64,000 nucleotides of DNA, taken from assembly GCA_009780585.1 (NCBI GenBank), contig WQZS01000011.1, forward strand, positions 1 to 64,000, given 5' to 3'. Shown here piece after piece: positions 1 to 64,000 of the stretch (positions are counted from its first letter, which is position 1; every line of letters starts with the position of its first letter). Made by a program: the position numbers and the translations under genes. The notes below the pieces were generated by a model. That model made no database searches. It was not told the origin of the DNA and saw nothing but the letters and a program-made list of their open reading frames with translations. The stretch is from Defluviitaleaceae bacterium. GTDB lineage: Bacteria; Bacillota; Clostridia; Lachnospirales; WQUN01.

Positions 1-25
1 AGGTTGTTGTGAGCTGAATTATATT

Positions 26-224
26 TGTAGACCTGTAGACCCAAACCTGTGCTGAAACATAGGTATCTATTTTTTTATACACACGCACGCGTGCGCGACA
101 AAATAAAAATAACATTTCTCATATGTATATAATATATAGTCTACATACTCTACACATCTACATAAGGGGAGTTTTGCTGATAAACACTAGGTTTTTGGTG
201 TAGCCCCAAGTGTAGCCCCTGTAG
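26..224. repeat. TGTAG iteron-like repeat cluster beside the replication gene
   Basis: The pentamer TGTAG occurs eight times in about 200 bases. Direct copies start at 26, 34, 199, 211 and 220; the complement CTACA starts at 141, 150 and 158. Spacings are mostly 8-12 bases, about one helical turn. A perfect 12-bp palindrome (CGCACGCGTGCG, 84-95) and an AT-rich stretch (about 96-140) lie among them. The cluster sits just past the 3' end of a leftward phage-type replication gene. This layout fits a replication origin or operator array of the mobile element, but that role is inferred. Confidence 0.5.
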
Positions 225-234
225 CGTTGGCAAG

Positions 235-2808
235 CTATTCCTCCCGGATAAAGCCGGACACGTCGCACCGCTTGGACAGCTTGATGTAATCCACGACCCA
301 TACCTTTCGGTTGGCTTCGCCCAGCCGCTTCTGCTTGTTCTCAACGAAGAACTCGGAGCTTGCCAATTGTTTGCGAAACTGGTCAAGATTGAGAACCTCC
401 CCAACAATGGCACAATCCTTGCGATATCGGGTATACTTGTCATAAATGCCATCCAGCCATATACACAAGAAGTCCCGGTTGTTCTCGAAGGCGAAGTCCG
501 TTTTTTCCTTCAGCGACATCCGGCTCATAATTTCGAATGACTGCTCAACGATGGATTTGTTAAAATATCCTCCGTCCAACAGATATTCCTTTGCGCTGTA
601 TTCGATATGAGATGTGCAAGCCTCGCGGTCAATCTTGAACACTTCATTCCACGAAACACCCAGCTTTCCGCATAGTTTTGCCATCAGGCACAACCCGGCA
701 TATATACAGCACAGGTTATCCTGTATGCGGATTGGGAATTCTTCGGAAAAGAATGCACGACCTTCTTCGAACCAACCAACGGCTTCGTCCGGCGTTGTGC
801 CGAGGGCGACATCCAACAGCGACCGACCCAGCGCATTCAGTACCTTGCTATTATTCCGCAACCACAAAAAGCTGTCCCGATGCCCGGATTCCTTGTTGAT
901 GTCTTTTTTTGAGAACAACAGCTCAACCGTGCGTTCACGGATGGCAGACTCGTTCGCGCTCTCTTCCCCAGCAACAACGATTGGTGCAAGCAAATCATAT
1001 ACAACTGCGGTCTGGTCAGCGCGTCCTCGGACACCTTCGTGAAAATCGTAACTATCTCTAAGGTGATTGTACAGCCAGTTAAGCCTGTTTTTGTCTATTT
1101 TGCTGGGTTTAAATTCATCGAATGCTTGTGGGAAAATATTTGACGAATTGGATTCTCGCATCAACGTGAACGCTGTGACTTGCCCCGAAGCTGTAACCTT
1201 TACCCGCGAAAGAATCGGCAAAATAATGCGTTCCATCGTGTTTGACTTTCCGCTTCCGGCTTCGCCAATTAAAAACAAATGCGGATATTTTATTATCATC
1301 CTGCGCAAATGCGGCTTTATAAAACACCCTGCTGTCCATGCCAGTATCGGTACAGTCTTGGCTGGCTCGTTGTATGTTAAAATATGTTGCGATAACATAC
1401 GCAAGCTGTCAAGCGTTATAAAATCGGCTTTCAGAATGTGGCTCTCTAAAACTTTGAACCGCTCCATTTGAACGATGTCGTTATTCTTTTTACCACCGAC
1501 ACCTACTGCCCCTGTTGTATCCACATATACGAGCTGTTTATTTCGCGGATATATTCCGATGACTCTTACGCCGCGCTTTTTCTGCCATTTCATCGCATAC
1601 AAATAAATCTTGAACAGCTCTAAGTCGTTTTCGCCACCCATGAAGGACAGGGCAATTGTATTTTTGTTCAATACGTTTTTCAGCTTGGCAACCGTGGAAA
1701 AGTCGCTGGACAGTAGGTTTTGTGGGAATTTTTCGCCGCTTTCTGCGACAAACTCACACGAAATTTGAGCTTCGTCATCCGCGACCACCATTTCGTGAGG
1801 AATGACGGTGAAGTTTGTGATTTGGTAGAACTTGTCGCCTTTATTGCGGAAGTAGCATCCGCCGCTTGCATAAATATCAGGTTGTTTTTTCTGTGCCGGA
1901 GGCGAATATACAGAGTCCGTCATGTTGCAAGCGTTTGTGATTGTCTGTTCGCCATAGGTTGTTCCATCAGCAGAATGCCGCACATCCCATTTTTCCCGAA
2001 ATAGTGACGACCTTCGGAATAAGCGGTCAATCTGCTGTACATTTTTGCCCGACCAGAAAGCCAGCTTCCGGCATAGGGCGAAATCGGCTTCTGATTGTGA
2101 TTTGAACTTGCCCTGCCATTTCCTATCCCAAAGCGTGGAGAAGCCCTCACCATCCTTAGAAGCCTGTGCCAATTGGATTAGCTGGTCATCGTCCAGCTCG
2201 GACACTGCGCCGGGATGATTTTTTGATTGCTTTTTTGATTTCTTTGCCGGAGCGACATATTTTTGGTGAATATATTCAAGTGCGCCACCCGAATCCGTAC
2301 CAATTTTTTCAATTGCATCTTGAATTTTTCGACCTGTTAATGTAAAATATCTATTAGACGAGTACATTTCGACACCTGTTTTGCTGTTGCGGTTTCCCCC
2401 GGCTGGCATGTCACCCTTGATGTAGACATGGAAACCTTTACCGCTGGGGCTTATCTCAATGTAGGTTGGCGGCAGATGAGCGATGATATCAGCGGCGATT
2501 TCGTTGAGGTTGCCAACTTCGTCCAAGCAGTTGTCAATGTCTATGAGGATTATACCATCCTCGGCAACCGTTACAAAGCCAATGCCGTTGTAGTTGTATT
2601 TTTCAGCACAGGTTAGTGCTTCATCCAGTGTACCCCACGTTGACGGGTTGCTGGCAGATGCTCGATGTCCTGTGATTGGCGAGTATGGAACTTTGGCTGG
2701 TTTGCCTGTTCGTTTGTCTTGTTCATACCGCCAGCAAACGTACTGGCGAAGCGAATGTAGTTCCTGTGGCAAGTCATCTTTACGTGGAAACTTGTCTTTT
2801 TCTAGCAT
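235..2808 (-). CDS. Phage/satellite-type primase-polymerase with helicase-like ATPase domain
   Basis: This is a replication protein of about 857 residues. The N-terminal third (about 15-190) looks like a bifunctional primase-polymerase domain: it has an acidic DIDNCLD motif and the SPSGKGFHVY motif typical of PrimPol/NrS-1-like primases. A C-terminal ATPase core follows, with a clear Walker A (GEAGSGKSN) and an acidic FDEF segment. Proteins of this type unwind and prime phage or island DNA. I chose ATG at 2808 because AGGAGAGG lies seven bases upstream; a TTG at 2814 is also in frame. It points away from the head genes, which is unusual because replication and packaging modules are normally co-oriented. 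Whether the primase and helicase activities are intact cannot be judged from motifs alone. Confidence 0.75.
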   Translation of the reverse strand: MLEKDKFPRKDDLPQELHSLRQYVCWRYEQDKRTGKPAKVPYSPITGHRASASNPSTWGTLDEALTCAEKYNYNGIGFVTVAEDGIILIDIDNCLDEVGNLNEIAADIIAHLPPTYIEISPSGKGFHVYIKGDMPAGGNRNSKTGVEMYSSNRYFTLTGRKIQDAIEKIGTDSGGALEYIHQKYVAPAKKSKKQSKNHPGAVSELDDDQLIQLAQASKDGEGFSTLWDRKWQGKFKSQSEADFALCRKLAFWSGKNVQQIDRLFRRSSLFREKWDVRHSADGTTYGEQTITNACNMTDSVYSPPAQKKQPDIYASGGCYFRNKGDKFYQITNFTVIPHEMVVADDEAQISCEFVAESGEKFPQNLLSSDFSTVAKLKNVLNKNTIALSFMGGENDLELFKIYLYAMKWQKKRGVRVIGIYPRNKQLVYVDTTGAVGVGGKKNNDIVQMERFKVLESHILKADFITLDSLRMLSQHILTYNEPAKTVPILAWTAGCFIKPHLRRMIIKYPHLFLIGEAGSGKSNTMERIILPILSRVKVTASGQVTAFTLMRESNSSNIFPQAFDEFKPSKIDKNRLNWLYNHLRDSYDFHEGVRGRADQTAVVYDLLAPIVVAGEESANESAIRERTVELLFSKKDINKESGHRDSFLWLRNNSKVLNALGRSLLDVALGTTPDEAVGWFEEGRAFFSEEFPIRIQDNLCCIYAGLCLMAKLCGKLGVSWNEVFKIDREACTSHIEYSAKEYLLDGGYFNKSIVEQSFEIMSRMSLKEKTDFAFENNRDFLCIWLDGIYDKYTRYRKDCAIVGEVLNLDQFRKQLASSEFFVENKQKRLGEANRKVWVVDYIKLSKRCDVSGFIREE

Positions 2809-2812
2809 ATAC

Positions 2813-2862
2813 AAGCCTCTCCTTGGATATTTTGTAGCTATATGTATATGCGGAGAAGGCTT
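2813..2862. repeat. Inverted repeat over the primase ribosome-binding site
   Basis: AAGCCTCTCC (2813-2822) pairs with GGAGAAGGCTT (2852-2862), with one bulged A. The left arm contains the primase Shine-Dalgarno on the minus strand, so the repeat could be an operator or an RNA hairpin hiding that site. It lies in the gap between the primase and the divergent kinase gene. Confidence 0.4.
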
Positions 2863-2942
2863 GGGCGCGTTACTATAAAACTCCGATGAATTTATAGAGC
2901 TGGGATTTTTAAATATTAATATTGATTGGAGTGAACCCGAAA

Positions 2943-5345
2943 ATGAATTTATTCCTTTGTCGTCATCAATATACGAATAATCCTAAACAATGGCCTGTAA
3001 TTCCATTTAGTTTGGAATTGCAAGATAATCATATCCTCCACGAATTTGAGACTGATTATAGGATAGGGCTTCAAAAACCACTCATTTTAGGTTGGGTGCT
3101 AGGAATTAACGAAAGTCTGCATTCTAGCGGAATCGCATGCTCTATTTCTGTTTGGACTAAAAGAATTTTTGACAGTGACTGGGATATAGGTCAAATTGAT
3201 GTTAAAAGATTCTATGATAATGTATCTCCTGTTTTAAGTAAGGTAAGACATTATTCTGAAGATTTTAACAACATTATGCTGAGGAAGGATTCGTATATAG
3301 CAAAAAGCATCTTTGAATTCTTAGAGGAAGAAACTCGGAATGTTGATAGTGGTTTGCGAATTTCTATAGATAACTCAAATGACATAATCATAAATGTGAA
3401 ATCTTTTGAGGATAGGGTTTATTTTATGTATAAATGTCCTTACTTAAATTTTACGGAATTAGTCTTTCCTATTATGTGCGAAAGCACTACTATTGGACTC
3501 GTAAGTGTATATCAGATTATTGAGGATTTACATGAGAATATAAATTCTATAAACTCCCTTGACGATTTTAATTTTATTGATTTTGATTTTGCTTCTCTAA
3601 AATCATGCGATATAAACGTAGTTATCAGTACAGTGTTTAAATCTATAAACGATATAGAAAAACTATATCAACAACAGGTAGACTTAGAGCGAAAACGCAT
3701 TATGAATAGCGTTCTGGATATTATAACAGAAGAACAGCGTAAATTTTCTTTGTATAGATATCACACAATGTCCGGCAACGCATACCCTTTAATATCGGAC
3801 GAAAACGACATAAAACAGGCAGCGCACACATTTTTAGTGAACAATTTGTCAATTATTGAAAGAGGATTTGGGTTAGAGAGAATTTCTTTGTATCTTGATG
3901 ATAACTTGGAGCCAGAGGTAAATATTAATGGTTTTTTTTACACACAATGGATGGCTACTGAACGTGGAAATAGAAATAAAATATATAGTGTTATTAATGG
4001 TGAAGATGGTGTTGGAGATTTATTTAAGATAACCAACAAATCATCACAAAAAGAAAATACTATGATGGATAATTTTTACCCATGCGATCCCAGCTGGTCT
4101 GTTGTAATGTTTGAAAATTCGTCATATAAAGATGAAACAGGTAGAAATAAGGAATTACCACCTTTGATTGTTGGCATAAAATATAAAGGAGGCGCGACAG
4201 GCAAGGGGAAATATTATCGAAATCAAGAACGGGATTGGGTTAACTATGTCCTAGAAAAGTTTATTATTTTCACTCAAAACTTATTACTTACAGTAGCTGC
4301 CCATAAACAAGCAGAAGCTATCGAAGAGAGCCGAATTACACTGGAACACGAATCTGGTCAAATATATGCGGCGATTCAAGGTCTAAATATGACTTTTAGG
4401 ATGCGATGCGAATCTTTGAAAAACAAAGCTCAACGAGCTGTTACAAATGATGAATTTAAGCAAGAGCTATTTAGTTTTATCGAAAAAAGCATGTTATATT
4501 CTGGTGATATTAACGGACTTTTTACAAGAATAAAAATGCTTTCCGTTGTATATGATGACAAGCCTGTAGCCAACCCCAAATATTTTGATGTTGCAAAAGC
4601 ATTTTTGTCAAAATGGGAATATGCGTTCACTTCAATGTGTCGTGCTGAGAATAAATGGGCAAAAATATACTATCCTCCGATAAATCGGTCTCTAGAACGT
4701 AGAATGTATACCGATCCGGGATTTTTAGAACATGCTGTATACAATATAGTAAGTAATGCTATAAAGTATGCTTATATTAACACACGGATATATATTGAAT
4801 TCGTAAAAAAGACTGATTATCATGAGATTACTGTTACTGATTACGGAAGCTATCTTGATGTGTCTGATTATTCCATATATCACCGAGGTGTGCGTGGTGT
4901 TCATCGTAAAAGCTTACGAAACATTGATGATGTTACGGCCATTAGTGAATTCAAAAACATAAGGACGGTAGAAGGTAAGGGCATTGGTTTATACTTATCA
5001 AAGAAGTTAGTGGAAGTTCTCCAAGGAAATATCATCCATACATGTGAAGAAATATCTCGCTATAATGTTTCTTTAATGTGGACATTTCTGGATAGCTACG
5101 AACATGACACCAAGTTTAAAGAGATGTGGGATGTTCATTCTAAACCAAGCGACGAATTGTTTTACGATACCATTCAATCAGAATTTATGAATTTGAAGGA
5201 AGCAGGAATTATTGATCAGATTGTAAATGATTATGACTATGGTATTCTTAAAAAAATTCCTGCGCTGGCTTTATACGACCAGCTTCAAGAAAGAACACAT
5301 AAAGTTAGTTTTACAATAAAAATACCAAGTTATAAGGATGTATGA
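2943..5345 (+). CDS. Soluble sensor histidine kinase of a Detocs-like defence cassette (DtcA-like)
   Basis: The protein is about 800 residues with no membrane segment. Residues 1-460 form a large sensory region with two stretches that look GAF-like but are not firmly assignable. A helix with a candidate phospho-acceptor His469 (context LEHESGQ) follows. The C-terminal GHKL ATPase has an N box (NIVSNAIKYA, Asn601/Asn605) and a G box (GKGIGLYLSKKL, from about 678). It probably autophosphorylates and passes phosphate to the two receivers encoded downstream. ATG 2943 is chosen with GGAG 11 bases upstream; TTG 2922 is in frame. The gene overlaps the next by 8 bases. It is visibly AT-rich relative to both flanks, as expected of transferred defence genes. 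Kinase assignment is strong; the defence role is inferred from architecture. Confidence 0.75.
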   Translation: MNLFLCRHQYTNNPKQWPVIPFSLELQDNHILHEFETDYRIGLQKPLILGWVLGINESLHSSGIACSISVWTKRIFDSDWDIGQIDVKRFYDNVSPVLSKVRHYSEDFNNIMLRKDSYIAKSIFEFLEEETRNVDSGLRISIDNSNDIIINVKSFEDRVYFMYKCPYLNFTELVFPIMCESTTIGLVSVYQIIEDLHENINSINSLDDFNFIDFDFASLKSCDINVVISTVFKSINDIEKLYQQQVDLERKRIMNSVLDIITEEQRKFSLYRYHTMSGNAYPLISDENDIKQAAHTFLVNNLSIIERGFGLERISLYLDDNLEPEVNINGFFYTQWMATERGNRNKIYSVINGEDGVGDLFKITNKSSQKENTMMDNFYPCDPSWSVVMFENSSYKDETGRNKELPPLIVGIKYKGGATGKGKYYRNQERDWVNYVLEKFIIFTQNLLLTVAAHKQAEAIEESRITLEHESGQIYAAIQGLNMTFRMRCESLKNKAQRAVTNDEFKQELFSFIEKSMLYSGDINGLFTRIKMLSVVYDDKPVANPKYFDVAKAFLSKWEYAFTSMCRAENKWAKIYYPPINRSLERRMYTDPGFLEHAVYNIVSNAIKYAYINTRIYIEFVKKTDYHEITVTDYGSYLDVSDYSIYHRGVRGVHRKSLRNIDDVTAISEFKNIRTVEGKGIGLYLSKKLVEVLQGNIIHTCEEISRYNVSLMWTFLDSYEHDTKFKEMWDVHSKPSDELFYDTIQSEFMNLKEAGIIDQIVNDYDYGILKKIPALALYDQLQERTHKVSFTIKIPSYKDV

Positions 5346-5784
5346 TTTTATGATAAAAAATAATTTATTATTTTTGGAAGATGATGGGGGCGCACTTTCT
5401 GTAATGAATTTGCTAGAGGAGTTTTATGGATACAATATATATCATACGGCATACGACTGGAAGTCTGTTGAATACTGGCTCTTTGACAACCCCGGAATTG
5501 ATAGTTTTGTTGCCATTCTTTTCGATATGAGATTGCCTATATACAATTTGCCCAATTATGGCGTACCATATAATGAAAGTGTACATTATTCTCCTTCATT
5601 ATATTTTATCGAAAACTTTATAATGCGCTATTTTCCTAGTGAAATTGAAAAAATTCTACTGGTATCAGCTTATTTTGACAATATGCCCTTTGAAAAAATA
5701 AAAAGATTTAACATTTTTGAAAAAAGTGATGGGGAAGTCATAAACAAACTAATATCCAAAATTAATGAATTAAGTAATAATTAA
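5338..5784 (+). CDS. Stand-alone receiver-domain protein (DtcB-like phosphate acceptor)
   Basis: This 148-residue protein is a single divergent CheY-like receiver with no output domain. The acidic pocket is Glu14-Asp15-Asp16 (FLEDD), the phospho-acceptor is Asp63 in LFDMRLP, the switch Ser is Ser110 (LLVSA) and the conserved Lys is Lys129 (FEKSD). All catalytic positions are therefore present. It overlaps the kinase gene by 8 bases; ATG 5350, with AAGGA about 11 bases upstream, is an alternative start. In Detocs, a receiver without an effector (DtcB) acts as a phosphate sink that prevents accidental firing. The same place between kinase and effector suggests the same job here. It has an unusual insertion of about 25 residues after the phospho-acceptor strand. 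Confidence 0.65.
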   Translation: MYDFMIKNNLLFLEDDGGALSVMNLLEEFYGYNIYHTAYDWKSVEYWLFDNPGIDSFVAILFDMRLPIYNLPNYGVPYNESVHYSPSLYFIENFIMRYFPSEIEKILLVSAYFDNMPFEKIKRFNIFEKSDGEVINKLISKINELSNN

Positions 5785-5834
5785 ATTTTCAATATTTGTG
5801 TGCTTTCCCTTGAAAACAAAAGGAGAATGTTTTT

Positions 5835-6629
5835 ATGAATGTACTAATAATTGATGACGATATTGATATTATTAATTCCTTAGTCGGGCATCTAGAATAT
5901 CTTGGGCATTCAGTAACGTCATGTTTAAATATAATGTCTGCACATCACGAGATATTTAATAATGCGTTTAAAGATAAATACAATTTGGCTATAATTGACC
6001 TTATTCTTGCTTCTGGCCACGAAGGTATGGATATATTACAAAAAATACGAAAAAAGAGTCCAAAAACTGAAGTGATAATGATTTCAGTAAAAAACGAAAA
6101 AATGACTTCTGTAGTGTCTCGTGCATTCTCTATAGGGATACATACATTTTTAGACAAAAAGGAGGATGATTTTATGATTCAATTAGACGGTGCGGTAAGA
6201 GAAGTGGAAAACAAAATGAGCGATAGGATTTTTATTAGTCACGGCCACAATGAAGTGTTAAAACTTAAGCTCAAGGATTTTATACGGGATAGGTTAAAAC
6301 GTGACACCTTAATTTTAAGCGAGTTTCCCAGCCGTGGACTGACAATAGTTGAAACATTAGAAAAAACCAGTAAACTATGTAATCAAGCGGTTGTACTACT
6401 GACAAAAGACGATGAGACCTCTGATGGAAGTATGAGAGCGCGGCAAAATGTAATTCATGAAATAGGTTTTTTCCAAGGGAAATATGGAAGAGAAAATGTT
6501 ATTTTGCTTTGTGAAAAAGGAGTCGATTTATTTTCAAATATTTCAGGTATTTTGAGAATAGAATTCGATTGTAAACATTTCGAAGAAGCGTATGAGTTCC
6601 TCAGACTAAACCTAGAGGCCGACCATTAA
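5835..6629 (+). CDS. Response regulator fused to TIR-like nucleotide-binding domain (candidate NADase effector, DtcC-like)
   Basis: This 264-residue protein has two domains. Residues 1-120 are a canonical receiver: acidic pocket Asp7-Asp8-Asp9, phospho-acceptor Asp55 (AIIDLIL), Ser84 and Lys108. Residues 130-260 match the TIR-like predicted nucleotide-binding family (PF10137) seen in CBASS/Pycsar effectors. They begin RIFISHGHN and contain the family signature RQNVIHEIGFFQGKYGR. Glu209 in that motif is the candidate catalytic residue. TIR domains of this class cleave or bind NAD-type nucleotides, so phosphorylation may trigger NAD loss and abortive infection. The start has a good site (AAAGGAG before ATG). 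It is the last gene of the cassette and is followed by a strong terminator. Domain calls are strong; the toxic activity is inferred. Confidence 0.75.
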   Translation: MNVLIIDDDIDIINSLVGHLEYLGHSVTSCLNIMSAHHEIFNNAFKDKYNLAIIDLILASGHEGMDILQKIRKKSPKTEVIMISVKNEKMTSVVSRAFSIGIHTFLDKKEDDFMIQLDGAVREVENKMSDRIFISHGHNEVLKLKLKDFIRDRLKRDTLILSEFPSRGLTIVETLEKTSKLCNQAVVLLTKDDETSDGSMRARQNVIHEIGFFQGKYGRENVILLCEKGVDLFSNISGILRIEFDCKHFEEAYEFLRLNLEADH

Positions 6630-6744
6630 CTTAGCCAAAAAATGGTTTTTCTTTGGTTATCACTTACAAGGCAGTCTGTATTATAAACACTATTTGAATT
6701 ATCATAATTCAATGAACAAATTAAAATGTATTTAATTCTTTTTA

Positions 6745-6787
6745 GGCTGTTGCCATCCAGTAATTATGCATGGCAACAGCCTTTTTT
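6745..6787 (+). terminator. Rho-independent terminator closing the kinase/receiver/TIR cassette
   Basis: A perfect 12-bp stem (GGCTGTTGCCAT, 6745-6756, with its complement at 6770-6781) and a 13-base loop are followed by six T residues. It lies 116 bases after the TIR gene and insulates the cassette from the phage packaging genes. Confidence 0.85.
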
Positions 6788-6909
6788 GCATAGCACGATA
6801 TCGACTTATTTGTTGCCAAAATTAAGCAAAATTTTATTGCGCTTATGCGCATCATAGCGGCAAGCGCAGTGGCGCAGGGAGACCGAGAAAGAGTCTTGCG
6901 GACAAGAAG

Positions 6910-7374
6910 TTGGAAGGGCTGTACGGAAAACGCCGCCCAAAGGTGCTAAATTTCCCGGAATCGGCAGAAGAATACAAACTGGAATATCCCGAATGGCTGA
7001 ATTGCCACGACAGCAATTGGGAGGGTGTGCCAAGCATAAAAGAGTTTTGGGAAGCAGAAGTGGACTATCTCGAAAAAACAGGCTGTTTGCATTTAATAAA
7101 CCCAACACTTATCGCATATTACGTCATTTCGTTATTGCGCTATCACGAAAATGAACACTCCATTGCAATCAGCAACACGGTTTATCAATCCAAAAGGGGC
7201 GAATTGCGTGTGGACGCAAATCCGCTGGTTGGAATCTCGAAAGGCTATCTTGCTGATGCACTGGCTGTTTGGGATAGGATTTGGCGCATCGTGGAACAGA
7301 ACAGCGAGACCTACTATGGCGATGACCCCAGCCACGATATAATGTCGCGCTTGCTCAGTAATAAACCGAGGTAA
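6910..7374 (+). CDS. Phage terminase small subunit, P27-like, start codon not found
   Basis: The protein resembles P27-family small terminases, which recognise the phage DNA end and load the large subunit. The first TTG in frame is at 6910, but the frame stays open upstream to a stop at 6823-6825. It reads through GAGRPRKSLADKK, the basic start typical of this family. No ATG, GTG or TTG occurs in frame between 6826 and 6909, so the real N-terminus begins about 12-25 codons upstream without a normal start codon. The 5' end may have been lost when the neighbouring AT-rich cassette inserted, or translation may use a rare start. Its stop lies 5 bases before the large terminase gene. Confidence 0.65.
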   Translation: MEGLYGKRRPKVLNFPESAEEYKLEYPEWLNCHDSNWEGVPSIKEFWEAEVDYLEKTGCLHLINPTLIAYYVISLLRYHENEHSIAISNTVYQSKRGELRVDANPLVGISKGYLADALAVWDRIWRIVEQNSETYYGDDPSHDIMSRLLSNKPR

Positions 7375-7379
7375 CGCGC

Positions 7380-9086
7380 ATGGCAGAATTTATATACACA
7401 CCCAGCCCCTTCATGTTGCCCAGTTCGTACTACAACAAGGAAAAAGCCGACCACGCTGTAAACTTCATCAACCAACTGTGCCATACAAAAAGCGAATGGG
7501 CAGGGAAGCCATTTTCCATGATGGGTTGGCAAGAGCAAATAGTGCGCGATATTTTTGGCATCGTTGACCGCGCAGATGGAACGCGCCAATTCCGCATGGG
7601 ATTTGTGGAAATACCCAAGAAACAAGGCAAATCAGAGCTTGCGGCGGCAATCGCGCTGTATCTGTTATGCGCAGACCAAGAATTTGGCGCAGAAATATAT
7701 GGATGCGCGAATGACCGCAACCAAGCGTCCATTGTTTTCAACGTTGCGAGGGATATGGTGCTTCTTAATCCAAGCCTGCGCAAGATGTGCAAAATTACAG
7801 ATGCGCAGAAAAGAATTGTGTTCCTTCCCACGCGCAGTTTTTATACGGCAATCTCGTCCGAAGTTCGGAACAAATATGGATTAAATGTTCATGGTTGCAT
7901 CTTTGACGAATTATTGGGGCAAACCGACAGACAACTTTTCGATGTAATGACTCGCGGCGCGACTGTTTCGCGTAGAGAGCCTTTGAGTTTTGTAATCACC
8001 ACAGCAGGGTATGACCGCACATCCATCTGCTGGGAAATGCACACTTTGGCATTGGATATTTTGGAAGGACGAAAAATTGACGGTACGTTCTACCCTGTTG
8101 TGTACTCGACCCCGATGGAAGAGGACTGGACAGACCCAGCCGTGTGGGAGAAATGTAATCCATCTCTCGGTGTAACAGTTTCCATGAAAAATATGATAAT
8201 CGAATGCGATGCCGCAAAACGCGACCCGGCATTGGAGATGAAGTTTCGCAGGGATTTCCTCTGTCAATGGACTTCATCGGAAACAAAATGGTTGCCGATG
8301 GATAAATACGACAAGGGCGCAGAGCCTTTCGACCCGATGGATTTGGCTGGGCGCAAATGCTATGGTGGGCTGGACTTGGCTTCTACGAACGACATCGCCG
8401 CATTTGTGTTGGTGTTCCCACCTACGGATGATGACCCACAATATTACATACTGCCGAAATTTTGGATTCCAATGGAACAAATGCACGAACGAGTGAGAGA
8501 CCATCATGTACCTTACGACAAATGGTGGCGGCAGGGCTTTTTGAGTGCTACCGATGGCAGAATTATATATTACGATTTCATCGAAGCCGAAATAAACAAG
8601 CTGGGTGAAATTTACGACATTCGCGAAGTTGCATTCGATGAATGGGGTGCGCTTCAAATGGCACAGAATTTAATGGGGCAAAACTTCGAAATGGTAAAAA
8701 CGCGGCAGGGCTTCAAATCGTTGTCACCGCCGGCAAAAGAGTTCATGCGGATTGTTTTGGATGAGAAAGTTCAGCATGGTGGAAATCCTGTACTGCGCTG
8801 GATGTTTGAAAATGTTTACATTGAAACCGATGCCGCTGGGAACATAAAACCAACCAAGAAAAAAAGTCGTGAAAAGATTGATGGTGTTATTGGCACACTC
8901 ATGGCTTTAGAGCGGGCAATCCGACAGGAAGATAAGGGCAAGGGCGGAATTGTTGTATACGATTACGACACCGACACCGCAACACGCGATGGTGAGGTTA
9001 TTTCCGCGCCGGATAAAAAGTCGGAAACTTCCGAGGAACGGATGCGCCGCATCGAACGCGAGACATTATTTGGATATGATTTGTAA
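7380..9086 (+). CDS. Phage terminase large subunit
   Basis: This 568-residue packaging motor has an N-terminal ATPase with Walker A-like KKQGKSE (about residues 79-85) and Walker B CIFDELL. The C-terminal nuclease has an acidic GGLDLASTND motif. It pumps DNA into procapsids and cuts it into genome units. Length and motifs are typical of HK97-type large terminases of Firmicutes phages. It follows the small subunit by 5 bases, with GAGG upstream of the ATG. Confidence 0.93.
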   Translation: MAEFIYTPSPFMLPSSYYNKEKADHAVNFINQLCHTKSEWAGKPFSMMGWQEQIVRDIFGIVDRADGTRQFRMGFVEIPKKQGKSELAAAIALYLLCADQEFGAEIYGCANDRNQASIVFNVARDMVLLNPSLRKMCKITDAQKRIVFLPTRSFYTAISSEVRNKYGLNVHGCIFDELLGQTDRQLFDVMTRGATVSRREPLSFVITTAGYDRTSICWEMHTLALDILEGRKIDGTFYPVVYSTPMEEDWTDPAVWEKCNPSLGVTVSMKNMIIECDAAKRDPALEMKFRRDFLCQWTSSETKWLPMDKYDKGAEPFDPMDLAGRKCYGGLDLASTNDIAAFVLVFPPTDDDPQYYILPKFWIPMEQMHERVRDHHVPYDKWWRQGFLSATDGRIIYYDFIEAEINKLGEIYDIREVAFDEWGALQMAQNLMGQNFEMVKTRQGFKSLSPPAKEFMRIVLDEKVQHGGNPVLRWMFENVYIETDAAGNIKPTKKKSREKIDGVIGTLMALERAIRQEDKGKGGIVVYDYDTDTATRDGEVISAPDKKSETSEERMRRIERETLFGYDL

Positions 9087-9110
9087 TTTGGCGGACTAGG
9101 AGGTCATTTT

Positions 9111-9452
9111 ATGGCGGCACTTTCACCCAAGAAACCCTGTGCTTACCACGGTTGCCCGGCTACTATCGAAGTAGGTCGTTATTGTGACAAACACAAAACC
9201 ATAGCCAATCGTGAATATGACAAACAGCATCGCCGCAATCATAACAAACATTATGGTTGGGATTGGCGTAAACGTAGACAGCTTTACGTGGCGAAGCATC
9301 CCCTGTGCGAGAAGTGCCTTGAGGATGGTCGGTATGTTCCTGTTGACGAGGTTCACCATATACAACCTGTCGATGAAGGTGGCACACATGATGACGATAA
9401 TTTAATTTCCCTTTGCAAATCTTGCCATGCCAAGACGCGTCCTTCCCCATGA
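9111..9452 (+). CDS. Phage HNH endonuclease
   Basis: This 113-residue protein has N-terminal cysteines (CAYHGCP, CDKH) and a central CEKC pair. The C-terminal HNH core reads EVHHIQP...DDDNLISLCKSCH. HNH proteins beside terminase genes assist specific DNA cleavage during packaging in HK97-like phages and capsid-forming satellites. An excellent Shine-Dalgarno (AGGAGG) precedes ATG. Here it follows the large terminase; in many phages it precedes the small subunit. Confidence 0.9.
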   Translation: MAALSPKKPCAYHGCPATIEVGRYCDKHKTIANREYDKQHRRNHNKHYGWDWRKRRQLYVAKHPLCEKCLEDGRYVPVDEVHHIQPVDEGGTHDDDNLISLCKSCHAKTRPSP

Positions 9453-9536
9453 GTTTCACCCATGCATATCCGTTGATTTAATCAGCGTTTAGAGCGAACA
9501 TGGTGTCACCAAAAACAAAGAAGGGTTGGTGGCAGT

Positions 9537-10256
9537 ATGAAAATTGCATTTAATCAGCAGGGCAAAGCCCGGAAACAAATGATTACCATTATCGCGGAGG
9601 TGCTTGGGGAAAAGCACACCTACGCAGGGACACCGTCATACGAATATCGTGTGGCAAACTTTACGCTCGATAAAAACGGAACGCTTATTTTTGACAGCGC
9701 GACCGTTGAGGAAGAACAGCTTGCGCAGGTGCTGGATGCATTGAAAGCTGAGGGCTTTGTTGCAGAAGATGGCACGGAAAGCACCGAGGCAGAAAAGCCG
9801 GAATTTGAACGAATTTCCATCGCATACCCACGGGCAGGACTTTCCGAAGAAGCCATTGCCAACATCAACAAAATGGTGGAAGCCAAAGCACCGCTCATAA
9901 AAATGGCACTTGGGGTTGATGAACTCCCCATCGAGGTTAGGGATACGGACATAATTTTCCATTGGTTTAAGCCGGAAAATTCACGCGAAATAACAGATGC
10001 TTACGCACAATTCATAACGCAAATTGTAAAAACAGCCAGCGAGAAAAAGCGCGTCACAGCCGCTGTTAAGGATTTCCAAAACCCACGTTTCAGTTTTCGT
10101 GTTTGGCTAATTTCGCTGGGTATGGTGGGCTCGGAGTATTCCACCGCGAGGCGCATCCTCTGCAAATCCCTGCCCGGTAACGCCGCTTGGTCATCGGGTA
10201 TCGACCCAAGACGCAAAACAAAAGCCGAGCCACAGGAGGAGGCAACAGAGGAATAA
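9537..10256 (+). CDS. Conserved phage-associated protein of unknown function
   Basis: This 239-residue protein is soluble, with no membrane segment and an acidic C-terminal tail rich in Glu and Lys. The N-terminus (MKIAFNQQGKARKQM) resembles proteins often found between terminase and portal genes in Firmicutes prophages, frequently labelled virulence-related. I recognise the context but not a function. It sits 84 bases after the HNH gene and is followed by two hairpins. Confidence 0.6.
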   Translation: MKIAFNQQGKARKQMITIIAEVLGEKHTYAGTPSYEYRVANFTLDKNGTLIFDSATVEEEQLAQVLDALKAEGFVAEDGTESTEAEKPEFERISIAYPRAGLSEEAIANINKMVEAKAPLIKMALGVDELPIEVRDTDIIFHWFKPENSREITDAYAQFITQIVKTASEKKRVTAAVKDFQNPRFSFRVWLISLGMVGSEYSTARRILCKSLPGNAAWSSGIDPRRKTKAEPQEEATEE

Positions 10257-10257
10257 A

Positions 10258-10271
10258 ACACTGTGCTTAAA
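10258..10271 (+). repeat. 14-bp direct repeat copy 1 (after the hypothetical gene)
   Basis: ACACTGTGCTTAAA is found here within bases of a stop codon and again at 13455-13468 within bases of the capsid stop codon. The two copies bracket the portal-protease-capsid block. They may be a recombination or duplication scar, or a shared regulatory element. Confidence 0.5.
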
Positions 10272-10278
10272 TCATAAT

Positions 10279-10333
10279 CTTGTAAACTTCCACATATAAT
10301 TTTTACAAGCCAGAGCCACCGCGAGGTGGTTCT
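10279..10333 (+). other. Two consecutive hairpins before the portal gene
   Basis: CTTGTAAA (10279-10286) pairs perfectly with TTTACAAG (10302-10309). Directly after it, AGAGCCACC (10312-10320) pairs with GGTGGTTCT (10325-10333), with one G-T pair. Neither is followed by a long T run (only GTTTATATAT), so they are more likely RNA processing or attenuation structures than a full terminator between packaging and head genes. Confidence 0.45.
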
Positions 10334-10349
10334 GTTTATATATGTGGGG

Positions 10350-11606
10350 GTGATTATCTTCGCTGGCTTATTTTCACGCTTGTTCAAAAAAGGCAATTCG
10401 CCTCAAAATAGTTTGACAACAAGCCGTCCATTCTTTTTCGGGAGGGCTTCTTCTGATGTTGCGGTAAACGAACGCACCGCACTGGCTACTGCTGGAGTTT
10501 ATGCTTGTGTTCGTATTATATCAGAAGCAGTAGCACAGCTTCCACTGCACTTGTACAAATATAAAGGAAATGGTGCATTGGTGGAAACCGGGCATCCGCT
10601 GTATGACATATTACACACTGTGCCTAATCCGGAAATGACCAGCTTCATTTGGCGTGAAGTATTGATGTCACATATTTTACTTTGGGGAAATGGTTTTTGT
10701 CAGTTAATTCGTGACGGAACAGGCAGAATAAAGCACATTTATCCGCTGTTACCCAATAAAATGGACGTTTGGCGCGATGATGATGGTGAAATCTATTACA
10801 CATATTACCGCGATGCAGACGAAACGCGACCCCATGAGAAAAAAGGTGGAATTACCCTGCAGCGCGAAGATGTGTTGCATATCCCCGGACTCAGCTTTGA
10901 TGGTTTGGTGGGGTATTCGCCTGTTGCACTGGCAAAGAATGCAATCGGCATGGCAATCGCCGCAGAAGATTATGGTGCAAATTTCTTTGCAAATGGTGCG
11001 AACCCCGGTGGAGTGTTAGAGCATCCATCCACGCTAAACGACCCGACAAAAATTCGCACCACATGGGAAGCCATCTATCGCGGCAAAGGCGCACACCGCA
11101 TCGCTGTACTGGAAGATGGGCTTACATTCAAGCAAGTTGGCATCCCACCAGACCAAGCACAGTTTTTGGAGACACGGCGTTTTCAACTAAACGAGATTGC
11201 ACGTATTTTCAGAGTACCACCACACCTTATTGGTGACTTGGAAAAAGCGACATATAACAACATTGAGCATCAAGGAATCGAGTTCGTAATGCACACCGTA
11301 GAGCCGTGGGTAATACGATTAGAACAGGCAATGGATATGGCGTTATTAACACCAGCCGAGCGGAAACAATACATGATTAAGTTTAACCTTGATGGTCTGC
11401 TTCGAGGTGATTACAAAACCCGGATGGAGGGGTATTCCATCGGTCGGCAGGGTGGCTGGCTTAGTGCCAACGACATCCGAGCCTTAGAACGTATGACACC
11501 TATTTCCGCTGAGGAAGGTGGCGATAGATACATGGTAAACGGAAATATGGTGGATTTGAAACACGCAAGGCATTTTGCGAGAAAGGATGCTAATGTCGAT
11601 GAATAA
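10350..11606 (+). CDS. Phage portal protein, HK97 family
   Basis: The protein is about 418 residues and belongs to the HK97/phage SPP1-like portal superfamily. It forms the dodecameric ring at the capsid vertex through which DNA enters. Recognisable features are ATAGVYACVRIISEAVAQLP near residue 50, the GLSFDG loop and the RVPPHLIGDLEKATYNN segment, which is highly typical of Firmicutes portals. I prefer GTG 10350 because the product then starts MIIFAGLFSRLFKK, the usual portal N-terminus; GTG 10326 is in frame but lies in a hairpin. Its 3' end overlaps the protease gene by 14 bases. Confidence 0.92.
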   Translation: MIIFAGLFSRLFKKGNSPQNSLTTSRPFFFGRASSDVAVNERTALATAGVYACVRIISEAVAQLPLHLYKYKGNGALVETGHPLYDILHTVPNPEMTSFIWREVLMSHILLWGNGFCQLIRDGTGRIKHIYPLLPNKMDVWRDDDGEIYYTYYRDADETRPHEKKGGITLQREDVLHIPGLSFDGLVGYSPVALAKNAIGMAIAAEDYGANFFANGANPGGVLEHPSTLNDPTKIRTTWEAIYRGKGAHRIAVLEDGLTFKQVGIPPDQAQFLETRRFQLNEIARIFRVPPHLIGDLEKATYNNIEHQGIEFVMHTVEPWVIRLEQAMDMALLTPAERKQYMIKFNLDGLLRGDYKTRMEGYSIGRQGGWLSANDIRALERMTPISAEEGGDRYMVNGNMVDLKHARHFARKDANVDE

Positions 11607-12282
11607 GTTTTGGAATTTTGTCGCAAATGATGGCGAACGCATCCTCCGCTTGGATGGTGCTATTTCCGAGGTGTCTTGGTTTGGTGATGAATTAACGCCA
11701 GCCGCTTTTAAGCGTGAATTATATTCCGGCACGGGCGATGTTACTGTTTGGATAAATTCTCCCGGTGGTGATGTTTTTGCCGCTTCCCAAATTTACAACG
11801 CACTGCGCGAATATCCCGGCAAAGTGACAGTGAAAATTGATGGCATTGCCGCGAGTGCCGCATCCATTGTTGCGATGGCTGGCACAGAAGTTTTGATGTC
11901 CCCTGTATCATATATGATTATCCACAATCCGGCTACCATTGCCATCGGTGACAGCGCGGAAATGTTAAAGGCAAAAGCAACACTGGCTGAAATAAAAGAG
12001 GGCATCATTAATTCTTACGAACAAAAGGCTCGAATTCCGAGGGCTGAGATTAGCCGCTTGATGGATGAAGAATCCTGTTTCAATGCAAAAAAGGCTGTGG
12101 AATTGGGCTTCGCAGATGGCATTTTATACTCAGAGCAACAACAAACTGATAACTCACAGGCTGTATTATTTTCTCGCATGGCTGTTACAAATTCATTATT
12201 GAATAAAATTCCAAAGCCGCAAAACGGCATGGATAATTACTACAAACGCCTTGAAAGGCTAAAACATGGGAGGTCAATATGA
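11593..12282 (+). CDS. ClpP-like head maturation protease
   Basis: This 229-residue protein is a ClpP-family serine protease used by HK97-like phages to cleave the capsid scaffold domain. Motifs include the N-terminal substrate groove (SPGGDVFAA), the nucleophile region GIAASAASI and the catalytic His in MIIHNP. ATG 11593 is preferred because AAGG lies 6 bases upstream, inside the portal gene. The stop overlaps the capsid start (ATGA), so the two are probably translationally coupled. Confidence 0.9.
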   Translation: MSMNKFWNFVANDGERILRLDGAISEVSWFGDELTPAAFKRELYSGTGDVTVWINSPGGDVFAASQIYNALREYPGKVTVKIDGIAASAASIVAMAGTEVLMSPVSYMIIHNPATIAIGDSAEMLKAKATLAEIKEGIINSYEQKARIPRAEISRLMDEESCFNAKKAVELGFADGILYSEQQQTDNSQAVLFSRMAVTNSLLNKIPKPQNGMDNYYKRLERLKHGRSI

Positions 12283-13448
12283 CAATTGCAGAACTGCGTG
12301 AAAAGCGCACAAAACTTTGGAATCAAGCACAGGCTTTCTTGGATTCCCGGCGTGTGGATGGGATTTTATCAGCCGCTGATGGTGAGGTGTTTGATAAAAT
12401 GGAAACCGAGATTATGGACATTGGAAAGCAAATCGAGCGGCTCGAACGCCACCGGGATTTGGGTGACCAGATGAATATGCCTACATCCACACCGCTTCAC
12501 AGCAAACCCAGCGTATATAATCGCGCTAATCATAATAATGGCGAATACACAAAAGCCTTCTGGAATGCCCTGCGCGGCAGGGGTATCAGCAATGTTCTTT
12601 CTGTTGGCGAGGATACTTCCGGCGGATATTTAGTGCCGGAGGAATTTGCCAATGAATTAATTATCGCTCTGGAAGAACAAAACATTTTCCGTCAGATTGC
12701 AAGAATTGTACGCACATCCAGCGATAAATTAAAAGTGCCTGTTGCAACTGCTGTCGGCACAGCTTCGTGGATTGACGAGAATGAGGTCATTCCCGAAAGC
12801 GAATCCACCTTTAGCCAAATCACGCTGAATGCGTATAAATTGGGAACAATGATGCGTTCTTCCACTGAATTGGTGGAGGATTCTGCGTTTAATATCCAAT
12901 CCTACATCGCGCAGGAATTTGCTCGGCGTATCGGCTCACGGGAAGAGGAAGCCTTCTGCCTTGGGGATGGAACAGGGAAGCCCACAGGCATATTTGGCGG
13001 CACTGGAGGCGCACAAGAAGGCGCATCGGCAACCACGACCATAAACTTCGACAACATGATAGATTTATTCTACAGCCTCAAGCCTCCATATCGAAACAGG
13101 GCTGTCTTTCTCGTAAATGATAGCACAATGAAGGTTCTGCGTAAAATAAAATCAGGTGACGGACAGTATATATGGCAACCATCTGTTAAGGAAAAAACTC
13201 CCGACACAATTTTGGGCAGACCTGTGTATGTATCGCCATACGCGCCGGAAATGGCAGAAGATGCATACCCTGTAGCCTTTGGTGACTTTAACTATTATTG
13301 GATTGCCGACCGCAGGGACATTCGTTTTCGTGTGCTGAATGAATTGTATGCCGAACGTGACCAAATTGGTTTTTTTGCCACAGAGCGGATTGATGGAAAA
13401 CTTATTCTGCCGGAAGCCATAAAGCTGTTGAAGATGGCAGGGGCATAG
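12279..13448 (+). CDS. Major capsid protein, HK97 family
   Basis: This 389-residue HK97-fold capsid protein has an N-terminal charged, coiled-coil delta/scaffold region (about 1-75) that the upstream protease would remove. The conserved start of the mature shell is DTSGGYLVPEEF, followed by the SREEEAFCLGDGTGKPTGIF hallmark. It self-assembles into the icosahedral head. It is the last head gene in the window: no connector, tail or tape-measure gene follows. Confidence 0.93.
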   Translation: MTIAELREKRTKLWNQAQAFLDSRRVDGILSAADGEVFDKMETEIMDIGKQIERLERHRDLGDQMNMPTSTPLHSKPSVYNRANHNNGEYTKAFWNALRGRGISNVLSVGEDTSGGYLVPEEFANELIIALEEQNIFRQIARIVRTSSDKLKVPVATAVGTASWIDENEVIPESESTFSQITLNAYKLGTMMRSSTELVEDSAFNIQSYIAQEFARRIGSREEEAFCLGDGTGKPTGIFGGTGGAQEGASATTTINFDNMIDLFYSLKPPYRNRAVFLVNDSTMKVLRKIKSGDGQYIWQPSVKEKTPDTILGRPVYVSPYAPEMAEDAYPVAFGDFNYYWIADRRDIRFRVLNELYAERDQIGFFATERIDGKLILPEAIKLLKMAGA

Positions 13449-13454
13449 AATAAC

Positions 13455-13468
13455 ACACTGTGCTTAAA
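13455..13468 (+). repeat. 14-bp direct repeat copy 2 (after the capsid gene)
   Basis: This is the second exact copy of ACACTGTGCTTAAA; the first lies at 10258-10271. It starts 6 bases after the capsid stop codon. Confidence 0.5.
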
Positions 13469-13582
13469 ATGTTTTGAACTTTGCCTCGGCTTTTGCTGGG
13501 GCTTTTCCTTTATTGCGGACAAAATATATAGCCTTTCCGCACCGCATACATTAGTTGAAAGATGTATGCGAGGTGTTTTTCT

Positions 13583-13765
13583 TTGGACAAAATTGCAAAT
13601 GTTCAAAATGAAACAATCACACTTGATAAAGAAACCCCTGTGCCGACACACACAATGTACATAAAAAGCGGAAATACAACGGTAGAAGTGGTTGCACATT
13701 TCATCGGAGACAAAACGTATGAGGAAGTGGTGAAAGACACCCTTAAACGGAAGTTCGCAATATAA
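13583..13765 (+). CDS. Small TnpW-like protein upstream of the recombinase
   Basis: This is about 60 residues. The C-terminal part (YIKSGNTTVEVVAHF then a charged DTLKRKF tail) resembles TnpW-type small proteins encoded beside Tn4451-like recombinases; their function is unknown. TTG 13583 is chosen because AGGTG lies 7 bases upstream; ATG 13562 is in frame but lacks a site. It sits just before the inverted repeat and the recombinase gene. Confidence 0.5.
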   Translation: MDKIANVQNETITLDKETPVPTHTMYIKSGNTTVEVVAHFIGDKTYEEVVKDTLKRKFAI

Positions 13766-13770
13766 TCCAT

Positions 13771-13838
13771 CGGCAAAACCCTTGAATTTAGCGGCTTTTC
13801 ACGGTATAGTGGACAGTGCGATTCAAGGCGTTTTGCCG
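13771..13838. repeat. Long inverted repeat upstream of the serine recombinase
   Basis: Left arm CGGCAAAACCCTTGAAT (13771-13787) pairs with the complement of ATTCAAGGCGTTTTGCCG (13821-13838). The arms match except for one inserted base. The 33-base centre separates them, and the recombinase start is 20 bases away. It could be a recombinase binding or attachment site, or a transcript hairpin controlling recombinase expression. Confidence 0.6.
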
Positions 13839-13858
13839 CTTCCGAAAGGGGCAGAGAG

Positions 13859-15520
13859 ATGATTAAGCGGCAAAACATAGCGGCATTGTACCTACGCCTT
13901 AGTCGGGATGATGGGGGCGATGCCGAGTCAAACAGTATTCAAACTCAGCGCATGATGCTTCAAAAATACGCCAAAGACCACGGTTTTGTTGTATTTGACG
14001 AATATGTGGATGATGGTATAAGTGGTACAACTTTCCAACGACCGAATTTCCAACGGATGATTGCGGATATCGAGGCTGAAAAAGTATCCATTGTGGTTTG
14101 TAAAGACCTTTCGCGTCTTGGGCGAAATAACGCCATGATTGCGTTTTACACCGAGATTTTTTTCCCGGATAGGGATATAAGGCTGATTGCCATCGGTGAC
14201 GGAATTGATACAGCCCACGGTGACAACGAGATTTTACCTTTCAAATCTGTTATAAATGAGTATTATGCGCGTGATATCAGCAAAAAAATTAGGTCTGCGC
14301 GAAAGGCGAGAGCGCACAATGGTGAGTATTCAGCTTATGTCGCTCCCATAGGGTATCGCAAAGACCCGAAAGACAAACATCGCTTAATTGTCGATGAAGA
14401 AGGTGCGAAAATCGTCCGACACATTTTCAATTTAGCGGTACAGGGATATGGGCTTACAAAGATTGCCCGAACCCTAACTGAAGAAGGCATCCCAACAATC
14501 CGGCAGTTTTCTGAGCAAAATTACGAGGATTACCCGGAGGGAATGAAAGCAAAAACCAATATGTGGAGCATGGCATCGGTGCGCGTAGTGTTGCAAAACA
14601 AAACATATTTGGGATATGTGGTAAACGGGAAAACCACCACTAAATCATTCAAAAACAGCAAGTTGGTGAAAAAGCCCAAAGACCAATGGATTGAAATTCC
14701 CAATATGCACGAGCCGCTCATCAGCGAAGATACTTTCAATTTAGCGCAAAAATTAATCCATGTCAAAAGGCGCGAAACGAAAGAAAAGCACGAAAACATC
14801 TTCGCAGGGCTTGTAAAATGCGCTACCTGCAATACCAACCTTTCTCTCATGCATTCGCGCAGAGAAGGCACGGTGTACGAATCTTTAATATGTAACAAAT
14901 ATCGCTCATATTCCGCTGTTGGGGAAAATCGTTTATGCACCGCACACTATACCCCTGTGTCTTTGGTGAATGACTCCGTTTTGGCATATATCCGAGTATT
15001 TGCGGCAAAAGCCAAGGAGCATGAGCATGATTTAGAAACTTATGCGCGGCGTTTTGCAGGGAAAAATGATGACAAGGCACTCCAGCATTCTCAAGCCGAA
15101 ATAAACCGTATGAACAAGCGCATCCGCGAATTGGACACAATTGTGGAGCGGCTTTTTGAAGAATATGCGTTGGGGAACATTGGTGCAGACCGTTTCCAAA
15201 GTATGTCGGGAAAATATGAGCAGGAGCATTCCAACCTCAAAGAACGCCTCGATGCACTCAGCAAAAAGGTTGATGAACAAAAGGATGCCGTTGGGGATAC
15301 GATGCGCTTTTTGCAAGAAATACTGCCATATACCGAAGCCGAAACCCTTAACCGCGAAATGCTCCTAACTTTGGTAGACAGGATAGTAGCGCACGAAGGT
15401 AGCGGCTGGCGGCATAGGCGAACGCAGAAACTGGAGATTTATTTCCGATTTATCGGGGCAATTGACCCCGAATTGTTTTTTCGTAATAAGGGTTGCTATA
15501 ACATACGCCATCGCAAATAG
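13859..15520 (+). CDS. Large serine recombinase (TnpX-like integrase)
   Basis: This 553-residue protein has a resolvase catalytic domain (1-150) with nucleophile Ser15 in YLRLSRDD and the conserved CKDLSRLGRN arginine motif. A recombinase domain follows (about 165-300). A zinc ribbon (CATCNTNLSL, then a degenerate second half) and a long coiled coil (about 400-480) complete it. It integrates and excises the element without host factors. AAGGGG precedes the ATG. It is the rightmost intact gene of the mobile element and points outward, as integrases at element ends commonly do. Confidence 0.92.
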   Translation: MIKRQNIAALYLRLSRDDGGDAESNSIQTQRMMLQKYAKDHGFVVFDEYVDDGISGTTFQRPNFQRMIADIEAEKVSIVVCKDLSRLGRNNAMIAFYTEIFFPDRDIRLIAIGDGIDTAHGDNEILPFKSVINEYYARDISKKIRSARKARAHNGEYSAYVAPIGYRKDPKDKHRLIVDEEGAKIVRHIFNLAVQGYGLTKIARTLTEEGIPTIRQFSEQNYEDYPEGMKAKTNMWSMASVRVVLQNKTYLGYVVNGKTTTKSFKNSKLVKKPKDQWIEIPNMHEPLISEDTFNLAQKLIHVKRRETKEKHENIFAGLVKCATCNTNLSLMHSRREGTVYESLICNKYRSYSAVGENRLCTAHYTPVSLVNDSVLAYIRVFAAKAKEHEHDLETYARRFAGKNDDKALQHSQAEINRMNKRIRELDTIVERLFEEYALGNIGADRFQSMSGKYEQEHSNLKERLDALSKKVDEQKDAVGDTMRFLQEILPYTEAETLNREMLLTLVDRIVAHEGSGWRHRRTQKLEIYFRFIGAIDPELFFRNKGCYNIRHRK

Positions 15521-16136
15521 GAAAAACCCAATACCTTCATTTATTTGTTCCCGCTACAGAAGCACCAACGTACTAAATGAACGCAAATGCACAAGGCACA
15601 GCATACGTGCGGATGTCCTTGAACAAATCGTACTGTTAAAAATACAAGAGACTGTTGGCTTTGCCTTAACTGACGAAGATGGATTTTCCGAATGTGTTTA
15701 TAAAAATACAAACATTGATACCGAAAAAACGATAAAAACGAAAACCTCTGAACATGGCAGAGCGCAACGCCGAATTGCTGAACTTGATACAATTATTAAT
15801 CGCATTTACGAAGACCATGTTTTGGGGAAACTCACTGATGAAAGGTTCGCAAAAATGCTGTCCAGTTATGAAGCAGAGCAATCATAATTAAACGAAACAA
15901 TAAAAATGCTCCATGTCGAAATTGATGAACTAAAAAGTAAAACTGCCAATGTAAAAAGTTTTATAAAGTTGGTAAACCGATACGGTAAAATCAATGAACT
16001 CAACGAAGAAATAGCACGGACATTCATCGAAAAAATAGTAGTCCATGAGGCTGTGATGAAGGAAGGCAAAAAACGTATAAAAGAAAGCCAACAAGTGGAT
16101 TTATATTTATCATACATCGGAAATTTTCACATCTAA
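15510..16136 (+). pseudogene. 3' remnant of a second TnpX-like serine recombinase
   Basis: The frame begins abruptly inside the end of the intact recombinase gene and reads ICSRYRS...KCTRHSIRADVLEQIVL, typical of the zinc-ribbon and following helix of Tn4451-type recombinases. The coiled coil and C-terminal tail follow. An in-frame TAA at 15885-15887 breaks it, and the same frame continues to 16136 (INELNEEIARTFIEKIVVHE). The catalytic and DNA-binding halves are absent. It is a decayed fragment of an older or nested element, and its left end marks a junction at about 15500-15520. Confidence 0.8.
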
Positions 16137-16137
16137 T

Positions 16138-16166
16138 AACGGCGAATGCGAGTTGTGTTCGCCGTT
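16138..16166. terminator. Hairpin after the recombinase remnant
   Basis: AACGGCGAA (16138-16146) pairs with TTCGCCGTT (16158-16166), followed by AAATTT. It may end transcription from the element, or mark the element end. Confidence 0.5.
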
Positions 16167-16189
16167 AAATTTAGGAATTCGGAACGTCC

Positions 16190-16417
16190 TTAATTTGATA
16201 TAGCCGTATCCACATATGACTCCCTATCAAGTCCTGCTTGCGCCCAGTCAATTATTTTGAAATACAGGGCTTTGATTTCCTTGGACTTATTTTTATACTT
16301 CGTTGTTATTTGATAAATGTCGACGGTGCCTTCGTCCACAACAAACGCCATCACCGGGCGCATCTTGCCGCCGCTCCCCCAGGATAAGTGAATAATATAT
16401 ATCTCATAAGGTGACAT
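16190..16417 (-). pseudogene. PemK/MazF-like toxin, 3'-truncated
   Basis: The product (75 residues from ATG 16417) resembles the N-terminal two thirds of MazF-type mRNA interferases, with SWGSGGKMRPVMAFVVDE near the start and WAQAGLDRESYVDT near the end. Full-length relatives continue for roughly 30-40 residues after this motif; here the frame ends AISN within a few bases of the recombinase remnant. The ATG overlaps the antitoxin stop (TAATG). The toxin is probably inactive, cut by the neighbouring element. Confidence 0.65.
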
Positions 16418-16722
16418 TAGCCGTTTAACGCCCAATCGTAAATATCGGGGTGTTTTTCCTTGTCAACGATTACGCTGCCGTTTTCATCGGTTTGAAGCAT
16501 TACCCTTTTAGGATTGCGTTTTAGTGCTGCCGCTTTGATTTGTTCATCAACCGTAAGACTTGATTTAATTTGAAACGGTAACCGGCGTTCCTTAATAATC
16601 TGCCTGTAATACATATCGATTGCCGTTGTATGATCCAGTCCCATATTTTCCAAAAGCTGCGCGGCTTTTTCTTTTACGCTTTTGTCGATTTTCACATTTA
16701 ACGTTGATTTTGTTGCGGTCAT
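16417..16722 (-). CDS. RelB/DinJ-family antitoxin
   Basis: This 101-residue protein has an N-terminal ribbon-helix-helix (STLNVKIDKSVKEKAAQLLENMGLD) that binds DNA and represses its own operon. The C-terminal tail would clamp the toxin. ATG 16722 is chosen with GAAGTGA upstream. It pairs with a MazF-like toxin gene, not a RelE type, and that toxin is truncated. Confidence 0.8.
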   Translation of the reverse strand: MTATKSTLNVKIDKSVKEKAAQLLENMGLDHTTAIDMYYRQIIKERRLPFQIKSSLTVDEQIKAAALKRNPKRVMLQTDENGSVIVDKEKHPDIYDWALNG

Positions 16723-16786
16723 ATTTATCACTTCGCTATTATCATAACATTCCATATTTCCAACGGCTAGCTATTATAATAATTTA

Positions 16787-17461
16787 CTACAAAGGCAGCA
16801 TAACCTCCGTGGCGAACACGCCTTCTTCGGTTTGGCGGTTTACGAAGCCGCCGTATTTATCCGCCAAACGGTCAATCCGCATCAGCCCGAAGCCGTGCCC
16901 CGATTCTTCCTTCGTGGAAAGGAAGGACATGCCGTTGCGCTTCACCTCCCCCGCGCGGGCGTTGGACACGGATATATACAGTTGCCCCTTTAAAATATCT
17001 ATGTACACACGGATAAAACGCCGCGCGGGGTCGGTCAGCCTCATGCACGCTTCCACGGCGTTGTCCAGCAAGTTGCCGATGATGACGCAAAGGTCTATTT
17101 CAGCAACGTTCAACTTAGTGGGGACGATTGCCTTCGCGTTTACGTTTATCCCCTTGGCACGCGCCACGGAAACTTTGCTGTTTAAGATGGCATCTACCGC
17201 TACGTTGCCTGTTTTGATTATTACATCCACTTGCGCCAAGTCGTCTGCCAACGCCGTGAGGTACGCGTCGATGTCGCCGTATTGTTTCAAATGCAAATGC
17301 GCTTTCAATTTTTGCATATGGTTATGGTAATCGTGCCGCCAGCCGCGCATCTGATTGTAAATATGCTCCACTTCGGCGATGTGCGTCGCCATCAAGCCGT
17401 TTTGGAATTGCGCGATGCGCCTGTCGATTATCGGCGTAAGTAGCCAAGAGAGCAAACCCAT
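16787..17461 (-). CDS. Short AgrC-like sensor histidine kinase without membrane domain
   Basis: This 224-residue protein has a phospho-acceptor His43 in WRHDYHNHMQ, the signature of the HPK10/AgrC kinase group. The ATPase has an N box (IIGNLLDNAVEAC) and a G box (GHGFGLMRI). Relatives have 5-7 membrane helices before the His; here only about 40 residues precede it, so sensing must be cytosolic or through a partner. I chose the ATG at 17461. It probably phosphorylates the LytTR regulator 97 bases upstream. Confidence 0.85.
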   Translation of the reverse strand: MGLLSWLLTPIIDRRIAQFQNGLMATHIAEVEHIYNQMRGWRHDYHNHMQKLKAHLHLKQYGDIDAYLTALADDLAQVDVIIKTGNVAVDAILNSKVSVARAKGINVNAKAIVPTKLNVAEIDLCVIIGNLLDNAVEACMRLTDPARRFIRVYIDILKGQLYISVSNARAGEVKRNGMSFLSTKEESGHGFGLMRIDRLADKYGGFVNRQTEEGVFATEVMLPL

Positions 17462-17557
17462 GAAACACCTCGTTTGGAATCGGAGTATGTAATAAATACT
17501 TATTGTAGAATTCGGAGTGCAAGTTTGCAAGCGAAATCACATACGGGCTTTTTGTTT

Positions 17558-18262
17558 CTATTCCGAATTTGTATAATACTTTATAAACGCCCGGTTCACC
17601 TCATTATACACCCGCCGGGAAAGGGGAACCGATTCCCCGCCCTCCAGCACGACATCGTTCTTGGTGATGCGGTGAACGTGCCGCAGCCCCACCAGATACG
17701 AACGGTGGCACCGTACAAAGGCTTCGCCCAGTGCGTCTTCCAAGTCGCTGATTTTAGCGCGGGTTTCAATCGTTTCGTTTTTGTATTTGATATGTACGTA
17801 ATGAGCAAAGGCTTCAATGCAGCGTATGTCCCCCACCCTTACCCGTGCCGTGCCGTCGTTTGTTTGCACCGCCAGCGTTTCTTCTTCCTTTTCCAAGCGT
17901 TCCGCCGCTTTGTCCAACACGGCGAACAGCCTTTCTTTTTCAACCGGTTTCATCAGGTAATGCAATGCATCCACTTCGTAGCCATCGGCGATATAATCCG
18001 CGTACCCCGTGATAAAAATAATCTGCATGGACGCGTTGCCTTTGCGGATATGCCGCGCCAGGTTCATGCCGTCCATTCCGCCCATTTGGATGTCCAATAA
18101 AATAATATCCGGCGTTATTTCCCCGCCCACGATAAAATGCTCGGCATTGGCGAACGCCGCTGTTTTAATCGGCGTTCGCCTTTCGGCTGCCCATTCCCGC
18201 GCCAGCGCGTTTAGGTAGGCGACCTCTGCCGGTTCGTCGTCACAAATGGCTATGTTTATCAT
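17558..18262 (-). CDS. LytTR-family response regulator (AgrA/LytR type)
   Basis: This 234-residue protein has a receiver with Asp8-Asp9 acidic residues, phospho-acceptor Asp57 (LLDIQMGGMDG), a switch Thr (FITGY) and Lys in MKPV. The C-terminal LytTR DNA-binding domain contains CHRSYLVGLRHV and LSRRVYNEV. It likely controls promoters with paired direct repeats. It heads a two-gene operon with the AgrC-like kinase. Confidence 0.9.
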   Translation of the reverse strand: MINIAICDDEPAEVAYLNALAREWAAERRTPIKTAAFANAEHFIVGGEITPDIILLDIQMGGMDGMNLARHIRKGNASMQIIFITGYADYIADGYEVDALHYLMKPVEKERLFAVLDKAAERLEKEEETLAVQTNDGTARVRVGDIRCIEAFAHYVHIKYKNETIETRAKISDLEDALGEAFVRCHRSYLVGLRHVHRITKNDVVLEGGESVPLSRRVYNEVNRAFIKYYTNSE

Positions 18263-18321
18263 GTTGCGATTTTATCACAACCGCGCAAGCGCGGCACGCC
18301 TTGTTAAGCGCGCGGTAAGCA

Positions 18322-19314
18322 TTATTTTTTCAACATTAACGGTATAAAAATTTGTTGTTGCGCGATGCCGAGTACCGAATCAAACGCGCCGCCGACGTTC
18401 GGCATGTTGCACATCGCGGGTCGGTTGCAAAGCGCGACCATCTCCGATAATGTGCCGTGTTCAAATTCATCGTGGCTGTTTATCCACTCCATCATACATT
18501 CGATGGTTTCGTTGATGTCATCCGCGTCATTTTCGTCGCCTGTCGCAACCAGGTAAAGCCCACCCGGGAATTCTATAAGCTCATACGGGTAAACATCCGC
18601 TTCGGTAACGCCGTCTTTTATCGGGCGGATCAGAACCGACTTTCCGTTGCCCTCCGGGGGGTCTTCCCAAAAAAAACCCGGCTCGTCCGTAATTTGCTTT
18701 AAAATAAAATGGTCATGCGCATCCAGCCAGCTTTGAAAGCCGCCCTCCCCGAAGATTTCCTCCATCGTTTTCAAACCGGATGAAACCGCGCGGAACTTAG
18801 GGATTTCAATCCCCCGCATGTTCAGCAATTTGTTCCTTCTGCCCAGAACCTTACTTGCTTGGTTTAAATCGTTCATCCCTTTCTCCTCCAAAATATTATT
18901 CGGAAGGGAAATACCGTCCACGATGGTAAAAACGGAACTGTCACCCAGCAAATCAAGCGGCAACCTTACATCCGCGATTTCGCGAAGCTCCCGCACGAGG
19001 TTGGCGAGTATCGACTTCACCGTGGCGAGCGCCGTGATTTCCTCATCCAGTTCGCTGATGTTCTGTTCGAATACCTCGATTGCTTTTACAGCATCGTTGT
19101 TGTCAAATATCTCGCGTATTTGCCTTACCGGAACGCGCAGCTTCCGCAAAATAATGATTTGACGCAATCGGCGTATCGTGTCCCCGTCGTAAACCCTGTA
19201 CGCGTAATCCAACGTGCGTTGGCTTTTAATTAAGCCCGCTTGCTCGTAATAACGGAGCATCCGGGTTGATACGCCAAGGTTTTTCGATACCGCACCGGCG
19301 GTTATTAATTCCAT
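18322..19314 (-). CDS. MerR-family regulator with effector-binding C-terminus
   Basis: This 330-residue protein starts with a MerR winged helix (AVSKNLGVSTRMLRYYEQAGLI, then YRVYDGDTIRRL) and a dimerisation coiled coil (about 85-125). The large C-terminal part resembles GyrI-like or multidrug effector-binding domains but is not clearly assignable. An AGGGAGTG site precedes the ATG. No obvious target gene is adjacent, so the ligand is unknown. Confidence 0.8.
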   Translation of the reverse strand: MELITAGAVSKNLGVSTRMLRYYEQAGLIKSQRTLDYAYRVYDGDTIRRLRQIIILRKLRVPVRQIREIFDNNDAVKAIEVFEQNISELDEEITALATVKSILANLVRELREIADVRLPLDLLGDSSVFTIVDGISLPNNILEEKGMNDLNQASKVLGRRNKLLNMRGIEIPKFRAVSSGLKTMEEIFGEGGFQSWLDAHDHFILKQITDEPGFFWEDPPEGNGKSVLIRPIKDGVTEADVYPYELIEFPGGLYLVATGDENDADDINETIECMMEWINSHDEFEHGTLSEMVALCNRPAMCNMPNVGGAFDSVLGIAQQQIFIPLMLKK

Positions 19315-19387
19315 CGGGTTCGCACTCCCTTCACAACCCCATCATAAAGAACGACACGGTGTCCGTGTCAACAGGAGGATATATTAC

Positions 19388-19417
19388 TATAAAAACAACC
19401 CGCGAAACGCTCGCGGG
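19388..19417 (-). terminator. Terminator of the GAPDH gene
   Basis: On the minus strand, CCCGCGA and TCGCGGG form a 7-bp GC stem (19399-19417), followed by TTGTTTTTAT. It lies just past the gap stop codon. Confidence 0.8.
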
Positions 19418-19444
19418 CCGCTTGATAATTTTGTCAAACCTTTT

Positions 19445-20485
<1,041 letters not shown>

Positions 20486-20592
20486 TTATTTTTCCATAAG
20501 AAGTATAACACAAACCCTTGTGTTTGTATTGATTGTTTGGTTTTGTGTGATAAGATAATTCGTATAATTACATTATTTAAAGGAGCGTACAC

Positions 20593-21606
20593 ATGGCTAA
20601 GATTGTCGGAAAGCCCCTCCCAAATATCCCCTGGGAGGAAAAGCCCGCTGCCTGTAAGGAATTACTTTGGCGGTATTCGGGGAATCCCGTCATCGGCATC
20701 AACACCAACCCCAAGATTGCACGCGTATTCAATTCGGCGGTGATTCCCTACGGGGATGCCTATGTGGGCGTGTTCCGTGCCGACCATAAGGACATTTCCA
20801 TGCGCATCCACTTCGGAAAAAGCAAAGACGGGATCAATTGGGAGCTGGAAGATGAAGACATCAAATGGGTGGACGAAAGCGGCAAGCCCTTCCAACCGGG
20901 TTACTGTTACGATCCGCGCCTGATGGAACTGGACGGCACCTATTACATCATGTGGTGTACCAGCATGAACGGCTTCCCCACCATCGGCTTGGGCACGACG
21001 AAGGACTTCAAGACCTTCACGCGGCACGAAAACGCGTTCCTTCCTTTTAATAGGAACGGCGTACTCTTTCCGCGGAAGGTGAACGGGAAATATCTGTTAC
21101 TTTCCCGCCCTTCGGACAACGGGCACACACCCTTCGGCGATATTTACCTCTCCGAAAGCCCCGACTTCACCTATTGGGGTAAGCACCGTTTGGTAATGCG
21201 TACCGGCGGCGGGTGGGAAAGCCTAAAAATCGGCGCGGGCCCCATCCCCATCGAAACCGACGAGGGCTGGCTGATGATTTACCACGGCGTGGTGCTGACA
21301 TGCAACGGCTATGTGTACAGCATGGGCAGCGCACTCTTGGACTTGGAAAACCCCTCGAAGGTACTGTACCGCTCCAAGTATTACATCCTAACGCCGGAAG
21401 TACCCTACGAAACCGTGGGCTTTGTGCCGAATGTTGCCTTCCCTTGCGCTACGCTGTGCGACGCAGCAACCGGACGCTTAGCCATTTACTACGGCGCGGC
21501 GGATACCTACACCGCCGTCGCGTTCGGCTATGTGGATGAAATCATCGCGTTCACCAAGGCGAACAACCAATTAGGCGCGCTTGACGGGGACTTGGGCCGG
21601 GGGTAA
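20593..21606 (+). CDS. GH130 beta-mannoside phosphorylase
   Basis: This 337-residue protein is a glycoside hydrolase family 130 enzyme, the family that phosphorolyses beta-1,4-mannosyl linkages to release mannose-1-phosphate. Recognisable features are NPVIGINTNP near the N-terminus, YDPRLMELDGTYYIMW with the proposed general acid Asp, and GPIPIETDEGWLMIYHG. It is cytosolic, with no signal peptide, so it acts on imported oligosaccharides. GGAG precedes the ATG. Its 3' end overlaps the convergent DUF1062 gene by 56 bases. Confidence 0.88.
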   Translation: MAKIVGKPLPNIPWEEKPAACKELLWRYSGNPVIGINTNPKIARVFNSAVIPYGDAYVGVFRADHKDISMRIHFGKSKDGINWELEDEDIKWVDESGKPFQPGYCYDPRLMELDGTYYIMWCTSMNGFPTIGLGTTKDFKTFTRHENAFLPFNRNGVLFPRKVNGKYLLLSRPSDNGHTPFGDIYLSESPDFTYWGKHRLVMRTGGGWESLKIGAGPIPIETDEGWLMIYHGVVLTCNGYVYSMGSALLDLENPSKVLYRSKYYILTPEVPYETVGFVPNVAFPCATLCDAATGRLAIYYGAADTYTAVAFGYVDEIIAFTKANNQLGALDGDLGRG

Positions 21607-22174
21607 TAAATAATTCCATATCCGTTTTAATTTTATGCTTAACGATATCGCAAGGAGGGTCTGTATTAATGAGACCCTCTTTTATTATACCGCGCAGCTT
21701 ACCGACGGAAATACCCATTACCCCCGCCAGCAATGTACCCAGTTTTAATTCGAATACATACTTGCTTCGCAAATGGATATGAAGGGGTTGTTCCAAATCC
21801 CGCGGGTCAAATCCCTCCACGCGGTACCCCACCCCCGAGCAATCCACCACGCAAGCGTTGCGCTTCATAAAATCGCGGTCGAAAGCGTACCGCCATGCCA
21901 GCGCCGCGTCGTTGTGGGTAAATTGGTCGAACATTTCACGCGGGATATCATGCGGTTTGATACCCTTCATGATGGTTAGCTTTAACGTCGTGTCGCATTT
22001 CGTGCATTTGTAGATGATCCACACGTCGATGCGCGTGTTGTTGCCGTTCATGCGGAACTTTTCGCTGCAATAAAACGGCATCTTGCGGTTACACTTGGAA
22101 CAATGCCTAATGACCGCGGGCGTGGCGGTCGGTATGACGCGCCACGTTACTTCTTTATAATTGACATAGCACAT
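21551..22174 (-). CDS. DUF1062-type zinc-ribbon protein
   Basis: This 207-residue protein has two CxxC pairs (RHCSKCNRK and IYKCTKCDTT), which suggest a structural zinc site. The N-terminus and overall layout resemble DUF1062 proteins of Firmicutes, whose function is unknown. GGGAGGGG precedes the ATG. It converges on and overlaps the GH130 gene, so the two cannot share a transcript. Confidence 0.7.
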   Translation of the reverse strand: MCYVNYKEVTWRVIPTATPAVIRHCSKCNRKMPFYCSEKFRMNGNNTRIDVWIIYKCTKCDTTLKLTIMKGIKPHDIPREMFDQFTHNDAALAWRYAFDRDFMKRNACVVDCSGVGYRVEGFDPRDLEQPLHIHLRSKYVFELKLGTLLAGVMGISVGKLRGIIKEGLINTDPPCDIVKHKIKTDMELFITPGPSPRQARLIGCSPW

Positions 22175-22498
22175 AGTGCCCCTCCCAAATTTTAATAGGA
22201 AAGAGCAAAGGCTATCTCATTTATTCAATTAAACGCGATAGCCTCTGCTATGCGCGGTTTGCCGGAGTAGTCAAAACTCATTTACCCCCTTTTGGACGGT
22301 AACGCTTTTTACGGGTTTGATTGTAAACGGGTGGTTTTTACCGGGCAAGATAAAAAATGGATATAAGTAACTTTGCTTTACAATTATGTTTTTACGTAGT
22401 TATGTTATTGCGCAATTACGTGTTGTCATAATTATATGTCTATGATATTATGCATTTGCGTACGTACGTAATATCATATTATAAAGGAGGTAGCAAAA
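22175..22498. other. AT-rich intergenic control region with palindromic operator candidate
   Basis: No gene is visible in this 324-base divergent gap. An 8-bp hairpin (AGGCTATC at 22209-22216 with its complement at 22237-22244) lies near the DUF1062 start. Closer to the HTH gene, the sequence turns AT-rich with repeated TACGTA-like motifs. A perfect 10-bp inverted repeat, TATGATATTA (22441-22450) and TAATATCATA (22469-22478), ends just before the Shine-Dalgarno AAAGGAGG. Confidence 0.6.
22441..22478. promoter_or_regulatory. Perfect inverted repeat, probable operator of the HTH regulator
   Basis: TATGATATTA and TAATATCATA are exact complements separated by 18 bases. The centre contains the nested palindrome GTACGTAC. 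The position, 20 bases before the ATG of a winged-helix regulator, fits autoregulation. Confidence 0.55.
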
Positions 22499-23089
22499 AT
22501 GGAACGTGATTACGGTAAGGAAATTGACGGGCTCCGTGAACAGTTGGAGGAAATACGGGGCTTGCTGAAGAAGCCCGATAAAAAACCGGGGGGGCATATC
22601 CATATCGCCAAAAACATGCACCCCATGGACGAACGTTACTCCATACTGATGGAGGAGCTGTGCGAAAGGGTTAGCGAAAAAGGGGGTACGGGAGAAATTT
22701 CCTACTTTGGCGTGTTCGCTTCGGGGGACAACCAATCCAATTGGATGAACAGCGTCAGTACCGACAAGCTGTTGGAACTTATCGAAAGCAACGCCGCTGC
22801 GAAGGTACTCGCCTGTATCGGCAGTAACGACCGATTAAACATGCTGCTTGCCTTGCTGCGCACCCCACGCACCGCCGCGCAATTGGTGGAGCAATGCGGG
22901 TACAACACCACCGGACAGGTGTACCATCACCTCAAGCCGCTACTTGCTGCCGATTTGGTGCAAGAAGAAGGCAACCGCGGTGTGTACGCCATACCGGGGC
23001 ATCGTGTACAGGGGATTATCATGCTGCTGGCGGGCATCAGCGACATGTTAAACCCGAAATTCTCGCAAGGGGATTGGGAGGCGAAATAG
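22499..23089 (+). CDS. ArsR-like winged-helix regulator with N-terminal coiled coil
   Basis: This 196-residue protein starts with a charged helix (1-30) suited to coiled-coil dimerisation. Its C-terminal half has an ArsR/HTH_20-type winged helix (RLNMLLALLRTPRTAAQLVE, then QVYHHLKPLLAADLV). No metal-binding cysteine motif is visible. AAAGGAGG precedes the ATG. The palindrome directly upstream is its likely operator. Confidence 0.75.
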   Translation: MERDYGKEIDGLREQLEEIRGLLKKPDKKPGGHIHIAKNMHPMDERYSILMEELCERVSEKGGTGEISYFGVFASGDNQSNWMNSVSTDKLLELIESNAAAKVLACIGSNDRLNMLLALLRTPRTAAQLVEQCGYNTTGQVYHHLKPLLAADLVQEEGNRGVYAIPGHRVQGIIMLLAGISDMLNPKFSQGDWEAK

Positions 23090-23110
23090 AAGCATAGCGG
23101 AGCAACAAAA

Positions 23111-23130
23111 AACCCGCCGTCGGCGGGTTT
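23111..23130. terminator. Bidirectional-looking terminator between the HTH and cupin genes
   Basis: AACCCGCCG (23111-23119) pairs with CGGCGGGTT (23121-23129) around a single T. It is flanked by an A run on the left and TTTCTTC on the right, so it can serve both convergent genes. Confidence 0.75.
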
Positions 23131-23145
23131 CTTCGTTTCAAGGTT

Positions 23146-23814
23146 TTAATGCCCTTCTTCCATTTCCGCTATCGCTTTCGTGTGGTGAACCGTGCCGTGT
23201 TTGTGCTCCGGCGGCGCGTAGATGGTATAGAGCCTTATCGGTTCATGTCCGACATTGGTCAGGTTGTGCCACGTACCCGCGGGTACGAATATGGCGGAAT
23301 CTTCGAAGGCCATTTGGCGGAAGGGTAAATGATTGCGGTCCGGCCCCATTTGCACCAGCCCCTGCCCGCCTTCCAAGCGCAGGAATTGGTCGGTATGGGG
23401 ATGGACCTCCAGGCCGATGCTTTCCCCGGGCGGGATTAGCATAACGGTCAATTGCATGTTGCGTCCCGTCCACAAGGCCGTGCGGAAATTATGGTTTTGC
23501 ATCGTGGCGGCGTTGATGTTAACGACGTAGGGCTGCGGACCGTAGTCGCGTAATATCATTTCCGGTGGGAGGGGAGGAGGCATGGGCGGCCTAAGCGGCG
23601 GATACGGCGGCCTGATGGGTCCCGGCATGGGCGGATACGGCGGGTGGTGTGGCGGACGCGGCATTGGTGGGTGTGGCGGATGCGGCGGGTGCGGCATTGG
23701 TGGGTGGGGCGGACGCGGCGGATGCGGCATAGGCGGGTTGGGCGGATGCGGCGGGCGCGGGTTCGGATGTGGGTTTGGCCTTCTCGGGGGTGGTCTGAAT
23801 ATGCGTCTTGGCAT
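23146..23814 (-). CDS. Cupin protein with Pro/His-rich N-terminal repeats
   Basis: This protein is about 222 residues. Residues 5-80 are a low-complexity array of HPPMPHPP/RPPHPP-like units. The C-terminal half is a mannose-6-phosphate-isomerase-like cupin with metal-binding motifs (EVHPHTDQFLRLEGG and AGTWHNLTN). I chose the ATG at 23814 with GGAGG upstream; a longer frame extends to 24060 but overlaps the divergent promoter and lacks support. Cupins of this form occur in spore-coat or stress contexts, but the substrate is unknown. The His-Pro region could bind metal. Confidence 0.75.
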   Translation of the reverse strand: MPRRIFRPPPRRPNPHPNPRPPHPPNPPMPHPPRPPHPPMPHPPHPPHPPMPRPPHHPPYPPMPGPIRPPYPPLRPPMPPPLPPEMILRDYGPQPYVVNINAATMQNHNFRTALWTGRNMQLTVMLIPPGESIGLEVHPHTDQFLRLEGGQGLVQMGPDRNHLPFRQMAFEDSAIFVPAGTWHNLTNVGHEPIRLYTIYAPPEHKHGTVHHTKAIAEMEEGH

Positions 23815-23980
23815 GATGATGAGACCTCCGTTTGATAGAATCGGTTCATTACATCCTATGAGACAAGAGGGTATATTGCGCATGATGGATTTTTTTTGGC
23901 AAGAATAGTAATATAAGCAAACCAAAGCGCGCGTTTTGCAGTATATATCCGCAAAGGCCACTTCCAAGGAGGAACGTTTC

Positions 23981-25660
23981 ATGGGTACACTCGGACTGGA
24001 CACGGAACGGGGATTATTCCTCGGTATCGACTTCGGCACCACCAATTCCGTCGTAAGCATCTATAACTTCCAAGAGGGGGAGGCGCAAACCATCCCCATT
24101 GACGGCTCCAACATCTTCCCCACCGCCATACAATTCGAATCCGACCCCGAAGACGAAAACAAACTTTCCCGTATCTTCGGCGTGCAAGCGAAGGAAGCGG
24201 CGATTATTTACCCGCTTTCCACGGTGCTCTCGATCAAGCGGTATCTCGGCAGCGAACAGAAAATCAACGTCGTCGTGGACGAAAAGGAATACCCCTTTAC
24301 CCCTGAGCAAATCGCGGGGGAAATCCTCGGCCACCTCAAGCAAAAGGCCGACGAATACGCGCAGGAGGAGCTCGGTATTACGGGCGAATTTTCCGGTTGC
24401 GTAATCACCGTCCCCGCAAACTCCACTGACAAGCAAAAGAAAATGACGCGCGACGCGGCGGTGCTCGCGGGCTTTGACCCGGAAAACGTTTTTCTGCGTT
24501 TGGAACCTGCGGCGTCGGCCATTTCCTACGCGGTGGGCGAATCGAATGACAAAAAGGTGCTGGTGTACGACTTCGGCGGCGGTACGTTTGATGCTTGCGT
24601 TTTGCAAATCAAGGTAGAGGAAACGGGCGAACCCACGATACAAATCGTTTCGACCTATGGCGACAACAACCTCGGCGGCAACGACATCGACAAGGTCATC
24701 ATGGACATCGTGTACGAGGAATTTAAAAAGCTGACCAATGAAGAAATCGACCTCTTCGACGAAAACGCCGACGACGGCGTATCCAAGCGGCAAAAAAAGG
24801 TCGCCCTTGTGCGCCTGCAGCAAGCCGCCACCCAAGCGAAGGAACGCCTTTCACACACGAAATCAACCAAAATAACCCTCGCGCCGCTTATCCAAGAACC
24901 GCGCATCGTAAACATCAACATGGAAATCACCCGCGAACAGTTCCTCACGCACAAGCGCGTCAACGCGCTCGGCGACAGCGATACGACCTTCGAAAAATTT
25001 AAGGGTAAATCCGTTACCGACCTCATCGACGAAACCCTCGCGTGCGTCACGCGCTGCCTGGAAGCGGGTAACCTCACCGAAAAGGACATCGACGAGGTGT
25101 TCCTCGTGGGCGGTTCTTCCTCCATTTTATACGTGGGCGAAAGAATCACCGAACGCTTTAAGAAGGAACCCTTCAAGTCGCGCATCAGCCCCGCGCTCTC
25201 CATTTCGCAAGGTGCGGCGCATTATTGCAACATGATCATGATGCCCACCGTACGCGGTCCCGTGGTACATGAACGCACAATCCACCCGCTCGGCCTTGAA
25301 ATCAGCGGCCGCCGCTTCCTCGAAATCGTACCCGCCGGGCAGGACATCCCCAAGGACGGCTTGACGATTGACTGCGCCGAACCCCTCGTCACCAACCACG
25401 ACAACCTTACCAGCGTAGCCATCGTCGTATACGAAAGCACCCTACCCAAAACCGGCGAAAAGACCCCCTCCGTCAACCAAGAGGGCATGAAACGCCTCGC
25501 GGGCACTTCCCTGCGCGGCATCCCCCAAGGCCCGCGCGGGCAGGAGAAGGTCAAGGTTATCTTCCACGTCGGGCAGGATAATATGCTGAAGGTTACGGCG
25601 CGGAGCCTAAGCACCGACGGCGTGGTGACAGAGCTTTCGGTGGATGAATTGTATGTATAA
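23981..25660 (+). CDS. Hsp70-family (DnaK-like) chaperone lacking the helical lid
   Basis: This 559-residue protein has an intact Hsp70 ATPase: phosphate loop GIDFGTTNSVVSIYN, second phosphate motif YDFGGGTFDACVL and adenosine motif FLVGGSSSILYVG. The beta-sandwich substrate domain follows, but the chain ends at about 559, where DnaK (about 610) would begin its lid. ATG 23981 is chosen because AAGGAGG lies just upstream. No grpE or dnaJ is nearby, so it is an accessory Hsp70, not the main DnaK. Confidence 0.88.
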   Translation: MGTLGLDTERGLFLGIDFGTTNSVVSIYNFQEGEAQTIPIDGSNIFPTAIQFESDPEDENKLSRIFGVQAKEAAIIYPLSTVLSIKRYLGSEQKINVVVDEKEYPFTPEQIAGEILGHLKQKADEYAQEELGITGEFSGCVITVPANSTDKQKKMTRDAAVLAGFDPENVFLRLEPAASAISYAVGESNDKKVLVYDFGGGTFDACVLQIKVEETGEPTIQIVSTYGDNNLGGNDIDKVIMDIVYEEFKKLTNEEIDLFDENADDGVSKRQKKVALVRLQQAATQAKERLSHTKSTKITLAPLIQEPRIVNINMEITREQFLTHKRVNALGDSDTTFEKFKGKSVTDLIDETLACVTRCLEAGNLTEKDIDEVFLVGGSSSILYVGERITERFKKEPFKSRISPALSISQGAAHYCNMIMMPTVRGPVVHERTIHPLGLEISGRRFLEIVPAGQDIPKDGLTIDCAEPLVTNHDNLTSVAIVVYESTLPKTGEKTPSVNQEGMKRLAGTSLRGIPQGPRGQEKVKVIFHVGQDNMLKVTARSLSTDGVVTELSVDELYV

Positions 25661-25683
25661 CTGAAACATTGATAATTATAAGA

Positions 25684-25716
25684 AATCCCCTTTCCGCGAC
25701 GGTTAGGGGATTTTTT
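25684..25716 (+). terminator. Terminator after the Hsp70 gene
   Basis: AATCCCCT (25684-25691) pairs with AGGGGATT (25705-25712), followed by a T run. Confidence 0.8.
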
Positions 25717-25736
25717 AATGCATACCGCGCCGTATT

Positions 25737-26504
25737 CTATAATCTAAGGCAAACATCCAACGCCAAGCGCAGTACGGATTCGCGGATATCGGTGCGGGTT
25801 GTCCATTCGCGGTTATCCCATTCCTCCCCGGCCAGGCTGTCCCCGGCGTACAGGATTTGCCCAAAATCCACTTGATTGTACTGCGCCGCCGCCATGAAAG
25901 CGCTGGCTTCCATTTCCACGGTGACGCAGCCTTCCTCCCTGCGCCGCTGTACCTTTGCGGGGGTTTCGCGGTAGAAAGCATCCGTCGTCCATGTCTTTGC
26001 CTTGATGAAGGGGACGTTCTTTTCAAGTAAAACAGATTCGATGATTTGAACCACGCGGCTGTCCATCGAAATCACCCTCGACGGCTTTACGTAATGGTAG
26101 GACGCGCCTTCGTCCCGCACGGCGGTTACGGGGATGATTAAATGCCCCACGGCGATGTCCTTTTGCAAAACGCCGCAGCCGCCGCACGCGATGAACTTTT
26201 TGCATCCGTAAACGGTCAATTCCTCAATATGGCCCACCGCCAAGGGCGCGCCGACGATTGCCTGCACCAACGCCACCCGCTCGCCCCTATATTCCAGTTC
26301 ATATACGGGGATGGAAAAACTTTCGAACCGTATGGTCGCAACGGTTTTATGGGGATGCTCGGAAAGGACTTTTTCGATGGCGTCACCGAAGAAGCAAATT
26401 ACGGCGCGCTCCGATATGTCGATGGGTTGTATAATTCTTTCGGGGCGTATTAAAGCGTTCCTGTCTTCGTCATATTCCAAAATCGGAAATTCGCTTTTTA
26501 TCAT
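25737..26504 (-). CDS. Nucleoside phosphorylase (uridine/purine type)
   Basis: This 255-residue protein belongs to the PNP/UDP phosphorylase family, which cleaves nucleosides with phosphate to free base and ribose-1-phosphate. The phosphate/ribose region CGGCGVLQKDIAVGHLIIP and the ribose-binding VTVEMEASAF are typical. AAGGAGG precedes the ATG. It ends the leftward group that starts with ruvA and lies 14 bases after ruvB. Confidence 0.87.
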   Translation of the reverse strand: MIKSEFPILEYDEDRNALIRPERIIQPIDISERAVICFFGDAIEKVLSEHPHKTVATIRFESFSIPVYELEYRGERVALVQAIVGAPLAVGHIEELTVYGCKKFIACGGCGVLQKDIAVGHLIIPVTAVRDEGASYHYVKPSRVISMDSRVVQIIESVLLEKNVPFIKAKTWTTDAFYRETPAKVQRRREEGCVTVEMEASAFMAAAQYNQVDFGQILYAGDSLAGEEWDNREWTTRTDIRESVLRLALDVCLRL

Positions 26505-26518
26505 GGGGTGAATCCTCC

Positions 26519-27550
26519 TTATATTTCGTTTAACAATAATTGCCCTTGTTCCACCGGCGGCACAAGCCCCAGGTGCTGATACCCCAGCCTCGTGACCGTC
26601 CGCCCCCGCGGTGTGCGTTGGATGAAGCCGAGTTGCAATAAGTACGGCTCCGCTACGTCCTCCAGCGTCCCCGCTTCCTCGTCGATGCTGGCGGCGAGCG
26701 TATCCAACCCTACCGGCCCTCCGCCGAACTTATCGATGATGGCGCGGAGGATTTTTTTGTCCACGGCGTCGAGCCCCATGGGGTCGATGTCCAAGCGGTC
26801 GAGGGAATCCTTCGCAACTTCGTGGGTTATGATGCCGTCGTAACGTACTTGAGCGAAGTCGCGCACGCGCTTAAGCAAACGGTTGGCGATGCGGGGGGTG
26901 CCGCGGGCTCGGCGGGCGATCTCATCCGCGCCTTCGGGTTGGGTTTCCACACCGAGTACATTCGAGGAACGGATAATAATCGTGCGCAAGTCGTTTACGC
27001 TGTACGGCTCGAGGTGATGCACCACGCCGAAGCGGTCGCGCAGGGGTGCGGTTAATAAACCGATGCGCGTGGTGGCGCCGATTAACGTAAACTTGGGGAG
27101 GTCGAGGCGGATGGAGCGAGCAGCGGGACCTTTGCCGATGATGATATCCAGCACGAAGTCCTCCATGGCGGGGTACAGGATTTCTTCAATGTTGCGGTTA
27201 AGGCGGTGGATTTCGTCGATGAACAGGAAGTCGCCTTCATTGAGGTCGTTGAGGATCGCAGCCATGTCGCCGGGGCGTTCGATGGCGGGTCCGGCGGTGA
27301 TGCGCAGGCGGGCATCCATGGCATGGGCGATGATGCCGGAAAGGGTCGTCTTGCCCAAGCCCGGCTGCCCGTAGAGTAGGACATGGTCGAGGGTTTCGCC
27401 GCGTTGCAAGGCAGCCTCGACGAAGACCTTCATATTTTCCTTCACCTTGTCCTGCCCGATGTAATCGTCGAAACGGGTGGGGCGGAGCTTTAATTCGATT
27501 TCTTCATCTTCCTCGCGGTTATAACCCGTGGTGTTGAGCAGTCCCGTCAT
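26519..27550 (-). CDS. ruvB: Holliday junction branch-migration ATPase RuvB
   Basis: This 343-residue AAA+ motor drives branch migration of Holliday junctions with RuvA. Walker A is [11 protein letters not shown] (about residues 60-70), Walker B is [10 protein letters not shown], sensor 1 is GATTR, and a C-terminal winged helix ends in RTPRGRTVT. Its ATG overlaps the stop of the rhuM gene by four bases, so its translation is probably coupled to rhuM instead of to ruvA as in most genomes. Confidence 0.97.
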
Positions 27551-28572
27551 ATTTTATCCCCCGCTCTTTCAAGTTTTTTCTGCGCGTTTTTAATGCTTGC
27601 TATATAATCCCGTTCGACGGGGGACAGTTCGTTTACCAGTTGTTTGCGATACTTTTCAAATTCGGCTTCCGCTTTGTTTATCGCGGTTTTATGGCTAACC
27701 GTTCCCGCTCCCGATAGTAACCCTTTTCCATACCGTGCGGCAAAGTCATCCAATTCCGTAACCCAATCCTTCATGTATATAGGCCGATGCTGCATGGCAC
27801 GTAATTCCGCCAAATCAAAAAACGCGGAAACCATGCGGTTTAACATGTCCAACTCATCCCGCGTTAAATAATTTTTAGCTATACCAACATCGCTTCTGGT
27901 CGGTATTTCCCCGGCGAATACGGTCATGCCCATGTTCGGCAAATCCGCGTTTGCCCGTCGGGATATAACCTCCGCAGCCGTATGCCCATGTGCCGCGTAA
28001 TGGATTTTATTTTGCACGATTTTAAAAAATTCCCGTGATTCCGGCGTTTTCGGGTCGTAATCTACGCTTGTGGCGTATAAATCAAGGACTTGCCGGTACA
28101 TCATTTTTTCGCTTGAACGAATGTCCCTAATACGTGCGAGCAATTCGTGCCAATAATTTCCACCACTCGCTTTTTTTAATAAATCATCGTTCATAACAAA
28201 TCCTTTGATGAGATATTCGCGCAACATGGTTAATGCCCAACGGCGGAATTGTGTACCACGCAGGGATTTAACCCGATATCCGACGGATATAATCATATCA
28301 AGGTTGTAATATTTTATAATATAATTTTTCCCATCCGAGGCAGTTGTCAAGTATTCCTTGACAACTGAAATCTTTTCCAATTCGCCTTCCTTAAAGGCAT
28401 TGTTAATATGCAGGCTGATGTTTTGCTTTGTGGTTTGGAACAATTCGGCCATTTGTGTTTGCGTCAGCCAAACGGTTTCCCCTTCCATGATAACGTCAAC
28501 CTTTGTTTTCCCATCATCGCTTAGGTACATAATTATTTCCGAACGTGTCGGTAATGTATCGTGTTTTTCCAT
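27547..28572 (-). CDS. rhuM: RhuM-family protein inserted between ruvA and ruvB
   Basis: This 341-residue protein matches the RhuM family (virulence_RhuM). It has an N-terminal helix-turn-helix-like part ([22 protein letters not shown]), the core [15 protein letters not shown] and RGTQFRRWA, and a C-terminal helical domain. The function is unresolved; members are scattered among bacteria in mobile and pathogenicity settings. GGAG lies 9 bases upstream of the ATG. It begins 24 bases after ruvA and overlaps ruvB by four bases, so it appears built into the operon as cargo. Confidence 0.9.
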
Positions 28573-28596
28573 TATCGTAACTCCAATATTCTATAA

Positions 28597-29208
28597 TTAT
28601 CTCGCTAATTTTTTTAACGCGGATTTAATGATCGCTTCCGCCTTCATACCTTCGTCGGCGATTTCCAAGACGGCTTGCATGGCTTCCGCGCGGCCGTAGC
28701 CCAGCGCGAGCAAGGCATCCATTGCGTCCTGCTTGGCCGAACCGCTTTTATCAAACAACGTCATGCTTTGCGCGTTTGTTATGTTTTCTGACGCCCACGC
28801 GTCTTCGGTTTTTATCTTGTCGCGCAGCTCAAGCATGATGCGCTGGGCGGTTTTCTTCCCTACCCCGGGGGCTTTGCTTAAAGCGGTTGCGTCTTCGGCC
28901 ATGATGGCGATCATTACTTGTTCGGGGGACAAGGTACCCAGGATGCCTGCCGCTACTTTCGGCCCGATACCCGATACGGAAATGAGCAGGGTAAAAAGGC
29001 GTACCTCTTCCCGCGTGAGGAAGCCGTGCAGCGCTTGGGCGTTTTCGCTTAATTGTAAATATGTAAACAGTTGTACTTCTGTGCCCTTAGCGGGCAAGCG
29101 GCTGATGGTGGCGGGGGAGGCTTGCACCTGCATCCCCAACCCGCACACGTCGATGACGGCGTATTGCTCGGTTACGTAGGCCAGCGGACCTTTTACGTAG
29201 GCTATCAT
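28597..29208 (-). CDS. ruvA: Holliday junction-binding protein RuvA
   Basis: This 203-residue protein has the three expected parts: an N-terminal OB fold (MIAYVKGPLAYV...GMQVQ), tandem helix-hairpin-helix motifs (VSGIGPKVAAGIL and APGVGKKTAQRIML) and a C-terminal UBA-like domain that contacts RuvB. ATG 29208 is chosen; TTG 29214 is in frame. It opens the leftward ruvA-rhuM-ruvB group. Confidence 0.96.
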   Translation of the reverse strand: MIAYVKGPLAYVTEQYAVIDVCGLGMQVQASPATISRLPAKGTEVQLFTYLQLSENAQALHGFLTREEVRLFTLLISVSGIGPKVAAGILGTLSPEQVMIAIMAEDATALSKAPGVGKKTAQRIMLELRDKIKTEDAWASENITNAQSMTLFDKSGSAKQDAMDALLALGYGRAEAMQAVLEIADEGMKAEAIIKSALKKLAR

Positions 29209-29305
29209 GTGCAATCATCCTTTTTCGTTATTTGCAAGTGATTATAACATACTCTTCCAAAATATCGCCTCAACCCTGCGTTGGATTTTACAAAACACGC
29301 CTCCA

Positions 29306-29334
29306 TTGTCCCAACCGATCGTTTATTTTATACT
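29306..29334 (+). promoter_or_regulatory. Promoter of the XRE regulator/ABC exporter operon
   Basis: TTGTCC (29306-29311) and TATACT (29329-29334) are separated by 17 bases, a good sigma-A-type promoter. Transcription would start at about 29341, inside the hairpin that follows. Confidence 0.65.
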
Positions 29335-29367
29335 GCCTCCCAACGCAAGGTTAATTCGTTGGGAGGC
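29335..29367 (+). promoter_or_regulatory. 11-bp hairpin that covers the Shine-Dalgarno of the XRE gene
   Basis: GCCTCCCAACG (29335-29345) is the exact complement of CGTTGGGAGGC (29357-29367). The right arm holds GGGAGG, the ribosome-binding site of the regulator at 29372. As DNA it could be the operator of the regulator; as RNA starting upstream of it, it could hide the ribosome-binding site. Confidence 0.65.
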
Positions 29368-29371
29368 TTTT

Positions 29372-30295
29372 ATGCATGAATTGAATATCGGCGGGCAAAT
29401 TACGGAATTGCGCAAAGCCAAAGGCGTAACGCAGGAAGCGTTGGCGCGGGCGATCGGCGTGAGCGGGCAAGCGGTCTCGAAGTGGGAGGGCGGCGGCTCG
29501 CCGGATATCTCGCTGCTGCCGGCAATCGCGGATTATTTTGGTGTGGCGATTGACTGTTTGTTTGGGCGGATGCCGGAAAACCGGAGGAACATTGAGGAAG
29601 TCGTGTTCAACCATGTGGCAAAGGCCATAGATGAATTTGACGGCGAACCGTGGGACGCGCCGGATGAATGTCAAACGGCGGTCTTTGAACGGGTGAAAAA
29701 AATTTGCTGGGCGGTGCTCTACGGTATGTTGGGTACGCGAATCTTCGAGCAAATGAGTTTACCCATGAAGGAATTGTTCGACGATATGGTCGCGAAGATG
29801 GACAGCGAAATCTCCCTTTACGGGCGAGTCGTATATAACCGGGGTATGGTAATCGCTTCCGCGACGAGGAGCTTCCCGTACTTCTTTTTCATGCCCGAAC
29901 CGGAAAAGGGCTGGAGCGAGGGCTTGCTCCCACGGGAGGAATATTGCAAAACCTTCGCTGCGCTGGGCGATGAGGATATACTCAGCAGCCTTCTCCTCCT
30001 CCACACGAAGAAACCCAATACGAACTTTACGGCGGGGTATTTGGCGAAGGAAACGGGATTGTCCGCCGAAAGAACGGAACGGGTCATCGCATCGCTCACC
30101 GACATGGGCTTCGTAAAGGAATACCACATCGAATTGGAGGATACACGGCAAAAATTCTACGAATTTAGACCCAAGGAAAGTTTCATCGCTGTGTTGATGT
30201 TGATGCGGGCGGTTATCCATACGCCCACGCACCATGTTATCAGCGCGGCGGAGCGCAGCAAGCCATTGTTACGACTCGAGGGGGACAACACATGA
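29372..30295 (+). CDS. XRE-family transcriptional regulator of the ABC exporter operon
   Basis: This 307-residue protein has an N-terminal Cro/XRE helix-turn-helix (QITELRKAKGVTQEALARAIGVSGQAVSKWEGG). Its longer C-terminal region ends in a second winged-helix-like segment (LAKETGLSAERTERVIASLTDMGFV). I chose ATG 29372, with GGGAGG upstream; longer in-frame starts lie in the divergent promoter. Its stop overlaps the first ABC gene start (ATGA), so it probably regulates and is co-transcribed with the exporter pair. Confidence 0.85.
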   Translation: MHELNIGGQITELRKAKGVTQEALARAIGVSGQAVSKWEGGGSPDISLLPAIADYFGVAIDCLFGRMPENRRNIEEVVFNHVAKAIDEFDGEPWDAPDECQTAVFERVKKICWAVLYGMLGTRIFEQMSLPMKELFDDMVAKMDSEISLYGRVVYNRGMVIASATRSFPYFFFMPEPEKGWSEGLLPREEYCKTFAALGDEDILSSLLLLHTKKPNTNFTAGYLAKETGLSAERTERVIASLTDMGFVKEYHIELEDTRQKFYEFRPKESFIAVLMLMRAVIHTPTHHVISAAERSKPLLRLEGDNT

Positions 30296-32166
30296 AAACC
30301 TTTTTACTCACACTAAGGAAAACCCGGCTCAGCTATTCCGCAGTGATGCTGCCGTACATATTGGCCGCGACCGTAGCCGCGGCGGGGCTGGTAGTCACAA
30401 ACCGCCTGACCGGGGAAATGGGTGAAGCCGCGCTTTACGGGCACACCGATACCCTCGTGCGGTTGCTTTTGTGGGTCACCGCCGTAATGGTATTGCGCGC
30501 GGCGGTGACTTCGCTCTCTACGTTCTTGTACGCGCGGTTTACCGCCAACGCGGGGTACGCTTTGCGGGCGTATTTCGTCAGGCATTTCCTGCGGGTACCC
30601 TTCGCGCGGATTGAGCGGACGGCAAGCGGGGAGAACCTGTCCATCTATTCCAATGATATACCCAAAGCGGAAGCATTGATCGCTTCGGATATATTGGATT
30701 TAATCACGGATTTCGTTTCGTTCGTTTCCGCGTTTATCTTCCTGATGGTCATCAGCCCGCGTTTTACGGCGATTTCGTTTGTCGCCGCTATCGGGATGCT
30801 GGTGTTGCAAATTGGGTTGGCATTACCCCTCCAACGATGGTCGGTGCGGATGTCGGAAAAGCAAGCGGAATTTAACGCTGTGGTCAACGATTCGTTGCAA
30901 AATCTTTCCACCGTCATTTCCTACGGACTTGAAAACGTCCTGGAAGCGCGTTACATGCACGTATACGGGCAGTATTTTGCGGCATTAATGAAATTCGCGG
31001 TTTCTCTCGGTTTTATGCTCGGTACGATGTTGACGATTTTGTTAAGCCCGTTGATCGTCATTTTTACCGTGTTAGCGTTGGCGACTATCGCGGGCGAACT
31101 GGCGATTGCGGAGTTCATCGCTTTCATCACAACGGTATTCATAGCCGCGACGTCGGTTACGCAGCTCGCGCAGAATGTGGGGCGCTTGGCGGCGGATTCC
31201 GCCGGGGCGAAACGCCTGAACGAAAACACGGACGACGCGCATGAAATCTTGGACGAGGGCGCGGAAGGGACTTCGGAACAAATTGTGCCGAAGTTGGGCG
31301 TGCCGACGCTAGGCGTACCGAAGTTAGGTGTGCCGAAGTTAGGGGAAATACGCTTTAATGACGTAACCTTTTCCTATTGTGCTGCAAATGACGGAACCCC
31401 TTCGGTGGGAGAACCGTCTACGGCACCGACGGAGGAACCGGCTACAGCACCGACGGAAGAATCGATTGCGGCACCGACGGAAGAACCCACCGTTACGCCC
31501 GCTTTGGATGCGCTGTCATTCACAATCAAGCCCGGCAGCCGCGTGGCCATCGTAGGCGCGAGCGGTTCGGGCAAGTCCACGATCCTTAAGCTATTACTCG
31601 GTTTGTACGAGCCCACCGGGGGGACGATTACGTTTGGCGGGGAGGAAATATCGCAGTTCCCCAAATCGCGCGTACGCGATTTATTTGCGTACGTGCCGCA
31701 GGATTCCTTCCTCTTCCCGGAAAGCATCGGCAAGAACATAACCCTCGAATGGGGGCAAGAAGCAAAAACCGACAACGCCCATTTCCGCTTTGACCGGGAG
31801 CGGGAAGCGGCGTCAAACAACGCCCGTCTCCGCCTTGCCTGCGAACAGGCAGACATACTCGGCTTCATTGATTCCCTGCCCGAAGGCTTCGATGCGATTT
31901 TGGGGGAATCTGCCGAAAATATCTCCGGCGGGCAACGGCAGCGCATCGCCATGGCGAGGGCGTTCTACAAGGATGCGCCGATCATCCTCTTCGACGAAGC
32001 CACCGCGTCCCTCGACCCTTCGACCGAAGCGGAAATATTAAAGACGCTGGACACCGTTACGCAAGGGAAAACCGTAATCATGGTGTCGCACCGTCCGCAA
32101 ACCATCGCCGCTTGCGATTTGGTCATTACGATGGACGACGGCAAAATAAGGGAGGCCGTACAATGA
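30292..32166 (+). CDS. ABC exporter half-transporter 1 with repeat insertions
   Basis: This 624-residue half-transporter has six membrane helices (about 15-300) fused to an ATPase. Motifs are Walker A GASGSGKST, Q-loop YVPQDSFLF, signature ISGGQRQR, Walker B IILFDEATASLD and H-loop SHRPQ. Two repeat insertions flank the first ATPase strand: VPKLG-type pentapeptides (332-351) and APTEE-containing octapeptides (375-398). Another insertion follows the Q-loop. The next gene overlaps by four bases and encodes its likely heterodimer partner. Substrate unknown; drug or peptide export is possible. Confidence 0.9.
   Translation: MKTFLLTLRKTRLSYSAVMLPYILAATVAAAGLVVTNRLTGEMGEAALYGHTDTLVRLLLWVTAVMVLRAAVTSLSTFLYARFTANAGYALRAYFVRHFLRVPFARIERTASGENLSIYSNDIPKAEALIASDILDLITDFVSFVSAFIFLMVISPRFTAISFVAAIGMLVLQIGLALPLQRWSVRMSEKQAEFNAVVNDSLQNLSTVISYGLENVLEARYMHVYGQYFAALMKFAVSLGFMLGTMLTILLSPLIVIFTVLALATIAGELAIAEFIAFITTVFIAATSVTQLAQNVGRLAADSAGAKRLNENTDDAHEILDEGAEGTSEQIVPKLGVPTLGVPKLGVPKLGEIRFNDVTFSYCAANDGTPSVGEPSTAPTEEPATAPTEESIAAPTEEPTVTPALDALSFTIKPGSRVAIVGASGSGKSTILKLLLGLYEPTGGTITFGGEEISQFPKSRVRDLFAYVPQDSFLFPESIGKNITLEWGQEAKTDNAHFRFDREREAASNNARLRLACEQADILGFIDSLPEGFDAILGESAENISGGQRQRIAMARAFYKDAPIILFDEATASLDPSTEAEILKTLDTVTQGKTVIMVSHRPQTIAACDLVITMDDGKIREAVQ
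31285..31344 (+). repeat. Four 15-bp tandem repeats inside ABC gene 1
   Basis: Four consecutive 15-base units encode VPKLG, VPTLG, VPKLG and VPKLG, in frame. They lie in the linker between membrane and ATPase domains. Codon third positions differ between units, so the array is not a very recent slippage product. Confidence 0.9.
31414..31485 (+). repeat. Three 24-bp tandem repeats inside ABC gene 1
   Basis: Three 24-base units encode PSTAPTEE, PATAPTEE and SIAAPTEE. They are inserted between the A-loop strand (FNDVTFSY) and the strand before Walker A, where ABC ATPases normally have a short loop. Confidence 0.9.
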
Positions 32167-33893
32167 TGTATTTTTATAAAATGTTCCGTTTCATGCGGCC
32201 GTATGCCGTTCGCTACGCAATCAGCCAAATTATCTATTCATCGCAGGGGTTCGCGTTCCCGTTCGTGCTTTCGGTGTTCGCGGGGAACATCATGGCCGCC
32301 GTGGCAAACGGCGACCGCGATGCCGTATTCCGCTCGGGCATCGTGCTGGCGGTTATGCTCGGCGCGTTTATTGTCGTGTTCCTCGTAGGGGTGTATGTAA
32401 ATATCGTGACAATCGAACAGGCGGCGATGGACATGAAGCGCGAGCTGTTCCGCAAATTCGTGCGCACGGGGTTGGAGGACGCGAGCCATTCCGGTGAAGG
32501 CATCGCCGCGATTAATACCGACGCCAACACGGCATCGGGTGTATTCGAAGGGCCGCTCATGCAATTGATGTACAGCATTATCGCCATCATCGGCGCAACG
32601 GTCGTCGTGTTTTCGGCGGATTGGAAGCTGGGTTTTGCCGTCGTGGTGGTAGGGGTCGTCAGCTTCTTCATGCAGCACCGCTTTACGGAGCCGCTGGCGC
32701 GTGTGGGCAAAGAACAATTGGAAGCGAACGCCGATTCGCTCAAAGCCGTAAGTAACGCGTTTTCTGGGGCGATGGCCATCCGCGCGTACAATATGCAGCC
32801 CCAAGCCTTCCTCACCTTTGACAAGGAAAACCTGCGCATGAAAAAACTCGATATACGCCGCGGGTTGATTCGCATGGGGCAAAGGCTCTTCGGCACGGTG
32901 GAGGGTTGGCTGACGCTGGCGGTCGTATTCGGCTTCGGCGGTTGGTTGGTAGCCATGGGGCAGATAGAATTCCATTCCCTTGCGTCGGTGTATATCATGG
33001 CGGCGACGCTGACCAATGCCATCGGCAGCTTGGGGGCTAATTACGCGGGCTTGCAACCCCCCATCGAAGGCGCGAAGCGAATTTTTGCTATCCTCGACCG
33101 CGAGGAAGCCCATAAATCCGGTAACTTCGCCATCCTCGACCGCCGGGAACCGCACGAAACCAAAACAGTACAAAAAACCAAAACAATACAAAATACGCCC
33201 GCATTACTTAACGCCGACAGTTATCATTTATCCATCGATAACTTCACCTTTCAATACCGCGATGCCGCTTCCCCTGCGTTGAAAGATATTTCGCTGGAAA
33301 TCCCCGAGAACCGGATGGTCGCCTTCGTGGGGGCGTCGGGCAGCGGTAAATCGACTCTGTTAAAGGCCATCGTCGGCATGTACGAACGCGATGATTTGAA
33401 TATATCCGTCGGCGGAAAAGCCTTCGCGGACACCCCCATCGAGGAATGGCGCAAATTTTTCGCCTACGTGGACCAAAGCGGCAAGCTCTTCGATATGACC
33501 ATCCGCGAGAACATCGCCCTCGGATGCGCGGACGCGTCCGATGACGATGTCATCGCCGCCGCCAAACAGGCCGCCATCCACGACTTCATCGAAACGCTGG
33601 AAAACGGTTACTCCACCCCCTGCGGCGAGAAAGGCGCGTCCCTTTCCGGCGGGCAACGCCAACGCATCGCCATCGCCCGCGCGCTCATAAAAAAAGCACC
33701 CGTCCTCGTCTTCGACGAAGCGACAAGTGCCTTGGATGCGGAAACCGAAGGGCAAATCATGGAGACGATCCATGCCCTGCGTAAAGACTACACAATTTTA
33801 ATTGCCACGCACAATTTAGAGAGCGCGAAAGCAGCGGACACGGTCATTACGCTGGTTAACGGGTCGATTTTATCCCCTAAAAAAGACGAATAA
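32163..33893 (+). CDS. ABC exporter half-transporter 2
   Basis: This 576-residue half-transporter pairs with the preceding gene. The membrane domain (about 1-300) precedes an ATPase with Walker A GASGSGKSTLLK, Q-loop YVDQSGKLFD, signature LSGGQRQR, Walker B VLVFDEATSALD and H-loop ATHNLE. Before the ATPase the linker carries an imperfect duplication (FAILDREEAHK then FAILDRREPHE). ATG 32163 is chosen, with GGGAGG upstream, overlapping the first gene by four bases. Confidence 0.9.
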   Translation: MMYFYKMFRFMRPYAVRYAISQIIYSSQGFAFPFVLSVFAGNIMAAVANGDRDAVFRSGIVLAVMLGAFIVVFLVGVYVNIVTIEQAAMDMKRELFRKFVRTGLEDASHSGEGIAAINTDANTASGVFEGPLMQLMYSIIAIIGATVVVFSADWKLGFAVVVVGVVSFFMQHRFTEPLARVGKEQLEANADSLKAVSNAFSGAMAIRAYNMQPQAFLTFDKENLRMKKLDIRRGLIRMGQRLFGTVEGWLTLAVVFGFGGWLVAMGQIEFHSLASVYIMAATLTNAIGSLGANYAGLQPPIEGAKRIFAILDREEAHKSGNFAILDRREPHETKTVQKTKTIQNTPALLNADSYHLSIDNFTFQYRDAASPALKDISLEIPENRMVAFVGASGSGKSTLLKAIVGMYERDDLNISVGGKAFADTPIEEWRKFFAYVDQSGKLFDMTIRENIALGCADASDDDVIAAAKQAAIHDFIETLENGYSTPCGEKGASLSGGQRQRIAIARALIKKAPVLVFDEATSALDAETEGQIMETIHALRKDYTILIATHNLESAKAADTVITLVNGSILSPKKDE

Positions 33894-33945
33894 CGTAGCT
33901 TGCCGTTCGAAAAAAAGTATTGGTATTCAACACCGCCCGTACAGG

Positions 33946-34290
33946 TCAACCGTCATATTCAATAAAACCGTTGATAATATCGATAGCTTCCAATGTTATA
34001 TCTTTTGGTGCTTTTTCAATATATTCGGCATCGCGTTGGGAAAGGTCGAGGATTTTCGCTTGATCGCACATGATGACGCCCATCGTTGCCGTCCTGGCAT
34101 CCAATTTTATTTGAATCCTTAATCCTTTGTCCGTGTTGGTTATGGGGCATACCATCGCTCCTTTTTTGGTAAAGCCGTTAAATATCGCATTGCTGACCAC
34201 CAACGCCGGACGCCTTCCCTTTTGCTCGTTTCCCGTTTGCGGATTGAAGTTAATTTTAATGATGTCCCCTTGCTTCGCGCTGTAATTCAT
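33946..34290 (-). CDS. PemK/MazF-family mRNA interferase toxin
   Basis: This 114-residue protein has a complete MazF fold signature: GDIIKINFNPQTGNEQKGRRPALVVSN at the N-terminus, MVCPITNT in the centre and QAKILDLSQR near the end. It cleaves mRNA at short sequences when the antitoxin is lost. Its ATG overlaps the antitoxin stop by four bases. Confidence 0.9.
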   Translation of the reverse strand: MNYSAKQGDIIKINFNPQTGNEQKGRRPALVVSNAIFNGFTKKGAMVCPITNTDKGLRIQIKLDARTATMGVIMCDQAKILDLSQRDAEYIEKAPKDITLEAIDIINGFIEYDG

Positions 34291-34547
34291 TTTATTACCT
34301 CAATCCCGACATCCTCGCCCGTATCCCATTCCTCAAACGTGTACCCGCCCTTAAAATCGTTTAACCGTTCCTTCAACGATAAACGTTTACGCTTGTACTT
34401 GGGTTGGAATGGCAGAGCTTCGTCCATCAGCATCTGTTTAAACATCATGTTGACCGCCACGCTGATGTTCATCCCTAATTTATCCAGCAGGAATTCGACA
34501 TCCCGTTTTACGTTTTCGTCAACCCTTACGTTAATGGTCGTTGTCAT
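34287..34547 (-). CDS. RelB/DinJ-type antitoxin for the MazF-like toxin
   Basis: This 86-residue protein has a ribbon-helix-helix (TTINVRVDENVKRDVEFLLDKLGM) and a charged C-terminal tail ending EEWDTGEDVG for toxin binding. ATG 34547 follows AAGGTGA. It represses its own operon in the usual model. As in the pair at 16.2-16.7 kb, a RelB-type antitoxin is paired with a MazF-type toxin. Confidence 0.85.
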   Translation of the reverse strand: MTTTINVRVDENVKRDVEFLLDKLGMNISVAVNMMFKQMLMDEALPFQPKYKRKRLSLKERLNDFKGGYTFEEWDTGEDVGIEVIK

Positions 34548-34610
34548 CGTTTCACCTTCTCTACTTGGTAAGTACATAGTAAAGCGCGGCATGTGCGGCG
34601 TCAATGCATG

Positions 34611-35774
34611 TTACCGCACCATAATCTTCCGCGCCAGCGCCATAATCATGCGGATGGGTAGCGGTTCGAACTTTTTACCGATTCGCTTCAACTCTTTACG
34701 TATGGGAATGGATTGTGGGCAATGTTTTTCGCATTTGCCGCAGCCGTTGCATTTACGCGGGCTGGAGGTCACCTTGCGTATCGCCGCCGTTGAAGTCATG
34801 TACAATACCATACTCGTGATAAAACCCTGCGTGTAACGCGCGTTGTAGGCGGACAGGCACGCGGGGATATTAATACCCATCGGGCAGGGCAAACAATAAT
34901 TACACCCCGTGCAGTTGACTTTGTACGACTTGCGGAAATGTTCGACCACTTTGGCGTATACAACCTTATCCGCGTCGGTGAGGGGTTTGTGCCTTTCCAC
35001 GGCTTGCAAGTTTTTTTCCACAATTTGCGCCGAACTCATGCCGCTGACCACGACCGTAACTTCCGGCTGGTCCCATAACCAATCAAGCGCCCAATCGGCG
35101 GGGGAACGGTTTGGATCGGCGTCCTTGAATATCCTTGCGGCTTGCTTGGGCAAACCTGTAGCCAGCCGCCCGCCCAGCAAAGGCTCCATGATCATGACCG
35201 ATACGCCTTTTTGCGCGGCGGCTTGTACGCCCGTGCGCCCCACTTGGTAATTTTCGTCGTAGTAATTGTATTGAACCATACAGAAGCCCCAATCGTAGGC
35301 TTCCAATATCTTGATAAAATCGCCGCATGTTCCGTGGTAAGAGAAGCCGATATTTTTGATCAATCCGGCTTTTTTCTTCCCTTCCAGCCATTCCGTGATG
35401 CCCAGCGAACGGAAATGCTCCCATTGCTTATTGTCCACGACGCTGTGCAAGAGGTAGTAGTCGATGTAATCCGTTTTGAGCCGCTTTAAGGACTCGTTGA
35501 AATATATGTCAAAGTCTTCCGCGCTTGCGCACCTTAATAAAGGCAGCTTGGTTGCGATGTGTACGTCCTTGCGTTTGCTGTTTTTGTACAGGATATCACC
35601 CAGCGTCCTTTCGCTGCCGGGGTAGATGTACGCCGTGTCGAAGAAGTTAACCCCGCCCTCGATGGCGGAAAGTACCATTCGTTCGGTTTCCGCTTTACCC
35701 GCGGGGAAGCGCATACAACCCATGCCTAAAATGGAAAGATTGTTGCCGGACGGTTTGTCTGCGTTGTATTTCAT
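34611..35774 (-). CDS. Aldo/keto reductase with C-terminal 2[4Fe-4S] ferredoxin domain
   Basis: This 387-residue protein has an AKR barrel (1-285) with catalytic-type residues in NFFDTAYIY and KLPL. A ferredoxin-like tail holds CTGCNYCLPCP and CNGCGKCEKHCP, binding two [4Fe-4S] clusters. Such fused enzymes probably take electrons from ferredoxin; the substrate is unknown. ATG 35774 is chosen with GGAGG upstream. It lies divergent from mutS. Confidence 0.9.
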   Translation of the reverse strand: MKYNADKPSGNNLSILGMGCMRFPAGKAETERMVLSAIEGGVNFFDTAYIYPGSERTLGDILYKNSKRKDVHIATKLPLLRCASAEDFDIYFNESLKRLKTDYIDYYLLHSVVDNKQWEHFRSLGITEWLEGKKKAGLIKNIGFSYHGTCGDFIKILEAYDWGFCMVQYNYYDENYQVGRTGVQAAAQKGVSVMIMEPLLGGRLATGLPKQAARIFKDADPNRSPADWALDWLWDQPEVTVVVSGMSSAQIVEKNLQAVERHKPLTDADKVVYAKVVEHFRKSYKVNCTGCNYCLPCPMGINIPACLSAYNARYTQGFITSMVLYMTSTAAIRKVTSSPRKCNGCGKCEKHCPQSIPIRKELKRIGKKFEPLPIRMIMALARKIMVR

Positions 35775-35900
35775 GGGATTCCTCCAAATTTGCGTGATAA
35801 TTTTTTGAATCATACCACAACTCGCACAAAATATAGATAACTTAATTCCGTTATGCTATGATTCCACGGATTTTACATAAACCGACAAAAGGTGATCCCC

Positions 35901-38336
35901 ATGCCCGCTTACACACCCATGATGGAACAATATTTTTCAATCAAGGCGAAGTTTGAGCATTGCATACTCATGTTCCGCTTGGGCGACTTCTTCGAGATGT
36001 TCTTCGAAGACGCGAAGACCGCTTCGCAAGCGCTGAGCATCGCGTTGACGGCACGCGACTGCGGGCAGGAGGAACGCGCCCCCATGTGCGGCGTACCCGC
36101 CCACGCGGTGGATAACTACATAGCCCGCTTGGTGGCGCAGGGATACCACGTCGCGCTGTGCGACCAAGTGGAGGACGCCAAGCACGCCAAGGGCATCGTC
36201 AAGCGCGACGTTGTGCGGGTCATCACCCCCGGCACGGTTACCGACGCCAATCAACTTGAGGAAAACCGCCACAACTATATTACGTGCGTGGCCTCCCATT
36301 CCCATGACAAAGACGAACGCTTTACCATCGCCACGGCGGACATCACCACGGGCTTATTTATAGCTACAACCGTTGATTCCGGCCAAAAAATGACGGACGA
36401 ACTTACCCGATTGGCTCCCGCGGAGATTCTCCTCCCCGAGGGCTTTACCCTTGCTCGTGTGGTGGAGAACGTCACCGGCCTAAAAGCTACCGCCGCTCCC
36501 GTATGGACATTTACCCACGCGAACGCCTTCAAATGCTTGACCGAGCATTTTTATACACTCCACTTGGAAGGCTTCGGCCTTTCCCAAAACGCGCCGGAAA
36601 TCCCCGCCGCGGGCGCGTTGTTGTTTTATTTGGCGGATACACAGCGGAATATGCTGGCACAAATCACTTCGATCAAACCCTACACACAACACGGCTATAT
36701 GGTGCTGGACGCGCCTTCGCGCCGCAACCTCGAGCTAACCACCCGTATGCGCGAACCGAGCAAAAAAGGCTCGCTCCTCGGCGTGCTGGATCATACCAAG
36801 ACCGCCATGGGCGCAAGGCTGTTACGCAATTGGGTGGAACTTCCCTTGCTTAAATCGGATGATATTGTGCGCCGCCAATCCGCCGTAGCCGAGTGGTACG
36901 ATTCCCCGATGCAACGGGCCGATTTACGGGTCTTTTTGCAAAATATCCACGACTTGGAACGCGTGATGTCACGTTTGGCCGCGAGCTATTCCAATGCCCG
37001 CGATTTGGCCGCGCTGCGTGCCTCCTTGCACGATTTGCCCGCCATTGGCGCGTTATTAAAGGAAACGCAAAGCCCCGTATTAAAGGATATCTACCGCACG
37101 TACGACGATTTGGCGGACCTTTTTTCCATGATCACCGCCCGTATCGTCGAAACGCCGCCCCACAGCGTCCGCGAAGGCGGCATGATCCGCGGCGGCGTCA
37201 ACGCGAGGCTTGACGAATTGCGGGGCGTACGTGATAACGCCGCCGATTTCGTCGCGCAAATGGAAACCCGCGAACGCGAGCAAACAGGCATCGCTTCATT
37301 AAAAATAAAAAACAACCGCGTGTTCGGCTATTACATTGAAGTTACCGCGTCCAATTTGACAAAGGTCCCCGCGCATTACCACCGCAAGCAAACCATCGCC
37401 AACGGCGAACGTTTCATCACGGAGGAATTAAAGCAACTGGAAGAAACCATATTGGGCGCGGATGAGCAAATCAACGCGCTCGAATTCGACTTGTTCGACG
37501 CGACCCGCCGCGAGGTCGTGGAACAAATGGCGCGCGTGCAATTCACAGCCATCGCGCTGGCGACGCTGGACGCCTTCCAATCCCTGGCCGAAGCCGCCGA
37601 CCGGGGTCGCTATGTAAGGCCCGCCGTGGACAACGGTACGGGTATCTATATCAAGGAAGGGCGGCATCCGGTATTGGAAGGGATTCGGAACGCGGGGAAC
37701 GAGGCGTTTATTCCCAATGATACGGACATGGATGTTGACGGGAACCGCCTTTCGATCATCACGGGGCCCAACATGTCGGGTAAATCGACGTATATGCGGC
37801 AAGTCGCGCTGATCGTGCTGATGGCGCAGATCGGGTCGTTCGTGCCTGCCGAAGAAGCGCGCATCGGCACGGTGGACCGTATTTTCACCCGCGTGGGCGC
37901 GTCGGACGATTTGGCAACGGGGCAAAGCACTTTCATGGTGGAAATGACCGAGGTTGCGAATATCCTGCACAACGCGACCGCCCGCTCGCTGATCATCCTG
38001 GACGAAATCGGCCGCGGGACGAGTACGTTCGACGGGCTTTCGATCGCGTGGGCGGTACTTGAACACATCGCCTGCGAAATCGGCGCGAAGACGCTGTTCG
38101 CCACGCACTACCACGAGCTGACGTTATTGGAGAAACGCATCGCGGGCGTCGTCAATTTTTATTTCACCACACGGGACGCGGACGGCGATATCGTATTCCT
38201 GCGCAAGCTCGTACGCGGCGAAGCGGGGCAGAGCTACGGCATACACGTAGCGCGATTGGCCGGATTACCGCAATCGACGCTTAAACGCGCGTCTCAATTG
38301 CTTGGGGAATTGAATCCCAAAATCAAGCAAAAATAA
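35901..38336 (+). CDS. mutS: DNA mismatch repair protein MutS
   Basis: This 811-residue protein recognises mismatches and recruits MutL. The mismatch-binding FFEMF motif (Phe-x-Glu) is near residue 34. The ATPase has Walker A GPNMSGKSTYMRQ, Walker B LIILDEIGRGTSTFDG and signature ATGQSTFMVEM. The chain ends shortly after the ATPase, lacking the longer C-terminal tail that E. coli MutS (853 residues) uses to tetramerise. ATG 35901 has AAAAGGTGA upstream. mutL is not adjacent, unlike in many Firmicutes; a chemoreceptor gene follows. Confidence 0.97.
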   Translation: MPAYTPMMEQYFSIKAKFEHCILMFRLGDFFEMFFEDAKTASQALSIALTARDCGQEERAPMCGVPAHAVDNYIARLVAQGYHVALCDQVEDAKHAKGIVKRDVVRVITPGTVTDANQLEENRHNYITCVASHSHDKDERFTIATADITTGLFIATTVDSGQKMTDELTRLAPAEILLPEGFTLARVVENVTGLKATAAPVWTFTHANAFKCLTEHFYTLHLEGFGLSQNAPEIPAAGALLFYLADTQRNMLAQITSIKPYTQHGYMVLDAPSRRNLELTTRMREPSKKGSLLGVLDHTKTAMGARLLRNWVELPLLKSDDIVRRQSAVAEWYDSPMQRADLRVFLQNIHDLERVMSRLAASYSNARDLAALRASLHDLPAIGALLKETQSPVLKDIYRTYDDLADLFSMITARIVETPPHSVREGGMIRGGVNARLDELRGVRDNAADFVAQMETREREQTGIASLKIKNNRVFGYYIEVTASNLTKVPAHYHRKQTIANGERFITEELKQLEETILGADEQINALEFDLFDATRREVVEQMARVQFTAIALATLDAFQSLAEAADRGRYVRPAVDNGTGIYIKEGRHPVLEGIRNAGNEAFIPNDTDMDVDGNRLSIITGPNMSGKSTYMRQVALIVLMAQIGSFVPAEEARIGTVDRIFTRVGASDDLATGQSTFMVEMTEVANILHNATARSLIILDEIGRGTSTFDGLSIAWAVLEHIACEIGAKTLFATHYHELTLLEKRIAGVVNFYFTTRDADGDIVFLRKLVRGEAGQSYGIHVARLAGLPQSTLKRASQLLGELNPKIKQK

Positions 38337-38441
38337 AATTAAATAGAACTTTATGTAAAAACGCTTGTATATGTTGAATTTGCGCAATTTACGTGTTATT
38401 ATTACACTTACATTACAAATAAATATGCAGGGGGAAAGTGT

Positions 38442-40976
38442 ATGCTAAACAGTTTAAAAGGGAAACTGATCCTCCCTATCGCGGCGGTTCTGTTATTTAC
38501 GGTCGTTGTGATAATCGTTTACGTATCCTCAGCCACGCGCGATTTGGCGGAGGACTTGACCCAGGAGCGGCTGGATGTTTCATCCAACGCCGTGTCCTCC
38601 AAGTTAAAGGACCTTGAGGCAAGGTCCGAGCTCGTCGCTTACGCCGTCGCCACTAACTACAATATCATCCAAAGCATCCTGGCCTGGAACGAAGGCGATC
38701 AGGACCGGGCAAGGCAGGAACTGATCGCTTACCTGACCCCCACCGCCCGCGATATGGATGTGGACAGCTTCATCGTGCGCGACGCCGACGGTGTGGTCAT
38801 ACTCCGCTTGCACGATATTAATAATTTCGGCTCGGCGGACGGTTCGGCCTCGAGTGTACAAGCCTTGCAAGGGCGCACCACCACAGGCTTCTCCTCGACG
38901 GCGACCATGCCGATGGGGCTTAACACCACCGCCCCCGTATGGCACAACGGCCAAATCATCGGTAACATAGCCCCGCTTACCTTCATCCACACAAACGGCT
39001 TCGTGGACCGTTTTTCCGAAATCTTTAACTCCCATATCACGGTCTTCGGCGGGGCGAACGGCAACGAGCGCGTAGCCACCACCTTCGGGCGGGAAACGGG
39101 GAACCGCGTAACCGGCACCACGATGGACAGCACCGAAATTACGGACCCCGTACTCAACCGCGGTGTTGTTTACAGCACCCGTACCGATTTGTTCGGAGCG
39201 AGTTATAACGTCATCTATTATCCTTTAACCAACCTCAGCAACAACCCCGTCGGTATGTTCTCGGTCGCGTTCTCCGCCGAGCATGTGGACACCGCCGTAT
39301 CCGCCAAGCAAATGATGCTGATCCTCATCGGCGGTATAAGCATTGTGATTGCGGCCGGCATCATGTTTTGGCTGATTACCAAGCTGCTTAAGCCCCTGGA
39401 CGGGCTCACCAAGAGCGTCAAGGCCGTAGCCGCGGGTAACTTTAACATCAACATGGACAGGCAAGGACTTACCAAAGACGAAATCGGCACGATTTCACAG
39501 GATGTGTACGGATTGGTGGACGTCATACGCGGTATGGTGGACGACGTGCATCAAATATCGCGCTACGTCGCCAAGGAAGGCGACATCGACTACCGCTCCG
39601 ACCTTTCCAAGTATCAAGGCGGGTACAAGGAAATGATTGCCGGGCTTAACGAGTTTACGGACGACTACGTAAGCGAAATAAAAGCCGTTATCAAGGTACT
39701 GGGCAACGTGAACATGGGTATCTTCAAATCCGATATGAAAAAGCTGCCCGGTAAGAAAGCCGATTTGAACGTCGCGGTGGATTCGCTTATATCCAACCTC
39801 ACCGGCGTAAATTCGGAAATTAACGGCATGATTGACGCCGCCGCCGTAAAAGGTAACCTCAAGTTCGTCATCGACACCGCCAAGTACGAAGGGGACTGGC
39901 GCACGATTATGTCGGGGCTTAACAGCGTAGCCGAAGCCGTAGACAAACCCCTGGCGGATATCAAGAACGCCATGGATGCCCTTAACCGCGGCCGCTTCGA
40001 CACCTTCGTGGACGGCAGCTACGCGGGCGACTTCCTCGCGATTAAGAACGACATCAACCACGTAATCAAAGGTTTGTCCGAATACGTGCGCGAAATCGGC
40101 GATTGCCTGTCGGATGTATCTAAGGGCGACCTTACGCGCCACATCCGTATGCAGTTTGACGGCGACTTCAACCAAATCAAGCTGTCGATTGACAACATCG
40201 TCACCACCCTCCACAAGACCATGTCCGATATCAATTCCGCTTCCAGCCAGGTATTAATGGGCGCGAAGCAAATTTCGGCAAGCGCCATCGACCTTGCCAA
40301 CGGCGCGCAGCAGCAAGCCAGCAGCGTGGAAGAACTCAACGCCAGCATCGACATCATTAACCAACAAACCCAGCTCAACGCCGAAAACGCCGCCCAAGCC
40401 AGCGAGCTTTCGCGCAAGTCCGCCGAAAACGCAAATGCCGGTAACGAATCCATGAAGCAAATGCTGGGCGCGATGGATCAGATCAAGGAATCCTCCAACG
40501 ACATTTCCAAGATCATCAAATCCATCCAAGACATCACCTTCCAAACCAACCTGCTGTCGCTTAACGCGTCCGTGGAAGCGGCGCGCGCGGGCGAACACGG
40601 CAGGGGCTTCGCGGTCGTAGCCGACGAGGTACGCAACCTCGCCAACAAATCGCAGCAATCCACCGTGGAAACCACCGCACTCATCTCCGACTCCATTAAC
40701 CGTGTGGACGCGGGCTCCACCATCGCCGAAACGACCAGCGAATCCTTGGCGATCATCGTAAAGAACGCCGACGAGGTATTGCAAATCATCAACGGAATCT
40801 CGGCTTCCTCCAAGGAACAAGCCGACTCCATTTCCCAAGTCTCCATCGGCCTTGCGCAAATCTCCAGCGTCGTGCAGTCCAACTCCGCCGTATCGGAGGA
40901 AACCGCCGCCGCGTCCGAGGAGCTCAACTCGCAAGCCGAAGTATTACAGCAATTGGTGGCATACTTCCGCCTATAG
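38442..40976 (+). CDS. Methyl-accepting chemotaxis protein with multiple HAMP-like repeats
   Basis: This 844-residue chemoreceptor has a first membrane helix at about 8-30, an extracytoplasmic cache-like sensor (about 30-285) and a second membrane helix at about 290-315. A HAMP domain and several further HAMP-like repeats follow (about 320-590, each ending in phrases like [10 protein letters not shown]). The signalling hairpin contains [32 protein letters not shown]. It relays ligand binding to CheA, matching the flagellar genes in this window. GGGGGAAAG precedes the ATG. Ligand unknown. Confidence 0.93.
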
Positions 40977-41059
40977 TAAAAACGCGGCAGGTATTTGCAC
41001 AACGCTTCATATCCATGTATAATAAACGCAACGGGGGTCGCCGATAAGCGGCCCCCCAA

Positions 41060-41142
41060 GCCCGAGTGGCGGAACGGCAGACGCGGTGGACTCAAAATCC
41101 ACTGATGGCGACATCGTGGGGGTTCAAGTCCCTTCTCGGGCA
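41060..41142 (+). tRNA. tRNA-Leu (anticodon CAA)
   Basis: The acceptor stem GCCCGAG/CTCGGGC, the anticodon stem GTGGA/TCCAC with loop CTCAAAA (anticodon CAA, reading UUG), the long variable arm (GATG-GCGA-CATC) and a TTCAAGT T-loop all fit a class II leucine tRNA. The CCA end is not encoded. Confidence 0.95.
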
Positions 41143-41160
41143 GCAACAGCCCAAAAAAAT

Positions 41161-41188
41161 CCTGCAACTCAACGTTTGCAGGGTTTTT
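41161..41188 (+). terminator. Terminator after tRNA-Leu
   Basis: CCTGCAA (41161-41167) pairs with TTGCAGG (41176-41182), followed by GTTTTTATTTT. Confidence 0.8.
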
Positions 41189-41360
41189 ATTTTCATAAAA
41201 ACTTATTATTTATGGACATACAAATTTGCGATTCGGGATATTACCGCACCGCTTCCTTTGTCGTCCGTATAATCTTTACCGTTCATGTAATCGGATGTTA
41301 CAATAGTATAACCCGTTTTTAATATAGTAATCATATCCAAAGGAACGAAGGGTGATAACC

Positions 41361-41954
41361 ATGACCGACCCCATGCCGGAATATAAGGACGTTGAGAATA
41401 AACTGATTATCCTGTACCTGCTTAACCGCATGGTGTTGCCTATGTCACGGGGGCAAATCGCGGAAATGGTGCTGAGCGGGGAATTCATGGATTTTTTTAC
41501 CTTGCAGCAAAATTTGTCCGAAATGGTGGAAATCGGTTTCCTGGACGCCTCGCAGGAGAACGCAGCGGATAACAATACCACGCGGTATACCGCCACGGAG
41601 GACGGAGCGAATACGCTGGAATTTTTCGAACGGCGGATCGCCTTCAGCACGCGGCAGGCGATCAACCGCTACGCCAACGAAAACCGGCAGAAGATAAAGA
41701 AGGATTACGAAAAGACCGCTACTTATTTTCCGGATGAAAATAACGACGAATTCCGCGTAAAATGCGGCGTATACGAGGATAAACGCGCGCTTTTGGAGTT
41801 ATTTATCTCGGTGGATACCCGCGAGCAAGCCAAGTTTATCCAAACCAATTGGCAAAAGAACGCAAGCGTCCTTTACGGGCAAATCATCAACGCGCTTACG
41901 ACGCAAATCGCCGAATCAAGCGTCGATACTGAGGTTCATATAAGCGCTGATTAA
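41361..41954 (+). CDS. DUF4364-family putative regulator
   Basis: This 197-residue protein resembles DUF4364, a Clostridia-typical family with an N-terminal winged-helix-like part (KLIILYLLNRMVLPMSRGQIAEM) and a C-terminal unknown domain. ATG 41361 has GAAGG upstream. The 3' end overlaps the convergent yycI gene by 39 bases. The target is unknown. Confidence 0.8.
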   Translation: MTDPMPEYKDVENKLIILYLLNRMVLPMSRGQIAEMVLSGEFMDFFTLQQNLSEMVEIGFLDASQENAADNNTTRYTATEDGANTLEFFERRIAFSTRQAINRYANENRQKIKKDYEKTATYFPDENNDEFRVKCGVYEDKRALLELFISVDTREQAKFIQTNWQKNASVLYGQIINALTTQIAESSVDTEVHISAD

Positions 41955-42743
41955 AAACGGCAGCTCCGAATCGCGGATAAAGATACGGTAGAACGGGAAC
42001 GCGAAATGGACGGAGCCGCGTTCATCGCCGGCGTTGGCGAACTCCAATACATAAACAATGTCCATATGCCAAATAGTAATGGGTTGATTGCCCAGGAGCG
42101 TGTTCGCGCGTTGCAAAAAGGTGATCAACGCTTCGTCGGGCGCGAAGAGCGGCCGTTCGGGGCCGTCGAAGCCAAGCACCCGCCCGAACTGCATATCCAC
42201 CTCGATAATCCCCGCATCCGTTACCAGGAATTCGATAAAATTGGAATAAATCGTATGCCCCCTGTAGGTCTGCCGATACACAACGCGTTGGCCTTCCTCG
42301 TCGTGGGGGGTAAAGCGTTCGTCACGCACGAAACCGGGGAAATACCGCGATATGACGGAATCGACCGTCGTATCCCATCCGTCGGGGTTAAAATACGTGA
42401 CGAAACCGTCCGTAATCCACATCTGCGCACTACCCACGGTAAAGTCAACGCCGAACGGCGTTTCTTCACGTATGACATGGCCGGCGTCGCGGAAGAAAAT
42501 CCCCACCAATTCCTCCTCGTCGTAATAATAGCCCGATATTTGCAACGCGCGCATCGACGGGAAGCGGCGTATCATTTCCGTATCCATTGTAATATTATGG
42601 CGAGCCAAAACGGAGCGAATGATGTCCTCCTGTTCGGCGGAAACCACATAACTCCGATTTTCCGCGATAAGAAAGCCCGCTATCGCAAGATTAAGCAGTA
42701 CGAAGAAAAGCAGGATCAAATTCTTTGCCTTTTCCCATTCCAT
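41916..42743 (-). CDS. yycI: YycI-like regulator of the WalK kinase
   Basis: This 275-residue protein has one N-terminal membrane helix (LILLFFVLLNLAIAGFLIA) and a large extracytoplasmic domain. Together with YycH it contacts WalK in the membrane and modulates its activity. Its place as last gene of the walR-walK-yycH-yycI operon supports the call; sequence similarity alone is moderate. Its start overlaps the yycH stop. Confidence 0.8.
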   Translation of the reverse strand: MEWEKAKNLILLFFVLLNLAIAGFLIAENRSYVVSAEQEDIIRSVLARHNITMDTEMIRRFPSMRALQISGYYYDEEELVGIFFRDAGHVIREETPFGVDFTVGSAQMWITDGFVTYFNPDGWDTTVDSVISRYFPGFVRDERFTPHDEEGQRVVYRQTYRGHTIYSNFIEFLVTDAGIIEVDMQFGRVLGFDGPERPLFAPDEALITFLQRANTLLGNQPITIWHMDIVYVLEFANAGDERGSVHFAFPFYRIFIRDSELPFLISAYMNLSIDA

Positions 42744-44026
42744 TATTGTTCGTCCGTTCTTTCCAAGCGAGATTCCAAGCGTATTTCCAAGCCCGCTCCC
42801 TGCTCAGCCGGAAAGCCCAGCATAAAACGCTCCCCTTCTCTCGTCGGTATATTTAACGCGCCGGGCGTCAGCGTTTGGCGGTTTAACGTATCCAAACCGA
42901 ATGTAAATGCCAGCTTGCGGTAGCGCGTTACGCGCCCATGGTCCACCACTACCTCGATGGGGTACGGGAGCGGATCGTGCGTGGGCCCCCACCCGTCCTC
43001 CGGCGTAAGGAGCGGGAAACCGCCCGCCTCCGTACCCCCGATGACATAATTAAACCAAAAGACATGCGTGCGCCCGCGCGATTCAAACCCCGCGAGGTAA
43101 AAATCATGGCTCGACGCGTGGGGGTCGTTATTTACGAACGCCAGCGCACCCGAAAAATCCGTCATAAAATCGGGCCGTTCGCCGCGTCTGATGGGACGGA
43201 AGCAATTGTATTCCAAAATATTACCCGGGAAATAACGAACCCGCGTATTAATCGTCGAAATCGTGATAACGTTATCGACCATACGCGGGTTCCGTATGGC
43301 GGGGTTGTCGAAGAGATACGACACCTGCGCGTTGACCGAATGAAGCTGTACCTCACCCAAGCGGTTGGCGTACGGGTTCGTCATGCGGAGCGTATTATGC
43401 CGCCAGCCGTCTTGCGTGCGGGGCAGAAAAATCCGCGTATCCGTGGCGTTAAAGTACAGGTTGTCATCGATATAAAAATCGGGTAATTGGAATTGCCCCG
43501 AAGGTAAGGCGAATGTCCAAGCCCGTTCGCTATCCAAAAATATCACGCCCGCGGGTACGACCGCCACGGCGTTAAACGATTCGAGTCCTCTGTCCGTCAG
43601 CGCCGCACCCGTACGGCTATTAAACGCCGGCGCGAAAATGTCCGAATTTACCGTAAACGCGTATTCGTACAGCACGATCGGCCCGCGTAACGCGGCGTTT
43701 AGGGTCGGCGCGGCATCGCTTGTGCCAACGAAATCGCCGCGGCGTAAAATCTCCGCGATGGCATTGTCCGCCGTCGGTTCGTTAACGCCGTAGCGCATGT
43801 CGAACCGCCCGTCCCCATTGCCGAATACCACCCGCATGGGACGTACGATGTCCGTATACCCGTCGGGCGCGGGCGCGTCGAACAAAGCCGCGAAATAAAC
43901 AAAAAAACTGCGGTTCGTAATATTGACGAACCACAGGCGACCCGTTTGGTAAACGGCCAAAACACCCAAAACGATGATCACCAGGGTTTTTATCCTGCGC
44001 AGTATCCCTTTGTTGATATTAAACAT
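42743..44026 (-). CDS. yycH: YycH-like regulator of the WalK kinase
   Basis: This 427-residue protein has a single N-terminal membrane helix (IKTLVIIVLGVLAVYQ) and an extracytoplasmic domain, as in YycH. I chose ATG 44026 (MFNINKG) over the longer frame to 44287, which runs inside walK. It overlaps walK by 8 bases. With YycI it would adjust WalK-controlled cell-wall genes. Confidence 0.8.
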   Translation of the reverse strand: MFNINKGILRRIKTLVIIVLGVLAVYQTGRLWFVNITNRSFFVYFAALFDAPAPDGYTDIVRPMRVVFGNGDGRFDMRYGVNEPTADNAIAEILRRGDFVGTSDAAPTLNAALRGPIVLYEYAFTVNSDIFAPAFNSRTGAALTDRGLESFNAVAVVPAGVIFLDSERAWTFALPSGQFQLPDFYIDDNLYFNATDTRIFLPRTQDGWRHNTLRMTNPYANRLGEVQLHSVNAQVSYLFDNPAIRNPRMVDNVITISTINTRVRYFPGNILEYNCFRPIRRGERPDFMTDFSGALAFVNNDPHASSHDFYLAGFESRGRTHVFWFNYVIGGTEAGGFPLLTPEDGWGPTHDPLPYPIEVVVDHGRVTRYRKLAFTFGLDTLNRQTLTPGALNIPTREGERFMLGFPAEQGAGLEIRLESRLERTDEQ

Positions 44027-45521
44027 ATTTAACCCGTTGGAATGTCGGAGAGTTATCGCCGGATTCGTCCCCTTCGTGGGACATCCCGCCCTCTTCGCGT
44101 TTGAAGCGCAAAACCATGGTCGTGCCTTCGCCCGGGGTGCTTGACGCGTGTATCGCCCCCCCATGCGCCTCCATGATTTCCTTGGCGATGGCAAGGCCCA
44201 AACCCGTACCGCCGAGCGCGCGCGAACGTGCCTTGTCCACCCGGTAAAAGCGATCGAATATCCGCGCCAAATCTTCTTCGGGTACACCCATACCCTCGTC
44301 GCGGATGCTGACCGTGTGGCGGCTTTCGTCCGATTCGACCACTACGTGTACGGTAGAGCCTTCGGGGCTGTATTTGATGGCGTTTGACAAAATATTTGAT
44401 ATCACCTGGTTTACGCGCGGGGCGTTGGCTAGTATAAAACACGCTTCTTCCGTCCCGCCGAGTTTGATCTCCTGGTTCTTTTGCTCGGCCAGCACTTGGC
44501 ATTGGCGGATAGTGATGCGGATCAAGCCCAGTAAATCCACGATATCCAGCTCCAGCGTCGTTTGCTTGTTGTCCAAGCGTGATAACTCCAACAGATCCGT
44601 CACCAGCGTTGTCATGCGGCGCGCTTCCTCGTCGATGATTTCCAAGAAAGCGATGGCGGTTTTGGGGTCTTCAAGTGCGCCGTCTATCAACGTTTCGGTA
44701 TACGTGCGGATGGACGTCAGCGGCGTACGCAGCTCGTGGGAAACATTGGCAACAAATTCCTTGCGCATGTTGTCCTGCTTTTCCTTTTGTTCCAAATGCT
44801 GCACGATTTCATCCGTCATGTAGTTTACGCTGTTGGCCAGTACGCCGATTTCATCTCTGCTGTGTACGGGAATCTTTTTCGACAAGTCGCCCCCGGCCAC
44901 CGCGCGGGCATGGCGTGACATCGCCACGATGGGCCGCGTAATCGTATTCGCCAGGAAATACCACGCAATGGGGATAATGATCAATGCCACCAATACCGTA
45001 AGTAACAAAATCCGTGTGAGCTCGAACAGGTTCGCGTTCATGTCATCGGTCTTCATGCGGGTGTTGATAATAAAACGCCCGTCGGGGTGATCGACGGGCA
45101 TCGCAAAGCTCAGCCATTCCGCTTCAATATCGTTCAAATCCATACCCACACGCCCGACGGAGAAGCCCTCCTGCCCGCTCATGGCCCATGATATGGCGCG
45201 GTCGTTGGAACGCGCCCCCACAAACCCGGCAGGTGCGATCCCGATGCCCAGCTCGCTCATCAGGATCACTTCGATATCATACTCACTTTGCAGCGTTTCC
45301 CACTCGGGCGCGTCCATAAAACGCGAACGATCGTTGGGCTGCACAATCGTGTTATACGCCTGCACGGCAAAACCCCGCAGCCTTTCGCGCGCCCTTTCCT
45401 CCTCCATGGAGCGCACCTGCCGCAACATAAACGTACCGCTTAATACCATGACGATCAAAACCACGGAGATATATATGACCATCAGCTTTAATTTGATACT
45501 GTTGAATCGCCTTACCTTCAT
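44019..45521 (-). CDS. walK: Cell-wall sensor histidine kinase WalK, PAS domain apparently missing
   Basis: This 500-residue protein has two membrane helices (about 13-32 and 165-190) around an extracytoplasmic loop, then a HAMP domain and HisKA with the H box FVANVSHELRTPL. The ATPase has an N box (QVISNILSNAIKYSP) and a G box (GTGLGLAIAKEIM). Typical WalK proteins are about 600 residues, with a cytosolic PAS domain between HAMP and HisKA; here the H box follows HAMP almost directly. The operon position after walR makes the assignment secure. Confidence 0.9.
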   Translation of the reverse strand: MKVRRFNSIKLKLMVIYISVVLIVMVLSGTFMLRQVRSMEEERARERLRGFAVQAYNTIVQPNDRSRFMDAPEWETLQSEYDIEVILMSELGIGIAPAGFVGARSNDRAISWAMSGQEGFSVGRVGMDLNDIEAEWLSFAMPVDHPDGRFIINTRMKTDDMNANLFELTRILLLTVLVALIIIPIAWYFLANTITRPIVAMSRHARAVAGGDLSKKIPVHSRDEIGVLANSVNYMTDEIVQHLEQKEKQDNMRKEFVANVSHELRTPLTSIRTYTETLIDGALEDPKTAIAFLEIIDEEARRMTTLVTDLLELSRLDNKQTTLELDIVDLLGLIRITIRQCQVLAEQKNQEIKLGGTEEACFILANAPRVNQVISNILSNAIKYSPEGSTVHVVVESDESRHTVSIRDEGMGVPEEDLARIFDRFYRVDKARSRALGGTGLGLAIAKEIMEAHGGAIHASSTPGEGTTMVLRFKREEGGMSHEGDESGDNSPTFQRVKYV

Positions 45522-46228
45522 TGAGCGGTTCCCGTACCGAATTCCGCGGTGAAATGGTAACCCACACCGCGTTTGGTGAGAACATACGTGGGATTGTCGG
45601 GTTCGGGCTCGAGCTTGGTGCGTAGCCGACGGATCGTTACATCCACCGTGCGTACGTCACCGAAGAATTCGAAGCCCCATACCTCCTTAAGCAGCATTTC
45701 ACGCGAAAACACTTGGTTATTCTGCGTAGCCAAGAAGCGCACGACCTCAAACTCGCGCCGTGTAAGTTCAACCACCTCGCCGCCCCGCGTCACTTCGTAC
45801 AGGTCCAAATCGACGATGAGCTCACCAAAGATCAACTGTTTACCGACTTCCTTCTTCGCGTCCTTGTCCCATCGGCGCAAGTTAGCCATGACCCGCTTCA
45901 TCAACTCGCGTACGCCGAAGGGTTTGGTCACGTAATCGTCCGCGCCCAAATCAAAGCTCAATACCTTGTCCGTTTCGTCCGCACGTGCCGTCAGCATGAT
46001 GATCGGCACCTGCGAAACCTCGCGTATGCGTTTGCATACCTCGTAACCGTCCATCTTGGGCATCATGATGTCCAACAGTACCAAATCGGGCTTTTCGTTT
46101 AACGCCAGCTTCAAACCCGCCGCGCCGTCATAAGCGGACAAAACGTTGTAGCCTTCCTTCCTCAAGTTATAAGTCAAAATGTCTACGATTCTCATTTCGT
46201 CGTCCACTACCAAAATTTTCGCGCTCAT
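45518..46228 (-). CDS. walR: Cell-wall response regulator WalR
   Basis: This 236-residue OmpR-family regulator has a receiver with Asp9-Asp10, phospho-acceptor Asp53 (VLLDIMMPKMDGYE) and Lys in VTKPF. The winged helix contains TRREFEVVRFLA and VDVTIRRLRTKLE. It controls peptidoglycan hydrolases in Firmicutes. AGGGGAGG precedes the ATG. It heads the four-gene wal operon. Confidence 0.95.
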   Translation of the reverse strand: MSAKILVVDDEMRIVDILTYNLRKEGYNVLSAYDGAAGLKLALNEKPDLVLLDIMMPKMDGYEVCKRIREVSQVPIIMLTARADETDKVLSFDLGADDYVTKPFGVRELMKRVMANLRRWDKDAKKEVGKQLIFGELIVDLDLYEVTRGGEVVELTRREFEVVRFLATQNNQVFSREMLLKEVWGFEFFGDVRTVDVTIRRLRTKLEPEPDNPTYVLTKRGVGYHFTAEFGTGTAQ

Positions 46229-46521
46229 GGGACCTCCCCTATAATTCGAAATATATTCGCATTTCTTGATTTATTGAATCCTTAATTTCCTCATCGCCAA
46301 AGAAACCCTTTGGCGGTTAAGCCTTGAGTGCGCACATTCCTGCGGTAAACCATTGTATATTTAATAGTCGTGTCTTTTTTGCGATCCCCGTCATAAAAGT
46401 CACCTCCAAAAAGCAGTATATCTATAACCATACGCATATGCAAATATTTATATATGGACTTATGGTACAAATGTTTAAAAAGTATCGGTTTTATCATCAG
46501 ATTAAAAAAAGTTTGTTTTAC

Positions 46522-46761
46522 TTATATTGCCCCACCCTGCCGCCCTGCTTGACGGGTAACTGCCCTTTTATAATCCGCTGCAGTCCGTTCCACCAATATG
46601 ATGAGTTGTCCCTTGTACCCTTTGCCTACGATGCCGTCCCCTTCCCAATGACCGAACTCCTCACGGCCTTCAACGGAAACGGGGCGCATTCCAATACTCC
46701 TACCCAAAACCTTCTTCTGTTGTTTTTTGCGCTTCGCGATGGTATGCTCTCCTCGGCTCAT
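46522..46761 (-). pseudogene. IS30-family transposase remnant
   Basis: This fragment of about 79 residues contains the IS30 catalytic-core start: GRSIGMRPVSVEGREEFGHWEGD, then IVGKGYKGQ and LVER, with the first catalytic Asp. Full IS30 transposases are over 300 residues, so the DNA-binding N-terminus and the remaining DDE acids are gone. The rest of the 757-base gap (46229-46984) shows no other gene, only the pyrG promoter region at its end. Confidence 0.8.
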
Positions 46762-46895
46762 CGGTTGACCTCCCTGTCACTATTATTCCGCAAACAACAG
46801 TCTACAAGTATCCACTCTTTGGGCTACCTTTTTTATACCCCCGAAGGGGGCAGTTGAATTTACAATCGGGGCAGTATATTTTGACATAAAACACC

Positions 46896-46923
46896 TTGCA
46901 AAATAAATTTTTTGTCATATAAT
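46896..46923 (+). promoter_or_regulatory. pyrG promoter
   Basis: TTGCAA (46896-46901) and a perfect TATAAT (46918-46923) are 16 bases apart. A second possible -35 (TTGACA, 46881) lies upstream. Transcription would begin at about 46930, just before the leader hairpin. Confidence 0.65.
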
Positions 46924-46934
46924 TGTAATAAACA

Positions 46935-46964
46935 GCTCGTCCCTTCGGGGCGGGCCGGTTTTTT
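46935..46964 (+). terminator. Leader terminator hairpin before pyrG
   Basis: GCTCGTCCC (46935-46943) can pair with GGGGCGGGC (46947-46955), including two G-T pairs, followed by CGG and six T residues. It lies between the promoter and the pyrG start, so it may be an attenuator. Confidence 0.6.
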
Positions 46965-46984
46965 GATTTCGCGGAGGGGATATT

Positions 46985-48595
46985 ATGCAAACCAAGTACA
47001 TCTTTATGACGGGCGGCGTGTGTTCGGGGTTGGGTAAGGGCATTACGGCCGCGTCGCTAGGGCGTTTGCTTAAGGCCCGCGGCTACCGCGTCACTATCCA
47101 AAAGTTCGAGCCCTATATCAATATGTTCCCAGGTTTGTTGAGCCCCTACCAGCACGGCGAGGTATTCGTCACCGAGGACGGCGCGGAATCGGACCTCGAC
47201 CTCGGCCACTACGAGCGCTTCATCGATGAAAACCTGAGCGTTAACAACAGCATTTCCGCGGGCAAAGTGTATTGGGAGGTTTTAAATAAGGAGCGCAAGG
47301 GCGTTTTCATGGGCAAAACCATCCAAATCATCCCCCACATCACCGACGCGATCAAATATTATATTTCCGGCAACCACGACGCCGACATCGTCATCACCGA
47401 AATCGGCGGAACCGTCGGCGACTTCGAAATACTGCCTTTCTTGGAAGCTATCCGCCAGTTCGGCGAGGATATCGGCTTCGAAAACGCCATGTACATCCAT
47501 CTTACGTTGGTGCCGTACCTCGATTTCGCGGGGGAACCGAAGACGAAGCCCTCCCAGCACTCGGTGAAGGAGCTGCGCTCGCTGGGCATCCGCCCCGACA
47601 TCCTCGTGTGCCGCACGCCCAAGCCGCTGGGTGAGGAAATGCGCAAGAAAATCTCCCAATTCTGCCACGTCAATCAAAATTGCATCATCGAAAATACAGA
47701 CGCCGATTGCCTCTACGAAGTCCCCCTCCTGTTAGAAAAGGAAAACTTCGCCCAAATCGTATGCGGCCGCCTGGGCCTTACCCCTCCCCCGCCCGACTTG
47801 GCCGAGTGGGAAGCCCTCACGCAAATTAAACCCACCCAAACCGTCACCATCGGCTTGGTGGGCAAATATGTGGAGTTTCGCGACGCTTATTACAGCGTGA
47901 CGGAAGCCTTCAAACACGCGGGTATCGCCAACCGCGCCAAGGTCAATATCGAATGGATTCACGCGGAGGAAATCAACGCCCACAACGCCCAAGAGCGCCT
48001 CCACGCCCTGGACGGCATCATCCTGCCCGGCGGCTACGGCGAACGCGGCGCGGACGGCCTCATACACGCCATCCGATACGCCCGCGAATCAAGGAAACCC
48101 ACCCTCGCTATCGGCCAAGGGATGCAATGCGCCCTCATCGAGTTCGCGCGCAACGTGGCTAACAACCCCGAGGCTGACAGCATGGAATTCAACCGCGAAA
48201 CCCCTTTCCCCATCATCGTCCCCATCGCCGCCAACATCGAGGAGGACGAAAAAATCGCCCCCCTGCGAAAAGGCGCGATCCCCATCAAACTTGCCCCCGA
48301 TTCCCTCTTAGCCGCCGCCTACGGCGAACTCCTCATCTACGAACGCTTCCGCCATAAGTACAAGATCAACAACCTTTTCCGTACGCTTCTCATGGATAGT
48401 AACCTGCACCTCGTCGGCCATTCCCCCGACGACCAAAACATCGAAGCCTTCGAACTGCCGCGCGGCACGCATCCGTGGTTCGTCGCTGTGCAGTTCCATC
48501 CGGAGTTTAAATCAAGGATGACAAGGCCGAGTCCGTTGTTTCGGGCGTTTGTGGGGGCTACACTCGATTCTTCAACTGGAAAACATACGCCATAA
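46985..48595 (+). CDS. pyrG: CTP synthase lacking the glutaminase nucleophile
   Basis: This 536-residue protein makes CTP from UTP, ATP and glutamine or ammonia. The synthase half is well kept (TGGVCSGLGKGI, SPYQHGEVFVTEDGAESDLDLGHYERF, EIGGTVGDFE). The C-terminal glutaminase has the PGGYGERG oxyanion loop and His505/Glu507 (QFHPEF), but the nucleophile motif GICLGMQ is AIGQGMQ: position 377 is Gly where Cys is required. Glutamine hydrolysis should fail and only free ammonia work, unless Cys382 or another residue substitutes. GCGGAGGGG precedes the ATG. The 3' end overlaps flhB by 38 bases. Confidence 0.93.
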   Translation: MQTKYIFMTGGVCSGLGKGITAASLGRLLKARGYRVTIQKFEPYINMFPGLLSPYQHGEVFVTEDGAESDLDLGHYERFIDENLSVNNSISAGKVYWEVLNKERKGVFMGKTIQIIPHITDAIKYYISGNHDADIVITEIGGTVGDFEILPFLEAIRQFGEDIGFENAMYIHLTLVPYLDFAGEPKTKPSQHSVKELRSLGIRPDILVCRTPKPLGEEMRKKISQFCHVNQNCIIENTDADCLYEVPLLLEKENFAQIVCGRLGLTPPPPDLAEWEALTQIKPTQTVTIGLVGKYVEFRDAYYSVTEAFKHAGIANRAKVNIEWIHAEEINAHNAQERLHALDGIILPGGYGERGADGLIHAIRYARESRKPTLAIGQGMQCALIEFARNVANNPEADSMEFNRETPFPIIVPIAANIEEDEKIAPLRKGAIPIKLAPDSLLAAAYGELLIYERFRHKYKINNLFRTLLMDSNLHLVGHSPDDQNIEAFELPRGTHPWFVAVQFHPEFKSRMTRPSPLFRAFVGATLDSSTGKHTP

Positions 48596-49670
48596 TCTCC
48601 GCAACAGCCACGTACAATTCTTCCGGTATTTCCTTATCCAACTCCACATCATTATAAATAGCCCGCGCCAGCGGCGGGTTTTCGACGATGGTGATGCCGT
48701 TTTCGATGCCCGCTTCTCTTATACGCCGCGCCATGAAGTCCACGCCCTTGGCGACGAGGATGGGCGCGGTCAACGCACCCAGGATGTCGTATTTGAGCGC
48801 GACGGCGTAGTGCGTGGGGTTGGTGATGATGACGTCCGCCTTGGGTACGTTTTGCATCATGCGGCGCATACTTACCTCGCGCATTTTTTGGCGGATTTTG
48901 CCTTTTATTAAGGGATTACCCTCCATTTGTTTGTATTCTTCCTTTACCTCGTGCTTGGTCATACGGAGGTCCTTTGCGTGCTTCCAACGGGTAAAGCCGA
49001 AGTCAAGCGCCGCAACGAAGAGGTATAATGCGCCGATCGCCAGCCCCATGTTAATGACCAGGTTGCCGATGCTAGCCGTCGCCAGCCCCAATTCCATGAA
49101 AAGGAGCGTCGGCAGAAGCTCCTCCACCGCGTTCGAAATCATGATAAAAACCACCGTGCCGATTACGCCCAGTTTTAATAACGATTTCAATAAGTTCATC
49201 AGACTTTGCAGCGATATGATTTTTTTAAAGCCCTTTATGGGGTTTAGCTTCGAAAATTTGGGTTGTAACGGTTTGGACGTTATTTTCCAGCCTACCTGTA
49301 CCACGTTGGTTACGACCCCGACGAGAAACGCCACCATAAACAGCGGCGCGCACATTAACAGGACTTGGCCAAACACCCACGCCACATGCCGCGCCATGCT
49401 CACCCGCTCAAACGCTTCCAAGCTGGTGGGTATCGCCGAATAATGGGAATAGAACAGCCCGATAGACCCGTCCGCGATATACCCCGCGAACATCCGTAGT
49501 GCGGCGAACATCGCCAACAGCATAAACGCCGTGCTAACCTCTTGGCTTTTCGCTACTTGGCCTTCCTCGCGGGCCTTTTGTTTTTTTCGGGGCGTCGCCT
49601 TCTCCGTTTTCTCCGAACCGCCGCTGTCGGCGAAGAAGCGCAGGTTTAACGGGATATATAATTTTCTCAT
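48558..49670 (-). CDS. flhB: Flagellar export switch protein FlhB
   Basis: This 370-residue protein has four membrane helices followed by a cytosolic domain with the self-cleavage motif NPTHYAVAL. Cleavage switches export from rod/hook to filament subunits. A short basic N-terminus (KTEKATPRKKQKAREEGQVA) is typical. Its start overlaps fliR by four bases. It is the last flagellar gene of this cluster in the window; flhA is not to its left. Confidence 0.96.
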   Translation of the reverse strand: MRKLYIPLNLRFFADSGGSEKTEKATPRKKQKAREEGQVAKSQEVSTAFMLLAMFAALRMFAGYIADGSIGLFYSHYSAIPTSLEAFERVSMARHVAWVFGQVLLMCAPLFMVAFLVGVVTNVVQVGWKITSKPLQPKFSKLNPIKGFKKIISLQSLMNLLKSLLKLGVIGTVVFIMISNAVEELLPTLLFMELGLATASIGNLVINMGLAIGALYLFVAALDFGFTRWKHAKDLRMTKHEVKEEYKQMEGNPLIKGKIRQKMREVSMRRMMQNVPKADVIITNPTHYAVALKYDILGALTAPILVAKGVDFMARRIREAGIENGITIVENPPLARAIYNDVELDKEIPEELYVAVAEIMAYVFQLKNRV

Positions 49671-50476
49671 AGGTTATACGGCCTCAATCCCCAAATAATC
49701 TCCCCCAGCGAATCGTATGCCATAGTAAATAAATATCGGTAAATACGGTTCACCGGCCCCGCCATGGTCGTCAGAAGCAGGAAGAACCCGACGAGGATCT
49801 TCAACGGCATCCCCACGACGAATACGTTCATTTGCGGCGCGGCCTTTACCATAACGCCCAGCGCCACGTTTATGACGGTCAGCGCGCCAATGATGGGCAG
49901 CGCGATTTGTACCCCCATCACGACGAACGCCGTCATTTGCGCTATGATAAATTGGACCACGGGTTGGTTACCCAGGATATGCGCCGCACCGATGGGCAAT
50001 ATTTCAAAGCTGATCATAAACGCCCACATAAAATTCGCCAGCCCGTCCGTCACTATCATCAGGGCCATGATCGCCATAAAAAAAAGGTTACCCACGATGG
50101 GCACCTGTATTTGTAAAAGCGGGTCAACCATATTCACCATGGCAAGCCCCATCATAAAGTCGATGACTTGCCCCGCGTACAGGATAATGCTGAACACGAA
50201 ATAGATGATATAACTCATCATCAGCCCCGCGAGGAATTCCGTCAATATGGTCAGCACAAACGCGGGTATCGTCTCCGTTGCCACGACCGCCGTTACGATC
50301 CCCGAAGAAAATATCGACGCGCCCACGACCACCGCCAGCAATAAACGTACCAGCATTGGGATACTCATACCCGATATTACCGGCAGGAAAATAAAAAACG
50401 CCAGCGTCCGCACCAGCACCAGCATGAAGACATCGATTTGATCGTAAAACGCCGCGATTATCGGGAGGGATTCCAT
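49667..50476 (-). CDS. fliR: Flagellar export gate protein FliR
   Basis: This 269-residue protein is strongly hydrophobic with about six membrane segments. It forms part of the FliPQR export gate. FIFLPVISGMSIPMLVRLLLA near the N-terminus and QVIDFMMGLAMVNMVDP are family features. It starts 4 bases after fliQ and overlaps flhB. Confidence 0.95.
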   Translation of the reverse strand: MESLPIIAAFYDQIDVFMLVLVRTLAFFIFLPVISGMSIPMLVRLLLAVVVGASIFSSGIVTAVVATETIPAFVLTILTEFLAGLMMSYIIYFVFSIILYAGQVIDFMMGLAMVNMVDPLLQIQVPIVGNLFFMAIMALMIVTDGLANFMWAFMISFEILPIGAAHILGNQPVVQFIIAQMTAFVVMGVQIALPIIGALTVINVALGVMVKAAPQMNVFVVGMPLKILVGFFLLLTTMAGPVNRIYRYLFTMAYDSLGEIIWGLRPYNL

Positions 50477-50480
50477 CCCT

Positions 50481-50759
50481 TTATCCCATCCCTTGGATAA
50501 AAGCCATCACAAAATGGAAATAACGTGTCAACCGCTCCAGCATATACGGCCCGAAGAACACCAGCGACCCCAGCACCGCCAATATCTTGGGGATAAACGC
50601 CAGCGTCGGTTCCTGTATGCTTGTCACGGTTTGGAATATAGCCATGATCAAACCCGCGATAAGCCCCATCGCCAGCGGCGGCGCGGCTACCCACATGACC
50701 GTCACCAAGCCTTCGGTGATTAAATCGAGTATCGTCGCGTCCGTAATCACGTCAGCCAC
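50481..50759 (-). CDS. fliQ: Flagellar export gate protein FliQ
   Basis: This 92-residue protein has two membrane helices and the typical VAAPPLAMGLIAGLIMAIFQ...TSIQEPTLAFIPK core. It packs around FliP and FliR in the export gate. It overlaps the end of fliP by 8 bases. Confidence 0.96.
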   Translation of the reverse strand: MADVITDATILDLITEGLVTVMWVAAPPLAMGLIAGLIMAIFQTVTSIQEPTLAFIPKILAVLGSLVFFGPYMLERLTRYFHFVMAFIQGMG

Positions 50760-51678
50760 CGCCCCTGAATGTCAATAGCATATTTCGGATATACGTCCCC
50801 CAACCTCCCGACATAATGAACAGCATAATTTTAAACGGCAGCGAAATCATCGCGGGGGGCAGCATCATCATACCCATCGCCATCAATACGCTCGCCACCA
50901 CCATATCGATGACGATAAACGGCAGGTAAATCATAAACCCGATAATAAACCCCCACGTCAGTTCCCCCAGGATAAACGCGGGTATCAATACGAAATTGGG
51001 AATCCCATCGCCAAATACATATCCTTCCTCCGGGTCGCCGGGTACATATTCCGTCCCCGAAAGGTCGAAGAAAAGCTGGACGTAACGTTCGTTACTGGCA
51101 ACCTGCGCCAACATGAAGCTCCGTATCGGCCGCATCCCCTCTTCGAACGCGACCTCAAAAGTGATTTCGCCCCGGCTGTAGGGCTGCAAGGCGTTATTGT
51201 TCAAATCCCGGAAGGTCGGCGTCATGATAAAAATCGTGAGGAACAAAGCGATCCCGATCAGCACCTGGTTGGGCGGCATTTGCTGGGTCGCCATCGCCTG
51301 CCGCAAGAACGATAATGCAATAATAATCCGCGTAAAGCCCGTCATCAGGAGCAGCAGCGAAGGTGCCAGCGCGATCAGGCTCATCAGGAATAATATCTGT
51401 AACGCCGACGAAACCTCCTGCGGGTCTTCCGAGCCTTCCCACAGTACGTTTAACCCCGGCCAGTTACCCTCGGGGAATACCTGCGAGGGCGACCATTCCG
51501 GCGGAGGTGTCACAATAACCGTCGCGGGCGTAGGCACCGGGGTGGGCATGGCCGCGTTCGCCCCCATCGGGAGTAAAAGCGCAATACAAACCACAAAAAA
51601 AAGCAAGTACATGAGACCTTGCTTCCCACGCGTTTGCCCTGTAACCTGATTTGCGGTTTTATTCATCCTTGCGGTCAT
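50752..51678 (-). CDS. fliP: Flagellar export gate protein FliP
   Basis: The protein is about 308 residues and has an N-terminal signal-peptide-like helix (GLMYLLFFVVCIALLLPMGANA), as FliP usually does. Conserved segments are TSFTRIIIALSFLRQAM and GFMIYLPFIVIDMVVASVLMAMGMMMLPP. The start is uncertain: ATG 51678 has AAGG nine bases upstream, while 51666 and 51687 are also in frame. It overlaps fliO. Confidence 0.95.
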   Translation of the reverse strand: MTARMNKTANQVTGQTRGKQGLMYLLFFVVCIALLLPMGANAAMPTPVPTPATVIVTPPPEWSPSQVFPEGNWPGLNVLWEGSEDPQEVSSALQILFLMSLIALAPSLLLLMTGFTRIIIALSFLRQAMATQQMPPNQVLIGIALFLTIFIMTPTFRDLNNNALQPYSRGEITFEVAFEEGMRPIRSFMLAQVASNERYVQLFFDLSGTEYVPGDPEEGYVFGDGIPNFVLIPAFILGELTWGFIIGFMIYLPFIVIDMVVASVLMAMGMMMLPPAMISLPFKIMLFIMSGGWGTYIRNMLLTFRGGG

Positions 51679-52075
51679 CCATCTCATCCTTAGCCCCGCC
51701 GCCGGACGGCATATATCGTTCCAATATCTTTTTAAAGGAATCCCTTATCGGCGGGAGCGGCTCGATTGCCTTCACTTGTGTTTCGTCCAGCTCCGCCAGC
51801 ACCGTTATCTGTTCCTTTGTTACCCCAATCACCAGGTATTTATCCCCCGCGCGTACCAATTGCACCATATTTTGCGAGCCCACGACGATGCTTTCCATCA
51901 GTTGCAAATTACCCGACGCGCCCCCGCGTCCCTTTACCCGCCCCATCAACCGCAAAATAAAGTAGCAAAACAATATGATGAAGCCCATAACCAAAAGGAT
52001 ATAAAAAAACGAGCCAAACAACGCTAGCGTACCGCCACCGCTCGGCCCGTCCGTGGACAACATAAGTATCTCCAT
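51659..52075 (-). CDS. fliO: Flagellar biosynthesis protein FliO
   Basis: This 138-residue protein has one membrane helix (LFGSFFYILLVMGFIILFCYFI) and a cytosolic tail with the FliO pattern LMESIVVGSQNMVQLVRAGDKYLVIGVT. FliO helps assemble FliP into the export gate. It is placed, as usual, between cheY and fliP. Confidence 0.9.
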   Translation of the reverse strand: MEILMLSTDGPSGGGTLALFGSFFYILLVMGFIILFCYFILRLMGRVKGRGGASGNLQLMESIVVGSQNMVQLVRAGDKYLVIGVTKEQITVLAELDETQVKAIEPLPPIRDSFKKILERYMPSGGGAKDEMDDRKDE

Positions 52076-52088
52076 GGTTACGGCGATA

Positions 52089-52454
52089 TTATCCGATTAC
52101 TTTCTTCACCGCTTCCAGCACCCTGTCGGGTTGGAAGGGCTTGACGATAAAGTCCCTCGCCCCCGCCTGTATCGATTCGATTACCATAGCCTGTTGGCCC
52201 ATCGCCGAACACATGATAATCAACGCCGCCGGGTCCGCGGCTTTGATACCCTTCGCCGCGGCGATCCCGTCCATTTCCGGCATGGTTATATCCAGTATGC
52301 AAAGACCGGGTTTTAATTCCTTAAATTTTTCGATGGCTTTAACGCCATTTTCGGCCTCACCGATAACGTTGTACCCGTTTTTGGTGAGGATATCCTTTAG
52401 CATCATCCGCATGAAAGCCGCATCATCCACCAAAAGAATCGTCTTGTCAGCCAT
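52089..52454 (-). CDS. cheY: CheY-like chemotaxis response regulator in the flagellar operon
   Basis: This 121-residue single receiver has Asp10-Asp11, phospho-acceptor Asp55 (CILDITMPEMDG), the switch Ser (MCSA) and Lys in VKPF. ATG 52454 is chosen because GGAG lies 8 bases upstream; a longer frame starts at 52463. Phosphorylated CheY would bind FliM and FliY, encoded just upstream, and change flagellar rotation. Confidence 0.92.
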   Translation of the reverse strand: MADKTILLVDDAAFMRMMLKDILTKNGYNVIGEAENGVKAIEKFKELKPGLCILDITMPEMDGIAAAKGIKAADPAALIIMCSAMGQQAMVIESIQAGARDFIVKPFQPDRVLEAVKKVIG

Positions 52455-52495
52455 TACGTTCACTCCCTTAAATATCTGATGCCTGCATGAGGCGT

Positions 52496-53773
52496 TTAAA
52501 TCCTTTTTTCCACGCTTACGATGTCCGTGATGCGGATACCGAAGTTTTCGTCGATAACGACGACTTCGCCTTTTGCTACAAACTTACCGTTTACTAATAT
52601 ATCTATGGGTTCGCCCGCCATACGGTCCAAGGTGATGACCGTGCCGGGGGAGAATTCCAATATATCCTGAATACTCTTGGTCGTGCGTCCCAACTCCACC
52701 GTTATTTCCAACGGTACGTCCATGATGATGCCCATATTTTCCTTTTGTTGGAATACCGCGTTGTAATCCAGCGGTTGGAAAGCGGCGGGCTGTACGTTTG
52801 GCGGCGGCGCGAACTGGTGCGGCGGCGGGGGTGCGGCGTATTGCTGTGGCGGCGGCGCGTAGTACATGGGCTGCGGTTGGGGCGCGCCGTAATCCGGCGG
52901 CGGCGCGTACATGGGTTGCGGCGGCGGTGCTTGTTGGGGCGGGGGTGCCGCGGGTTGGGGCGGGGGCGTAACGGGCTGCGGCGCGGGGGCCGGAGGCGGC
53001 GGCGGCGCGGCGGCCGCCGGGGCGGATGTACCCATCATATCGCCTTGCAGCTTTACGACCATGTCCCTCGCGAAATCGATCGGTAATATCTGCATGATTT
53101 CCGAATCGATCAGCGTACCTATTTCCATCCTAAACGAAACACATGCCAGCAATTCATCGGGCGCGAACTCAACGGTTTTAAGGAAGTCGTCCTTTTGGAA
53201 CTCCAGCATAAACGGCATGGGCGTGTTGATGTCCACTTTTTCCTTGATCATGGAGGAAAGCGAAGTAGCCGACGAACCGACCATTTGGTTCATGGCTTCG
53301 CCGATCGCGCTCATGTCGATTTCGTTGAGCTCGAACGGGTCAACGATATCCCCCGTACCACCCATCATCAAATCCGCGATGATTTTAACATCACGGTCTT
53401 TTAAAATCAATATATTCGAACCTTTTAACCCCGCGCGGTAATCCACACGGATTCCCACACAAGGACGGTCGTAGCTGTTGGAGAGTGAACCCCAATCCAA
53501 CACCCGTACTTTGGGGGTGGTTATCGTCACCTTTTGATTGAGCAGCGCAAACAAAGTCGTCGAAGCCGTGCCCATGCTTATGTTGCCGATTTCGCCCAGG
53601 GCATCGCATTGGTCGGGGGTAAACACTTCTTCCGCCCGATCCACGATTTCGCCCTTGGTTAAGGGTAACGGGGGGGCCGGAGCTTCTTCCTGTTCGGGCG
53701 CCGCGTTATCCGCATCCGCCAACATACCGCCAAGTAACGCATCCAGTTCAGCTTGAGAAAGCATATCGCCCAT
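52496..53773 (-). CDS. fliY: Flagellar switch protein FliY with Pro-rich linker
   Basis: This 425-residue protein combines an N-terminal CheY-binding helix (SQAELDALLG), a CheC-like phosphatase domain (about 45-245, with two EIGNI/EAMNQ motifs) and a C-terminal FliN/SpoA domain (about 345-425). Between them lies a Pro/Gln/Tyr-rich linker of about 90 residues. It forms the rotor C-ring and dephosphorylates CheY. FliY of this kind is typical of Firmicutes and replaces FliN. It overlaps the fliM stop. Confidence 0.95.
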   Translation of the reverse strand: MGDMLSQAELDALLGGMLADADNAAPEQEEAPAPPLPLTKGEIVDRAEEVFTPDQCDALGEIGNISMGTASTTLFALLNQKVTITTPKVRVLDWGSLSNSYDRPCVGIRVDYRAGLKGSNILILKDRDVKIIADLMMGGTGDIVDPFELNEIDMSAIGEAMNQMVGSSATSLSSMIKEKVDINTPMPFMLEFQKDDFLKTVEFAPDELLACVSFRMEIGTLIDSEIMQILPIDFARDMVVKLQGDMMGTSAPAAAAPPPPPAPAPQPVTPPPQPAAPPPQQAPPPQPMYAPPPDYGAPQPQPMYYAPPPQQYAAPPPPHQFAPPPNVQPAAFQPLDYNAVFQQKENMGIIMDVPLEITVELGRTTKSIQDILEFSPGTVITLDRMAGEPIDILVNGKFVAKGEVVVIDENFGIRITDIVSVEKRI

Positions 53774-54768
53774 TACTTCGTATCCTCCCTCTCGATCAGA
53801 GCCGTAATCTGTACTGCATATTTACCGCGGTTCGTTCCCGGTTTTGCGTGGAACTTTTGCATGGAACCCACCTTAATAATCAAGTCGGAATCGGTATAAC
53901 TATCCAACGGGATAACATCGCCAACCTGCAAATTAACGAATTCGTTTACCATTACCTGTGTCCTACCCACTACGGCCGATACCGGAACGAAGGCTTTTTC
54001 CAGTTCCTCCGTCAGTTTCTCCCGGTAGACGGCCGTATCGTCCTGCCGCCTGCGCGTGTCATATGAGAAGCGCGCGTACAGCCTATCCATGATCGGTTCG
54101 AGCATCAAATGCGGCAAACAGAACGACAGGGTGCCTTCCGCCGAGCCGATTTTAATGTTTAACAGTACCAAAGCCACAAAATCCGTAGGGGCGATGATTT
54201 GCGCGAATTGGGGGTTGGTTTCAATTTTCTCCAAACGCGGGCGGATAGGGATGATATTTTCCCACGGTTCGGGCAAAAAATTGAGCATTTGCAACATCAC
54301 CCGCTCCAGGAGGATTTTTTCCACTTCGGAAAACTCCCGCAGCTTCCTGAGCCCAAACCCCGGCCCGCCCAAAATCCTATCTATTATAGCATATCCTACA
54401 TTACTCGACATCTCTACGATTATCGAACCGCCGGAAAGCGGCTGAAGCTCCACGATCGCCAATATACACGGGCTGGACAACGCCACGTTAAAGTCACGGT
54501 ACATGATCGCTTCCGAGTTGACGACGTCGATCGTGGCGGATGTACGTAAATACCCCGTCATAAACGATGTTACGTTGCGGGCGAAGTTTTCGAATATGTT
54601 TTCAAGGGTCCTTAACTGATCCCTATTGAATTTTTGGGGATTGGCCCAATCGTAGAGACGCGCTTCCTTTGCCGCTGATTCCAACGGCATGATGGTATCT
54701 GCGGCGTCGCCCGAATTCATTTGTTCCAGTAGGGCATCAATCTCAGCTTGAGATAATATATCTCCCAA
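53773..54768 (-). CDS. fliM: Flagellar motor switch protein FliM
   Basis: This 331-residue protein has the N-terminal CheY-P-binding peptide (LSQAEIDALLEQ), a central domain (about 45-230, containing GGSIIVEMSSNVGYAIIDRILGGPG) and a C-terminal SpoA domain. Together with FliY and FliG it sets rotation direction. It lies 18 bases after fliL. Confidence 0.97.
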   Translation of the reverse strand: MGDILSQAEIDALLEQMNSGDAADTIMPLESAAKEARLYDWANPQKFNRDQLRTLENIFENFARNVTSFMTGYLRTSATIDVVNSEAIMYRDFNVALSSPCILAIVELQPLSGGSIIVEMSSNVGYAIIDRILGGPGFGLRKLREFSEVEKILLERVMLQMLNFLPEPWENIIPIRPRLEKIETNPQFAQIIAPTDFVALVLLNIKIGSAEGTLSFCLPHLMLEPIMDRLYARFSYDTRRRQDDTAVYREKLTEELEKAFVPVSAVVGRTQVMVNEFVNLQVGDVIPLDSYTDSDLIIKVGSMQKFHAKPGTNRGKYAVQITALIEREDTK

Positions 54769-54786
54769 GAAAAATCACCTGCCTAT

Positions 54787-55278
54787 CTAGGGGATGGCCC
54801 AATTGGGTGTACTGATGGCTACGACGATCGGGCCGTATTCGATCTGCAACCGCGCCAATATCCGTTCCTCGATGGCGGCCCGCCCTTCGGGTGTTTTCGC
54901 CTCCGCGTAGGTGGTGGCGAAAAGCACTTCGTTGGCGATGGTCCTGGCCCTTTGGAAGCCGAAGTTAACGTTGAAATCGTCCATTTCCCTGCGGGGTACG
55001 GTCGTATCGACACCTACTAAGATCGTAGTGACGATAAAGGCGTTCCTTCCCTGCGGGCCGTCCAATAAATTGGTACGGATTTCTTCCAGCTCCCGGGTCC
55101 AATCAACGTCTTCGGGCATAAGGATTTTAACCGGTGTCGTGCGGGGGGCGTCGATTTCCTCGCCGCTGCCGCCGAAGGCGTTGACCAAATAAATCGTAAC
55201 CACTACCACCGTGGCCAAAAGCAGTACAAGCAAGGCGATTATGACCAGCATTAAGGGGCTGCCTTTGCTCTTTTCCAT
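54787..55278 (-). CDS. fliL: Flagellar basal-body protein FliL
   Basis: This 163-residue protein has a single N-terminal membrane helix (PLMLVIIALLVLLLATVVVVTIYLV) and a periplasmic-type domain. FliL surrounds the stator and raises torque. The position between motB and fliM supports the call. Confidence 0.88.
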   Translation of the reverse strand: MEKSKGSPLMLVIIALLVLLLATVVVVTIYLVNAFGGSGEEIDAPRTTPVKILMPEDVDWTRELEEIRTNLLDGPQGRNAFIVTTILVGVDTTVPRREMDDFNVNFGFQRARTIANEVLFATTYAEAKTPEGRAAIEERILARLQIEYGPIVVAISTPNWAIP

Positions 55279-55305
55279 AGTGTTCTCCTTACCTACTTCT
55301 ATATT

Positions 55306-56163
55306 TTACAGGCCCGGGATTTGGAACGGCGGTGCGGGTACGGGCCTTGTGGTGGTTTCGGTGAGGGCGGTGAATATCTTTATTTCCACGCGCCTGTTGT
55401 TTGCCCTGCCTTCGGGTGTGTCGTTGGTGTCGGTGGGATGGTGTTCGCCCATTCCGGTCGCTTGTATCATATCCGGGGGCACGCTCCACACATCCACCAA
55501 ATGCCTTACCACGGAAGACGCCCGCGCGGCCGACAATCCCCAGTTATCCACAAACGGGCTGCCGGGGGCCATGGGTACGTTATCCGCGTGGCCTTCTACC
55601 ACGATGGTATGGCCCTGTACGGCGTAATCCAAAATAGCCGGAGCCATACGGTCGATCATTTCGATCGCGGGGGGCAACAAACCGGGTTGACCGGGCTGGA
55701 AATGCGCGCGGTCATACATAACGATACGTACATAGGAAGCATCCTCCGGAACGAAAACACCTATATCCCCGGGTTGGCCCGGTACGTCGGTTATATCGTA
55801 GGGTGCCAAATACGTACGGAACGCGCTTGCCATAATCGCCGCGATTTGCCCTTGGGTAAGCACGGGCGTATCGGGGGGGAGTTCGCCCGCGATATTCGGC
55901 GTGGGTATGGGTACCGACAAATCACCGGGCGGCGGGGGGTATTCGAACATCGACGGATCGTTGAAGATACTGTCCCCCGCACCCCTGCCGAAGTTTTCCC
56001 CTTGGATGCCTTGTAAGAATTCCTGGAATTTAGCCTCGTCCACTTGCGCCATGGTAAACAGCAGGATAAAAAACACCATAAGCACCGTTACCATGTCGGC
56101 GTAGCTGGCGAACCAACCGGGCAAAACCATCTTCGCGCCTTGCTCTTTCTTTTTTCCCTTCAC
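55306..56163 (-). CDS. motB: Flagellar stator protein MotB
   Basis: This 285-residue protein has a basic N-terminus and one membrane helix with the proton-carrying Asp in WFASYADMVTVLMVFFILLF. The C-terminal OmpA-like peptidoglycan-binding domain contains VEGHADNVP and NWGLSAARASSVV. A Pro/Gly-rich plug region lies between. Its start overlaps the motA stop by one base. Confidence 0.95.
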   Translation of the reverse strand: MKGKKKEQGAKMVLPGWFASYADMVTVLMVFFILLFTMAQVDEAKFQEFLQGIQGENFGRGAGDSIFNDPSMFEYPPPPGDLSVPIPTPNIAGELPPDTPVLTQGQIAAIMASAFRTYLAPYDITDVPGQPGDIGVFVPEDASYVRIVMYDRAHFQPGQPGLLPPAIEMIDRMAPAILDYAVQGHTIVVEGHADNVPMAPGSPFVDNWGLSAARASSVVRHLVDVWSVPPDMIQATGMGEHHPTDTNDTPEGRANNRRVEIKIFTALTETTTRPVPAPPFQIPGL

Positions 56164-56978
56164 TATTCTTCACCGCCGCCGCCTGCCGCTTCGGCCTGCT
56201 TGGCGCCCACACCGCCGCGAAGAGCCGGGGAAAGGAACGATTTTAACTTTTCTTCAATGATACGGGGGTTTTCACCCGCCTGTATCGATAACATTCCCTC
56301 AATAAGTACGGTTTTTAACAGTATTTCTTCATTGCTTACCTGTTTTAATTTTGAGGAAATGGGGTTACACAAGAAGTTTGCCAATATACAGCCGTAGAAC
56401 GTCGTTACGAGCGCGACGCTGAGCATCGGGCCGATCCCGCCGGGTTCGTCCAATTTGAGAAGCATGAGGACGAGGCCGACCATCGTACCCAACATACCCC
56501 ACGAGGGGGCGTAGGTAGCCATCATTTCCCACACGCCGGCAATCGCGCCATGGCGGTCCTCCGTCCAGGAGCGTTCGGTTTCCATGATATCCTTAACCAA
56601 CTCGGGGTCGGTACCGTCCACGATCAGCATAACGCCCTTCTTTAGGAAGGCGTCGTCCATGTTATTGGCGGATTCCTCCAGCGCGAGTACGCCTTCCTTA
56701 CGGGCCGTGTTGGCGAGCTGAACGATTTTGTCGATGGCGGCGGCGGGGTCCTGCGCGGGCGGTTTGAAAATGATGCCGACGGCTTTCATCGCCGTGACGA
56801 ACGTACTCATTTTGACGGAAAGAAACGTAGCGGCGACCGTACCCCCGACAACAATCATAACGGAAGGGGCGTCGCCGAATTCTCCAATCATGGCGGGATT
56901 CATGTCAGCGGTGATGAGGATGGACATAATAATGAAAAGCACACCTGCTACAATTCCAATGAGCGAACCAAGTTCCAA
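56163..56978 (-). CDS. motA: Flagellar stator protein MotA
   Basis: This 271-residue protein has four membrane helices and the cytosolic loop with rotor-contacting charges (QLANTARKEGVLALEE). A conserved motif is GMLGTMVGLVLMLLKLD. It begins at TTG (56978) with GAAAGGGG upstream. Together with MotB it forms the ion-driven stator. Confidence 0.95.
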   Translation of the reverse strand: MELGSLIGIVAGVLFIIMSILITADMNPAMIGEFGDAPSVMIVVGGTVAATFLSVKMSTFVTAMKAVGIIFKPPAQDPAAAIDKIVQLANTARKEGVLALEESANNMDDAFLKKGVMLIVDGTDPELVKDIMETERSWTEDRHGAIAGVWEMMATYAPSWGMLGTMVGLVLMLLKLDEPGGIGPMLSVALVTTFYGCILANFLCNPISSKLKQVSNEEILLKTVLIEGMLSIQAGENPRIIEEKLKSFLSPALRGGVGAKQAEAAGGGGEE

Positions 56979-57018
56979 ATTATACAGCCCCTTTCGGGAA
57001 TTTCCTCATAGGATTGAT

Positions 57019-57204
57019 CTATGTTTTGTTTATTTTTTGCTTGTAGGCGATGATTTTTTCCATCACTTCGTCCACGGTTTCGCGCACGATAACCCTTTTA
57101 CCTGACATCGTCGTGATGGTGGTGTCCGGGGCTTCCTCAACTAATTCGATTTGGTCGCAATTAACCAGCACGTCCCGGTCGTTGATGCGGGTGACAATTA
57201 TCAC
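57019..57204 (-). CDS. flbD: FlbD-like flagellar protein
   Basis: This 61-residue protein starts at GTG (57204) after GGAGGG and matches the small FlbD family of Firmicutes flagellar operons (VTRINDRDVLVNCDQIE, then GKRVIVRETVDEV). Its role is unclear; it is encoded, as usual, between flgE and motA. Confidence 0.88.
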   Translation of the reverse strand: MIIVTRINDRDVLVNCDQIELVEEAPDTTITTMSGKRVIVRETVDEVMEKIIAYKQKINKT

Positions 57205-57293
57205 AATATCCCTCCGCCCTCGTATTACAGTTGATAGTACCATAATGACGGTTTCGTTACAATGGGAAATTATATACTTTTCGCAAAAAACGC

Positions 57294-57332
57294 TAAAAAA
57301 ACGCGGGTTGGTTTTTTTATACCAACCCGCGT
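57294..57332 (-). terminator. Strong terminator after flgE
   Basis: A perfect 12-bp stem (ACGCGGGTTGGT, 57301-57312, with its complement at 57321-57332) is followed on the minus strand by TTTTTTAG. It separates the hook genes from the flbD-motAB block, and a TATAAT-like box on the minus strand (about 57268-57276) could restart transcription. Confidence 0.85.
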
Positions 57333-57342
57333 ACGTTTATTT

Positions 57343-59097
57343 TTACCTTCTTAAGTTAACCAGTTCCTGTATCATTTCGTCCGAAACGGAGATCAACCGG
57401 CTTGAAGCCTGGAATCCGCGCTGTGTGACGATCATGTCGGTGAACTCCTGCGCCAGGTCAACGTTCGACATTTCCAGCGCGCCCGCCTGTATGTCGCCGA
57501 TTTCGCCGATGCCGTCGAACGAACCCGAGTTGGCGGTAGCCGCCCAAAGGTTTGACCCCATGCGCTGCAGGCCCGCCGGGTTTGAAAACATCGCCACGGG
57601 GATTTGCCCCAGCACACGCAGGCGTCCGTTGGTGAACATACCCGTTACCGTACCGTCGCGGCCGATGGAAATGTCGCGCAACGTACCGGGGGGGTTGCCG
57701 TTGATGGGCTCGAAGCCCGCGTTGGTGTTCATGCCGCCGCGGTTGAAGAATTCAAGCATACTGAAAGTCATGGAACCGATGGGGATGGTCGTACCCACTA
57801 CACCGCCGATGTTTCCGGCCCCCGCCGTACCGTCATATACGATTACCCTGCCGTCCGCGTCGCCGAAGGTGGCGCGCGGGTTGGTTCCGCGGATGGGTAC
57901 GATATGCATCTTAAAATCGTTGGCGGCGTTTACTTGCCAGGCTTCGTCGGACCATGTACCCGGTGCCGTCGGTATCGGCCTTCTTAAAACGGGATCGGGG
58001 CGTACGGTGGTGCCTGTCCCCGTCGCTTGCGTCGCCGGCCCCATGCCCAACAGGTTACCCATCGAGTCGAACGCCAGCGTTCCCGTGGGGCGCATGAGTC
58101 CGGGGTCTACACCGGCGGCACCTAACGGCATATCGACCATTACAGGCGGATTCGCATTATTCATTATTCCGTGTTGCAACATCCCCGCGTGGATACGGAG
58201 GTGTGCGGGGCTTATCGGGTTTGCCGCCGTGGAACGCGTACCGTCAAGCCACGCGTGTACGACAAAACCTTCGCTAACCGGCGGTGAAGCGTCGTTAAAC
58301 ACTTCTTCGCCCATAAATTCGAACGTCCAGTAGTTGTTCGCGCCCGGCGTATTGTGGTAAGTGAAGCGTACGTCTATCACGTAGCTGTGGCCGAGGCTGT
58401 CGAAAATGGTCATGGTACGCATGATGTCGCCTTGCTTTACTTGGTTTAATAATGAAGGGTTCGGCGGAATCGGCGGGGTGGCAGTCGCGTTGCCCACAAC
58501 CTCCGGGCAGCTTTCCGTAAACCGTATCACGTTTACCAAGTCGCGGATATTCAAGTTGCCCGCCAGCTCCACAAAGGTCGTCGGTTCGCTGGGCATATTG
58601 GCTTTCGAACCGCTCATGGACAGCGGTACGAGGTTTGAGCGGTTAACCTCCCAACGGCCGGTTTCCTCGTTTTCGAATACGTCCCAGCCCATGAGCTGCA
58701 TACCGTTGACGCCCAGGTTGCCCCGCGCGTCCTTGGTCACGTTGCCCGCGCGGGTAAAGAACGTACCCGACGAATCGCTCACGACGAAGAAGCCGTCGTT
58801 TTGGATCATGATGTCCATACCGAAGTCGGTACGCTGGGAAGCTCCCTGCGTCATGATATTGTCAATTGAACCCATGGAAAGCCCGAGGCCGATTTGCTGC
58901 GGGTTTACGCCCGTGCGGCCCACGTCGGGGTTGGCCGAAGTCGCGCCCGATAAATTTTGGTAGAACGCGTCGCGGAAGGTGGCCCGCGCCGTCTTATAGC
59001 CAATCGTGTTAACGTTGGCGACGTTGTTCGCTATTACGTCCATTCTCGTTTGATGTACGCGGAGTCCCGAGACTCCGGTAAACATGGAACGCATCAT
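57343..59097 (-). CDS. flgE: Flagellar hook protein FlgE
   Basis: This 584-residue protein has the N-terminal rod/hook signature (MFTGVSGLRVHQTRMDVIANNVANVNTIGYK) and the C-terminal helix (SNVDLAQEFTDMIVTQRGFQASSRLISVSDEM). The central variable domains are larger than in E. coli FlgE (about 400 residues), as in many Clostridia. It polymerises into the hook. Confidence 0.96.
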   Translation of the reverse strand: MMRSMFTGVSGLRVHQTRMDVIANNVANVNTIGYKTARATFRDAFYQNLSGATSANPDVGRTGVNPQQIGLGLSMGSIDNIMTQGASQRTDFGMDIMIQNDGFFVVSDSSGTFFTRAGNVTKDARGNLGVNGMQLMGWDVFENEETGRWEVNRSNLVPLSMSGSKANMPSEPTTFVELAGNLNIRDLVNVIRFTESCPEVVGNATATPPIPPNPSLLNQVKQGDIMRTMTIFDSLGHSYVIDVRFTYHNTPGANNYWTFEFMGEEVFNDASPPVSEGFVVHAWLDGTRSTAANPISPAHLRIHAGMLQHGIMNNANPPVMVDMPLGAAGVDPGLMRPTGTLAFDSMGNLLGMGPATQATGTGTTVRPDPVLRRPIPTAPGTWSDEAWQVNAANDFKMHIVPIRGTNPRATFGDADGRVIVYDGTAGAGNIGGVVGTTIPIGSMTFSMLEFFNRGGMNTNAGFEPINGNPPGTLRDISIGRDGTVTGMFTNGRLRVLGQIPVAMFSNPAGLQRMGSNLWAATANSGSFDGIGEIGDIQAGALEMSNVDLAQEFTDMIVTQRGFQASSRLISVSDEMIQELVNLRR

Positions 59098-59180
59098 TGT
59101 AAATAACCCCTTTCGATGTGTGGATTCCTTCTGTCGGTCGGGAATCCTTGCCTCCCCGTGGGGTCCGGCAATATTTTTCG

Positions 59181-59528
59181 TTAGATGATCACCGCGCCGT
59201 CGATGTTGGAGAATACGTTGTCCTGGCGGTTCATTGCGGTGATCACCGTACGGGAGCGTACGTTCACCACCAGCGCGACATCGTCCATTAAGACCAACGA
59301 ATCGCGTATGCCTTTCTCCTGCGCCCTGCCTATCGCCGTGCCCAATCGGGCGATTTGGTCATCGGAGAGCTTAATGTCCCGCGAGTCCAAGCGCAACGCC
59401 GCGTGCTTGGAAAACAATACGTCGCGGAAGTTGATAGACGGCTGTTGGATGGGCTGGCCTTGCTGCGTTATCTGCCTCGCCGCGTTTTCGATACCGGCGA
59501 TGTTCGGGCGTACGTTCGGCGCGATCAC
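59181..59528 (-). CDS. TIGR02530-type flagellar operon protein
   Basis: This 115-residue protein begins at GTG (59528), overlapping flgD. It matches the small conserved protein found between flgD and flgE in Firmicutes (FSKHAALRLDSRDIKLSDDQIARL, then DNVFSNIDGAV). Its function is not established. Confidence 0.88.
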   Translation of the reverse strand: MIAPNVRPNIAGIENAARQITQQGQPIQQPSINFRDVLFSKHAALRLDSRDIKLSDDQIARLGTAIGRAQEKGIRDSLVLMDDVALVVNVRSRTVITAMNRQDNVFSNIDGAVII

Positions 59529-60490
59529 GCGTTATTCCTCGCGACGCGGTCGGCCAGGTACATAAGGTAGCTGACTTCATGCATCGTAACGTTGCCGTCC
59601 TCGTCCTCCGACCGTACGTTAAAGAAGGGAACGCCGTTGCGGATGGTAATATCCTGCACCACACCGCTGATATTGACGTGTTGGATGGTGCGGTCTACGA
59701 ATTGGATCGCTTCCATGGCGTAGTTGATGCGCTCCACGAATTCGCGCGTGCCGTTTTGGAAGACCAGGTACGCGCGGCTGTTGTGGATATCCACGCCCGC
59801 CAGCCTGTCGCCGTTGGTGAATAGCTGGGAACCGATGAGGATTGGCCCGTCGGCCACGGAGGCCACTTCCCACGGGAATACTTCGCGGTTGCCGACGACC
59901 AGTACCGATTGGTTGCCGCTGATCTTGATGTAATTGACCTTTCCTTCCACGAAGTCCGTGACATCCCCTTGCGCGTTGTGCAGGAGGGCTTGTATGGTGC
60001 GTCCCACCATGTCCTGTATGCGGGTTTGGTTGACGGCTTGCAGTACGTTGTTGATGGGGTTGACGGGGTTTTCGCCGACCGCGCGTACGGCCGTGAAGGG
60101 TACGTCTATACCGTCCACAAACAGAAATACATCGCTGCCCTGCATCGTGACACCCTGTACCACGCCGTAGTCCTCAATCCATTCACCCGAATGGGGATGG
60201 CGGAAGCCGAATTCCACTTCCTGCCCGATCATGCCGAAGGCTTGGGTGCGTTCGAAGGATTGGTTGAGGTTGACCATTTGCTCAAGCGCGGAAAATTGCG
60301 CCATCTGTGCCATGAAATCACGGTCATCCATCGGGTTGAGCGGGTCCTGGAATTTGAGCTGCGTCATTAACAAATTAAGGAACGCTTGCTTATCCATTTC
60401 CGAGTTGGGCGTGCGTTCGGAGTTCATGCAGTTGGTCAGTTCCTTTTGCGGGATGTCGCCGATGCTTGACCATAAAACATTGTTTGCCAT
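59525..60490 (-). CDS. flgD: Flagellar hook cap protein FlgD
   Basis: This 321-residue protein has the FlgD N-terminal signature (DKQAFLNLLMTQLKFQDPLNPMDDRDFMAQMAQFSALEQM) and a long variable C-terminus. It caps the growing hook. AAAGGAG precedes the ATG. Confidence 0.95.
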   Translation of the reverse strand: MANNVLWSSIGDIPQKELTNCMNSERTPNSEMDKQAFLNLLMTQLKFQDPLNPMDDRDFMAQMAQFSALEQMVNLNQSFERTQAFGMIGQEVEFGFRHPHSGEWIEDYGVVQGVTMQGSDVFLFVDGIDVPFTAVRAVGENPVNPINNVLQAVNQTRIQDMVGRTIQALLHNAQGDVTDFVEGKVNYIKISGNQSVLVVGNREVFPWEVASVADGPILIGSQLFTNGDRLAGVDIHNSRAYLVFQNGTREFVERINYAMEAIQFVDRTIQHVNISGVVQDITIRNGVPFFNVRSEDEDGNVTMHEVSYLMYLADRVARNNA

Positions 60491-60529
60491 TTGATTTCTC
60501 CTTTCATTAGGATGGGGTTGCGTCCCTTA

Positions 60530-61948
60530 TTACGCCGACAGGTCGATCGTGCCGTCGAAGTCGATGCTTGCGATGCGGGCATTGGCGTCTTCGAGCGATT
60601 CGACGCTTTCCGCGCGGTTACGCGTGTTTTGGCGGCCCCGGGCGAATTGGTTCATCCGTTCGTCTTGGTTATCCCGTACGGATACGCTCAATTCCGAGAA
60701 TTGTATGCCCTGCTCCTCCAACGCGTCGCGTAATTGGTTAAAGCCGGACTCGAGCGCTTCGCGTACGCGCTGGCTTTCCGCGATGAATTGGGCGGTTACG
60801 ATGCCGTTTTGCGTCAGTACGCGCAGCACGATATCGCCGAGGGATTCCGGCCTGAGCGTCAGGCGCATTTCGGTGACTTGTTCGCCCGTGTGCACGCGGA
60901 TTTGCGACATGATTTGGTTGATCACGTCGGCGGGGTTGACGGCTTGCGCGTCTTGGGTTTGTTGGATGACTTGTACGGACTGCACGCGGGTTTCCGTTAT
61001 GCTTTCCATCGGGGTTGCGTTGGCGGCGGCGGGATCGACGGGGGCTTCGTTTGCGGGCAGGAGCGGCGCGCCTTCCGCGGGCAGTAATTGCGGTCCGCTT
61101 GTTTCAACTGCGGTATCCGCCGCTTGCGCGGGAACGGACGCGTTTGACGAAGAAGCCGCGGGTTTCGCCGCTTGCGTATCGGCTTCCTCTTCGATGGGTG
61201 CGTCGCTTACGACGATTTCACCTTCTTTTTCGGCGTATTGCAAGCCTTCCGGTAAGGGTGTGTTCGTTGTTACGGCGTTGGCGGCGGCGGATGCCGGTTT
61301 CGCGTCGGTTGCTTGCTGCGTGTCATGCACAACCGCTTTGGCCGATTCCGCCAATTGCGCCATGGCTTCGTTTACGGCTTTGTACTGCGCGGGGAATTCC
61401 GGGTCGGACAATAGCGCCGCGGGGGTTTCCGCTTCGTATACTTCCTGCATCAACGCCACCACGTTTTGCGGTTCGGTCAAGTCCTGCGGGGTCAGTTCCG
61501 TTTGCGCAAGCATTTCCGTCAATACTTCCGGCGGGGTTTGCAAGATTACGGCTACCGCCGCCAGTATTTGCTCATCGGGGATGTAAAGCGGGATTCCGCC
61601 GTCATCCAAGGCTTCCGCGGGTACGGCTTCTTCCGTTTGGGCGTACGCTTGATTCGCTTCTTCGGTTGCTGATACGGATTCCTTTTCGGCGGGGCGGGTT
61701 TCCTCGGTGCGCCGCGTATTGCGGGGTTGTTCGGCGGATGCTTGGCCTTCCGTTGCGGACGGTTGCTGTTCCGACGGGGAACGACGCTCGTTTCGGATGG
61801 GTATGATGTCGGCCGTGCGGACGCTTTCGCGCCGCTGCGCTTCGGCGAAGACAAGCTCAAAGCCGCCTTGGTTTGCCCGTTCGGCGGCGAAGAGGTTGCG
61901 CGACGCGAGGTTTAAGCCTTGCGCGGTTAATGATTCGAGTGGTTTCAT
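60530..61948 (-). CDS. fliK: Flagellar hook-length control protein FliK
   Basis: This 472-residue protein is low-complexity and rich in Ala, Glu and Pro for most of its length. The conserved C-terminal FliK domain (about 380-445) contains EMRLTLRPESLGDIVLRVL. It measures hook length and signals FlhB to switch substrates. ATG 61948 has AGGAGG upstream. Similarity is confined to the C-terminus, as is usual for FliK. Confidence 0.9.
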   Translation of the reverse strand: MKPLESLTAQGLNLASRNLFAAERANQGGFELVFAEAQRRESVRTADIIPIRNERRSPSEQQPSATEGQASAEQPRNTRRTEETRPAEKESVSATEEANQAYAQTEEAVPAEALDDGGIPLYIPDEQILAAVAVILQTPPEVLTEMLAQTELTPQDLTEPQNVVALMQEVYEAETPAALLSDPEFPAQYKAVNEAMAQLAESAKAVVHDTQQATDAKPASAAANAVTTNTPLPEGLQYAEKEGEIVVSDAPIEEEADTQAAKPAASSSNASVPAQAADTAVETSGPQLLPAEGAPLLPANEAPVDPAAANATPMESITETRVQSVQVIQQTQDAQAVNPADVINQIMSQIRVHTGEQVTEMRLTLRPESLGDIVLRVLTQNGIVTAQFIAESQRVREALESGFNQLRDALEEQGIQFSELSVSVRDNQDERMNQFARGRQNTRNRAESVESLEDANARIASIDFDGTIDLSA

Positions 61949-62010
61949 GGGTTTCCTCCTTTCCTTAGAATTTGGCAATAATTGGTTTGATGATTTGGGG
62001 AACCGCGATT

Positions 62011-62907
62011 TTACTCGGTATCTCCGCCGTTTTCATCATCACCGTTCTCATCTTCATCGTCATAATCTTCATCCGGCGTTATATCTTCGAATGTTTCGGG
62101 CAAAGGCGGCGTAAATAACGCGGGGGCCAGGGGCCTGAGGGTGGGTTCGGGTACGGATATCAAGCGAATCATATGGGCGGCGATTTCGGCATCCATTTCG
62201 TCCAATATCGCGCCCCGCAAGGAATTTGACATGGCGTTTAATATGCTTACCAACAAATCGATATCGGTAATCCGCAGGTCCACCAGTACATCGGCGGCGT
62301 TCCTTTCCTGCATGTTGCTTAACGTCCGTACTTGTGACATCACCGATTCATCGAAGTCACGCAGGCTTATCGCGTCACGCGCCAGTTGCTCGTAGAACTC
62401 GGGCATGATGTAGCGCACATGGTTAAGGAAGGCGTCCGGGTCGCCGTGGGCGACCATAGCGCTGAACTCCGCGCTCACGCGCTGGTATTCGCTCCAATGA
62501 TCGCGGAAGGGGCGCAGCCGCGCGATCAGCAGGGCATCGGCCCGCTCACGTTCCGCCGCCGCGCTTAGTTGGTCTTGCAACGCTTCGTTATCCCGTTCCA
62601 ACGCGCGTATCATATTGGCCAATTGGCGGGTGTCCATTTCTTCCAGCGGGACTTCGTCGCTTTCCTCCTCGGCTGGTGGGAACAATCCCCCCACCAACGG
62701 GGCGTTGCGCAGATACGGCATAAGCGTGCCTTCGCGGAAGTTAAACAGGTTCAACGCCACGACGGCGATGGCCCCGCCGATAATAACCACCAGCAAGATA
62801 ATGATGATAAGACCCTTTTTACCTTTCTTCGGCGGGGTCTTGCCTTTGCCTTTCGCGGGTTTTTTCATGTTATCGTTCATGCGTTTGGTAATTTCATCAT
62901 TGTTCAT
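62011..62907 (-). CDS. YlxF/MotE-like membrane protein of the flagellar operon
   Basis: This 298-residue protein has a Lys-rich N-terminus, one membrane helix (LIIIILLVVIIGGAIAVVAL), a coiled coil (about 90-120), an MgtE_N/FliG-like helical domain (about 185-255) and a very acidic tail. Position between fliJ and fliK matches YlxF of Bacillus, proposed to act with FliL and the motor. Function in this organism is inferred. Confidence 0.8.
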   Translation of the reverse strand: MNNDEITKRMNDNMKKPAKGKGKTPPKKGKKGLIIIILLVVIIGGAIAVVALNLFNFREGTLMPYLRNAPLVGGLFPPAEEESDEVPLEEMDTRQLANMIRALERDNEALQDQLSAAAERERADALLIARLRPFRDHWSEYQRVSAEFSAMVAHGDPDAFLNHVRYIMPEFYEQLARDAISLRDFDESVMSQVRTLSNMQERNAADVLVDLRITDIDLLVSILNAMSNSLRGAILDEMDAEIAAHMIRLISVPEPTLRPLAPALFTPPLPETFEDITPDEDYDDEDENGDDENGGDTE

Positions 62908-62910
62908 ATA

Positions 62911-63369
62911 TTACCCGCTCCTATCGTCCCTTGCTTCCTTATATTTATAGCTGATCAATTCGTCCACTTGTTTTTGTTCCGCAAGCAGCTCTTCTTTGAT
63001 AAATTGCTCGCGGGCGTTGTCGCGCACGATTTCGAGTGCCTTGCGTTCCTTCATGGCTTCGACGAGTTCGAGCCGCTTTTTTTCCGCGAAGGCTTCGGCG
63101 GCCTTTATGCGTTCTTCCTGTTGCTTGATGTGGTTCTTCAGGCGTTCGATCGAGTTGTTCAAGTTCCGTATTTCGACGGGGTCGATGGCGTTAAGCACCG
63201 CGGCGCGCATTTCCTCGATTTGCCGGTTGCGCTGTTCGTTCATTTGCCGCAGGAGGTTTTTTTCCTCCTCCAGCTTGCGGATGGCCTTGGAATATTCCAA
63301 CTCTTTTTGGTCCTCGATTTGTTCCTTTACGCCCAAATATTGCTGTAAACGGAAGTTAAACCGCGCCAT
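62911..63369 (-). CDS. fliJ: Flagellar export chaperone FliJ
   Basis: This 152-residue protein is almost wholly coiled coil, with heptads across about 10-140. It starts FRLQQYLGVKEQIEDQ. FliJ promotes export through FliI and FlhA. Its ATG overlaps the fliI stop by one base. Confidence 0.88.
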   Translation of the reverse strand: MARFNFRLQQYLGVKEQIEDQKELEYSKAIRKLEEEKNLLRQMNEQRNRQIEEMRAAVLNAIDPVEIRNLNNSIERLKNHIKQQEERIKAAEAFAEKKRLELVEAMKERKALEIVRDNAREQFIKEELLAEQKQVDELISYKYKEARDDRSG

Positions 63370-64000
63370 CAGGCCAGGATTCCCTTCATTAATTCCTGCG
63401 CTTCCTCGTAGGAAAACTTATCTTCCACGGCCTGCGTCAGAAAGTCGTTGATGGGGCCATGTTTGGAAATCGCGTCGTCGATGTCATCGCTGGAGCCTTT
63501 CACGTACGCGCCGATGTTGATCAAGTCCTCAGAGTTGGCGTACACGGCCATGGATTTCTTGATTTCGTTGGCGTTCTTTTTATGCTCATTATCCACGATG
63601 TCGGACATACAGCGCGAAACGCTGGCCAGTACGTCGATCGCGGGGTAGTGGTTGCGGTTGGCGATCTTGCGTGATAATACGATATGCCCGTCCAGCACCG
63701 ACCGGGCGGTGTCGGTAACGGGTTCGGTCAAGTCGTCGCCGTCCACCAAAACGGTATACAAGCCCGTGATTGACCCTTTCGCGTCGTTGCCCGCCCGCTC
63801 GAGCAGGTGCGGGATTTTGGCGAACACCGACGGCGTATACCCGCGCGATACGGGCGGTTCGCCGATGGCAAGACCCACTTCGCGCTGGGCCATGGCATAA
63901 CGGGTGAGCGAGTCCATCAGCAACATGACATCCTTGCCTTGGGAACGGAAATATTCCGCGATGCTGGTGGCGACCTCGGCGCATTTTAGGCGTACCAGCG
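63369..64000 (-). CDS. fliI: Flagellar export ATPase FliI, C-terminal part (runs off the window)
   Basis: About 210 C-terminal residues of FliI are present; the N-terminus and Walker A lie beyond 64000. Visible landmarks are the Walker B and neighbour (VMLLMDSLTRYAMAQREVGLAIGEPP), GYTPSVFAKIPHLLERAG and the C-terminal domain. It energises flagellar export together with FliJ and FliH. Confidence 0.95.
   Translation of the reverse strand, partial: LVRLKCAEVATSIAEYFRSQGKDVMLLMDSLTRYAMAQREVGLAIGEPPVSRGYTPSVFAKIPHLLERAGNDAKGSITGLYTVLVDGDDLTEPVTDTARSVLDGHIVLSRKIANRNHYPAIDVLASVSRCMSDIVDNEHKKNANEIKKSMAVYANSEDLINIGAYVKGSSDDIDDAISKHGPINDFLTQAVEDKFSYEEAQELMKGILA

Follow-up and report, generated by a model that had tools for sequence, protein, structure and literature searches.

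A CTP synthase without its glutaminase nucleophile, probably ammonia-dependent, in a lineage of Defluviitaleaceae

To our knowledge, glutamine is a near-universal cellular carrier of reactive nitrogen, used together with ammonia tunnels. In CTP synthase (CTPS), the glutaminase is normally switched on by GTP. AsnA, which belongs to a separate family, is an ammonia-only counterpart of a glutamine-using enzyme. Single-domain NadE is another such NH3-dependent counterpart and has been proposed to be the ancestral form (PMC3376133), and vertebrate carbamoyl-phosphate synthetase I (CPS I) has lost its catalytic cysteine, leaving a dead glutaminase (GAT) domain on an ammonia-only enzyme (PMC7657897). 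Normal CTP synthases form CTP from NH3 in vitro, and changes of R429, L109, T438, and R440 in the Escherichia coli and L. lactis enzymes strongly reduced glutamine-dependent CTP formation, leaving the NH3-dependent reaction unchanged or at most approximately two-fold lower (PMC9138612).

Here, we analyzed a window, i.e. one whole stretch of 64,000 nucleotides of Defluviitaleaceae DNA, in which positions 46985–48595 of the forward strand encode a 536-residue PyrG. The gene stands alone and is preceded by a Shine-Dalgarno-like sequence, GGAGGGG. The protein fuses CTP_synth_N to a class I GATase, scores 692 bits against the NCBIfam PyrG model (curated cut-off 463), and is ∼49% identical to the E. 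coli PyrG structures. Its synthase (amidoligase) domain comprises residues 1–265 (46985–47779; Pfam PF06418, 4.9e-116), followed by the glutaminase domain at 47837–48559 (Pfam PF00117).

An earlier note, made from the DNA letters, had claimed that this glutaminase lacks its catalytic cysteine, and the alignment to E. coli PyrG confirmed this. The nucleophile elbow reads AIGQGMQ in place of the usual GICLGMQ; codon 48113–48115 is GGC, placing Gly377 opposite E. coli Cys379. The accompanying details also held: the neighboring Leu is replaced by Gln378 (CAA, 48116–48118), the His505 (CAT) and Glu507 (GAG) pair of the former triad is kept (48497–48505), and Cys382 (TGC, 48128–48130) lies nearby but offset, five residues past Gly377. 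A glutamine-hydrolyzing CTP synthase would have a Cys-His-Glu triad with nucleophilic Cys379, which the window PyrG lacks, and a folded GAT domain, which it is predicted to retain. In the AlphaFold model, pLDDT is mostly ∼90–97 over residues 285–525 and lower near 410–430, and the whole model matches E. coli CTPS with a TM score of 0.88–0.90 (Foldseek).

The alignment further revealed losses at the tunnel and GTP site that parallel the cysteine loss and that the earlier note had not described. All of the GTP-activation residues M52, L109, wing G437/T438, and R470 are replaced in the window protein. The L2 loop (47126–47140) carries D48F, T51L, and M52L, and the wing (L13; 48257–48271) carries G437A, T438P, M439L, and L441K with R440 kept (E. 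coli numbering; role in PMC9138612, Table 1). Lys-458 (48356–48358) replaces E. coli Arg470. Both M52 (Drosophila F50, a GTP/tunnel residue) and R470 (Drosophila R481) belong to the GTP site of CTPS (PMC9138612, including Fig. 7 legend). In the synthase L2 region, 47108–47128 encodes D42E and D48F; position 48 varies freely within the clade described below.

Compared with canonical PyrG from E. coli, M. tuberculosis, and T. thermophilus, the window enzyme has the same two domains, ∼46–49% identity, the same predicted fold, and the checked synthase residues, but it lacks the glutaminase nucleophile, and its GTP/tunnel and wing residues are replaced. It resembles CPS I in its Cys-less GAT domain and, as its sequence suggests, in ammonia-only use, which is established for CPS I. 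However, by family it is a CTP synthase and not a CPS; the acceptor reaction differs, and CPS I detoxifies ammonia in urea synthesis, whereas PyrG makes a nucleotide. Unlike NadE and AsnA, it still carries a glutaminase domain that was disabled later. The laboratory mutants R429A and L109A and the T438/R440 equivalents, with NH3 activity kept or mildly lowered and glutamine activity strongly reduced (PMC9138612), probably come close to its behavior, but those are engineered single changes, neither natural nor combined. By analogy with CPS I, the kind of change, an ammonia-only Cys-less amidotransferase, would already be known, and what appears new is the CTP synthase variant. A limited search of the open-access literature, mainly of titles and abstracts, did not turn up any naturally occurring CTP synthase described as lacking the catalytic cysteine.

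The earlier note had proposed checking conservation in sister species, and the replacement proved to be shared. A usable PyrG match was obtained in 31 genomes of this family (G000 denotes the window's own genome). Of these, 21 encode a Cys-less PyrG, always with Gly, and these form one clade with support of 100/99. C379, T51, M52 in the L2 loop, wing residues G437 and L441, and R470 are replaced in 21/21 members. L109 and wing T438 are replaced in nearly all, with exceptions in G003 (L109) and in G050 and G014 (T438), and the catalytic His has become Arg or Cys in seven of the 21. G014 is a deep member of the clade whose glutaminase domain is further degraded. K18, K40, P54, H57, D72, H118, E140, D147, E149, K187, K189, Q192, and K223 are unchanged in every member, so that the synthase-site and NH3-gate residues (K18, K40, D72, E140, K187, K189, Q192, P54, H57, and V60) are invariant except for V60I in some. 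Taken with the mutant review, this pattern of lost and kept residues indicates that the glutamine/GTP machinery has been lost and the synthase kept.

Protein and Pfam HMM searches found solely a normal PyrG in 10 of the 31 genomes, both forms in six, and solely the Cys-less form in 15, including G000 (95% complete) and G002 (97%). Nearly all of the genomes are drafts, and genes were scored as absent from targeted searches, which leaves any one absence uncertain. If all 21 clade members had a normal copy, however, incompleteness would hide ∼1.9 copies, compared with the 15 missing, and an assembly gap as the general cause is rejected statistically. The same searches of the 3.1-Mb genome of G000 found no second pyrG. 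The suggestion that the gene might be a paralogue with another role therefore does not fit G000 or 14 relatives, in which no other CTP synthase turned up, but it gains from the six relatives that also hold a normal pyrG.

That the codon is an artifact of sequencing or assembly is practically excluded; the earlier note had named a sequencing error as a possible refutation. The assembly is a draft of 53 contigs, but the same residue occurs in all 21 clade members, from separate assemblies, and in two genomes from other families of the order. Only slightly less improbable is relaxed decay, in which the gene would be heading for loss and kept by chance alone. The glutaminase domain is clearly relaxed or degraded, most of all in G014. 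In several Cys-less pairs the GAT:synthase nonsynonymous ratio (∼2.0–7.7) is higher than in canonical pairs (1.7–2.4), with overlapping ranges. However, the reading frame is intact in all 21 extracted members, the clade spans several genera, and both PyrG halves are under strong purifying selection between G000 and G002, the synthase more strongly (dN/dS of 0.006 versus 0.076 for the GAT half).

Two further explanations concern what the protein does. A separate glutaminase could supply ammonia in trans, so that glutamine would still be used; two-subunit amidotransferases exist, such as archaeal GMP synthetase (PMC10526850), and NCBIfam has an entry for an independent protein similar to the C terminus of CTP synthase. 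We consider this unlikely, as the GTP/tunnel residues of PyrG are lost too and a search within PF00117, which does not take in the PdxT, PurQ, and CobB-type class I families, found a single GATase besides PyrG in G000 (209 residues, intact GVCRGMQ, in an unrelated-looking gene group) and no further one in G002. The least improbable of the rivals, although still assigned only a small chance, is a pseudo-enzyme or regulator, e.g. a filament partner, that has lost synthase activity as well, with CTP obtained by cytidine salvage. Three relatives (G010, G039, and G040; 93–99% complete) gave no CTP_synth_N match, so that, within this order, salvage can apparently stand in for CTP synthase; they also weaken the argument that a sole copy must be essential. 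Matches to Udk, Upp, and Cdd are present in G000, and the D42E and D48F changes would suit an inactive synthase. Against this, none of the catalytic and ligand residues checked in the synthase site varies within the clade, the dN/dS of the synthase is very low, and a partner CTP synthase is absent from most of the genomes.

We therefore consider it highly probable that the window gene encodes an ammonia-only CTP synthase with a dead but folded GAT domain, within a lineage-wide shift from glutamine to ammonia. Because the glutamine-splitting site is broken, the enzyme would make CTP from UTP, ATP, and free ammonia without glutamine hydrolysis. The synthase half would phosphorylate UTP and then aminate it as usual, with NH3 entering directly, possibly by way of the opening over which GTP sits in normal enzymes, and reacting with phospho-UTP. 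The glutaminase half would persist as a folded, non-catalytic structural domain, whose fold may have been kept for the sake of the tetramer or the tunnel, and GTP would probably have no role. Dependence on free ammonia, as the earlier note had predicted, is the best-supported reading of the sequence, given the sole copy, the purifying selection, and the retained synthase residues; D42E and D48F in the L2 region are a point against it. Cys-less pyrG is probably one piece of a wider move from glutamine to ammonia as the amide donor in this family, whose named members live in termite guts; its companion changes are a GuaA glutaminase that is mostly lost, GatA reduced or catalytically dead in several genomes, and glutamine synthetase often gone.

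Other amidotransferases of these genomes were examined as well. GMP synthetase of G000 is a 310-residue, synthetase-only ORF (L205:2317–3246, reverse strand) adjoining a gene that reads as IMP dehydrogenase. Among the relatives, GuaA occurs in three stages: complete, with an internally deleted GATase, and with no GATase half. The intermediates, which lack both the GICYGMQ elbow and the His/Glu region, were found in G003 (L211), G016 (L235), and G049 (L238) and as second copies in G048 (L236) and G040, whereas the GATase half is wholly missing in G000, G002, G004, G011, G022, G043, G047, G051, and G052 and in a second copy in G046. GATase-depleted GuaA is present in 16 of 18 scorable Cys-less genomes versus none of 11 canonical-only genomes (p = 2.3e-6, relatedness ignored).

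GatA of G000 is represented by a 133-residue ORF (L206:2359–2757, reverse strand) matching residues 298–390 of normal GatA, a remnant of ∼100 residues located between gatC and a full gatB, as it is in G002 (L224). In G043, GatA has TGGA for TGGS and thus lacks the Ser nucleophile, and short GatA paralogues adjoining gatB in seven genomes (L225–L231) have no Lys-cisSer-Ser amidase triad. A weak GatA match in G055 proved to be another amidase. AsnA and an NH3-type NadE were found in G000, together with an AsnB-like protein that keeps Cys2. The AsnB-like protein of G019 (L219:1474–3270, reverse strand) begins MSGIGGF, with Ser for the N-terminal Cys.

The normal pyrG of G046 (L115:1–12997) lies in an apparent operon, glnA-ANTAR regulator-purF-carA-carB/dapF-guaA-pyrG-gatC-gatA, in which carB and dapF appear as a single ORF; comparable gene orders that include glmS, dapF, dapL, glnN, and argG/argH occur in G001, G004, G005, G048, and G050. 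These gene names are our own readings of the sequences rather than individual database assignments. Targeted searches of G000 and G002 gave no match to GlnA/GlnN, the ANTAR regulator, DapF, or DapL, and in G000 they found no glutamine synthetase (Pfam PF00120), GlmS, PurF, CarA, CarB, PyrB, PyrD, or PyrE. Searches for glutamine synthetase (PF00120) gave a match in all 16 genomes with a normal pyrG but in only four of the 15 Cys-less-only genomes, with none in the other 11 (Fisher p = 1.6e-5, relatedness ignored). Its presence in those four and the intact Cys of AsnB in G000 mean that a complete lack of glutamine fails as a strict rule for the cause. Since the normal gene sits inside a nitrogen operon in several genomes, it plausibly serves when nitrogen is short, with the Cys-less enzyme working when ammonia is abundant, which suggests a pair of isozymes for scarce and plentiful nitrogen.

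The named orthologue loci come from metagenome-assembled genomes (MAGs) labeled Defluviitaleaceae, obtained from the guts of Labiotermes (soil), Embiratermes (humus), and Cornitermes (litter); the habitat of G000 is inferred from a close relative whose PyrG orthologue is 97% identical. In the study that described these MAGs, 79% of those from Defluviitaleaceae came from gut compartment P1, for which strong alkalinity is reported elsewhere in several higher termites. Ammonia in termite guts amounts to 69–900 μmol per g dry weight in a survey of species other than the MAG hosts. Termite-gut origin and ammonia-rich guts together make ammonia plenty plausible for this lineage, in keeping with the suggestion in the earlier note that the organism lives with ample ammonia.

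On balance, we lean slightly toward the broader view that the lineage has largely stopped using glutamine as an amide donor, with CTP synthase, GMP synthetase, and tRNA amidotransferase each having lost the glutaminase part, glutamine synthetase gone in many members, and free gut ammonia feeding these reactions directly. The AsnB-like Cys of G000, GlmS in some relatives, and glutamine synthetase in four Cys-less-only genomes as well as in G055 and G098 speak against full abandonment. Glutamine use would apparently have been reversed by evolution in several enzymes at once, with relatives holding intermediate stages (whole, internally deleted, and without GATase). The lineage may thus serve as a natural experiment on what keeps tunnels and glutaminases in place and may supply candidate CTP and GMP synthetases that naturally use ammonia alone; it also ties the loss of one cysteine to what may be its ecological driver, guts rich in ammonia.

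Scanning 392 genomes of the order with a sequence pattern revealed a further two CTP synthases with Gly for Cys in other families, in G098 and G055 (100% complete); the pattern needs Gly at the Cys position, is blind to other replacements, and also misses the window's own AIGQGMQ form. Each is the sole CTP_synth_N match in its genome. Both genomes encode a GuaA without the middle of the GATase domain and a glutamine synthetase of the GlnN type. Their Cys loss may share its origin with that of the clade or may have arisen separately (tree support 77/83).

Finally, the gene neighborhood was rejected as a functional clue: neighbors are kept in only two of eight named relatives, and on the flagellar side only, so that context gives no function. 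Just upstream of pyrG, on the opposite strand, lies a two-component pair related to WalK/WalR (44019–46228), and flagellar genes (flhB, fliR, flgE-like, and flgD-like) follow downstream, from 48558 on.
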